DNA from: a virus
Virus record (IMG/VR): IMGVR_UViG_3300006108_000034
Coordinates: 1 to 35,590 of that record
DNA: 35,590 nucleotides
Reading direction: 5' to 3' (one strand)
Positions 1 through 35,590 of the stretch are shown here, one piece after another. Under the pieces are notes generated by a model. That model did no database searches and had not been told where the DNA came from. It saw only the letters and a program-made list of their open reading frames with translations. The number at the start of each line of letters is the position of its first letter. Within the stretch, counting starts at the first letter, position 1. Made by a program: the position numbers and the translations under genes.

Positions 1-133
1 ACTCAATGGCATCGGCGGCTTTAAGCGCATCTTCTGGGTCAACCGTAGGCGCCATTTCCACACATTTCAATGTGTCTCGGGCAGCAATACCGTCACGACG
101 CAATCTCTCAACAAGGTCTGCATGGTCAGTCAT
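1..133 (-). CDS. Small hypothetical protein, cut by the left edge
   Basis: This reading frame starts at the ATG complementary to 131-133 and runs off the left edge, so only the first 44 residues are seen (MTDHADLVERLRRDGIAARD and onward). A purine-rich GGGAAAAGAA lies just upstream as a ribosome binding site. The ATG overlaps the stop of the preceding gene in an ATGA arrangement, which suggests translational coupling. The N-terminus resembles the many short phage proteins that begin with MTD.LVERLR and have no known function. I cannot assign a role. Its codons are richer in G and C than those of the rest of the window. Confidence 0.6.
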   Translation of the reverse strand, partial: MTDHADLVERLRRDGIAARDTLKCVEMAPTVDPEDALKAADAIE

Positions 134-327
134 TTCTTTTCCCTCAATTTATTCTTCTCTACTATCCACTCCTGGTACTCTTCATGAGTAGAATAGTATG
201 AGATCACCGCGTTGAGTGCACTCAGCAGCGCCTCGTCGTCGTCGATCCGGATCGTCTCGCGATAGGACTCTTTTAGTTCTTCCAAGACGATCTTATCATT
301 GTTAATCTTTTCTATGAGATCACTCAT
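130..327 (-). CDS. Hypothetical protein, 65 aa
   Basis: I place the start at the internal ATG (MSDLIEKINND), not at the longer upstream frame, because this ATG overlaps the stop of the preceding gene by four bases (ATGA), the same junction used by its neighbours. The product is charged and probably all helical, with a Lys/Glu-rich end. No motif is recognised. It belongs to the leftward run of tiny early genes driven from the promoter at 1087-1114. Confidence 0.6.
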   Translation of the reverse strand: MSDLIEKINNDKIVLEELKESYRETIRIDDDEALLSALNAVISYYSTHEEYQEWIVEKNKLREKK

Positions 328-515
328 GCGTACAACCCAACCTTCTCCTCGTCCGGGTTGTAGGACGCGTACGCCCTGATCACGTCTCGGATGCACGACT
401 GCATAGTGACGTCTTTGTAGTTCTCAGACAAGAATGTATACAGCCGGACGGCCTTGTCGAGTATCTCCTCCTCGCTCATGAGCGTCAGCTCGTAGTCGTT
501 GAAAGATAAGTCCAT
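324..515 (-). CDS. Hypothetical protein, 63 aa
   Basis: The frame encodes MDLSFNDYELTLMSEEEILD and onward, an acidic, helix-rich protein without a recognised domain. The ATG at 515 is preferred over the GTG one codon upstream because GGAG sits seven bases before the ATG. That ATG overlaps the stop of the 28-residue membrane protein upstream (TGATG). The gene ends in a four-base overlap with the next one. It is an unknown early phage gene. Confidence 0.6.
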   Translation of the reverse strand: MDLSFNDYELTLMSEEEILDKAVRLYTFLSENYKDVTMQSCIRDVIRAYASYNPDEEKVGLYA

Positions 516-601
516 CACCAGTCTCCAAAGTACCTATCGATCGCCACCACCGCCGCGAATATGACGGGGACGAGGAGCAGCCCTAGTACGGTCTCAGCCA
601 T
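515..601 (-). CDS. Tiny membrane protein, 28 aa
   Basis: This frame encodes MAETVLGLLLVPVIFAAVVA followed by IDRYFGDW. Residues 5-20 form one hydrophobic segment long enough to cross a membrane. A strong ribosome binding site (GGGAGGA) precedes the ATG, and the stop overlaps the next ATG as TGATG. The good ribosome site, coupling and hydrophobic pattern support a real gene despite its size. Function unknown; it could be a small inner-membrane effector. Confidence 0.55.
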   Translation of the reverse strand: MAETVLGLLLVPVIFAAVVAIDRYFGDW

Positions 602-603
602 GA

Positions 604-699
604 TCATTCCTCCCAGAGAGCCATGCCGAGCCAGATCAGCCAAACATCGTCCTCTATGAGTCGACTGTCGAATCTCGCGAACTCTTCCATAAGAGTCAT
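604..699 (-). CDS. Tiny hypothetical protein, 31 aa
   Basis: The frame reads MTLMEEFARFDSRLIEDDVW and ends LIWLGMALWEE. The C-terminal third is Trp/Leu-rich and amphipathic. GAGGTGGTAAT upstream provides a ribosome binding site. The stop lies two bases before the ATG of the 28-residue membrane protein, and its last codons contain that gene's ribosome site. The tight packing supports a real gene; the role is unknown. Confidence 0.5.
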   Translation of the reverse strand: MTLMEEFARFDSRLIEDDVWLIWLGMALWEE

Positions 700-700
700 A

Positions 701-838
701 TTACCACCTCGCATTTTCGTGTAGAGTGCCCGGAACGATCCAGAGAGAACTAGAAGGGCCAGTCCAGTTCACCTCGTCCATGGTTACATATACGACGACC
801 CATCCAGAGTCCGCATCGAGAGCATTCAAGTAAGCCAT
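701..838 (-). CDS. Small hypothetical protein, 45 aa
   Basis: The ATG at 838 overlaps the stop of the 73-residue gene upstream as TGATG and is preceded by GGAGGATAAG. The protein begins MAYLNALDADSGWVVVYVTM and probably forms a small beta-rich fold. Nothing recognisable is present. Its stop is one base before the ATG of the 31-residue gene, so these small genes form one coupled operon. Confidence 0.5.
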   Translation of the reverse strand: MAYLNALDADSGWVVVYVTMDEVNWTGPSSSLWIVPGTLHENARW

Positions 839-1059
839 CACTTATCCTCCACAATCTTTCCAGCATCATTAGTAGGAGCAGCCCCAAGAGCAATCTCACG
901 AATCTCAGTCCAAGCACTGTTTCCAGTATACAGAGCATGATCGGCCCACTGGAGTCTCCAGGCATACTCAGCTTCCTGTGCCTGAGAGAGATATTGATAG
1001 ATTCCCAAGAGTTCAGATCCTTCGTAGCTGGTGGCATGGAATACAGCGTATACGTTCAT
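838..1059 (-). CDS. Hypothetical early protein, 73 aa
   Basis: This is the first gene of the leftward operon, about 28 bases downstream of a sigma70-like -10 box. GAGGTGATGAA before the ATG is the ribosome binding site. The protein begins MNVYAVFHATSYEGSELLGI. The layout of a short beta strand followed by an LLGIY motif resembles a common class of small phage proteins, and resembles the product at 2754-2966 (LLGVY). That resemblance is weak and by eye only. Function unknown. Confidence 0.65.
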   Translation of the reverse strand: MNVYAVFHATSYEGSELLGIYQYLSQAQEAEYAWRLQWADHALYTGNSAWTEIREIALGAAPTNDAGKIVEDK

Positions 1060-1086
1060 TTCATCACCTCATCATCAACTATACTC

Positions 1087-1114
1087 AGTATACCTGAAAT
1101 CCTGGAAATGTCAA
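1087..1114 (-). promoter_or_regulatory. Sigma70-like early promoter (leftward)
   Basis: On the minus strand TTGACA and TATACT are separated by 16 bases, with GGGG before the -35 box and AGG before the -10 box. It drives the leftward operon of tiny genes. A 32-bp element shared with the promoter at 3234-3261 lies 21 bases upstream of the -35 box. Confidence 0.85.
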
Positions 1115-1135
1115 CCCCTAAAATTACTTATTTTG

Positions 1136-1167
1136 AAAATAATTTTCGTTTATATTCGAACGTAAAC
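1136..1167 (-). repeat. 32-bp promoter-upstream element, copy 1
   Basis: This AT-rich 32-bp sequence is an exact reverse complement of 3181-3212. Both copies sit 21 bases upstream of a -35 box and point the same way relative to their promoter. It includes the GTTTACGTTCG motif that recurs in the early region. It is probably an activator, repressor or UP-type element. It is unlikely to be a transposon end. Confidence 0.8.
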
Positions 1168-1170
1168 ATT

Positions 1171-1189
1171 CCACTTAAAAAAGTAGTGG
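1171..1189 (-). terminator. Short CCACT/AGTGG hairpin, possible leftward terminator
   Basis: CCACT at 1171-1175 pairs with AGTGG at 1185-1189. On the minus strand the loop contains a run of six T. It follows the structured RNA at 1194-1333 in the direction of leftward transcription. Similar hairpins occur near 2004, 3003 and 3064. The stem is short, so the terminator role is an inference. Confidence 0.35.
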
Positions 1190-1193
1190 TTTA

Positions 1194-1333
1194 CTCTTCT
1201 TAGAAGGATACAGGTTTACTATGCTCACTGCCATTGCTCGCTTGCAAGTCACAATGGCTTCCGCTTACACAAGGTTTGGGCGTCAGTTTTACCGGCGCCT
1301 CGCCCGCACGAGCCTGTACCCATCTAAGAAGAG
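1194..1333 (-). ncRNA. Structured RNA candidate of about 140 nt, unassigned
   Basis: The ends form a long closing helix. 1194-1204 (CTCTTCTTAGA) is exactly complementary to 1323-1333, and TACAGG at 1209-1214 is complementary to CCTGTA at 1313-1318. Read as minus-strand RNA, the four bases between these parts give two G-C pairs, one G-U pair and one U-U mismatch, so about 20 of 21 positions pair. Read as plus-strand RNA, the G-U becomes an A-C mismatch, which favours minus-strand transcription. Inside are a GCCATTG/CAATGGC hairpin (1230-1258) and a GGGCG/CGCCC pairing (1278-1305). It lies downstream of the 161-residue gene and is transcribed with it. I do not recognise a known RNA family. Confidence 0.5.
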
Positions 1334-1380
1334 CGGGGATGCCAAGAGACACCCCCAGCTGCATCGCACTGCAGATAGTG

Positions 1381-1866
1381 TTAGACCAGAGCCTTCACAT
1401 CGTCCTTGGAGAGGAACGCTGGAGCCTTGAAAGAGTCAAGCTCTGCCTCAAGAGTGGGAACAGCAGACTCATCAAATGGCTCATCAGAGACACGTGGCTC
1501 AGCATACTGGCCTTTCATGTATTTCTTACCAACAGCCTTAAGACGTGCGAGGTTCTTTGCCTTAATGTCAGCAAGCTCTTCCACTGTCTTGTCAGTGACC
1601 TTTGGCTTGTCAGTCAGAAGCACCTTGGGGAACTTCATTGGCTTGACTGTTTTGGCCTTTGGTGTCTTGTTGGTGACTGTCTTACGGCCACGAGTAGATG
1701 GCTCGACAGTGCCTGGAGCCTTACCATTGGCAACGATCCAGCGATAGTATGATTTAGCATTGGCATCAGTAACACCGATACGATCAGCGATCAGAGCGAC
1801 CACATCGCGCATAGGCAGTTCAGCGTTAGCTTTCATGATTTGGATAGCATCATCACGTTTAGACAT
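1381..1866 (-). CDS. Hypothetical basic protein, possible DNA-binding, 161 aa
   Basis: The protein begins MSKRDDAIQIMKANAELPMR. Residues 1-50 look like a small helix-turn-helix-type domain in which a short helical repeat is followed by YYRWI. After that comes a long Lys/Thr/Pro-rich linker (about 55-95) and a charged C-terminal region. GGAGTGATG precedes the ATG, and a sigma70-like promoter lies 34 bases further upstream. Its place at the head of an early transcript fits a regulator, but that is inference. The 3' side leads into a strongly folded noncoding region. Confidence 0.65.
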   Translation of the reverse strand: MSKRDDAIQIMKANAELPMRDVVALIADRIGVTDANAKSYYRWIVANGKAPGTVEPSTRGRKTVTNKTPKAKTVKPMKFPKVLLTDKPKVTDKTVEELADIKAKNLARLKAVGKKYMKGQYAEPRVSDEPFDESAVPTLEAELDSFKAPAFLSKDDVKALV

Positions 1867-1899
1867 TCACATCACTCCATTCCATCATCTTATATTGTC

Positions 1900-1927
1900 A
1901 GTATACCCTATTTTCCAGATTTGTCAA
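1900..1927 (-). promoter_or_regulatory. Sigma70-like early promoter (leftward)
   Basis: TTGACA and TATACT on the minus strand are spaced 16 bases, with GGGG before the -35 box and AGGG before the -10 box. A CGAACGTAAAC motif lies eight bases upstream of the -35 box at 1935-1945, with a GTTTACTATTA motif at 1951-1961. It drives the 161-residue gene. Confidence 0.85.
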
Positions 1928-2022
1928 CCCCTATCGAACGTAAACTTAAAGTTTACTATTACTTTTTTTATTTCACGTTCAAAATCAGTGACTTAGGGTA
2001 TTTCACTCCATTTTTCAGTGGT

Positions 2023-2181
2023 TTAACGAACATTAAGAGCTTTCACTACATAGTTCTCTCGATAGTACTCTTTGTAGTACTCCACAGCCTTTCGAGAGAT
2101 GTTAGTAAACGTTGCATACTGTAGATGATTGCTCTCATCATAGAATGCAATCTTCAGGTTATAGGTCTGCACTCTCATCAT
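2023..2181 (-). CDS. Small hypothetical protein, 52 aa
   Basis: The frame begins MMRVQTYNLKIAFYDESNHL and is Tyr-rich toward the end. Its ATG overlaps the stop of the upstream gene by four bases (ATGA), which supports a real coupled gene. It is the last of three small genes read from the promoters at 2477-2504 and 2598-2626. A short hairpin (2004-2020) lies just after the stop. Function unknown. Confidence 0.55.
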   Translation of the reverse strand: MMRVQTYNLKIAFYDESNHLQYATFTNISRKAVEYYKEYYRENYVVKALNVR

Positions 2182-2348
2182 GCATACTCCACTGCATTGG
2201 TTAGCTCTGAGTCAAAGATACTCTCTTTACCATTCTCATCAACGAACGTAAACTGATACCCAAGCTCATTCACGAGCTCTTGCATATGGATATCCTCTGG
2301 TACAGTTAACCTAACAGACACTACTACTGTCTTGGTTCCATCCATCAT
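2178..2348 (-). CDS. Small hypothetical protein, 56 aa
   Basis: The protein begins MMDGTKTVVVSVRLTVPEDI and reads like a small alpha/beta domain. The first ATG overlaps the stop of the membrane protein gene upstream (ATGA); a second ATG follows directly and could also be the start. It ends with an ATGA overlap into the 52-residue gene. A GAACGTAAAC motif, the possible operator sequence, lies within this coding region near 2244, so the motif is not confined to noncoding DNA. Confidence 0.55.
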   Translation of the reverse strand: MMDGTKTVVVSVRLTVPEDIHMQELVNELGYQFTFVDENGKESIFDSELTNAVEYA

Positions 2349-2446
2349 TGTATCACATCCAGTATCTGAGTAAGAACAACGAACACTAACAGACCAACTG
2401 TTACCAGTGACAGACCAATCACATTCTGGATCTCTTGGGTTCTCAT
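2345..2446 (-). CDS. Tiny membrane protein, 33 aa
   Basis: The frame encodes a single hydrophobic segment (GLSLVTVGLLVFVVL, about residues 11-25) after a polar N-terminus MRTQEIQNVI. AGAGGAACTGCT before the ATG supplies a ribosome binding site. It is the first gene after the promoter at 2477-2504 and overlaps the next gene. A small inner-membrane protein of unknown role. Confidence 0.55.
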   Translation of the reverse strand: MRTQEIQNVIGLSLVTVGLLVFVVLTQILDVIQ

Positions 2447-2476
2447 AGCAGTTCCTCTTTCAACGTTACATATATG

Positions 2477-2504
2477 ATTATACCGTATTCTGTGGAAATG
2501 TCAA
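2477..2504 (-). promoter_or_regulatory. Sigma70-like early promoter (leftward)
   Basis: TTGACA, 16 bases, TATAAT on the minus strand. It lies 31 bases upstream of the first leftward small gene. Two direct TCGTTTACTATT motifs lie just upstream of its -35 box, at 2515-2526 and 2535-2546. Confidence 0.85.
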
Positions 2505-2536
2505 GCACTATTTTTCGTTTACTATTACTTTTTTTC

Positions 2537-2556
2537 GTTTACTATTGTTAGTAAAC
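2537..2556. promoter_or_regulatory. Palindromic operator-like site
   Basis: GTTTACTA and TAGTAAAC form an 8-bp perfect inverted repeat separated by four bases. It lies between two leftward promoters. TCGTTTACTATT occurs four times in the same direction here (2515, 2535, 2649, 2673), and the sequence occurs again without TC at 1951. This is the pattern expected for a dimeric repressor or activator site; the protein is not identified. Confidence 0.5.
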
Positions 2557-2597
2557 TAAGTGGTAGACCCAACCCGCCTCAACAAACCACTCCCTAG

Positions 2598-2626
2598 AGT
2601 GTACCCTATTTTTGAGAAAAAGTCAA
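2598..2626 (-). promoter_or_regulatory. Sigma70-like early promoter (leftward, tandem)
   Basis: TTGACT, 17 bases, TACACT on the minus strand, with GGGGG before the -35 box and AGGG before the -10 box. It lies about 120 bases behind the promoter at 2477-2504 and would give a longer leader with an AGTGG/CCACT hairpin (2559-2591). Confidence 0.65.
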
Positions 2627-2693
2627 CCCCCAACGAACGTAAACTTAATCGTTTACTATTAAATTTATTTTCTCGTTTACTATTACTTTTTTC

Positions 2694-2721
2694 TTGACTA
2701 TTTTGGCGTTTCGGGTATAAT
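2694..2721 (+). promoter_or_regulatory. Sigma70-like early promoter (rightward)
   Basis: TTGACT, 16 bases, TATAAT, with CGGG directly before the -10 box. It is divergent from the promoter at 2598-2626. The 67 bases between the two -35 boxes hold two TCGTTTACTATT motifs and one reversed CGAACGTAAAC motif. Confidence 0.85.
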
Positions 2722-2753
2722 CATATTTGTAAGCCACTAAAGGGGAAAAAACT

Positions 2754-2966
2754 ATGCCTAATAAATTATTCGTTCTTTTCGGTGTTAATAATAATGATGA
2801 TAATAATGACTTATTAGGGGTTTATAATAATATTAATATTCTTGAAACTAAACTAAAGGCGTTTAAAAATAAAAGTGATTATTATAATGATTATTATTAT
2901 ATTGAACTTAATAATAATGATGAAGTTGATTATTATAATCCTGAAAACGGGTTTGGTTTAAGTTAA
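2754..2966 (+). CDS. Low-complexity Asn/Tyr/Asp-rich protein, 70 aa
   Basis: The gene begins 32 bases after a good -10 box and has AAGGGGAAA as ribosome binding site. The protein begins MPNKLFVLFGVNNNDDNNDL and is extremely rich in Asn, Asp and Tyr. Codons are almost entirely A or T at the third position, more so than in neighbouring genes. The LFVLF...LLGVY layout weakly resembles the protein at 838-1059. Function unknown. Confidence 0.6.
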   Translation: MPNKLFVLFGVNNNDDNNDLLGVYNNINILETKLKAFKNKSDYYNDYYYIELNNNDEVDYYNPENGFGLS

Positions 2967-3180
2967 AAATTGGTTTAATAATTCTTGGTGACGTGTGGTA
3001 TTCCACTCAATAAATAAGTGGTTTAACAATTCGCTGCGATTACAAAATGAGGATTAAAAATATCACTCAAAAAACGAGTGAATTAGACACAACACAGACA
3101 CTAAGGGACACAACACAGACACCAAGAACAGCGACACAAAGCGACACAGGCGAGACACACAGCGACCGACGCCAAGACTC
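2967..3180 (+). repeat. Gene-free stretch with hairpins and a T-poor GACACA repeat tract
   Basis: No gene is supported in 2967-3288. Two short hairpins (CCACT/AGTGG at 3003-3021 and CACT/AGTG at 3064-3080) follow the upstream gene. From 3085 to 3178 the plus strand is almost free of T. A 20-base unit starting GACACAACACAGACAC occurs twice at a 21-base period (3086-3105 and 3107-3126, one difference). Several GCGACACA-type units at about 10-base spacing follow. Confidence 0.6.
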
Positions 3181-3212
3181 GTTTACGTTCGAATATAAAC
3201 GAAAATTATTTT
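3181..3212 (+). repeat. 32-bp promoter-upstream element, copy 2
   Basis: Exact reverse complement of 1136-1167, placed 21 bases upstream of the -35 box at 3234, the same distance as copy 1 from its own promoter. This conserved placement argues for a regulatory site acting on both promoters. Confidence 0.8.
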
Positions 3213-3233
3213 AAAAATATTTCCTTTTAGGGC

Positions 3234-3261
3234 TTGACAAATACACAGTTTAGGGTATACT
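3234..3261 (+). promoter_or_regulatory. Sigma70-like early promoter (rightward)
   Basis: TTGACA, 16 bases, TATACT, with AGGGC before the -35 box and AGGG before the -10 box. It drives the run of small genes from 3289. Confidence 0.85.
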
Positions 3262-3288
3262 GATAATATGAGTTCGAAAGGAAATCCT

Positions 3289-3513
3289 ATGAAATATCCT
3301 AATTCAGCCGAGTTGATGACTATTATTGCAACCAGTAAATTCCGTCCGTTTGACAAATATGATTATATGGCTTTTAGTGGGGCTATTAGCGAAAACCCAT
3401 TAATAGCAGAAACAGACGAATATACAATAGTTCTTGACGGTCACATAGTAAATATGGTATATCAAGAAGACCAATTCGGCGGTCAATTATATTCTCTTAT
3501 ACAGGAGTTATAA
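3289..3513 (+). CDS. Hypothetical early protein, 74 aa
   Basis: I choose the ATG at 3289 (MKYPNSAELMTIIATSKFRP) because AAAGGAA lies just upstream. The earlier in-frame ATG at 3268 falls at the expected transcription start and has no ribosome site. The product looks like a small alpha/beta domain with no motif I recognise. It is the first gene of a rightward operon of small proteins. Confidence 0.6.
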   Translation: MKYPNSAELMTIIATSKFRPFDKYDYMAFSGAISENPLIAETDEYTIVLDGHIVNMVYQEDQFGGQLYSLIQEL

Positions 3514-3514
3514 A

Positions 3515-3778
3515 ATGATTACTATTAAGGATAAAATAGACCATAATTGGGTTGAGCGTATAGAGGAATTGGCCGATAGATTAGAGAAAGGCGAAAAGGT
3601 AATTAATAGGTTTACGGATGATCAATTACATTATTTGATTTATTGGAACTTTGGTTATTCTGGTATTACTGTGTCTGATTATACTATTATGTGTGAGGAT
3701 GAGTTGAATAATAGAGGTATTAGGTATAATCAGAAATTAGCCGAGTTAATAGTTGATACAGCCGAGGAGATATACTAA
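3515..3778 (+). CDS. Hypothetical early protein, 87 aa
   Basis: The start is supported by AGGAG about eight bases upstream, within the end of the previous gene. The protein begins MITIKDKIDHNWVERIEELA and appears helical, with Asp/Glu-rich surfaces. Its stop overlaps the next ATG by one base. No domain is recognised. Confidence 0.65.
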   Translation: MITIKDKIDHNWVERIEELADRLEKGEKVINRFTDDQLHYLIYWNFGYSGITVSDYTIMCEDELNNRGIRYNQKLAELIVDTAEEIY

Positions 3779-4008
3779 TGAATATCAATACTAATTTAAC
3801 TCAATTAACCCGGAACGATATAGTATACTTACTAGAGGCCAGCGGTTATAATGAGTCTAGTTCTGATATTGAGGACGTAGAATTTATTGCTGTATCTAAT
3901 GGTAATGTTAGATATAAAATGACTTATTACGATATTGATGGTAATCTATTAGATGATAATGTGTTTGTGTTTATTAATGATAAAGGCGAACTAACAGCTG
4001 ATTACTGA
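3778..4008 (+). CDS. Hypothetical early protein, 76 aa
   Basis: The ATG overlaps the previous stop (TAATG), and GAGGAG lies upstream inside that gene. The protein begins MNINTNLTQLTRNDIVYLLE. It looks like a short helical start followed by a beta sheet that includes a YDIDGN turn. Function unknown. Confidence 0.65.
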   Translation: MNINTNLTQLTRNDIVYLLEASGYNESSSDIEDVEFIAVSNGNVRYKMTYYDIDGNLLDDNVFVFINDKGELTADY

Positions 4009-4021
4009 TCGGAGATATAAT

Positions 4022-4318
4022 ATGAAATATCGTATCGTTGGGAATAAAGAAGCATATATGAGTTGTTTGCAAGGATATGTCAATACAACTTATGACAATT
4101 TGGTATCTGTTCTTGGTAAACCTAATACAACTGGGGATAAAATTACCGCTGAATGGATTATTAAATTTGGTTCCGGCGAGGTCGCAACCATATATGATTA
4201 TAAGGAAAAAACTACGCCAAAAGAAGAATATCAATGGCACATCGGTGGTCATAGTGATAAAGTCATAGAATTGGTTGGTCAATTACTCAATTGTTCTGCC
4301 CGTAATTGGAGGAATTAA
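4022..4318 (+). CDS. Hypothetical phage protein, 98 aa
   Basis: GGAGATATAAT precedes the ATG. The protein begins MKYRIVGNKEAYMSCLQGYV and continues as a small alpha/beta fold, with a central KITAEWIIKFGSGEVATIYD segment. The layout (a helix, then strands with a W-x-I/V-x-F pattern, then a final helix) resembles small phage proteins I have seen without known function. No catalytic motif is visible. Confidence 0.65.
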   Translation: MKYRIVGNKEAYMSCLQGYVNTTYDNLVSVLGKPNTTGDKITAEWIIKFGSGEVATIYDYKEKTTPKEEYQWHIGGHSDKVIELVGQLLNCSARNWRN

Positions 4319-4319
4319 T

Positions 4320-4619
4320 ATGTCTGGCATACAAATTCTTGTTTCCGATCACCAAGGTGTCTATATACCTCAAATATTTGCGGAGAATTGTGAAAAGAGT
4401 TGGGTGGCTGGTTCTCAATGGGATCTTAATGTTTTAAGGACTGGTCCTGATCCTGAGAATGATTCCTACTGGGATGTGTGGAGTTGGGTTGTTGATAATG
4501 CCACACATATTGATAAACACGGAAATACCTGGAGGCTATACCAGGATGGTGATTTATTCGCATATTGTGAGGAGTTGATGTCCGATGAAGAGAAAAAAAA
4601 CCTATTCGGGGAGATCTAA
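4320..4619 (+). CDS. Hypothetical protein, 99 aa
   Basis: The ATG at 4320 is chosen over the longer frame from 4275 because GGAGGA lies just before it and the upstream gene ends at 4318. The protein begins MSGIQILVSDHQGVYIPQIF and is Trp-rich and acidic (WDVWSWV near residue 60). This resembles a family of small phage proteins with a W-rich core, but I cannot name it. Confidence 0.65.
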   Translation: MSGIQILVSDHQGVYIPQIFAENCEKSWVAGSQWDLNVLRTGPDPENDSYWDVWSWVVDNATHIDKHGNTWRLYQDGDLFAYCEELMSDEEKKNLFGEI

Positions 4620-4709
4620 TCCCGTAGCGAAAATTCTATTGACTTCTGGTCAATATAATAGTAGAGTAGTTAAAGCTCGAAAAGGTAAAGGATCCTATAG
4701 GAGAGAAAA

Positions 4710-4886
4710 ATGTCCAATGTAGAAATACAACTACAAAACATCGCTTCTAAAAATTGGATGACGATGAAAAGTGTTGCAAATCAAGACTGGGTAATACAAA
4801 CTGCCCTCGATGAATTAAAAAATAGATTTCCGGAACAACCAGTACGTGCCATGTGTGATGGTATTCTGGTAAATATGAGGCCATAA
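4710..4886 (+). CDS. Small hypothetical protein, 58 aa
   Basis: AGGAGAG precedes the ATG. The protein begins MSNVEIQLQNIASKNWMTMK and is probably helical. It ends two bases before the next ATG. The 90 bases upstream (4620-4709) contain an ATTGAC/GTCAAT hairpin at 4638-4654 and no convincing promoter. Function unknown. Confidence 0.55.
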   Translation: MSNVEIQLQNIASKNWMTMKSVANQDWVIQTALDELKNRFPEQPVRAMCDGILVNMRP

Positions 4887-4887
4887 A

Positions 4888-5049
4888 ATGATTACTATTG
4901 CTTATGAAATGCTGGCGATTGTGGATTTGCTCGTCGCTATCTACAAAAAAGTATTCCTATATCAGACAGATGATGCTGTGTTTATGCTTATTCTGTCTCT
5001 TCTGATGATGGTGTTTGCCATCAATTCTAAAATTAAAGACAATGTTTAA
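4888..5049 (+). CDS. Small membrane protein, 53 aa
   Basis: The protein has two hydrophobic stretches, about residues 4-20 and 31-45, separated by a charged loop (KKVFLYQTDD). It begins MITIAYEMLAIVDLLVAIYK. The start lies two bases after the preceding stop, and its stop overlaps the next gene's first codons. A two-pass inner-membrane protein of unknown role is the best reading. Confidence 0.55.
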   Translation: MITIAYEMLAIVDLLVAIYKKVFLYQTDDAVFMLILSLLMMVFAINSKIKDNV

Positions 5050-5230
5050 ACTGCAGGTCGGCAGAGAAAACAAAAAAGGTAATTGGGAGTGGCGGGATAT
5101 ATCGCCACACCACGAAGAACCATACATATTTGACACATATGATGAAGCATACAATTTCCTAGATTGGCTCTATCCGGAGCAAATCTACGACAAAGATGTT
5201 CGAATAATCGAAATTGAACAAGACGCTTGA
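5042..5230 (+). CDS. Small hypothetical protein, 62 aa
   Basis: The ATG at 5042 (MFKLQVGRENKKGNWEWRDI) overlaps the end of the membrane protein gene by eight bases. A longer frame from 5015 would overlap more and has no ribosome site. The product resembles the many phage proteins with a strand, a W.W turn and a helix containing Y-x-E-A-x-x-F. Its TGA stop is part of the -35 box of the promoter at 5227. Confidence 0.6.
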   Translation: MFKLQVGRENKKGNWEWRDISPHHEEPYIFDTYDEAYNFLDWLYPEQIYDKDVRIIEIEQDA

Positions 5231-5254
5231 CTTTTTATTAAAACATAGTATAAT
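5227..5254 (+). promoter_or_regulatory. Sigma70-like promoter (rightward)
   Basis: TTGACT, 16 bases, TATAAT. The -35 box contains the stop codon of the gene at 5042-5230. Unlike most other early promoters here it lacks a GG step before the -10 box (it has ATAG), as does the one at 10695. Confidence 0.8.
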
Positions 5255-5281
5255 ATGTATATGATGATGAGGAGAAAAGTG

Positions 5282-5545
5282 ATGTCTGCCGCTACTAAAG
5301 CTATCTTTGCGATCGATACAATCGAAGAATTGAAAGAAGCAATTGCTGCCGTAAATGTTCGTTCGAGAGAACTACAGGCACGTGCAACAATGTCGTTTAT
5401 TCGTGGGGATAATGTCGCCTTCAACCACACAAAAACAGGACAGTTGATTACCGGCACAGTTGTCCGTGTTAATCAGAAAACTGTAACAATTAAAACACCG
5501 ACAACGGAATGGAAAGTATCTGGTTCATTGCTTCGGAGGATATAA
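5282..5545 (+). CDS. Hypothetical protein with SH3-like C-terminal half, 87 aa
   Basis: The ATG at 5282 (MSAATKAIFAIDTIEELKEA) is preferred because GAGGAGAAAAGTG lies directly upstream; the longer frame would start at the -10 box. Residues 1-40 look helical. Residues 45-87 have the strand pattern of a small SH3 or KOW-like barrel (GDNVAFNHTKTGQLITGTVV). That suggests nucleic-acid or protein binding, but it is a pattern reading only. Confidence 0.6.
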   Translation: MSAATKAIFAIDTIEELKEAIAAVNVRSRELQARATMSFIRGDNVAFNHTKTGQLITGTVVRVNQKTVTIKTPTTEWKVSGSLLRRI

Positions 5546-5546
5546 T

Positions 5547-5717
5547 ATGCAATGCGAAGCTACGATTACATCGGAAGATGCAACAGAAGTAATAAGACTT
5601 ATCGAAGAATATCTCTGTCAAGGAGGTACTGGCTTTGATGATAATAAATTAACTCGTGTGCTTGATGCTCTTAGTTGGGCTGATCGTATTGTTATTACTG
5701 GTTATGATGGAGAATAA
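5547..5717 (+). CDS. Small hypothetical protein, 56 aa
   Basis: The start is one base after the previous stop and has CGGAGGA ten bases upstream. The protein begins MQCEATITSEDATEVIRLIE and is probably a short alpha/beta fold. It ends one base before the next ATG, so the three genes 5282-6036 form one coupled run. Function unknown. Confidence 0.55.
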   Translation: MQCEATITSEDATEVIRLIEEYLCQGGTGFDDNKLTRVLDALSWADRIVITGYDGE

Positions 5718-5718
5718 T

Positions 5719-6036
5719 ATGTCGACATTCGAGTTTCTCTACGAAATTGACGATAAGGTTCATGACTATATCCATAGTAATATGGTAGAGACAAGCGCCG
5801 ATAAACTACGCCTAGATCCTCGTGCCGGATATCGTTTGTGGGTTGACGAGGATACAATTGTTATTCATAAGACGCATGATGGTTGTCTACAATATTACGG
5901 CGGATTTGAATATGTCGACAAAACATATCGTAGAGAACTCGGCGATTACGTTTTCTATCTCGGCGACGACAATAGAGTCAGAGAACACTTAGATCACTAT
6001 TACGGAATTGAGCGACCCGAGGAGGACGAGGATTGA
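5719..6036 (+). CDS. Hypothetical acidic protein, 105 aa
   Basis: I use the ATG at 5719 (MSTFEFLYEIDDKVHDYIHS), just after GGAGAATAAT and the previous stop; the longer frame from 5656 lies inside the preceding gene. The protein is acidic and ends in PEEDED. It has a central beta-rich part with a DEDTIVIHKTHDG segment. No family is recognised. Confidence 0.65.
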   Translation: MSTFEFLYEIDDKVHDYIHSNMVETSADKLRLDPRAGYRLWVDEDTIVIHKTHDGCLQYYGGFEYVDKTYRRELGDYVFYLGDDNRVREHLDHYYGIERPEEDED

Positions 6037-6074
6037 TAGTAAACACAGTTCATAAACTTTTTAAACTGTGGGGG

Positions 6075-6102
6075 TTGACAAATACCAGTTTTAGGGTATA
6101 AT
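6075..6102 (+). promoter_or_regulatory. Sigma70-like promoter (rightward)
   Basis: TTGACA, 16 bases, TATAAT, with GGGGG before the -35 box and AGGG before the -10 box. A CACAGTT/AACTGTG inverted repeat (6044-6070) and a TAGTAAAC motif lie immediately upstream. It drives the AAA+ gene and the run behind it. Confidence 0.9.
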
Positions 6103-6134
6103 TATAATATGATGATTGATAACGGAGTGATCTA

Positions 6135-6989
6135 ATGCCTCGTGGTGTTCCGAAAGCTGGTTTCCGTACTTCCCGTAAATCTATCGCCGATAAGGTTACT
6201 AATATTAAAGTGTCCTACTCCGCTCCCTCTACCGAAACTGACGCCGAGATTGAAGCGCGACTCGCCGAGCGCTTTGATATTCTTGATGTGCTTGCCGAAG
6301 CGTGTACCTGTGGCAATTCTCGTGCTCTTATTGTATCTGGTCCTGCCGGATTAGGCAAATCCTATACAGTAGAGAAACGACTGGCCGAATGGGATCCGTC
6401 GGCGATCAATTACACAATCGTCAAGGGATATGTGCGTGCGACTGGTCTTGTTAAATTGTTACATTCTTACAAAGAAGAAGGACAGGTAATTGTCTTTGAC
6501 GATGCCGATGCTATATTCTTTGACGATGTGTCGCTTAATCTGCTCAAAGCTGTGTGCGATACCACAGAGCGTAGAGTAGTTTCTTGGATGAGCGAGGGCA
6601 AACTTATTGACGATGAGACTGGTGCGCTTGTCCCTCGCTCGTTCGAGTTTAAAGGTACAATTATCTTTATCTCTAATTATGACTTTGATGCTATGATTGA
6701 TAAAGGTCACAAGTTAGCGCCACATCTGCAGGCATTGGTGTCTCGTGCTCATTATATCGATCTACAAATGAAAACACGTCGCGATTATCTGATTCGCATC
6801 AAACAGGTAATCAAACAAGGATTATTGGCCAATCTAGGTCACGAAGAATTGTATGATGTTATGTCATTCATCGACAGAAACTCTGATTCTCTTCGCGAGT
6901 TGTCTCTCCGTATGGCAATTAAACTTGGCGCTCTTCGTAAACAGAATACAAACTGGGAGCGTATCGCTAAGATTACGTGCTGTAAATGA
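6135..6989 (+). CDS. AAA+ family ATPase, 284 aa
   Basis: The start follows CGGAGTGATCTA. Walker A is GPAGLGKS at residues 69-76 and Walker B is VIVFDDAD at 118-125. A sensor-1-like FISN lies near 178-181, and R204 is a candidate arginine finger. These show a P-loop ATPase of the AAA+ class that would hydrolyse ATP to remodel a partner, probably as a ring. The N-terminal 30 residues are basic and Ser/Thr-rich. Many T4-type phages of marine and soil bacteria carry similar ATPases of undefined role. The target cannot be told from sequence. The stop overlaps the next gene by four bases. Confidence 0.85.
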   Translation: MPRGVPKAGFRTSRKSIADKVTNIKVSYSAPSTETDAEIEARLAERFDILDVLAEACTCGNSRALIVSGPAGLGKSYTVEKRLAEWDPSAINYTIVKGYVRATGLVKLLHSYKEEGQVIVFDDADAIFFDDVSLNLLKAVCDTTERRVVSWMSEGKLIDDETGALVPRSFEFKGTIIFISNYDFDAMIDKGHKLAPHLQALVSRAHYIDLQMKTRRDYLIRIKQVIKQGLLANLGHEELYDVMSFIDRNSDSLRELSLRMAIKLGALRKQNTNWERIAKITCCK

Positions 6990-7162
6990 AAAAGAGATGC
7001 GGAAACTGCATCTACTGGGATAAACCAGAAGGAGTTGATACGAAAGGCGATACTTACGAGTGTCGCCGCTATCCGCCAGTTAAATATAAAGAAAATATAG
7101 AGTTCCCTGAAACATATCACAACGACTGGTGCGGAGAGCATAAGAAAGAAGAGAAGAAATGA
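6986..7162 (+). CDS. Small Cys-rich protein, probable zinc binder, 58 aa
   Basis: The protein begins MKKRCGNCIYWDKPEGVDTK. It has CGNC at 5-8, a YECRRYPP segment near 24-31 and DWCGEH near 47-52. This spaced Cys pattern is seen in many small phage and bacterial proteins thought to bind zinc. The ATG overlaps the AAA+ stop (ATGA), and its own stop overlaps the next gene in the same way. It is too short for most gene callers but well supported by motif and coupling. Confidence 0.7.
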   Translation: MKKRCGNCIYWDKPEGVDTKGDTYECRRYPPVKYKENIEFPETYHNDWCGEHKKEEKK

Positions 7163-7410
7163 ATGCACTAGATCGATCTAGGCGTCACTTATTATTAAGT
7201 CAGACCAATTATATTAATCATTTAATATGGGCAATCAAAGGTGGTGTCATACTAATTTGTATTGGTATGGCAAGCATCATTCATGCATTCTTTCCATTTA
7301 TGTTTGAAGGTACAACTGCCAAGAATGTTATTAAAATATTCTATGAGCATTTGTATAAACATCCAAATCCAGAGTATAAGAAATTAATTAAGGAATACAA
7401 TAATGAATAA
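7159..7410 (+). CDS. DUF6356-like membrane protein, 83 aa
   Basis: The protein has a central hydrophobic segment (about residues 27-47) that ends in IIHAFFPFMFEGTTAKNVIK. The HAxxPFxFExT pattern after a membrane segment matches my memory of the DUF6356 family, whose function is not known. The start overlaps the upstream stop (ATGA), and the end overlaps the halogenase gene by eight bases. Coupling to the halogenase may mean a shared process; this is inference. Confidence 0.6.
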   Translation: MNALDRSRRHLLLSQTNYINHLIWAIKGGVILICIGMASIIHAFFPFMFEGTTAKNVIKIFYEHLYKHPNPEYKKLIKEYNNE

Positions 7411-8566
7411 GATAGCAATCATTGGCGTTGGATCTGCTGGTATACAGGCACTGTGTCATTACTGTGCTTGGTTGGATGATTGGGAAATTACATCTATACA
7501 TCAGCCAAACATTCCAATTGTTGGTATTGGCGAGAGCACAAATCCTCCATTCTTAGATAGTATTATGAAAGGATTATTGTTCGATCACAATAAAGATCTC
7601 GAACAATTAGATGCCACAATTAAATTGGGCACAAAGTATGTCAATTGGAGAGAGCACGAGTTCAATAATCCATTTATCGGTGGTAATCTTGCAATACACA
7701 TGAACACATTTAAATTAAAAGAATTCGCATTCGCACGATTGAAGGATATGTGGGGGGATAAATTCTCTGTTATCGAAGGAAATGTCGATAGCCTACACAA
7801 CACAGATAATAAGGCAGTTGTTGTTGTGGATGGCAAACCAGTAGAGTTTGATTATGTGATGGATTGTAGAGGTTTTCCCAAAGATTATACTAATTACACA
7901 GTGTTCGAGAATGCGCCGCTCAATCGTGGATTGGTGCACAATGGGCCTGTTGTTAAGGATTTGATATACACATTACACGAAGCAACTCCTGATGGCTGGA
8001 TGTTTGGTGTGCCTCTGTCTAATAGAATGAGTTACGGATATATGTTCAATGATAACATAACAGATATTGACACAGCTCGTGAGAATTTCTCCAAGCAAAT
8101 TGGTGTTACTGCATTAGATAATACAGAATACAAATTTAAATACTTCTATTCTAATAATATATTGGATGGTAGAATTATTAAGAATGGTAATAGTGCATTC
8201 TTTTACGAGCCAATGTTTGCCAACTCTCTATTCGTCTACGACAGAATTAATAGATATTTCTATGAGTATATGTTCGGCACAAAATCTGATGTAATGGTAG
8301 ATTATGATTTCAATAGAATAGCAAATGAGATACACGAGATTATTTGCTTGCATTACTCTGGTGGATCTACGTTCGACACACCATTTTGGACTCATGCCAA
8401 ACAGTATGGTAGAAATGTATTAGACAAAAGTATTAATTACTTTATATTCAGAGATGTTATTAGTCAATTTGAAAAGAACAAATCTTGGATACGGTACGAG
8501 AATTATAGATGGGCTGGATTCAGTTTACAGAATTTGTTATCAATACAAACTAACATGGGATTGTGA
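7403..8566 (+). CDS. Flavin-dependent (tryptophan-type) halogenase homologue, 387 aa
   Basis: Known members use FADH2, oxygen and a halide to halogenate aromatic substrates such as tryptophan. Seen here: an N-terminal dinucleotide fold with GVGSAG at 8-13, a GIGESTNP motif at 41-48, and an ATIKLGTKYVNW segment at 71-82 that should hold the conserved active-site lysine (K74 by position). A DCRGFP segment lies near 154-159. WMFGVP at 199-204 corresponds to the WxWxIP signature with Phe in place of the second Trp. A late LHYSGGSTFDTPFW segment also fits. At 387 residues it is shorter than the 500-540 usual for bacterial enzymes, but homologues of this kind are known in T4-type phages. The substrate is unknown. 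It overlaps the genes on both sides. Confidence 0.8.
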   Translation: MNKIAIIGVGSAGIQALCHYCAWLDDWEITSIHQPNIPIVGIGESTNPPFLDSIMKGLLFDHNKDLEQLDATIKLGTKYVNWREHEFNNPFIGGNLAIHMNTFKLKEFAFARLKDMWGDKFSVIEGNVDSLHNTDNKAVVVVDGKPVEFDYVMDCRGFPKDYTNYTVFENAPLNRGLVHNGPVVKDLIYTLHEATPDGWMFGVPLSNRMSYGYMFNDNITDIDTARENFSKQIGVTALDNTEYKFKYFYSNNILDGRIIKNGNSAFFYEPMFANSLFVYDRINRYFYEYMFGTKSDVMVDYDFNRIANEIHEIICLHYSGGSTFDTPFWTHAKQYGRNVLDKSINYFIFRDVISQFEKNKSWIRYENYRWAGFSLQNLLSIQTNMGL

Positions 8567-8778
8567 TGGTAGAGAGTCATAAAAGAACAATAGCAAGAGC
8601 AATTGGTTACAGACTAATAGCATTTGTCGTTGCTTATCTAATGTTTGGATTGACAAGTGCTCTGATATTTCATATAATAATGACAATGATACATTATATC
8701 TATGAAAGAGTCTGGTTGAAGATCAATTGGGGTATTCAAAATGCGACTGAAAGTGAGGATCAAAAATGTATTATATGA
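8566..8778 (+). CDS. DUF2061-like membrane protein, 70 aa
   Basis: The ATG at 8566 overlaps the halogenase stop (TGATG). The protein begins MVESHKRTIARAIGYRLIAF and continues with two hydrophobic helices, then YIYERVWLKINWGI. A basic arm, two helices and a final HER/YER-W..I.WG motif match the DUF2061 family of small membrane proteins, whose function is unknown. The halogenase-membrane protein pairing is notable but unexplained. Confidence 0.7.
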   Translation: MVESHKRTIARAIGYRLIAFVVAYLMFGLTSALIFHIIMTMIHYIYERVWLKINWGIQNATESEDQKCII

Positions 8779-8882
8779 TGTCCGCGATCGCTACTCTCCT
8801 TCTTGTCTCATTAGTCCTTATAACGACTATACTGGGGACATCGTTCCTAATTTCCCTTGGTTATCTAATAATCAATTCGTAA
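8766..8882 (+). CDS. Tiny membrane protein, 38 aa
   Basis: The frame encodes MYYMMSAIATLLLVSLVLIT followed by TILGTSFLISLGYLIINS, almost wholly hydrophobic. GAGGAT lies six bases before the ATG. The stop TAA overlaps the ATG at 8882. I prefer this reading over a frame from 8741 that would extend the next gene upstream through the same bases, because of the ribosome site, hydrophobicity and coupling. It could be a small membrane effector; unproven. Confidence 0.55.
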   Translation: MYYMMSAIATLLLVSLVLITTILGTSFLISLGYLIINS

Positions 8883-9118
8883 TGACAACAGGAGATCAGG
8901 ATGCTCCCTATCGTATTCTGGAGAAAGACGCTATTATTTGTGGTTGGACTGTTGCTTCTGAGTCTGATAACAGAGAGCCAACATACGTTTGTATCCCTGG
9001 TAAAAATGGTAAACAATACACAGTCACAATGGCTGATTCTGGCTCTCTTTCCTGTAACTGTACTGGTTTCGGGTATCGTCGCACTTGTTCTCATGTTAAG
9101 GAAGTGATGGCTGCTTGA
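8882..9118 (+). CDS. SWIM-type zinc-finger protein, 78 aa
   Basis: The C-terminal part contains CNC (58-60) and CSH (69-71) in a SCNCTGFGYRRTCSHVKEV setting. This is the CxC...CxH ligand pattern of SWIM zinc fingers, which bind nucleic acid or protein. I choose the start at 8882, coupled to the stop of the small membrane protein. A start at 8741 would give 125 residues and cannot be excluded. Before the finger lies a beta-rich part with VCIPGKNGKQYTVTM, typical of the strand region ahead of a SWIM motif. Confidence 0.65.
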   Translation: MTTGDQDAPYRILEKDAIICGWTVASESDNREPTYVCIPGKNGKQYTVTMADSGSLSCNCTGFGYRRTCSHVKEVMAA

Positions 9119-9690
9119 TGTCTTGGTCTCTTTATCGTGATACTGTTGCTAGATTTGGCTCGTGTGTTGATGTGTTCAATGGTAAAGAGTGTCAAGATAT
9201 AATTCAATATGCTAAGAGTAAAACATTAGAACAAGGAACTGTTAGTGGAAAAAAAGAACATCAAAACATAAGAGACAGTAATATATTGTTTCTTGATTCA
9301 AATGAAATGAGATGGGTATATGAGAGATTGAATGGTCCTGTCCTGGCGTTGAACAAAAGGTTCTTTGGTTTTGATCTGTGGGGAATGACAGAGGGATTAC
9401 AGTTCACAGAATATAATGCACCCACAGGCAGATATGATGCACATAATGATAGAACAGTCATGGGGCCAATAAGAAAGCTGAGTATTGTTGTTCAATTGAC
9501 TGATGGAAATGATTATGATGGTGGTGATCTGCAGCTGTTGAATGCAGGGGAGAAATTCCCTGAGAATATGGACAGGAAACAAGGAACAATAATTGCCTTC
9601 CCTAGTTTTACTATGCACAGAGTAACAACTGTCACTAGAGGAACTAGGCACAGTCTGGTTGGTTGGGTTTCGGGTAAACCGTTTAAATAA
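9118..9690 (+). CDS. 2-oxoglutarate/Fe(II) oxygenase, 190 aa
   Basis: The double-stranded beta-helix pattern of prolyl-hydroxylase-type enzymes is visible. H109 and D111 (YDAHND) and H167 (FTMHRV) would bind iron, and R177 (GTRHSLVGW) would bind 2-oxoglutarate. Related enzymes hydroxylate protein side chains or small molecules. This looks like the PiuC/PKHD-type group often found in T4-type phages, where the target is unknown. The ATG overlaps the previous stop (TGATG). It is one of three oxygenase-like genes in the window. Confidence 0.85.
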   Translation: MSWSLYRDTVARFGSCVDVFNGKECQDIIQYAKSKTLEQGTVSGKKEHQNIRDSNILFLDSNEMRWVYERLNGPVLALNKRFFGFDLWGMTEGLQFTEYNAPTGRYDAHNDRTVMGPIRKLSIVVQLTDGNDYDGGDLQLLNAGEKFPENMDRKQGTIIAFPSFTMHRVTTVTRGTRHSLVGWVSGKPFK

Positions 9691-9719
9691 ATACACAATT
9701 ACAACAATGGGAGAATGAT

Positions 9720-9884
9720 ATGAAGTATCGTAAGTCCGTTAGAGTTTCTTATACTATTAAGAATGAAGATGGATACATTGTTGAACGTAGGCAAAAGTTC
9801 CCTACAATGCAGGATGCAATTGTATTCTTACACCTGATTAGACAGAGCAGATTGGTCGGAAGTCCAGTAATCGAGGAGAAGTGA
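9720..9884 (+). CDS. Small hypothetical protein, 54 aa
   Basis: GGGAGAATGAT precedes the ATG. The protein begins MKYRKSVRVSYTIKNEDGYI and has the strand-strand-helix layout common in small phage proteins. No function can be assigned. Its stop is followed closely by a GTG-started frame. Confidence 0.5.
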   Translation: MKYRKSVRVSYTIKNEDGYIVERRQKFPTMQDAIVFLHLIRQSRLVGSPVIEEK

Positions 9885-9885
9885 T

Positions 9886-9978
9886 GTGATTCGTCGATAT
9901 AATGTAGATACAAATGTTTGGGAAGTAGGATATTACCAATCGACAAGATTTATTATTGTTAGAGTGGAGCGTACGTAA
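9886..9978 (+). CDS. Tiny hypothetical protein with GTG start, 30 aa
   Basis: A GTG at 9886 opens a frame reading MIRRYNVDTNVWEVGYYQST and ending RFIIVRVERT. GAGGAG lies about eight bases upstream inside the previous gene, and the stop overlaps the next ATG (TAATG). It is supported only by this packing and by its beta-strand-like composition. It could be a chance frame. Confidence 0.35.
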   Translation: MIRRYNVDTNVWEVGYYQSTRFIIVRVERT

Positions 9979-10268
9979 TGACTGCTCAAGTCATACAATT
10001 TCCTGTCAAACAGAAAATTGAGACCAAAACAAAAAAGTTTGTCGAGGAGGATGACTTTCCTCCCGACTGGCCCTACAAGATTGTCGGCGTAAATGTATTC
10101 CCACCAACAACTGCCAAAGAATATTTGGAATTGTGTAAGAAGTTTCTTGAGCCAGAAGATTATACAGATATGTTAATTGGAATTATGGACGAGGATGCTT
10201 ATGCAGCATTAGAAGTAAGAATGCGTAAATTAATAGATAATTATTATGATTTTGTGAACAGAGCATAA
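9978..10268 (+). CDS. Hypothetical protein, 96 aa
   Basis: The protein begins MTAQVIQFPVKQKIETKTKK, has a proline-rich DDFPPDWPYKIVG segment, and ends in a helical region. The start overlaps the preceding stop. The N-terminal QVIQFP start is common among phage proteins of unknown role. No motif supports a function. Confidence 0.65.
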   Translation: MTAQVIQFPVKQKIETKTKKFVEEDDFPPDWPYKIVGVNVFPPTTAKEYLELCKKFLEPEDYTDMLIGIMDEDAYAALEVRMRKLIDNYYDFVNRA

Positions 10269-10283
10269 CAGTTAGGAGATAGC

Positions 10284-10487
10284 ATGCTAGTAGGAGATAA
10301 GTTAAAATACCCAGCAGCCAATGAGGCATATTGTTTGATTACAGCATATCTAAGAGAAGAGAAGATTGGTGCTAGATATAACAAAGAGGATCTATTGGAG
10401 TTTGCCAATTTCCTTGCGGAGATATTGAGGCACCCAGAAAACTTTATTGGTGTTGATCGAAAAAAGAAAGAGGAAGACAATGTCTGA
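10284..10487 (+). CDS. Small helical hypothetical protein, 67 aa
   Basis: TAGGAGATAGC precedes the ATG. The protein begins MLVGDKLKYPAANEAYCLIT and appears fully helical, with a Lys-rich end (RKKKEED). It overlaps the next gene by eight bases. Function unknown. Confidence 0.6.
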   Translation: MLVGDKLKYPAANEAYCLITAYLREEKIGARYNKEDLLEFANFLAEILRHPENFIGVDRKKKEEDNV

Positions 10488-10698
10488 GTGGCAGTTCACT
10501 AATCAGTTTTTCGAAGAAGGTAGAGAGCATTATCTAGATGGAGGATCTATTAAAGATTGTCCTTACAATTATATATTGGTAGACCAGTCGAACGATAGAT
10601 TAGTGCAGTCAGAACTCTACAGACAACAAGAATGGATGTGTGGTTTTAAATTTGCACATCAAGGTGGAGCCACTCGTTCTAATGAAAAGAGTGCTTGA
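10480..10698 (+). CDS. RMF/CrpP-like small protein, 72 aa
   Basis: I place the start at 10480 (MSEWQFTNQFFEEGREHYLD), downstream of AAAGAGGAAGACA. The order of features (EEGREHYLDGG, then DCPY near residue 27, then QQEWMCGFKFA near 54-64) matches the pattern of ribosome modulation factor and CrpP-like proteins: G, CPY, then W..G...A. RMF dimerises 70S ribosomes in resting bacteria. A phage version could act on host ribosomes, but this protein has a longer insert between CPY and W than E. coli RMF, so the family call is moderate. Its TGA lies inside the next -35 box. Confidence 0.55.
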   Translation: MSEWQFTNQFFEEGREHYLDGGSIKDCPYNYILVDQSNDRLVQSELYRQQEWMCGFKFAHQGGATRSNEKSA

Positions 10699-10723
10699 CT
10701 TTTTTTAAAAAGAATAGTATACT
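10695..10723 (+). promoter_or_regulatory. Sigma70-like promoter (rightward)
   Basis: TTGACT, 17 bases, TATACT. The stop codon of the RMF-like gene is embedded in the -35 box, the same arrangement as at 5227. It drives the DUF932-type gene. Confidence 0.85.
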
Positions 10724-10757
10724 TTGTATATGATGGTTGATGTGACGGAGAACTAAA

Positions 10758-11714
10758 ATGGCTCATATGATCGAGATGGTAAATGGTGTTGCTCAAATGG
10801 CATATGCTGGTGATGTGCCATGGCACAATCTAGGAAAACAAGTCTCTCCAGACTTGACTCCTATTCAAATGCTTGATGAAGCTGGACTTAATTGGACAGT
10901 CTCTAAAGAACAAGCATTTGTGATTATTAATGATGAAGCACAAGAGATTGATCGTTCTGCTCTTGTTCGTTCTTCTGATAATAAGATTCTAGACATTGTA
11001 TCTAATGACTGGAATCCAGTACAGAATCAAGAAGCATTCGAATTCTTCAATGACTTTATTGCTGCTGGCGAGATGCAGATGCATACTGCTGGTTCGTTAC
11101 AAGATGGTAAGATAGTGTGGGCATTGGCCAAGGTCAATGAATCGTTCGAGTTGTTCAAGGGAGATAAGATTGATTCTTATCTACTGTTCTCTAACTTCCA
11201 CAAATATGGATGCTCTACCGATGTGCGTTTCACTCCTATCCGTGTTGTCTGTAACAATACTTTATCATTGTCTCTCAATTCAGCTGTTGAACGAATGGCA
11301 AAGATCAGCCATCGTAAACAGTTCCAGGCAGACAATGTTAAAATGATGCTTGGTATCGCCAAGGATAAGTTGACTCAGTATAAAGAGATGGCAGAGTTTC
11401 TTGGCTCTAAGATGTATAAGGAAGAAACTCTCGTTGAGTATTTCCAACGCATCTTTCCTGTTACTGGTGACAACGAGAACAAGAAAGATATGTCTCGCAA
11501 TGCTTCACAGGCTCTGTCTCTCGTTCACGAGCAACCTGGTGCAGAATATGCTGAGGGATCTTGGTGGTCAGCATTTAATACTGTTACGTATATGACTGAT
11601 CATACCATGGGTCGTTCAGTTGATTCGCGCTTGACTTCTGCTTGGTATGGATATAATAAAGGTCTTAAGACAAAAGCTCTTGAACTCGCTGTAGAGTTTG
11701 CTGAAGCTGCTTAA
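10758..11714 (+). CDS. DUF932 / TIGR03299-type phage-plasmid protein, 318 aa
   Basis: The start follows GACGGAGAACTAAA. The protein begins MAHMIEMVNGVAQMAYAGDV with PWHNLGKQV at 21-29, the hallmark opening of this phage/plasmid family (MAH.I......A..G..PWH.LG). The length fits the family. Its biochemical role is not established. The gene has its own promoter and is followed by a short gap to the next gene with a GGAGATAGT ribosome site. Confidence 0.8.
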   Translation: MAHMIEMVNGVAQMAYAGDVPWHNLGKQVSPDLTPIQMLDEAGLNWTVSKEQAFVIINDEAQEIDRSALVRSSDNKILDIVSNDWNPVQNQEAFEFFNDFIAAGEMQMHTAGSLQDGKIVWALAKVNESFELFKGDKIDSYLLFSNFHKYGCSTDVRFTPIRVVCNNTLSLSLNSAVERMAKISHRKQFQADNVKMMLGIAKDKLTQYKEMAEFLGSKMYKEETLVEYFQRIFPVTGDNENKKDMSRNASQALSLVHEQPGAEYAEGSWWSAFNTVTYMTDHTMGRSVDSRLTSAWYGYNKGLKTKALELAVEFAEAA

Positions 11715-11726
11715 TAGGAGATAGTA

Positions 11727-12863
11727 ATGGCTCGTCGCCCAGGTATTGTTAAACGTAAACCAAAGACTGTTCGGGTAACAAAGTCAGAGCAGTATGTGGT
11801 TAACCAGAAACATCTGGGCGATGAGCCAGTATTTACCAAACCACTCACAAAACTAGATTACATGAATGCATTGAATTGGTATAATTATATGTGTACCAAT
11901 ATTGAAGCAAAAGAATATCTAGTAACATATCTTAAGAATATGGGCAGAGTAAACGAAGTAAAGAAAATTAAATCTATACCTGATACTCTTGTTCCAACTA
12001 CCATTGCTTGGATTGCTCGTCTTATAACAAAAGGATATGAACTACCAGTTGATGCTCGACCATATCTGGAGGACAGACTCAACGATATTTGTAATAAATA
12101 TATTGAGTCAGAACCAAAGGAAACTGATGTCGAGAAACCGAAAGTTTCGATACAAGAAAGAGTTAACGAAAAGGCGCATGATATCTTGGGCGAGGTCGAG
12201 GGACTTATTGACGATCACATTGAAGCGAACGATAACTTCTCATTCTACGACTGGCTTCAAGCAAACAATATCCCGTCTTTATATGTTTCTCGTATTATTG
12301 ACAAACTGAGTCCTGTTCTTGGGGAATTGATTGAAGCATACGAAGGTGAAGATGAACAGATCAAAGAAGGATATAGACGCTACAAAAAAAGCGATCTACA
12401 AAAATTTATTAAATTCTACTCTACTATGTGCGATGATGCCGAAAAGTATGCCGGAGTGGCGAAAAGAACTCGCAATCCTAGAAAACCGAGAGTCCAATCG
12501 GTCGAGAAAAAACTTAAATCGTTTAAGTACCAGAAAGAAGATAATACGTTCAAAATTGCGTCAGTTAATCCTGAGAAAATCATTGGCGCACAAGAACTTT
12601 GGGCGTTCAACACAAAGTATAAGACTCTCTCGGTATTTCGTGCGCTTGACAGAGGAGGTCTTGATGTCAAGGGGACTTCGATCATTAAGTATAACGAAGA
12701 AACGTCGACCACATTACTTACGGGTCGCAAATCCGAAGAGATCGTCAAGAAAGTTTTGGAAGGTGGCAAACTTATTCTACGAAAGATTGATCAAGAACTC
12801 AAAAACAATGCGTCGTTACAATCGCGCATTAACGAAAACACCATACTGCTGAGGGTGATGTAA
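11727..12863 (+). CDS. Conserved phage protein of unknown function, 378 aa
   Basis: The N-terminus is very basic (MARRPGIVKRKPKTVRVTKS). A helical middle and a beta-rich C-terminal part (RALDRGGLDVKGTSIIKYNE) follow. Proteins with this overall layout occur next to replication genes in T4-type phages, but I cannot name the family. The basic N-terminus could bind nucleic acid. It ends by overlapping the next ATG by one base. Confidence 0.65.
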   Translation: MARRPGIVKRKPKTVRVTKSEQYVVNQKHLGDEPVFTKPLTKLDYMNALNWYNYMCTNIEAKEYLVTYLKNMGRVNEVKKIKSIPDTLVPTTIAWIARLITKGYELPVDARPYLEDRLNDICNKYIESEPKETDVEKPKVSIQERVNEKAHDILGEVEGLIDDHIEANDNFSFYDWLQANNIPSLYVSRIIDKLSPVLGELIEAYEGEDEQIKEGYRRYKKSDLQKFIKFYSTMCDDAEKYAGVAKRTRNPRKPRVQSVEKKLKSFKYQKEDNTFKIASVNPEKIIGAQELWAFNTKYKTLSVFRALDRGGLDVKGTSIIKYNEETSTTLLTGRKSEEIVKKVLEGGKLILRKIDQELKNNASLQSRINENTILLRVM

Positions 12864-13096
12864 TGAATAAAAAACTAATCGAAGCGTTGTTAAATGTTAT
12901 GACTTTTCTTTCAATTGTGTTACTATCTATCATAGTATATGCTGCTTATGAAGAACAACAACACAAAGAAGCTTTTGACAATATGTGTTTAGAAGCGGGA
13001 GGAATTCCTCTAAAGTATACTTACCACTATGATCGTAGACAAAACAAAATAGAATACACATGCCTCAGCGTTAATGCTGTTATTGATGTAGAATAG
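12863..13096 (+). CDS. Small membrane-anchored protein, 77 aa
   Basis: A short cytoplasmic start (MNKKLIEALL) leads into one hydrophobic helix at about 11-30. The remainder (AYEEQQHKEAFDNMCLEAGG and onward) would face the periplasm, with two Cys that may pair. The ATG overlaps the previous stop. Together with the exported products at 13105 and 13991 it forms a cluster of envelope-directed genes. Function unknown. Confidence 0.6.
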   Translation: MNKKLIEALLNVMTFLSIVLLSIIVYAAYEEQQHKEAFDNMCLEAGGIPLKYTYHYDRRQNKIEYTCLSVNAVIDVE

Positions 13097-13104
13097 GAGA
13101 ACAA

Positions 13105-13449
13105 ATGAAACATATTATTCTGGCAGCACTACTTCTTACAACTCCTGCTCTGGCAGAAGATAGACCAAAGGAAATTATTGGTTGTGGCCCAAAAGAAAAA
13201 ATCAATAAAATATTAAAAGAATCAAATTTTGCTGTGTTGTATCGTGGAGAAGGACTATCTAATACTTACGTTGAGACTTGGATTAATGGTGGTGGTGCCA
13301 TTACTATTTCTTATGATAAACCAAAAGATAATAAAGCAGAGAACATCAAATCAGTATGCGTTCAATCTGTCGCTGCTCAGGTAATGTATAATAGTGACAC
13401 TGTGGAGATACTCAACAAAGCATTAGACAAGACATCTCCAAAATTGTGA
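13105..13449 (+). CDS. Exported (periplasmic) hypothetical protein, 114 aa
   Basis: MKHIILAALLLTTPALA followed by Glu-Asp is a classic signal peptide with an ALA cleavage site at about residue 17. The mature part of about 97 residues is Lys-rich with two Cys and has a WINGGGAITISYD strand region. It would act in the periplasm. GGAGAACAA lies before the ATG. No family is recognised. Confidence 0.65.
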   Translation: MKHIILAALLLTTPALAEDRPKEIIGCGPKEKINKILKESNFAVLYRGEGLSNTYVETWINGGGAITISYDKPKDNKAENIKSVCVQSVAAQVMYNSDTVEILNKALDKTSPKL

Positions 13450-13994
13450 TGTTAAAGGCAACCTACACAGGTAATATTGACGAAATAAAGAAAACAGTAT
13501 ATAATATGGTTGAAGAGTCCATGAAGTTGGACGCTCACGATTTATTCTTAACAAGGGCACACACAACTGCCTTTGTTAAGAATGGCAGAAAACTTCATAC
13601 TCTATCTGAGTTTGATGAACTTAATGATTTTATATCATCTAATGGTAGACAATGTTTTGAGAATTCTAAAATTGTAATGGCATGGGCAAATGTATATCCA
13701 ACAGGTTCATATATCAGACCACATAAACATATAACATTTGACAATCTCATAAGTGCTGTGTTTTATTTACAAGGTAATGGCGTATTACACGTTGGTGAAC
13801 ATACTTATAGTTTAGAACAAGGAGAAACATTGTTTTTTCCATCTAACGTTGAGCACTGGTCTGAGCCAAATAAAAACGAACAAGATCGTGTTATGATAGG
13901 ATATGATCTCTATCATGGAGATAAAACGGATAAAGAAATAGAAATAATTATAAAAGGATTTGAGGAATTCATTAAACACGGAGTAATAAAATGA
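13449..13994 (+). CDS. Cupin-fold protein, probable 2OG-Fe(II) oxygenase-like, 181 aa
   Basis: The ATG at 13449 overlaps the previous stop (TGATG). Residues 78-155 hold a W.N.Y..G.Y..PHKH core with H92 and H94, then VFYLQGNGVLHVGEH, then VEHWS with H136 and R147 in QDRVMIGYDL. This layout resembles the putative 2OG-Fe(II) oxygenase group TIGR02466, but the usual HxD is HxH here. A non-oxygenase metal cupin is the alternative. The substrate is unknown. Confidence 0.65.
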   Translation: MLKATYTGNIDEIKKTVYNMVEESMKLDAHDLFLTRAHTTAFVKNGRKLHTLSEFDELNDFISSNGRQCFENSKIVMAWANVYPTGSYIRPHKHITFDNLISAVFYLQGNGVLHVGEHTYSLEQGETLFFPSNVEHWSEPNKNEQDRVMIGYDLYHGDKTDKEIEIIIKGFEEFIKHGVIK

Positions 13995-14110
13995 AAAAGT
14001 ATATCCTATCAATAATGGTGTTATCCTTTTGTGGCTTGGCTAGTTGCCAATCAGCAAAGTACGCAGAGTGTGCTGTACGGGACGCAACTTCGAACCCATG
14101 CAACTGGTAG
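13991..14110 (+). CDS. Small lipoprotein, 39 aa
   Basis: The protein begins MKKYILSIMVLSFCGLASCQ. LASC at 16-19 is a good lipobox, so Cys19 would be lipidated, leaving about 21 residues (CQSAKYAECAVRDATSNPCN and a final W). The start overlaps the previous stop (ATGA). Very small outer-membrane lipoproteins are typical of phage spanin subunits and exclusion proteins, but no spanin partner is obvious. The role is open. Confidence 0.6.
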   Translation: MKKYILSIMVLSFCGLASCQSAKYAECAVRDATSNPCNW

Positions 14111-14146
14111 TGCTTTGCCCGATGAAGCAATAATAGAAGAGTATAG

Positions 14147-14728
14147 ATGATGATTATCATGGATAATCTATTAAGTCAAAAAGAAGTAGATAAGATACAT
14201 GATATATTGTGTGGGCATGATTTTCCATGGTATTATAACCCAAACACTATCAATAAAGACTTAGAAAGTTCATTCTTTAAAGATAACAACACAATGAACA
14301 CAGGTCAGTTTACTCATTCGTTTTTTGTTGATGGTTCCATAAAATCTAATTATTTTCGTTTGGTTTATCCATTTTTGTTTTTATTGGAAAAGAAATTTAA
14401 TAAAGATTTTATGCCGAAATTATCAAGAATAAAAGCAAATCTATTGGTCAAGAACAATTTATTCTCGGGCGAACAATATAATTACCCGCATGTAGATTCA
14501 AATTTTTTCCCTGGCGAAAGTTTATTATATTACGTTAATGACTCTGATGGGGATACTTTTATATTTAAAGAGAAAAAAGATGACAAATTTGAGAATGTTA
14601 CACTTGACAGGAGAATAACTCCACAAAAAGGAAAATCTATTTTCTTTGATTCTGATTATTATCATGCTAGTAGTTGTCCAATTAAATCAGATAAAAGAAT
14701 AGTGATCAATTTTTTATTTCATAAATAG
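14147..14728 (+). CDS. 2-oxoglutarate/Fe(II) oxygenase, 193 aa
   Basis: Iron ligands are visible as H115 and D117 (YNYPHVDSNF) and H173 (DYYHASSCP), with R184 (KRIVINFLF) for 2-oxoglutarate. The spacing is typical of phage prolyl-hydroxylase-like enzymes. The start could be 14147, 14150 or 14159; an AGAAGAG run sits upstream of the first. Codon use is strongly AT-rich. It ends in CATAAATAG, which also contains a variant late-promoter box. Confidence 0.8.
   Translation: MMIIMDNLLSQKEVDKIHDILCGHDFPWYYNPNTINKDLESSFFKDNNTMNTGQFTHSFFVDGSIKSNYFRLVYPFLFLLEKKFNKDFMPKLSRIKANLLVKNNLFSGEQYNYPHVDSNFFPGESLLYYVNDSDGDTFIFKEKKDDKFENVTLDRRITPQKGKSIFFDSDYYHASSCPIKSDKRIVINFLFHK
14720..14727 (+). promoter_or_regulatory. 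Possible variant T4-type late promoter
   Basis: CATAAATA differs from the T4 late box TATAAATA in one base. It lies about seven bases before the presumed 5' end of the tmRNA gene and overlaps the oxygenase stop codon. It could start tmRNA transcription at the late stage; weak evidence. Confidence 0.35.
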
Positions 14729-14732
14729 TAAT

Positions 14733-15020
14733 TGCCGAGGTCGTTGAGAGAAACGAAATAAGCATTCAGGACCTGGGGGCAGTACCCAGCTGGTCCACCA
14801 TAAACAGATAACAACTGGACGCAGGCTCAATGAAGTAGGCCTCGGCTTGATCACCGAGAAGGTATGGAGAGTGTTATCTGTTTATGATGGGCCAGAAATT
14901 AGGATCGACTGGTGTGGTAAAGGTTTAAGGAGACCAAAGACAACGTTCAGGTGCCAACGACAACTACGCACCATTTGAGATTGCTCTAGCAGCATGATCA
15001 TTGGGTCCGCCAGAACCTCG
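14733..15020 (+). ncRNA. ssrA: Circularly permuted (two-piece) tmRNA
   Basis: The 3' acceptor piece comes first. A T-arm (CTGGG, loop GGCAGTA, CCCAG at 14773-14789) is followed by CTGGTCC and ACCA ending at 14800. The 5' coding piece comes second, starting GGGCCAG at 14889. GGGCCAG pairs with CTGGTCC as the seven-base acceptor stem (one G-U) and is followed by a D-like AATTAGGATCGACTGG segment. The tag frame at 14953-14997 reads ANDNYAPFEIALAA then TGA, closely like known tags that start with ANDN and end in small residues. Known alphaproteobacterial tmRNAs have this permuted order and a GGCAGTA-type T loop. CGAGGT (14736-14741) can pair with ACCTCG (15015-15020) to join the pieces. The outer ends are approximate. 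It would rescue stalled ribosomes with SmpB, presumably from the host. Confidence 0.9.
14801..14888 (+). other. tmRNA intervening segment, removed on maturation
   Basis: This 88-base stretch joins the CCA end of the acceptor piece to the 5' end of the coding piece. TAAACAGATAAC at 14801-14812 is a perfect 12-base complement of 14873-14884. The precursor acceptor stem would therefore be extended by a long hairpin that brings both processing sites together. Confidence 0.75.
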
Positions 15021-15054
15021 AAACAGAATCTGGCAATTAATTTGGAGAAGTAAA

Positions 15055-15198
15055 ATGGCTAAATTGAGTAAGACGCAACGATTAATTATGAAGTTCTATA
15101 AGGCTATCTCTGATAAGAATGCTAAGAAAGAACGTAAGCTCTGGCTTAAACTCGTTAAGAAGAGTCTTAAAGGTAAGAATACACATCCAATAGTTTGA
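15055..15198 (+). CDS. Small basic protein, 47 aa
   Basis: The ATG at 15055 follows TTGGAGAAGTAAA; a longer frame would run into the tmRNA. The protein MAKLSKTQRLIMKFYKAISD and onward is strongly basic (many Lys and Arg), helical and Trp-poor. Its charge suggests nucleic acid or ribosome binding. It sits between the tmRNA and tRNA-Arg genes. The role is unknown. Confidence 0.55.
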   Translation: MAKLSKTQRLIMKFYKAISDKNAKKERKLWLKLVKKSLKGKNTHPIV

Positions 15199-15209
15199 AT
15201 ACACAGAAA

Positions 15210-15284
15210 GGTTCCGTAGCTCAGCAGGATAGTAGCAACTGCCTTCTAAGCAGTAGGTCGCATGTTCGAATCATGCCGGAATCA
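15210..15284 (+). tRNA. tRNA-Arg (anticodon TCT)
   Basis: A full cloverleaf can be drawn. Acceptor stem is GGTTCCG with CGGAATC (one G-U) and discriminator A. D stem GCTC is present. Anticodon stem ACTGC with GCAGT encloses loop CTTCTAA, giving anticodon TCT. T stem GCATG with CATGC encloses TTCGAAT. No CCA is encoded. It would read AGA codons, which are frequent in this phage's genes. Confidence 0.93.
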
Positions 15285-15292
15285 CATAAGCA

Positions 15293-15341
15293 CTCCGATT
15301 GTATAAATAGCGATGACAATAAGACTATTATACAATCGGAG
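15293..15341 (+). promoter_or_regulatory. RBS-sequestering hairpin containing a late promoter
   Basis: 15293-15306 is a perfect 14-base complement of 15328-15341, with a 21-base loop. The 3' arm contains most of the GGAGG ribosome binding site of the endonuclease gene. TATAAATA, the T4 late promoter box, lies at 15302-15309 across the end of the 5' arm. A late transcript would start after the 5' arm and would lack it. The hairpin should silence early read-through mRNA while late mRNA is translated. Confidence 0.85.
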
Positions 15342-15350
15342 GTTAGCACT

Positions 15351-16010
15351 ATGTACTATACTATTTATAGGATTACAAATAATATAAACGGTAAATATTA
15401 TATCGGAATGCACAAAACAAAAGATCTAGAAGATAATTATATGGGTTCTGGAAAATATTTGAAACGTGCCATAGAAAAACACGGCGTAGAGAACTTTTCA
15501 AAAGAAATTCTTTATGTATATGACAACGAATCAGATATGAAGAACAAAGAAAAAGAATTAGTTATAGTATCAGAACAAACATACAATCTGAATGAAGGCG
15601 GATATGGTGGTTTCAGTTTTATTAATAGAAATAAAATGAATAACGGAAGAAGATCCGAAGAGTCTGAGAAAAGAAGATTAAAATCTCTTTCTGAAACTAG
15701 AAAATTGATGATGAAAGATGAAAAAGAAATAATTCATATGAAAACTATTTCGAAAATAGGAAGAGAAAAAGTAAAACAAATTTACCCAGAGGGAACTTGG
15801 AAAAACAGAAAACACAAACAAGAATCTATTGATAAAATGAAAGAAAAACATAAAAACAATGGTCATCAAAAAGGATCTAAAAATTCTCAATATGGAACTT
15901 GTTGGATAACAAATGGAAAAGAGAATAAAAAAATCAAAACGGAAGATATTGACAAATATTTAAATTTAGGTTATACTAAAGGTAGAATTCTAAATATGGA
16001 GAAGAAATGA
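15351..16010 (+). CDS. GIY-YIG homing endonuclease (Seg/I-TevI type), 219 aa
   Basis: I start the gene at 15351, after GGAGGTTAGCACT; a longer frame from 15195 would run through the tRNA and the hairpin. Residues 1-90 form a GIY-YIG nuclease domain: YTIYRI at 3-8, YYIGMHKT at 16-23, and E69 as the likely metal-binding glutamate. The C-terminal half has NUMOD3-like basic helices and an end segment GTCWITNG with KGRIL, typical of DNA-binding modules of phage homing nucleases. It is free-standing, beside RNA genes. Such enzymes cut an allele lacking the gene and so spread by repair. The target is probably nearby or at the same locus in related phages. Confidence 0.9.
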   Translation: MYYTIYRITNNINGKYYIGMHKTKDLEDNYMGSGKYLKRAIEKHGVENFSKEILYVYDNESDMKNKEKELVIVSEQTYNLNEGGYGGFSFINRNKMNNGRRSEESEKRRLKSLSETRKLMMKDEKEIIHMKTISKIGREKVKQIYPEGTWKNRKHKQESIDKMKEKHKNNGHQKGSKNSQYGTCWITNGKENKKIKTEDIDKYLNLGYTKGRILNMEKK

Positions 16011-16411
16011 AAAAGTATCTAATTGCATTATGTATTGCTTTCTCTACTCCTGCCATGGCAGATTATGATGTTGTAATATCAAAACGTCATCAGACTATGG
16101 AAGTATACCAAGATGGAGAGTTACTAGATGTTTGGCCAGTATCAACAGCCCGTAAAGGATATTCTACACCTTCGGGAACGTTTAATGTCCAGTCTATGGA
16201 ATCCATGCATTATTCTAGATTATATGATATGTCTCCTATGCCTTGGTCTATTTTCTTCAATGGAAATATTGCTATCCATGGCACTCCGCATATAAGCGGA
16301 TTAGGTTCTCCGAAATCACATGGTTGTGTTCGACTTAGTCCCAGTAATGCAGCAATTCTTTATGACCTCGTGAAATCAAATCGCAATCAAACAACCATCA
16401 CAATCAAATAG
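16007..16411 (+). CDS. Secreted L,D-transpeptidase (YkuD fold), 134 aa
   Basis: MKKYLIALCIAFSTPAMA is a signal peptide cleaved near residue 18. The mature domain has H91 in AIHGTPHISG and the catalytic motif SHGCVRLS at 104-111 with Cys107 as nucleophile. Family members act in the periplasm and form 3-3 cross-links in peptidoglycan or attach proteins to it. The domain is complete but small. The start overlaps the endonuclease stop (ATGA). A cell-wall cross-linking enzyme in a lytic phage suggests wall remodelling or protection during infection; that purpose is inference. Confidence 0.88.
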   Translation: MKKYLIALCIAFSTPAMADYDVVISKRHQTMEVYQDGELLDVWPVSTARKGYSTPSGTFNVQSMESMHYSRLYDMSPMPWSIFFNGNIAIHGTPHISGLGSPKSHGCVRLSPSNAAILYDLVKSNRNQTTITIK

Positions 16412-16420
16412 GAGTTATAG

Positions 16421-16534
16421 ATGGGCAAATACGATCACTGGTTCTGGAACAGCTGGCTTGTCGATAAGCTGGCTTCAAAGGTATCAAAGTTCAACTCTTG
16501 GTTATGGACAAAACAATATGGAAAGAAAGACTGA
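16421..16534 (+). CDS. Tiny Trp/Lys-rich protein, 37 aa
   Basis: GGAGTTATAG lies before the ATG. The protein MGKYDHWFWNSWLVDKLASK and onward is amphipathic, with five Trp and many Lys, and could lie on a membrane surface. It ends directly before the ATG of the gp33-like gene. Function unknown. Confidence 0.5.
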   Translation: MGKYDHWFWNSWLVDKLASKVSKFNSWLWTKQYGKKD

Positions 16535-16753
16535 ATGAACGAATCTTTCGCTTGTGAAATTGAGGAAATATGCTGGATGAAAGATGTCCCGTATATGGAT
16601 GCAGTTGTTATGTGGTGCGAACAGAACAGCTATGAGGTGGAATCTGCTGCCCTATTGATCAAGAAAGACCCAGTACTCCGGGCCAAGATCCGTATGGAAG
16701 CAGAGACCGCTAATCTTTTAAAAACAAAGAGAGGTAGAAGTCTGCCATTATAA
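16535..16753 (+). CDS. gp33: Late-transcription coactivator, gp33-like, 72 aa
   Basis: The pattern IEEI near residue 10, then PYMDAVVMWCEQNSYEVESA, AALLIKKDP and KIRMEAETANLLK, matches the short gp33-type coactivators of T4-like phages. T4 gp33 binds RNA polymerase and links it to the sliding clamp for transcription from TATAAATA promoters. T4 gp33 is longer (112 residues), while short forms occur in other T4-type phages. Its position before gp59 and gp32 reproduces T4 gene order. It starts on the base after the previous stop. Confidence 0.75.
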   Translation: MNESFACEIEEICWMKDVPYMDAVVMWCEQNSYEVESAALLIKKDPVLRAKIRMEAETANLLKTKRGRSLPL

Positions 16754-16756
16754 ATA
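16749..16756 (+). promoter_or_regulatory. T4-type late promoter box
   Basis: An exact TATAAATA overlaps the gp33 stop codon. The expected start would lie about 7-10 bases downstream, giving a short leader for the metallopeptidase gene at 16787. Confidence 0.55.
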
Positions 16757-16786
16757 ATCGAGCTTCAACATTTGTGGGAGTATCAA

Positions 16787-17257
16787 ATGTTTATCAAGAT
16801 AGTAGGTAAACCCAAGAAAGATTTATCTACCTATATTGTTAAGAAAGCTGCTCGGTTCTATGGCGAATACTTACTTGGAACTAAACTCTCCAAGAACATT
16901 GATCTAACAATTGAATTTGAGAATTTTGATAGAGGATGTAACGAGTACGCTTACTGCGACTGGACCGATGACAATCATCGAGCCAGAGATTTCCTCATAA
17001 CTATAGACTCAAAATTACCCAAAAAAGAGATCCTATTGGCGCTTGCCCACGAGATGGTGCATCTTAAGCAATACGCCAAGGGAGAATTAAAAGACATATT
17101 TCGTCCAGTTCGTATGACTAAATGGTTGGGCGAAAAATATGACAGCGACAACATGGATTATTGGGAACAACCTTGGGAAATAGAGGCATATGGCCGAGAG
17201 AAAGGGTTGTTTGTTAAATTTATGAATATATTGAAAGAGGAAGATGAACCCTTATGA
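16787..17257 (+). CDS. Zinc metallopeptidase-like protein (HExxH), 156 aa
   Basis: The ATG at 16787 follows GGGAGTATCAA. HEMVH at 88-92 is the zinc-binding and catalytic motif. A glutamate in WEQPWEIEAYGRE (131 or 133) is the likely third ligand, as in gluzincin or SprT-like proteins. Similar short proteins are common in T4-type phages, where their substrate is unknown. It separates gp33 from gp59, which are adjacent in T4. The end overlaps gp59 by 14 bases. Confidence 0.75.
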   Translation: MFIKIVGKPKKDLSTYIVKKAARFYGEYLLGTKLSKNIDLTIEFENFDRGCNEYAYCDWTDDNHRARDFLITIDSKLPKKEILLALAHEMVHLKQYAKGELKDIFRPVRMTKWLGEKYDSDNMDYWEQPWEIEAYGREKGLFVKFMNILKEEDEPL

Positions 17258-17819
17258 TTGTTACCGTGAGTATCTAGGTCTTAAGAACCATTTCTCGAAA
17301 CCAGATTATGATTATTTCAAATACAATGGAAAGATGCGAGCCAATCCAGCATCTTTCCAGAAACGTAAAGATAAGATATTCTTCGAGAAACTAGCCAAAC
17401 ATCCAGAGGTTCATGACTTTCTTGTTGCTAATCTGGCAGATAACAACAAACTATGGATAAGAGACTTAGCATATACGCCAGAGCCAGAGCAAACATACCA
17501 GACATGGAAGAAAAGACAACAGTCTCTTGGCTATACGTTTAAAAATGAAATAGAAAAACTAGAAACTCCATTCAATAATAATTTTATCTGTAGAGAAGGA
17601 GAACATCCTGTTCTTTTCAGATTATATCTTTCAGGCAGCATATGCTTGGAAACTCTTTGTATTCTGTTAGATTTAACAGGAGCAAAGAAACACTGGGACT
17701 CTAAGATGAAATATGATCCTGTATGGGATGAATACAGCTTAAGAGTGAAAAAATATACTCCATTCATTGTGTATGATAAGGACAAGTACCGTAAGATAGT
17801 TCTTGACTTTTATGGTTGA
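17244..17819 (+). CDS. gp59: Replicative helicase loader, gp59-like, 191 aa
   Basis: The protein begins MNPYDCYREYLGLKNHFSKP with YDYFKYNGKM at 23-32 and a QKRKDKIFFEKLAKHPEVHD segment, which fits gp59 of T4-type phages. T4 gp59 (217 residues) loads the gp41 helicase on single-stranded DNA covered by gp32. The gene lies just before gp32, as expected from T4 (33, 59, 32 order). A late RVKKYTPFIVYDKDKYR end is basic. The gp32 promoter lies in its last codons. Confidence 0.82.
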   Translation: MNPYDCYREYLGLKNHFSKPDYDYFKYNGKMRANPASFQKRKDKIFFEKLAKHPEVHDFLVANLADNNKLWIRDLAYTPEPEQTYQTWKKRQQSLGYTFKNEIEKLETPFNNNFICREGEHPVLFRLYLSGSICLETLCILLDLTGAKKHWDSKMKYDPVWDEYSLRVKKYTPFIVYDKDKYRKIVLDFYG

Positions 17820-17831
17820 TTGGGGTATACT
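17803..17831 (+). promoter_or_regulatory. Sigma70-like promoter for gp32
   Basis: TTGACT, 17 bases, TATACT with GGGG before the -10 box. The -35 box lies inside the gp59 gene. The 60-base leader contains an ATGGC/GCCAT hairpin (17840-17858), which could take part in translational control as the T4 gp32 leader does. Confidence 0.85.
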
Positions 17832-17897
17832 AAATAATGATGGCGATACAAATGCCATTCATACACTGTTTATACAACGCTTATACGGAGATAATAC

Positions 17898-18824
17898 ATG
17901 GACTTCAAGTCACTTAAATCATCATCAGGTTCAAAGTCACTAAACGCTCTAACAGAAGAACTCAATAAGATTTCTAACCAAGAAGGTGGAGGAAAGAAAG
18001 GCGATGATCGCTTTTGGACTCCCACAGTTGATAAGGCTGGTAATGGTTATGCTGTTCTTCGTTTTCTACCCGCTCCCCCAAATGAGGATGTTCCTTTTAT
18101 CCGCATGTTCGATCATGGTTTCCAGGGACCAGGTGGCTGGTATATTGAAAACTCACTAACAACTATTGGTAAACAGGATCCAGTTTCTGAGTATAATTCT
18201 AAACTCTGGAACTCGACAACTGACGACAAATCACCAGAGCGTGAACAAGCTCGTAAACAGAAGCGTCGTCTTCACTTTGTTAGCAATGTTTATATTGTTC
18301 AGGATCAAGCAAATCCTTCCAACGAAGGTAAGGTTTTCTTGTTTAAGTATGGTAAGAAAATCTTTGATAAGTTGAAGGAAGCAATGGAGCCACAGTTTGA
18401 GGACGAAACTCCAATGAATCCATTTGATCTTTGGGCAGGCGCTAACTTCAAACTCAAGATCCGTAATGTTGAAGGTTATCGTAACTATGATAAGTCAGAG
18501 TTTGGTAAGTCAGAGCCATTACTTCAGAACGATTCTGAACTCGAGAAGGTATGGAATTCTGAACATTCGTTGAAGGCATTCCTTGATCCTTCTAATTTCA
18601 AGAGCTACGAAGAACTAAAGGCCAAGTTGGTTAAGGTTCTTTCCGGTGAGACTTCTCTTAAGATTAAGAAGGCAGAAGAGGAGGATGTTCCTTGGTCACG
18701 TTCAGAGGAAGCACCAACTCTTAAGGCAAAGTCAGCTCCATCTTTTGAATCTGCAAAGGTTGGTGGTATGACTGATGACGACGACGATGAGTCGTTGGAA
18801 TTCTTTAAGAGCCTCGCTGGCTAA
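17898..18824 (+). CDS. gp32: Single-stranded DNA-binding protein, gp32, 308 aa
   Basis: The layout follows T4 gp32 (301 residues): a basic N-terminus for cooperative binding (MDFKSLKSSSGSKSLNALTE), a core with FWTPTVDKAGNGYAVLRFLP, GWYIENS and KVFLFKYGKKIFDKLK, then GANFKLKIRNVEGYRNYDKS, and an acidic C-terminal tail (DDDDDESLEFF) for partner binding. The protein has no cysteine at all, so the His/Cys3 zinc site of T4 gp32 is absent; the matching stretch reads ENSLTTIGKQDPVSEYNSKL. It coats single-stranded DNA in replication, recombination and repair. GGAGATAATAC precedes the ATG. Confidence 0.95.
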   Translation: MDFKSLKSSSGSKSLNALTEELNKISNQEGGGKKGDDRFWTPTVDKAGNGYAVLRFLPAPPNEDVPFIRMFDHGFQGPGGWYIENSLTTIGKQDPVSEYNSKLWNSTTDDKSPEREQARKQKRRLHFVSNVYIVQDQANPSNEGKVFLFKYGKKIFDKLKEAMEPQFEDETPMNPFDLWAGANFKLKIRNVEGYRNYDKSEFGKSEPLLQNDSELEKVWNSEHSLKAFLDPSNFKSYEELKAKLVKVLSGETSLKIKKAEEEDVPWSRSEEAPTLKAKSAPSFESAKVGGMTDDDDDESLEFFKSLAG

Positions 18825-18829
18825 AAGAA

Positions 18830-18851
18830 GGGAGCTTCGGCTCCCTTTTTT
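18830..18851. terminator. Intrinsic terminator after gp32
   Basis: GGGAGC, TTCG tetraloop, GCTCCC, then six T. A-rich sequence on the other side could allow weaker function leftward. It separates the rightward gp32 transcript from the leftward tail block, whose last stop codon lies at 18853. Confidence 0.95.
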
Positions 18852-18852
18852 A

Positions 18853-21519
18853 TTATGCTAATTTACCTTTGGGACTACCGACCATAGCAAAAATTTTCTC
18901 TAAAGATGGTAACCAAACTGGAGAAGCATGGAAGTTGTCAATATAATTCTTTGAAATTTCTGTACCATTACCATGCGCATTAAATGTATTAAATGGATTT
19001 GTGTAACTTGGCTGAGCAGCACTGTTACTTCTTTCGTTTTCTTCTCTATTAGGTTGTTGTTGATTGAACATTGGCAATGGTCCAAGCATATCAGCACTTC
19101 TAGAAACACCACCTTGCATTTCTGCTGCTTGTGCGCTTCCTGCTCCAAATAACTCACCAACCAAATTACCAATCATTGGGATAGCCATATTCATTATGCC
19201 ACCCATACCACCCATTCCTCCCATGCCACCCATCATTCCCATCATATTAGACATACCACCCATTGGCATATTCATAGATGGAGTCATTGGTGGTTGTTGT
19301 ACTGGAGCAGCAGAACCGCCAGACATTGCTGTTGATTGGTTTGTATCTGTTGCTCCGGAAGTTTGGTCTGCTCCTTCATGACCAGAACTTCCTCCACCAA
19401 TTTGTGCATGTAAATGATTAAAATGTCCGCCAGATCTCCAGATGACCTTATAACCAGCTGCTCTTAATTGTTCTGCAAGAGCATCAAATTTCTTACCCCA
19501 TACTGGATCATTTGCCTCTACTGTTCCTGGAGGTCCATTTACGTCTATTGCTTCGCCTCTATAATGAGCACTGTTTTTAGCATGCCCTCCAGCTTTCACT
19601 CCTCCGAAAGATGGATGTTCAGAAACATTAATTCCTTGACCTTGTAGATATTTACCAAGAGCAACAATGTCTCCAGATGGAACAGAACCTTTCGCTGATT
19701 CTTTTTGTCTGGATTCGCTTGATAATATAGGACTTGATTGTGGTGTGGCTGTGGCAGCTGCCGGTGTTTCTGTTCTTCCAGAAGTTGCTGATGGTAAAGC
19801 AGCAAGAGATGCAGAAGTAGGCATTTTCTGACCAGTAGAAGCTCCCATACCAAATTTACTTGCAGCATCATGAGATACTTCTTTTCCGGAAGCAAACGCT
19901 TCAGGAGAAGTTTTACTAACAGTTTTTTCTAATGAATTAATATAACTTCTGTTTGTTGCCATATCCTTTCCAGGATTCTTTGGCCTCTCGAAGTCAGTAA
20001 CGAAAGCATCAGCTGCAGCTCCAGTATCAGCATATTTTTTACTGAGATATGTTTTCATATCTCCTTCAGTCATAGCATAATCAATTTGACCTTTCCAATT
20101 TTTTTGCCAATTGGGACCAGCTGCAGCCACCATCTTCGAAAATCTATCAGCATGATGTTGGAATAATCCACCTGAGGTGCCATTATCTCCAATTATACCA
20201 GAATTAAACCCTGATTCTCTTTGTATATTTGCTAATATACCCATAGCATGAGTTTTGTCGATACCTTTTGATGTTAGATAATCGAATATTTCTTTTGCCA
20301 TTACAGGATTGCTAATGCTTTTCTCTGCTATTGGCCCAGCTGCTCCGGAAGCAGATGAGCCAGATCTATTACCAGTTAGTGTGTCTACCTTTTCCTTTAC
20401 CCAATCTTTTGCAGACTCAAACCAACCTTTTTCTTCTTTCTTTTCTGGAACTTTCTGTGCGTCTTTTACGCTAGATGAAACTTCAGCACCACCAAACATA
20501 TTCATGCTTTTATAAAGGTATTTGCCGAGCATCTCACCACCTTGAGCTCCAGTCAAACCACCAGCAAAAGTTCCAAGTGGTCCACCAGAACTACCCAAAA
20601 TAGCACCCAAAGTCCCACCAATTGCAGAACCAATACCAGCTGATATTGCTTCGCCTGGACTAGAGCCAGAACTTATACTGTCCATGGCAACGAGGCCAGT
20701 AGCAATTAAAGCACCAACTCCCGGTATTCCTTTTATGCCTGCTTTTAATACAGATTTTGTTCCACCAAGAACACCTTTGAATATTGCTTTGGCAGATGCT
20801 GTTTTTGAAACAGTTTTACCACCAGCCCCCCAATCACCAGCAGCTTGCTGTAATAGTTCTGTCTCAGAACCTGCCATAGATGCTGCAGCGCCAGCGCCAA
20901 TAGCAGTGGCAGCACCGGCAGCACTCTTAACACCACCACCAAAGAATCTTGATAGTAATCCTTTTCCTTTACCAAGACCTTTTCTGCCCGATTTTCTGCC
21001 ATAATTGTTGACTTCAATATCTGGTTTACCAAATAATTTATCCCAAATAGATTCTTTACCACCAATTCCATCTTCTAAATTTTTGAGATCTTTATCAATA
21101 TCATGTAATTCATCATATAATCTGTCAGTGTCAGCCTGTCTACCTTTATTCATTTTAACAAGTTCAGATAGTATTCTGTTTTGAACATCTAATGTTTTCT
21201 GCATTAGATCATTATTGGTGTTGGTTACATTGGCAATCTTATCAATTGACTTTTCGTTCTTCTTTTCTTTTTGTTCTAATTTTGTAATGTATTCTTTTTG
21301 TTCTTTGACTACAGAAGTAAGGTCTTTTAGTGCTGATATTGTGGAGGCGTCAATGTTTCTGGCAGCTCTTCTTGAAGCAGATTCTTCTTTTTGTATTTTT
21401 TTGTTATCTTCTTCGAACTGCTTCAGTGCTTGTTGAAGTTGTAATTGTCCAGGAGTTGGTGGGACATCACCAATCGGAACAAATTCACCTGGATTTATTT
21501 GACCTTGTTTCCTAGCCAT
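18853..21519 (-). CDS. gp29-like: Tape-measure-like tail protein with lysozyme and M15-type peptidase domains, 888 aa
   Basis: Domains in order: a charged helical, coiled-coil-like region (about 30-155); a Gly/Ala-rich hydrophobic region (about 195-340) that could insert in a membrane; a phage-tail lysozyme-type domain (about 402-532) with ILANIQRESGF and Glu435 as likely catalyst; a VanY/M15-like metal site (about 616-708) with H652 and D659 in SAHYRGEAIDVN and H702, H704 in NHLHAQ; then a Met/Gly-rich stretch (about 745-790). Position after gp26 and its frameshift extension matches a tape measure gene (T4 gp29 has no such enzymes). It would set tail length and digest the wall at DNA entry. 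A separate hub-lysozyme role is the alternative. Confidence 0.72.
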   Translation of the reverse strand: MARKQGQINPGEFVPIGDVPPTPGQLQLQQALKQFEEDNKKIQKEESASRRAARNIDASTISALKDLTSVVKEQKEYITKLEQKEKKNEKSIDKIANVTNTNNDLMQKTLDVQNRILSELVKMNKGRQADTDRLYDELHDIDKDLKNLEDGIGGKESIWDKLFGKPDIEVNNYGRKSGRKGLGKGKGLLSRFFGGGVKSAAGAATAIGAGAAASMAGSETELLQQAAGDWGAGGKTVSKTASAKAIFKGVLGGTKSVLKAGIKGIPGVGALIATGLVAMDSISSGSSPGEAISAGIGSAIGGTLGAILGSSGGPLGTFAGGLTGAQGGEMLGKYLYKSMNMFGGAEVSSSVKDAQKVPEKKEEKGWFESAKDWVKEKVDTLTGNRSGSSASGAAGPIAEKSISNPVMAKEIFDYLTSKGIDKTHAMGILANIQRESGFNSGIIGDNGTSGGLFQHHADRFSKMVAAAGPNWQKNWKGQIDYAMTEGDMKTYLSKKYADTGAAADAFVTDFERPKNPGKDMATNRSYINSLEKTVSKTSPEAFASGKEVSHDAASKFGMGASTGQKMPTSASLAALPSATSGRTETPAAATATPQSSPILSSESRQKESAKGSVPSGDIVALGKYLQGQGINVSEHPSFGGVKAGGHAKNSAHYRGEAIDVNGPPGTVEANDPVWGKKFDALAEQLRAAGYKVIWRSGGHFNHLHAQIGGGSSGHEGADQTSGATDTNQSTAMSGGSAAPVQQPPMTPSMNMPMGGMSNMMGMMGGMGGMGGMGGIMNMAIPMIGNLVGELFGAGSAQAAEMQGGVSRSADMLGPLPMFNQQQPNREENERSNSAAQPSYTNPFNTFNAHGNGTEISKNYIDNFHASPVWLPSLEKIFAMVGSPKGKLA

Positions 21520-21522
21520 TCT

Positions 21523-22406
21523 TTACCTTTGTGCGTTTCTTGTTTTTTCTTCTTGTTCTTTAATAAACATCGACAACATATCTATATAAATGTCACGCTC
21601 AAATGGTATAAGATCTTCAATTTCGCTTATTGAATATTTATGATGTTGTGCTAAACTGAATACTGTTGAATAATAGTTATGCAATGTATTGTGGTTTAGC
21701 GCAAGGTAAAAAAATCGTTTAACGAACTTAATACAATTTCTCTATCATGCTCCAAAGAATTCTTATATTTGATTGTGTGTTTCATCGCCGGAAGATTTAC
21801 CAAAAACTCTCTGATTTTATCAAAAGTTTTAACGTCTAGATCTTCAAGAAACTCTCTGATTTGTTCTAGTTTATAATCTTTTGACTCATAAACATTCTCG
21901 CCATCATAGATTTTATCGATACAACGGACAATCAACTCGAAAATGTAATCTTTTTCTGAATTGATAAAATCTTTATCATCATACAAACTGGCTGCAGGAT
22001 ATTTCAGAACAACACCAGAAGTTTTTGTCACTTCAATTTTATTGCTTACGTCTTTCGGGAATTCAACTTCAACTGCATTGAGATCTACACTGAACTCATA
22101 AACCTTATCATCTTCAAAATCTTTGTATGCAACTTTAACAACGTTATCTACTGACATGGCACGTAGTTTTAAGAACACGTATTCCAAATCAAAAATAGCA
22201 ACAGAATCCACATCAAATTTATCATCGACAGAACAATTATTTACCACTTGTTTAATGGCCTGCAACACATCAGATGGAGTATCGCTTTCTTTGGCTATCA
22301 ATAATAGTTTCTCTTCTTTTACTAAAAATGGTCTGAACTTAAACCCTTTATTCAAAGAAGGTATTTTAATAACATTAATTGGATATGAAATTTTTGGTAA
22401 AGACAT
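21523..22406 (-). CDS. gp26 frameshift product (tail assembly chaperone fusion), 294 aa
   Basis: This entry is a joined reading: gp26 codons from 22406 to 21708, then a -1 shift and 61 further codons from 21708 to the stop at 21523. The shift site is T_TTT_TTT (A run at 21708-21714), a textbook slippery heptamer in the correct phase, four codons before the gp26 stop. The extension (YLALNHNTLHNYYSTVFSLA and onward to FERDIYIDMLSMFIKEQEEK) has no ATG or GTG at its start and no ribosome site. It ends four bases before the tape-measure ATG. This is the arrangement of G and GT-type tail chaperones in lambda-like phages. In T4 the matching place is held by gene 51. Confidence 0.7.
21696..22406 (-). 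CDS. gp26: Baseplate/tail assembly protein, gp26-like, 236 aa
   Basis: GGAGATTTATA precedes the ATG. The protein begins MSLPKISYPINVIKIPSLNK, then GFKFRPFLVKEEKLLLIAKE, the typical start of the T4 base-plate protein family that includes gp26 (T4 gp26 is 208 residues). T4 gp26 is required for hub assembly. Several FLEDLD and FLVNLP helical repeats lie in the C-terminal part. The last codons include the slippery run that gives the longer product. Confidence 0.82.
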   Translation of the reverse strand: MSLPKISYPINVIKIPSLNKGFKFRPFLVKEEKLLLIAKESDTPSDVLQAIKQVVNNCSVDDKFDVDSVAIFDLEYVFLKLRAMSVDNVVKVAYKDFEDDKVYEFSVDLNAVEVEFPKDVSNKIEVTKTSGVVLKYPAASLYDDKDFINSEKDYIFELIVRCIDKIYDGENVYESKDYKLEQIREFLEDLDVKTFDKIREFLVNLPAMKHTIKYKNSLEHDREIVLSSLNDFFTLR

Positions 22407-22438
22407 TATAAATCTCCATGATTATTAATTCATACAAG

Positions 22439-23119
22439 TTAAGGTGTAGTTGGACTCAAAGAAGTGCCTTGAGTGAATAGAGCTGGAGGAACAGTTGAAG
22501 GTGGAGTTGATACAGTTGACACTCCCTGTTCCGGAGTTGAGAATCCAGCTCCCTCTATGGTCATCTCTTTGAAAGATAGACCTACTGTTATTCTTAACAA
22601 TTGATTGTTGTTTCCCCAATTCAGTTGCATGTCATTGATGGAAATTGGAAAAGCATCATACATGTTAATCGTCTGAGAAACGTTACCATAATTATCAAAT
22701 ACTTCAATGGTTATTTTGGTGGAATATTTCTCTTTGTATTCTAATTCATAAGTTGGTAATTTATTCGTCACGCCAACAACATTATCGGCGCCACCAAAAT
22801 CAAAAATAGAATTAATCCACAAATACCAGAAAGACCAGATATCTCCACGACCATCAGATATGAAAGAAATAACATTGTCAGTGTAGGCTCCGGAGAAAGG
22901 CATTGCTTGTTTTACGCCAATACCATGTCTGAATACATCGCTGCTTTGTAATGTTATCCCAGGAGCTTTCACTGATTCAGCTCTGAAAGTAAGCAACTCT
23001 GGTATGTTATTACTTACGCCTTGCATTGTATTAGGAGGAGCAATAGTAACTTTAAAACGGTTATTCTGAAGATAACCATTTTTTTCTATATTTGATCTAA
23101 AGCTATCTACATTAAACAT
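22439..23119 (-). CDS. gp54: Tail-tube-fold protein, gp54-like tube initiator (or gp19-like), 226 aa
   Basis: The protein begins MFNVDSFRSNIEKNGYLQNN, then RFKVTIAPP, with VKAPGITLQSSDVFRHGIG and a SFKEMTIEG end of the fold, the general pattern of T4 gp19/gp54 tube proteins. T4 gp54 starts tube polymerisation on the baseplate. Being next to gp26, tape measure and gp48 favours the initiator over the major tube protein. The C-terminus is Pro/Ser/Thr-rich. The ATG directly follows the stop of the upstream gene. Confidence 0.68.
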   Translation of the reverse strand: MFNVDSFRSNIEKNGYLQNNRFKVTIAPPNTMQGVSNNIPELLTFRAESVKAPGITLQSSDVFRHGIGVKQAMPFSGAYTDNVISFISDGRGDIWSFWYLWINSIFDFGGADNVVGVTNKLPTYELEYKEKYSTKITIEVFDNYGNVSQTINMYDAFPISINDMQLNWGNNNQLLRITVGLSFKEMTIEGAGFSTPEQGVSTVSTPPSTVPPALFTQGTSLSPTTP

Positions 23120-23743
23120 TTAAAACTTTCTTATTGAATCTTTATAGACTTGATCAATGCTTACACTAATTGTTGAACCGCCTGGAGCACTCTTAACGAA
23201 TTTCTGAGTAGGTAGCATCAACGCTATATTCCATTCATCAGGTGCAATATACAGAAAATTAGACCTAACATGCCCAAAAAGATATCTCTTTATACATGGT
23301 TTGAAATAAGCATATCTCTTCACAGAGCTTAATATGTCATAAGATATTCTCAATTTGGTTGTTTTGTTCTGTTTGTTATTATTTATAGTGTCATACAGAG
23401 CATCCATCAATTTTGCTCTGGCTCCTGGTGGTAAATAATGTAAGTTCAAACCAAGAAACCCATCATTGTAGTATTCAATTGGGAATATCAAAGGATACAT
23501 GTCATAATATGGTAGTTTATCTTTAGTTTTAGGATCATAGACAAACATATACATTTTGCCGACAGAAGTCTCAGAAAGTTTCAATATTCTTTTGAATGGT
23601 TCTTTGGTGTCTATTAGTTTTTCTGTATCGACGCTCTGAACACCTAATGCCATTTTGCGGAACCAGTCGACTGAGTTCTTGGCATCAGCAGTTAATTTTA
23701 CGTTAGATTGATTTAATAAGTTCTGGAACGTGACTGATGGCAT
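23120..23743 (-). CDS. Conserved T4-type structural or assembly protein, unassigned, 207 aa
   Basis: The protein begins MPSVTFQNLLNQSNVKLTAD and contains MYMFVYDPKTKDKLPYYDMY, then PLIFPIEYYNDGFLGLNLHY with a LPP turn, and KPCIKRYLFGHVRSNFLYI. I recognise this as a conserved protein of marine and soil T4-type phages found with virion genes, but not its function. Its place between gp4 and the tube protein, with a TATAAATA box just upstream, supports a late virion or assembly role. Confidence 0.6.
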   Translation of the reverse strand: MPSVTFQNLLNQSNVKLTADAKNSVDWFRKMALGVQSVDTEKLIDTKEPFKRILKLSETSVGKMYMFVYDPKTKDKLPYYDMYPLIFPIEYYNDGFLGLNLHYLPPGARAKLMDALYDTINNNKQNKTTKLRISYDILSSVKRYAYFKPCIKRYLFGHVRSNFLYIAPDEWNIALMLPTQKFVKSAPGGSTISVSIDQVYKDSIRKF

Positions 23744-23770
23744 TTATGATCCGCTGGTTGAATTCATGGT

Positions 23771-23778
23771 ATTTATAT
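23771..23778 (-). promoter_or_regulatory. T4-type late promoter box (leftward)
   Basis: TATAAATA on the minus strand, 28 bases before the ATG of the 207-residue gene. It overlaps the end of the gp4 coding region. A further match inside that gene at 23380-23387 is less certain. Confidence 0.65.
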
Positions 23779-24209
23779 TAGAATTTGATCCCTAACTCGT
23801 GTTCTGTCATAATGATAAAATTCCAACCACGGTCTTTGCAGTATTCATCTGCAGCTTTCCATTTGGCTTGATTTTTACCCCAAGTAACAACCTCATTAAT
23901 GTATCTTCTCGTTGGTTTGCTGATAACTTCTGGTGGTTTTGTCTGGCTATATGGTTTGACTTCAATCAATATAACATCACCATTTGATTTTTTAATCCAA
24001 AAGTCAGGAAAATATCTGTGTATTTTGTTGTCTATCGGTGATCTATAAGGTATAATAATTTCTTCCGAAGACCATTGCACAATTTGTGGATCATCATCTA
24101 AACGACTCATCAGTTTCAATTCCCAACGCGAACGGTATATTATATTAGTTGGGTCTCCTTTGTATTTGTTTGGGTTTTTTGGCTTAAAATGACCTTTATA
24201 TGTTGGCAT
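23778..24209 (-). CDS. gp4: Head completion protein gp4, 143 aa
   Basis: I use the ATG at 24209 (MPTYKGHFKPKNPNKYKGDP), preceded by GAGAGATTGT. A PD-(D/E)xK-type nuclease core is visible: E30 (RSRWELK), D69 (RYFPDFWIK) and E83-V-K85 (ILIEVKP). The KPKNPNKYKGDPTNIIYRSRWE start and the WGKNQAKWKAADEYCKDRGW end follow T4 gp4 (150 residues). T4 gp4, with gp50 and gp65, finishes the filled head before tail joining. Confidence 0.85.
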   Translation of the reverse strand: MPTYKGHFKPKNPNKYKGDPTNIIYRSRWELKLMSRLDDDPQIVQWSSEEIIIPYRSPIDNKIHRYFPDFWIKKSNGDVILIEVKPYSQTKPPEVISKPTRRYINEVVTWGKNQAKWKAADEYCKDRGWNFIIMTEHELGIKF

Positions 24210-24227
24210 ACAATCTCTCAAACTTTA

Positions 24228-24235
24228 TATAAATA
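24228..24235 (+). promoter_or_regulatory. T4-type late promoter box (rightward)
   Basis: TATAAATA 28 bases before the gp48 ATG. Transcription would start near 24243, giving a short leader containing AGAGGG as ribosome site. It heads the rightward baseplate block. Confidence 0.75.
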
Positions 24236-24245
24236 AAATATAAAA

Positions 24246-24253
24246 TATTTATA
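24246..24253 (-). promoter_or_regulatory. T4-type late promoter box (leftward)
   Basis: TATAAATA on the minus strand, 36 bases before the gp4 ATG. It faces the rightward box at 24228-24235, and the two expected start sites nearly coincide. Confidence 0.65.
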
Positions 24254-24263
24254 GAGGGTATTA

Positions 24264-24914
24264 ATGGCCACCTTTCCATCAGACATTAAAAGTTTAAATT
24301 ATTATATGTCATTTCAGTTTTCACAGTATCAAAGAGGTTCCATTGCACAGGGGGCACAAATAGTTGCCGGTGGTGGAGAAACTTGTGTGTTGCCTATGCC
24401 AGAAAAAATCAACGATCATCCAACTGTTGATTGGACTCCTAAGAGTTTTGGCGAAGATATAATGTCAAAGACTCCAGCAATTGTTTCATCAGTTGCTCAG
24501 ATTGCTGGATACCTTGAAGGTTCCATACCAAATCCATTTTTAGTTATGTTATTCAAATCTCCTGCGTTTAAAAAGTTTACTTTCTCTTGGACATTGGCGC
24601 CGAAAAACTCAGACGAAACAGATAGTTTGGATTCTATCATAAAACAATTCAGAAAAAGCATGCAGCCACGTAAAGGTGGTAATTTTGCTGGAACTAATGG
24701 AGCAACTCTTGGATATCCGGATGTTGTTACAGTTAAATTTATACCTCAAGATAAGTTATTCAGTTTCAAGCCATGTGTTATTGAGTCTATTGATGTTGAT
24801 TATACTGGAGCAGGAATGCCAGCATTTTTTAAATCATCAAAGGGTCCAGCCCAGGTAAAATTGAGAGTCAATTTAACTGAAATTGAATATTGGACTCAAG
24901 AAGATCTTGCTTAA
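24264..24914 (+). CDS. gp48: Baseplate tail-tube cap protein gp48, 216 aa
   Basis: The pattern NPFLVMLFKSPAFKKFTFSW, then APKNSDETDSLDSIIKQFRK with a following Met-Gln-Pro, and YPDVVTVKF matches gp48-type proteins, which share the tube fold and cap the baseplate so the tube can grow. T4 gp48 is 364 residues, so this is a short form. It starts 29 bases after a late-promoter box. It belongs with gp54 and gp53 in the same assembly. Confidence 0.75.
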   Translation: MATFPSDIKSLNYYMSFQFSQYQRGSIAQGAQIVAGGGETCVLPMPEKINDHPTVDWTPKSFGEDIMSKTPAIVSSVAQIAGYLEGSIPNPFLVMLFKSPAFKKFTFSWTLAPKNSDETDSLDSIIKQFRKSMQPRKGGNFAGTNGATLGYPDVVTVKFIPQDKLFSFKPCVIESIDVDYTGAGMPAFFKSSKGPAQVKLRVNLTEIEYWTQEDLA

Positions 24915-24926
24915 TAAGGTAAAATA

Positions 24927-26093
24927 ATGTCAGAAAAATATTTCGAAAAATTTAATAAAATAACTTATGCAAACACTCAAGCTGTTGATATAACAGAGCG
25001 TGTTGTGTTTACTGACAACACATTAAAGAATCCATTTGTTTATTATCTTGATGATATTTCTGGCGGCGAAAGAGCAGATCAACATGCTTACAATACATAT
25101 CAAGATTCTTATTATAGCTGGTTATTATATTTAACAAATCAAGTAACAGATCCTTATTATGATTGGTATATGAAAGAAAATGATTTCTATTCTTTTATTA
25201 ATTTAAAATATGGTTCAATTGATGTTGCTCAATCAAAAACAAAATTCTATAGAAATAATTGGTTTTCCTCTGAAACTATATCAGTGAGCGAATACGATGC
25301 TCTTCCACCAACGTTATTAAAATATTGGCAAGCACAATATACTCTAAGCGGAAGTATTTTGAATTATAAAAGAAAACAAGACGATACAACTATAAACACC
25401 AACAACATTGTTGCATATCCTGTTAGTAATACTAATTTCGTTGCAGATGAAATTGTTAAAGTTTACTATGATGCAAACACAACAGGTCAGGGTCAAGTAG
25501 TATTCGCTAATAATGGATATGTTTATATACAACATACTTCTGGATTCACAGTAGGTAATAAACTATCAATATCAGCAAATACTGCTGGTTATGATGGAAG
25601 TACTGCTACTATATTTTTAGCTAATTCAGATTTAATATTTGATATTAATGAACAAATATATTATGAGGTACCAACAGGAAATACAGCCCTATCAGCGCTG
25701 ACTGCTAATACTTATTATTATGTTGTGGCTGCCAATAGTTCTGGTTTTAGTCTTTCGACATACTTAGGTGGACCAAAAGTCGGTCTAAATGATATAAGAA
25801 CAACTTCAGAAGTTCATCATTTTATTCCACCATACGTAAAGTCAAATTTGTATGGCTATGCTTATATAACAAACAACAGTTATATTTATGGAACAGAAAG
25901 TAACGTAAATACTGCTATATACTCTTCTTCTTATTATGCTCAGAATTTACTACCAGAGGAAGTTACTTATTTTTCTCCTGTAACATATTATGATTATGAA
26001 AATGAAAAAAATGAATACAACAAATCAATTAAAGTAGTTCAACCACAATACGCTAAACAGGTAGCAACAACACTCAAAGGATTACTGAAGTAA
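24927..26093 (+). CDS. gp53: Baseplate wedge protein gp53 with long C-terminal extension, 388 aa
   Basis: Residues 1-110 fit gp53: MSEKYFEKFNKITYANTQAV, DITERVVF, then DQHAYNTYQDSYYSWLLYLT, NQVTDPYYDWYM and INLKYG, including a LysM-like segment. T4 gp53 (196 residues) joins wedges around the hub. The remaining part (about 150-388) is Tyr/Asn/Thr-rich and beta-like with FVADEIVKVYYD and YYYVVAANSSGFSLSTYLG, probably an added surface domain. It ends just before the hub gene. Confidence 0.82.
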   Translation: MSEKYFEKFNKITYANTQAVDITERVVFTDNTLKNPFVYYLDDISGGERADQHAYNTYQDSYYSWLLYLTNQVTDPYYDWYMKENDFYSFINLKYGSIDVAQSKTKFYRNNWFSSETISVSEYDALPPTLLKYWQAQYTLSGSILNYKRKQDDTTINTNNIVAYPVSNTNFVADEIVKVYYDANTTGQGQVVFANNGYVYIQHTSGFTVGNKLSISANTAGYDGSTATIFLANSDLIFDINEQIYYEVPTGNTALSALTANTYYYVVAANSSGFSLSTYLGGPKVGLNDIRTTSEVHHFIPPYVKSNLYGYAYITNNSYIYGTESNVNTAIYSSSYYAQNLLPEEVTYFSPVTYYDYENEKNEYNKSIKVVQPQYAKQVATTLKGLLK

Positions 26094-26094
26094 T

Positions 26095-27324
26095 ATGGCT
26101 GTTCCTGGTGACGTAGATGTTCAGTTCAAAATAGGAAATATTGATACTAGTGGTTTAGTATTGATGGGATGTAACGTATATGAAAGTTGCATTGATCATC
26201 ACACATATGCTGATATAACTGTGCTTGATTCAAATGATGCTCTTGGGCAAGGGCAATTATCTGGTGACGAAGAAGTAAGTATAAACATCGATGTTCCTGG
26301 AGGAAACGGTCAAGGTGCCAATTTCAAATTAGCACTGTTACAAAATGCTGATATGAAACACACTGGTGCAAACAAAGCAAAAATATATCAATTACGTTGT
26401 TGTTCTCCGGAACTTTTGAAATCAAGATCAAAAGCAGTAAACAAGAGCTATAATGATCAGACTTCTAACATAGTTAAAGACGTTGTTGAAAATTATTGGG
26501 GTTCGGATAAACAATTAAATGTAGAACAAGAGACTAAAGGTAAACAAAGAATCCTAGGTAACAGTAGGAATCCTCATGAATTTATAAAAAGTTTGCATAA
26601 TAGACATGTTTCTCAAAATTATGAAGAGGATGGTTCATGTTTTTCTTTGTTTGAGCGTAGAAACAATGGGGAACAAGAAATAGTATTCACAACATTCAAA
26701 AAAATGATGGACAAAGATATGGGTATTGGATTTGAATACACCCAAGATCCATCAGTTGGTAATAAAACAACAACATCTGGAGACGACTACAAGAACATTA
26801 TAAATTTTAATGTGCCTGCTTCTTTCTTTACTCCTTACAGATACAATGCAGCTTCTGGTAGAAATTCATACAATCTTGCTTCAGGTAAACAACAAAAAGA
26901 AGACAATGAATTTAAAGATTTTCAATTACCAACCGCTAACCAATCTCCAATAAGAAAAGAAAAACAAACAACTAACGAACCACAAAAAGACCAAAAAGAT
27001 CAATTATATACTTTTGTTGATCCTGCAAACGATAAAGAACAAACTTATATTACGCAGTCTAAATCATACAAGCAAGCAATGATTGCACGTTTACAGAATG
27101 ATACAGGAGTTATGGAAGTAAATGGTAATCCAGATATAACTGTTGGTAAAACTATGAAATTGAATATTCCAAATAAATCAGATGGCGCTAGTGGCGGCGA
27201 CCAAGAAAAACAAATTACTGCTAAAGTTTTGGCGTTAAGAGTTAAACATATGATAAAACCAGCTGGTCAAGTTCCAAGATATACTACAGTTGTTGAATTC
27301 ATGAAAGGTGGGTTTGATGAATAA
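26095..27324 (+). CDS. gp27: Baseplate hub protein, gp27-like, 409 aa
   Basis: The protein starts MAVPGDVDVQFKIGNIDTSG with YESCIDHHTYADITVLDSND. It continues with the KSYNDQTSNIVKDVVENYWG and NSRNPHEFIKSLHNRHVSQN segments typical of hub proteins of the gp27 kind, which form a trimer holding the spike. T4 gp27 is 391 residues. The start lies one base after the gp53 stop, and the end overlaps the spike gene by eight bases, which supports paired assembly. Confidence 0.75.
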   Translation: MAVPGDVDVQFKIGNIDTSGLVLMGCNVYESCIDHHTYADITVLDSNDALGQGQLSGDEEVSINIDVPGGNGQGANFKLALLQNADMKHTGANKAKIYQLRCCSPELLKSRSKAVNKSYNDQTSNIVKDVVENYWGSDKQLNVEQETKGKQRILGNSRNPHEFIKSLHNRHVSQNYEEDGSCFSLFERRNNGEQEIVFTTFKKMMDKDMGIGFEYTQDPSVGNKTTTSGDDYKNIINFNVPASFFTPYRYNAASGRNSYNLASGKQQKEDNEFKDFQLPTANQSPIRKEKQTTNEPQKDQKDQLYTFVDPANDKEQTYITQSKSYKQAMIARLQNDTGVMEVNGNPDITVGKTMKLNIPNKSDGASGGDQEKQITAKVLALRVKHMIKPAGQVPRYTTVVEFMKGGFDE

Positions 27325-29287
27325 GTATTACACAGCTGAAGTAAGAAGTGTAAAAGATCCATGGGAATCTGGCAGAGTTCAAGTTCGTATCTATGGTATG
27401 CATGACGATGAACAGAATATCAAAGACGAAGACCTTCCATGGGCAACTCCTTTACAACCTATCTATTCTGCAGCAACAGGAAGAATAGGAACATCACCAA
27501 CTGGTATGATTGTTGGCTCAAGAGTAATAGTATTTTTTATTGATGAAGAACAACAATATCCTGTTATTCTTGGAACATTTGCTCGTGCCGGTAAACAGAA
27601 AACCGAAGAAGATAATACTCTTGGTAAAGATGATATAGACGATACTTATAGTGATGTTCCAATGCAAGCCAGAGGATCTCAGTCAAATCCTCGCAACCAA
27701 AGATCAAAATTAACTGATCAGAATGCACAAGACGTAACACAAAATGATGACAAATACAATAAAGCACATCATGTTGAAGAATCAGAAGGCGAAGAACTAA
27801 CAAACAAAGCAAAAAAGAAATATTCTAAATCTGCTAATCTAGCAACTATCGCCAGTGCTAATCAGTCATCTGATTTGATGAGTATGATTTTAAAAGTTGA
27901 TCCTCAAAATAAAAGCGGAGCACTTCCGCAAGCACCAAAAAACATTCAACAAATACTTCAACTATCAAATATGACAAGTATGTCTGGAATTAATGGCCTA
28001 ATGAGTGGTGGCCTTGGTGGCATAATGGGAATGCTATCAAATGAACTTGGTCTTGGTGAAATGGTTGGTCAGTTAAGCGGTATGATGGGTGGAATTATGA
28101 GTGGTGGAGGAGGAGGTGGCGGCGGAGGCGGAGGAGCTCCTGCTGGTGCTTCTGGACCATACGCTGGAGGTTCTGGAACTGAGACTTATACTTATTATGT
28201 ACCACAGACAATAGGAACAATCGCAGCGACTGCAGCAGATATTTTAAATATGTTAGGTGGTTCTGTCACATCAACAGATCAGATTGCATCGCTCACAGCT
28301 TTACAGAAAGAAGCTCTCTATACTGCTTTATTGGATATGATGAATAGAGTTGCTCCAAAGTATGATGTTACCACAACAGTAACAGCAAATATTTCTGGTA
28401 ATTCTTTTTATGTATTGGCTCCACCATATAGTGGAATTACTGCAACTGAAATTGTTGGTGGAGTTCCTGTGATTAAAGTAACAACGGCAAACACTTTTCC
28501 TGCAGCTCAGTTGCCAGGAGATTTGGTTGATTTTACTTCTGTTCCTAATGGTTATTTTCAAGTATTTACTTATTCTAGTACTGATCCTTATCCTGGTTAT
28601 ATTGAATGGGAAGGACCAAACGGAGAATTAATATTCTCACCAAGACCACCAACCATGCCATACGCTCAACATCCAAATGAAGATGCAGTAAATGCTGGAA
28701 TATTTGCCATGATTACTGATTTATCAAAACTTGTTACCCTCAAACAAACAACATTAGTTGCTATGACTGGAATAATGGATAAAGGCAACGGCGCTGTTCA
28801 GAATCAAGGATTGAACAATTCTATGGGTAATGGAGCTGGAGGTGATGGCGCTATGGCGATTGCTCAACAGTTACTTGGTTTGTTGGGGCAATTATTACAG
28901 ATGGCACAACAAAATCATTTACCAAATTCTGTATTAAGTCAAGGCAGTATGCAACAAACTTTACAGAATATGTCAAAACAGATGAGTTTTGCTAAAAGAA
29001 AAAAAGATGCAGCAAAACAGGCGGTACAACAAAAGAACCAAAAACCACAAGGAACTGCTGATCAGGGTCAGGGTCTTCTGGCTTATGGTCAAGGTCAAAC
29101 AGAAAATGGAGCAGTTATTGGTGGACAACGTGGTATTGCTGGTGTTGGTGGTTTGAATGTTGGTAATCCATCTTTACCGACTTTTGCGGCAAATCCAGCT
29201 CTAGATGGTGGTATAGCTGCAGCTTCTGTCAGCGAAGGTTCAGCTGCAACTCCATCATCAAATTTCTCAGTAAGTACAGGCAAATAA
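27317..29287 (+). CDS. gp5: Spike base protein with gp5-type OB domain, 656 aa
   Basis: I prefer the ATG at 27317 over a GTG at 27308, with AAAGGTGGG as ribosome site. Residues 1-95 (MNKYYTAEVRSVKDPWESGR, then VQVRIYGMHDD, MIVGSRVIVFFIDEEQQYPV) form the OB fold found in gp5 and VgrG, which sits on the hub. A charged linker follows, then Gly/Met-rich stretches including nine Gly in a row near residue 268, a beta-rich domain, and a Gln/Gly-rich end. No lysozyme domain is seen, unlike T4 gp5. The needle is a separate gene downstream. Confidence 0.75.
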   Translation: MNKYYTAEVRSVKDPWESGRVQVRIYGMHDDEQNIKDEDLPWATPLQPIYSAATGRIGTSPTGMIVGSRVIVFFIDEEQQYPVILGTFARAGKQKTEEDNTLGKDDIDDTYSDVPMQARGSQSNPRNQRSKLTDQNAQDVTQNDDKYNKAHHVEESEGEELTNKAKKKYSKSANLATIASANQSSDLMSMILKVDPQNKSGALPQAPKNIQQILQLSNMTSMSGINGLMSGGLGGIMGMLSNELGLGEMVGQLSGMMGGIMSGGGGGGGGGGGAPAGASGPYAGGSGTETYTYYVPQTIGTIAATAADILNMLGGSVTSTDQIASLTALQKEALYTALLDMMNRVAPKYDVTTTVTANISGNSFYVLAPPYSGITATEIVGGVPVIKVTTANTFPAAQLPGDLVDFTSVPNGYFQVFTYSSTDPYPGYIEWEGPNGELIFSPRPPTMPYAQHPNEDAVNAGIFAMITDLSKLVTLKQTTLVAMTGIMDKGNGAVQNQGLNNSMGNGAGGDGAMAIAQQLLGLLGQLLQMAQQNHLPNSVLSQGSMQQTLQNMSKQMSFAKRKKDAAKQAVQQKNQKPQGTADQGQGLLAYGQGQTENGAVIGGQRGIAGVGGLNVGNPSLPTFAANPALDGGIAAASVSEGSAATPSSNFSVSTGK

Positions 29288-29288
29288 T

Positions 29289-30206
29289 ATGTCATCTGCA
29301 AATAACAACCAGAAACTACCAAATACAGACATTAAGGTTGAATATCCTTGGTGCCAAGTAACACAGTATTTGAGTGGTCATGAAGAGATTTGGAACAACA
29401 CCCCAAATAATGAACTTATTAGAATGGCTCACTCCACTGGAACATATAAAGAGTGGGGACAAGATGGCGCCGAGAGAAAACTTGTAGTAGGATCCAGACA
29501 TAAAGTTGTTGCAAAAGGCCAGTCTACTTCAGTAGAAGGCCAACATGATATATTAAATCTAGAGAATTTAAGAAAAGTTGTTCTTGGTGATGATCACTCA
29601 GAGGGTGCTAAAAATTACACAAGAGCATATAATCAGAATTTATTACATTTAGCGAAGAATGAACATTTCCACTATAGTGGAGCAGGTGATTCTGGAATAG
29701 GTTCGCAAGACGATTTCGTTCATTATATTGGTTCTGATGATTCTCAAACAAGTCATCATTTATATAATGCAGGTGATCACACCCAATTTACAGGCGGTAA
29801 TCGTTATTTTCAGACAGCTGGCGAAGATGGCCATTATGTTCAGGGAAATTGGGATACACAGACAGACAAAAAGGCTAGATTGTTTTCAAATGGTGCTATG
29901 TTAGTTTCGACTAACAATACCTGGGATGCTGCTTCATCCAAAGCAATGACTTTGACTTCTAAAGATACTCTTACTGCGAATTCACAGAAAGACATGACTC
30001 TAAATAGTCAGCAGGACATTACTATTGAAGCGCAACAAACTATTACAATAAAGGTGGGGCAATCATCTATAACAATTTCTAGTGATAAAATTGAAATTAA
30101 ATCATCGCAAATTAAAATTACTGCACAGGGTGAACTTGACCTTAATGGTCATCCAGTCAAGATTAATGGTGGCGGCATGAATTCACCACCAGTAACGTTC
30201 CCATAA
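29289..30206 (+). CDS. Spike needle protein (gp5/VgrG C-terminal beta-helix type), 305 aa
   Basis: The N-terminal part (MSSANNNQKLPNTDIKVEYP) leads to a His-rich middle. Residues about 205-280 have regular short strands (AMTLTSKDTLTANSQKDMTL, NSQQDITIEAQQTITIKVGQ, SSITISSDKIEIKSSQIKIT). This is the repeating pattern of the triple-stranded beta-helix in gp5 and VgrG needles. The end NGHPVKINGG is also typical. It starts one base after the OB-domain gene and would form the piercing tip or its shaft. Confidence 0.75.
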   Translation: MSSANNNQKLPNTDIKVEYPWCQVTQYLSGHEEIWNNTPNNELIRMAHSTGTYKEWGQDGAERKLVVGSRHKVVAKGQSTSVEGQHDILNLENLRKVVLGDDHSEGAKNYTRAYNQNLLHLAKNEHFHYSGAGDSGIGSQDDFVHYIGSDDSQTSHHLYNAGDHTQFTGGNRYFQTAGEDGHYVQGNWDTQTDKKARLFSNGAMLVSTNNTWDAASSKAMTLTSKDTLTANSQKDMTLNSQQDITIEAQQTITIKVGQSSITISSDKIEIKSSQIKITAQGELDLNGHPVKINGGGMNSPPVTFP

Positions 30207-30218
30207 GAAAGAAGAAAA

Positions 30219-30644
30219 ATGACAGTCACCAGAGCAGATACTATTACACAGAATACAAAACAGGCTGAATATTTTTCAGACTTTTTGGACTCATTTGCCT
30301 CTTCACCATATAGTGGTAATTTGGCCAAAGTAACAAATGAAAATTCTGTGAGGCAATCTGTGAAAAATCTAGTATTAACAAATATTGGGGAAAGGTTCTT
30401 TCAGCCAAACGTTGGAACGAATGTTAATAAGTCTTTGTTTGAACCAAACGATATAACCACTGTTTTAGATCTTCAATTGTATATTGAGAATGTTATACGA
30501 TATTATGAAAAAAGAGTTAAGGAATTACATGTTAGTGTTATTCCTTCAGAAAATGACAGTTATTTGATTGTGAACATAATTTTTTCTATAATAAATAATC
30601 CAAATCCCATTGATTTAACGCTAAATCTTAAAAGAGTCCGATAA
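30219..30644 (+). CDS. gp25: Baseplate wedge protein gp25, 141 aa
   Basis: The protein has the gp25 pattern: TKQAEYFSDF, then NENSVRQSVKNLVLTNIGER with FFQPNVGTNVNKSLFEPND, and a final NIIFSIINNPNPIDLTLNLK. T4 gp25 (132 residues) is the sheath-initiating part of the wedge core. The ENSVRQSVKNLV and F-x-P-x-x-G parts are the conserved core. Its stop overlaps the gp6 start by one base. Confidence 0.92.
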   Translation: MTVTRADTITQNTKQAEYFSDFLDSFASSPYSGNLAKVTNENSVRQSVKNLVLTNIGERFFQPNVGTNVNKSLFEPNDITTVLDLQLYIENVIRYYEKRVKELHVSVIPSENDSYLIVNIIFSIINNPNPIDLTLNLKRVR

Positions 30645-32479
30645 TGGCCGCAAATAGCACCTTAGACCTTACTAGTCTAGATTTTGATAATCTTAAAAAT
30701 AATTTTGTTACTTATCTAAAATCTCAGACAACTTTCAGAGACTACGATTATACTGGCTCCAATATGAACGTTCTTCTGGACGTTATGTCATATAATACAT
30801 ATCTCAATTCCTTCTATCTCAATATGGTAGCTTCTGAGATGTTTATGGATTCTGCTCAGAAACTAGATTCAGTAGTATCTCATGCCAAAGAATTAAACTA
30901 TGTTCCGCAGTCTTATAAATCATCAACTGCGAATGTTAATATCGTATTCAATACCATAGGTTTGAGTGGTAAATTAACTGTACCTCAAGGAACAATATTT
31001 ACTGGTTCTAATTCGAATGGAACTTTTACATTTGTTACTTCATATACTGCAACCTTTACTTCTGCCAATGATGTATATTATGCCAACAATGTAGAGTTAT
31101 TCCAAGGCAGTTACATAAACCAATCTTTTGTTGTTGATTACACAATAGAAAATCAAAGATTTATTCTTTCAAACCCAAACATCGATCTCAGTTCATTGAC
31201 TGTTAATGTTATTGAAGGAAACGGTAATTCGAATAATATCTTCTCGCAAGCCACAAACCTGTATGGTCTCAATAACAATTCAGATATATATTTTCTACAG
31301 GCATCACAAAATAGTTTATATGAATTAACATTTGGCGACGGTGTTTATGGAAGAATTCCACAAAATGGCGCTGTTGTCAATGTTAATTACAGAATATGTA
31401 GCGGTCCAGATGCAGATGGTGTTTCAAAATTCCAGCTTTCTCAAAATTTAAACAAAGTGAATAATGGAACTGTTAATGTTGGTTCTTTGACTCCTCTTGC
31501 GAATTCTATTGGTGGAGCCACAGCTGAAGGTTTAGAGAGTATAAGATTCAGAGCACCAAGATGGTATGCTACCCAGGAGCGTGGCGTTTCTAACGATGAC
31601 TATAAATCATTAATTCTTGCTGAATATGGATCATATATTGAAGATATTAGCGTGTTTGGTGGTCAAGAAATTGAACCCAAACAATATGGCGCTGTTGTGG
31701 TTTCAATCAAACCAAATGGCGCAACTATTGTTCCAAATTACCTTAAAAATGAAATAACCAATTATATGTCTGACAAATCTCAGATGAGAATTGTAATGAA
31801 AGATCCGGATTACTTGTATGTAAGAGTTGATTCTACTATCAACTACAATCCAACACAAACTACATTATTCGTTAATGATATTCAAAATCTAGTATTAAAT
31901 AATATTATGAATTTCTCTGCAACAAATTTAGAACATTTTAATAATAATTTTAGATATAGTAGATTTACTGCTAATATTGATACGGCAGAACCAAGTATAA
32001 TTTCCAATCAAACAAAAATATATCTTGCTAAAAGATTATCTCCTTTGTTAAATTATACAACTTCTATTTCATTCAGTTTTAACAATGCAGCAGATATTGA
32101 AACGCCAAATCCAACTATTGGTTATGTTCCTTATACACCATTTTCTGATGAACCAGTTTTGACTTCTTCATCATTCACATATGTCGACCCAACAACTGGT
32201 GTAAATTATCCTCTTTCTTACATAAGAGATGATAATGTTGGGAATTTAGTAGTATTTGCTGTCGTAAATGGAATATTTACTATTCTCAATAGTAATTTTG
32301 GAACAATTCAATACTCAACTGGTACAATAAGTATATCTACTTTAATTACTTCTTATTACGATCAATATATTTCAATATATATGAAAACATTAAATAAAGA
32401 TATTATGGTAAATAAAAATCAAATATTATTGATTGAACCAATAGATGTAACAATTAACGCAATAGGCACATCAAACTAA
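30644..32479 (+). CDS. gp6: Baseplate wedge protein gp6, 611 aa
   Basis: The N-terminus (MAANSTLDLTSLDFDNLKNN, then FVTYLKSQTTFRDYDYTGSN) and the MSYNTYLNSFYLNMVASEMF segment are typical of gp6. The FGDGVYGRIPQNGAVVNVNY and RAPRWYATQERGVSNDDYKS segments in the middle are also typical. T4 gp6 (660 residues) forms dimers that make the baseplate inner ring. Gene order gp25-gp6 is as in T4-type phages. The stop is one base before the next ATG. Confidence 0.92.
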   Translation: MAANSTLDLTSLDFDNLKNNFVTYLKSQTTFRDYDYTGSNMNVLLDVMSYNTYLNSFYLNMVASEMFMDSAQKLDSVVSHAKELNYVPQSYKSSTANVNIVFNTIGLSGKLTVPQGTIFTGSNSNGTFTFVTSYTATFTSANDVYYANNVELFQGSYINQSFVVDYTIENQRFILSNPNIDLSSLTVNVIEGNGNSNNIFSQATNLYGLNNNSDIYFLQASQNSLYELTFGDGVYGRIPQNGAVVNVNYRICSGPDADGVSKFQLSQNLNKVNNGTVNVGSLTPLANSIGGATAEGLESIRFRAPRWYATQERGVSNDDYKSLILAEYGSYIEDISVFGGQEIEPKQYGAVVVSIKPNGATIVPNYLKNEITNYMSDKSQMRIVMKDPDYLYVRVDSTINYNPTQTTLFVNDIQNLVLNNIMNFSATNLEHFNNNFRYSRFTANIDTAEPSIISNQTKIYLAKRLSPLLNYTTSISFSFNNAADIETPNPTIGYVPYTPFSDEPVLTSSSFTYVDPTTGVNYPLSYIRDDNVGNLVVFAVVNGIFTILNSNFGTIQYSTGTISISTLITSYYDQYISIYMKTLNKDIMVNKNQILLIEPIDVTINAIGTSN

Positions 32480-32480
32480 T

Positions 32481-35045
32481 ATGTCATTACCCGTAGAAAA
32501 ATTTATATCAAATTTTGTTCAAAATCAGTTCCCTTCTTTTTACGAGAAAGAAGGACCAAACTTTATTCTTTTTTTACAGGCGTACTACGAGTGGCTAGAA
32601 AAAGATGGTAATGTAATAGCAGAAGCGAGAAATCTTTTCGAATACAGAGATATTGATACAACTCCATCAAACACAATACAAGATTTTCTTGTTTATTTCC
32701 AAAAGAAATATCTGTATGGAATTCCATATAGTATTATATCTAATAAAAAGTTCTTATTAAAACACATATTAGATATCTATCGCTCCAAGGGAACAGATAG
32801 ATGTTATGAGTTGTTGTTCAGATTAATTTATAATGAAGACATAGAAATTTATAGACCAAGTTATGATATGTTAAAGGTATCAGATGGAACTTGGATTGAA
32901 CCAAAATATATTGAAGTAACCAATTCTCCAGTTCTCAACTCCTTGAGAGGAGTTCAAGTAGTCGGAACTATTTCCAACACAGTTGGTATGGTAGAGAGCG
33001 TAAATATAGAACCTCTTAACAACAACATTACATGTAGTTTATATATTTCTAACATAATACCAAAAGGTGCAGATTTCGTAATAGGCGAATCAATTATCAA
33101 TTACGCAAATAATGCAGCTTATAATATTTTTGAAGCTCCAGAGGTTATTGGTTCAACTGCTAATGTTACTATCATCAACGGTGGTGATGGGTTTAATGTT
33201 GGTGATATTCTTTCTATAGCCAGTTTTGATCCAACAACTGGGAAACCAGTTTCTTATGGAGTTGGTGGTAAATTAAAAGTTACAAAAACATCAAGATCAC
33301 AAGGAACACTTGAATATTATATCATCGAAAGTGGAGCTGGTATTACACCAAACACCTCCATATATTTTTACAAAGCACTTGGTGACAATTCTGGATATGG
33401 TGCATCATTCAATCTTGGACCATTATCATTCGTTAAAAATTACACATATAATACCGATTTGATTTATGACTACAAAGACACTGTTTTTAATGCAACAACA
33501 TATAATTTCCCAGGAGATCCTTCTGGTAATGGTTCTATTGGTTTGGTCACAGGTGGTTATGCTATCTATGATCTCTTGTCATATTCTAATAATAATTTTG
33601 GATCTGTTTATTCATTAACAAACATTAATCCAGGTAATAATTATATCTATTCTCCTGAGATTTTCCTACGTTCTTCTTTGGTTTCGAAACCAATTAATAT
33701 TGGAACAATAAGTTATAATAATGCTAATATTTATGTTCTAGAACTTGGAACAATATCTTACAACACAACATCTAACACAATTACTGGAACAAGTACCACT
33801 TTTAGTAATATTTTTGCTAATGGTGATGTTATTGGAATACAAACAGCAAATACTGGTGGAATACAAGAATACCATGTGATTTATACTGTTAATAGTAATA
33901 CATCAATAACATTGACAGATAAACCTGTTAATAATTCTACGCCATTTTCAAAATATTATAAAGTTCCATATGTTGTTGGAACTGGTACTGGATTTACTTC
34001 TCTTTATAATGCAAATGATGTTATTGGTTTACAAGCAAACAGCGCTAATGCCACAACCTTAGAATTCCAGGTTATTCAAAAAGTAGTGAATGATAGTTTA
34101 ATCATTCTTTATGGTTCTCCAAATAATAAATCAACTTCAACTGCTGAGTATTTCATAACGCCATCCCTGATGAGATCTCAATTTGCTTTATATGAACCGC
34201 CAATGTATATGACAGATGGAACAGTTCCTGGCGAAAACTCTTTTATTGGCGCTATTCCAAATAATGGTAACAATATCGTAAGCCAAGCCATCGCATATGA
34301 TTCAGGTAAAGGGTATCTACAAGGCGAAACGATTAATGCATATCTTTATGATGGTATTACAACTCCAGAAGTTGTGCTGGGTGGGACTGGTTATGCTAAT
34401 GGCGAACAGCTTGTGTTTACCGGTGGAACAACATCAGTCCAAGCTAATGGTTTTATCCAAACAAACACTTCTGGTGGTATCGTACAATGCACCCTGATTA
34501 ATATGGGAGCAAATTACACATATCCACCAATTATTAGTGTGGCAACAGCACATGGCGTTGGAGCTAACTTAGTTTCTTCTCTTGCGCCACCAACCATGCT
34601 CAACACATATAGTAAAATAACAGGAAAAATCAACAAAAAAGGAGTCGGCGTATCTCCTGGATACTGGTCAACCACCAGAGGGTTCTTGAATTCGGATAAA
34701 TATATACAAGACAGTTATTTCTACCAAGATTACTCGTATCAGATCAGGGCAGCTAGTGTATTAGATAAATATAAGCAAATCATTTATAACACGTTCCATA
34801 GCTCTGGTATGGAACTTTTTGGTGATTATTTTAATGTAGATTCTGTGGCTTCTAGACAATCCCTTGTTGCTGAAATTTACGAAAAAGTTCATGAAGTATT
34901 CTTTTCTGTTGATACTACCAATTTCACAGTTGACAACGGATTAATTACAGCCGATGAATATTATTTGAATGTAACCATGGACGAAACAGATTTCTCGATC
35001 GATAACGTATTCTTAACTGCAGACGCTACCTATTTGAGCTATTAA
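32481..35045 (+). CDS. Large baseplate wedge/peripheral protein, possibly gp7-like, 854 aa
   Basis: The first 150 residues (MSLPVEKFISNFVQNQFPSF, then FILFLQAYYEWLEKDGNV, DILDIYRSKGTDRCYELLFR, SDGTWIEPKY) form a module that follows gp6 in many marine and soil T4-type phages. The rest is beta-rich with repeated motifs such as GDVIGIQTANTGG and NDVIGLQANSANA, and INGGDGFNVGDIL. The end (WSTTRGFLNSDKYIQDSYFY and YQIRAASVLDKYKQIIYNTF) is helical. T4 gp7 (1032 residues) holds this genomic place, but I see no specific proof of homology. Confidence 0.65.
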   Translation: MSLPVEKFISNFVQNQFPSFYEKEGPNFILFLQAYYEWLEKDGNVIAEARNLFEYRDIDTTPSNTIQDFLVYFQKKYLYGIPYSIISNKKFLLKHILDIYRSKGTDRCYELLFRLIYNEDIEIYRPSYDMLKVSDGTWIEPKYIEVTNSPVLNSLRGVQVVGTISNTVGMVESVNIEPLNNNITCSLYISNIIPKGADFVIGESIINYANNAAYNIFEAPEVIGSTANVTIINGGDGFNVGDILSIASFDPTTGKPVSYGVGGKLKVTKTSRSQGTLEYYIIESGAGITPNTSIYFYKALGDNSGYGASFNLGPLSFVKNYTYNTDLIYDYKDTVFNATTYNFPGDPSGNGSIGLVTGGYAIYDLLSYSNNNFGSVYSLTNINPGNNYIYSPEIFLRSSLVSKPINIGTISYNNANIYVLELGTISYNTTSNTITGTSTTFSNIFANGDVIGIQTANTGGIQEYHVIYTVNSNTSITLTDKPVNNSTPFSKYYKVPYVVGTGTGFTSLYNANDVIGLQANSANATTLEFQVIQKVVNDSLIILYGSPNNKSTSTAEYFITPSLMRSQFALYEPPMYMTDGTVPGENSFIGAIPNNGNNIVSQAIAYDSGKGYLQGETINAYLYDGITTPEVVLGGTGYANGEQLVFTGGTTSVQANGFIQTNTSGGIVQCTLINMGANYTYPPIISVATAHGVGANLVSSLAPPTMLNTYSKITGKINKKGVGVSPGYWSTTRGFLNSDKYIQDSYFYQDYSYQIRAASVLDKYKQIIYNTFHSSGMELFGDYFNVDSVASRQSLVAEIYEKVHEVFFSVDTTNFTVDNGLITADEYYLNVTMDETDFSIDNVFLTADATYLSY

Positions 35046-35057
35046 AGGAGATAAAAG

Positions 35058-35590
35058 TTGACCCAACAACTAATTAACATTGGATCAGTACCAAACGACG
35101 GCACAGGTGATCCACTACGCAATGCGATGAATAAAGTAAATCAGAATTTTACTGATTTATATACTACGCCACTTGTTTCCGGTAATGTTAGCGTAGGTAA
35201 TTCTACGGTCAACATTTTCGCAAACTCCACAACAATTGTAATTGGTAATACTACTGTCAATTCAGTCGGCACTGGTTTATCATATTCATTGGCAAACACT
35301 TCAGGAACAACTACTGTAAATCCTATTTCGGTAACTGTTGCTGCTAATGGATCAAGTTTTGTTTCAGTTGGTAATTCTAGTATCAACTCTGTTATCAATT
35401 CTTCTTCTATTACTATCGGAAATACGACAGCAAATGCCACTACAGCAGCGACTTATAGAACAATTTCAAATACAACTGGCATTGTTACTGTAAATCCAGT
35501 TTCTATTTCTATTGCAGCCAACGCTTCTAGTAATTTGTTTATTGGAAACAGCACTGTTAACGCGACGATGAACACTTCTTCTATCGTTCT
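35058..35590 (+). CDS. Fibre-like repetitive structural protein, partial (TTG start)
   Basis: The gene starts with TTG at 35058, after AAAGGAGATAAAAG, and stays open to the right edge (177 codons seen). The N-terminus MTQQLINIGSVPNDGTGDPL followed by RNAMNKVNQNFTDLY is a common anchor of tail structural proteins in T4-type phages (NIG..PNDGTGDPLR.A..K.N.NF..LY). After it come Asn/Ser/Thr/Val-rich strands with an imprecise repeat of about 58 residues (TTTVNPISVTVAAN, later IVTVNPVSISIAAN), which suggests a beta-helical shaft. The rest lies outside the window. Confidence 0.75.
   Translation, partial: MTQQLINIGSVPNDGTGDPLRNAMNKVNQNFTDLYTTPLVSGNVSVGNSTVNIFANSTTIVIGNTTVNSVGTGLSYSLANTSGTTTVNPISVTVAANGSSFVSVGNSSINSVINSSSITIGNTTANATTAATYRTISNTTGIVTVNPVSISIAANASSNLFIGNSTVNATMNTSSIV

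Follow-up and report, generated by a model that had tools for sequence, protein, structure and literature searches.

A circularly permuted tmRNA gene at a conserved place in a group of T4-like phages, and candidate protein genes in the spacers of its relatives

Introduction

Transfer-messenger RNA (tmRNA) releases stalled ribosomes and puts a tag on their incomplete proteins. A first-pass annotation of a viral genome fragment (IMG/VR record IMGVR_UViG_3300006108_000034, positions 1 to 35,590; this whole stretch of 35,590 nucleotides, with a G+C content of 36.8%, is called the window here) placed a two-piece, circularly permuted tmRNA gene among the genes of a T4-type phage. The locus raises the questions of whether this gene is complete, whether it was captured from a host or belongs to the phage lineage, and what it might do during infection.

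Two-piece tmRNA in phages has already been published. Buchholz and colleagues (2022) described one in the Methylophilales phage Melnitz (PMC9004378), and the same work reports 53 two-piece forms among 133 tmRNA structures of isolated phages, nearly all of them aquatic, together with permuted tmRNA in 17 of 47 Melnitz-like contigs (PMC9004378). The tmRNA database holds 79 phage tmRNA sequences (PMC11915505). What is added here is the near-universality of the gene in one phage group and, in some relatives, probable protein genes in the spacer.

A complete permuted tmRNA gene in the window

Positions 14733-15036 of the window (+) are a complete circularly permuted tmRNA gene of the alphaproteobacterial type. 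The covariance search that had been proposed as a check on the first-pass annotation (Rfam cmscan, run on the window) matched both RF01849 (alpha_tmRNA; 14696-15037, 90.4 bits, E 1.9e-23) and RF04321 (tmRNA_permuted; 14739-14997, 79 bits, E 1e-13). Both models were matched over their full length, and both scores are far higher than the gathering scores of 50 and 47, respectively. The parts that the annotation had named, namely a T arm with ACCA, GGGCCAG, a tag and a stop, were all located. The piece bearing the CCA comes first and the coding piece bearing the GGG second, with complementary acceptor strands, as follows.

14720..14727 (+): CATAAATA, a T4-late-promoter-like box (consensus TATAAATA) with no -35 box; from sequence, function predicted
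14733..14800 (+): first piece, with T arm, 3' acceptor strand, discriminator A and encoded CCA; from the RF01849/RF04321 alignments, 5' end predicted
14773-14789 (+): T arm; from sequence
14790-14796 (+): acceptor 3' strand CTGGTCC; from sequence
14797-14800 (+): discriminator A, then CCA (14798-14800); from sequence
14801..14888 (+): spacer of 88 nt, expected to be removed; fold z = -5.0
14889..15036 (+): second piece, with acceptor 5' strand, D-loop region, tag frame and terminal hairpin; from RF01849/RF04321, 3' end predicted
14889-14895 (+): acceptor 5' strand GGGCCAG; pairs with CTGGTCC at 7/7 positions
14953-14997 (+): tag frame ANDNYAPFEIALAA (14953-14994) and stop TGA (14995-14997); from sequence
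15009-15034 (+): terminal hairpin GCCAGA/TCTGGC, which closes the second piece; from sequence

The pairing of the acceptor strands had been called perfect, and all seven pairs of GGGCCAG with CTGGTCC do form, one of them being the G3-U70 wobble, the alanine identity pair. The span originally given, 14733-15020, was too short at its end, as the second piece passes 15020 to reach the hairpin, and the alphaproteobacterial model extends to 15037. The tag frame opens with GCC, the resume codon, and closes with GCA GCA TGA, which gives a hydrophobic -AA end and a stop. The CCA piece together with the spacer folds at -63.2 kcal/mol, compared with -43.2 kcal/mol for shuffles (z -5.0). ARAGORN, when run on the window, reported a tRNA-Arg only and not the tmRNA gene.

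The promoter-like box is one base off the consensus, with C for the first T, and transcription is predicted to start after it, at about 14733-14735. A [TC]ATAAAT motif between -58 and -34 relative to the T arm is present in 74 of the 142 phage tmRNA genes sampled and in none of 109 bacterial ones, against a mean of 2.4 in shuffles. A TTGACA-like -35 box precedes this motif by 16-18 nt in 53 of the 74 genes and is absent in the other 21, the window included. The box fits a T4 late promoter and, where the -35 box accompanies it, would also fit a sigma-70 promoter; which promoter class acts is something we infer from these motifs.

Conservation and synteny in related phages

In the window, the tmRNA gene sits among T4-type genes, 5' of gp33-gp59-gp32 and on their strand. 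The assignment to a T4-type phage agrees with the surrounding genes, which match the gp33, gp59, gp32, gp2, tail tube and baseplate families. The genes that follow the tmRNA and those used as syntenic markers are listed here.

15055..15198 (+): ORF of 47 aa directly 3' of the tmRNA; no family match
15210..15285 (+): tRNA-Arg (TCT); ARAGORN, RF00005 59.6 bits
16535..16753 (+): gp33-like late-transcription coactivator, syntenic marker; phrog_254 E 2e-15
17244..17819 (+): gp59-like helicase loader, syntenic marker; phrog_269 E 1e-57
17898..18824 (+): gp32-like single-strand DNA-binding protein, syntenic marker; phrog_224 E 5e-110

Several other genes of the window deserve mention. Two 2OG-Fe(II)-oxygenase-like genes (13446-13994 and 14147-14728) lie immediately 5' of the tmRNA. 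Just 3' of the tRNA-Arg is a homing endonuclease gene (phrog_314, GIY-YIG-like start; 15351-16010), upstream of which TATAAATA occurs at 15302, and between this gene and gp33 is an L,D-transpeptidase (YkuD) gene (16007-16411), with a related gene in 16 of 80 gp59 loci. A tryptophan-halogenase-like gene (7403-8566, PF04820 E 1e-32) is unusual cargo; it had no relative in the fetched viral loci, which span only part of each genome.

Contigs of 65.6 and 49.2 kb have a gp59 with 100% identity to the window's, and their tmRNA spacer and tag are likewise those of the window. When baseplate proteins are compared, the isolated phages closest to the window, at 34-39% identity, are Stenotrophomonas DLP_6, Caulobacter Cr30 and Sinorhizobium phages; a BLAST-type query of phages with the baseplate DNA gave no match.

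Viral contigs were searched with a pattern that covers the T arm and the acceptor end of permuted tmRNA; it gave at least 120 loci, and at least 119 matches, the window included, had both halves. This viral sample consists of the pattern matches listed and is not random, and since the pattern fixes the TCCACCA end, counts of G3-U70 outside the window are not evidence. A relative of gp33, gp59 or gp32 was found in about 46 of 118 tmRNA loci among the matches listed, always downstream and on the same strand, and these loci had been fetched without regard to gp59. As an independent sample, 50 viral contigs were picked by a gp59 relative alone, not by tmRNA. RF04321 matched in 47 of them, in 44 over the cut-off. 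The three contigs with no RF04321 match may be fragments; because of them, the tmRNA may be dispensable in the group. In all 38 loci where the distance was measured by script, tmRNA and gp59 share a strand, with the tmRNA 631-2865 nt upstream.

The tmRNA thus appears to be nearly universal in one group of T4-like phages, and we read its locus as a conserved place and not a chance capture. The gene does not seem general to T4-like phages, because no permuted tmRNA was found in cyanophages S-SCSM1 and P-SSM2, marine virus AG-345-L05, Caulobacter phage Cr30 or Sinorhizobium phage phiM12. The picture moves from some marine phages having a tmRNA to a whole T4-like group keeping one near its replication genes, and ribosome rescue would thereby be a regular part of infection in that group.

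Two isolated phages carry comparable loci. Melnitz (MZ577097) likewise is a T4-like phage with an alphaproteobacterial-type permuted two-piece tmRNA upstream of gp33 and gp59. Unlike the window, however, it has a glutamine riboswitch (RF01739) at the 3' side of the tmRNA, whereas Rfam cmscan found none at gathering score in the window. Its tag is ANDNYVPVDYALAA and its spacer 142 nt, compared with ANDNYAPFEIALAA and 88 nt in the window. Pelagibacter phage HTVC008M (NC_020484, 145161-145370; our locus L473) has an unannotated permuted tmRNA (RF04321 90.6 bits, RF01849 83.8 bits) that closely precedes gp33 and gp59. Its gp59 stands at the start of the record and the tmRNA upstream of gp33, in the same gene order as in the window, and its tag (ANFNEYALAA) and spacer are shorter than the window's. 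An annotated hypothetical protein overlaps the HTVC008M tmRNA on the 5' side. A BLAST of the window's locus against phages returned tRNA matches first; the one tmRNA that followed was a brief segment of Melnitz.

Origin of the gene

The first-pass annotation had held that a complete copy in such a phage implies capture from a host and points to the host group. The first of these proposals does not sit with a gene common to nearly all relatives at the same syntenic place, nor with phage tmRNAs that cluster apart from bacterial ones. In a tree of tmRNA cores, from which tag and spacer were left out (129 usable columns, many forks unresolved), the label changed between phage and bacterial 4 times, compared with 79 for shuffled labels, near-copies adding to the clustering. 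The rows nearest to the window are all phage loci, namely L241 (identical), L281 and L285. The clustering argues against frequent recent capture without arguing for a single dated origin. Recent host capture was considered and rejected, as the tree separates phage and bacterial copies; the same tree cannot date or place the acquisition. Given this near-universality at one syntenic place and the separate clustering of phage copies, the most likely history is an old acquisition followed by inheritance within the phage lineage.

As a pointer to the host group the gene is weak, since the alpha-type tmRNA of Melnitz belongs to a phage whose host is not an alphaproteobacterium (PMC9004378), and DLP_6 has a beta-type one. 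The DLP_6 gene (KU682439.2, 102838-103059; L471) is an unannotated beta-type permuted tmRNA (RF01850, 103.7 bits) that heads a tRNA cluster, apparently a separate acquisition.

The spacer and its closing helix

The window's gene resembles the alphaproteobacterial permuted tmRNA (RF01849, for example that of Caulobacter) in piece order, acceptor stem, T arm and tag ends. The alphaproteobacterial tmRNA differs in being a host gene, in having no TATAAATA box, in its separate tree cluster and in its spacer, with a median of 28 nt for bacteria versus 70 nt for phages among the matches listed (P 4e-14).

In the window, the acceptor stem is prolonged by a 13-bp helix between the two ends of the spacer (14801-14813 and 14872-14884). 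Across 105 phage spacers, a spacer's own ends pair at 9.2 of 10 positions on average, compared with 6.6 when ends are swapped between phages; in the window, 10 of the 10 compared positions pair. Most positions of the phage spacer helix show compensatory pair types. Small ORFs in spacers under 100 nt were in no excess over shuffles, and we therefore claim no gene for the window's 88-nt spacer.

The tag and a working model of the gene

The ANDN and LAA codons of tags from related phages use all synonymous codons, with stops kept, which indicates that the tag is translated and selected as protein. SmpB was not found in 18 tmRNA-bearing viral records, some of them longer than 150 kb, so phage tmRNA presumably uses the SmpB of the host. 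We consider it very probable that the gene is functional, makes a two-piece tmRNA, has been in this phage group for a long time and serves ribosome rescue via host factors. The reading, like everything here, comes from sequence comparison; it builds on gene anatomy, conservation, synteny, the positioned promoter box and the selection of the tag as protein; from these we infer expression, processing, charging, use during infection and benefit.

The steps that involve host SmpB, alanyl-tRNA synthetase, RNases and proteases rest on established tmRNA knowledge. The phage promoter just 5' of the gene would give one precursor transcript. Host tRNA-processing enzymes would then cut after the CCA at 14800 and before the G at 14889, taking out the spacer and leaving the two tmRNA pieces paired. 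Charging by the host alanyl-tRNA synthetase would proceed via G3-U70, and host SmpB and EF-Tu would deliver the tmRNA to ribosomes that broken messages have stalled. Translation would restart on the phage tag, and the tagged fragment, with its ALAA end, would pass to host ClpXP-type proteases. The likely benefit would be to keep ribosomes free while infection destroys host messages.

Another way to view the gene is as a true tmRNA whose main role would be redirected proteolysis by a different tag, longer and mostly with an ALAA end, either for the recycling of amino acids or so that particular proteins are spared or removed. Amino-acid recycling was proposed by Buchholz 2022 (PMC9004378), and phage tags are indeed longer than sampled bacterial ones (median 14 versus 12 aa) and more often end in LAA (88% versus 57%, the bacterial sample being limited). 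However, they keep the ordinary ANDN start and LAA end, as for the common ClpXP tag, and we regard this role as unlikely to be the main one. It is highly doubtful that the phage RNA is instead a decoy, competing with host tmRNA or SmpB and thus blocking rescue or tagging: the tag-less tmRNA of phage DS6A does inhibit endogenous tmRNA when expressed in E. coli, as recounted in PMC11915505, but a decoy needs no tag, whereas here protein-level selection preserves the tag frame with its ANDN start, its LAA end and its stop. Finally, although phages commonly capture host genes sporadically, a functionless passenger or decaying gene recently taken from a host is barely credible, being already contradicted by near-universality in relatives at one syntenic place, by compensatory changes in the spacer helix, by selection on the tag and by the clustering of phage copies apart from bacterial ones.

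Probable protein genes inside the spacers of relatives

In relatives of the window, the excised tmRNA spacer is probably a home for protein genes, both HNH (505-520 nt) and small proteins (about 110-270 nt), with the closing helix kept. The loci concerned are as follows.

L270 3896-4409; L357 2501-2962; L364 1233-1655: HNH homing endonuclease gene in the tmRNA spacer, closing helix kept
L050, L113, L051, L040, L115, L009, L036, L062, L240, L090, L101, L028, L037, L112: small conserved ORFs filling long tmRNA spacers

The tmRNA halves are 514 nt apart in L270 (the same contig as L363), 520 nt in the L293-type contigs (near-identical and counted as one event) and 505 nt in L364, and the ORF that fills each of these spacers has HNH homing endonucleases as its relatives (phrog_655 E 7e-14; PF01844 slightly under the cut-off). 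In L357, L364 and L270 the matches to the Rfam tmRNA models span the insert, and 7 of the 28 HNH relatives found sit inside a tmRNA spacer. Among spacers of 150-300 nt, an ORF covers at least 70% of the length in 14 of 16, compared with 0.7 in shuffles. The pN/pS ratio is 0.25-0.45 in five groups of homologous small spacer ORFs and in the HNH pair, as for protein genes.

If this reading is true, a single transcript would serve as messenger as well as tmRNA precursor, and an RNA gene without an intron could house a mobile endonuclease, tRNA-type processing removing the spacer. Open-licence papers on permuted tmRNA spacers, and on homing endonucleases together with tmRNA, yielded no report of genes in the spacer; an earlier one elsewhere is possible. 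Nested spacer genes would give homing endonucleases and small phage proteins a niche that is apparently undescribed in that literature.

One family of 62-aa phage proteins (L384-L463) has 16 of its 80 fetched relatives in tmRNA spacers; other members adjoin tRNA or tmRNA genes, directly after them, or sit elsewhere. Several of the spacer ORFs take their stop codon from the 3' end of the spacer, TTTATGAT, and for this reason unrelated proteins share a C-terminal VSL, namely the HNH proteins of L270 and L293 and the 62-aa proteins of L050 and L113.
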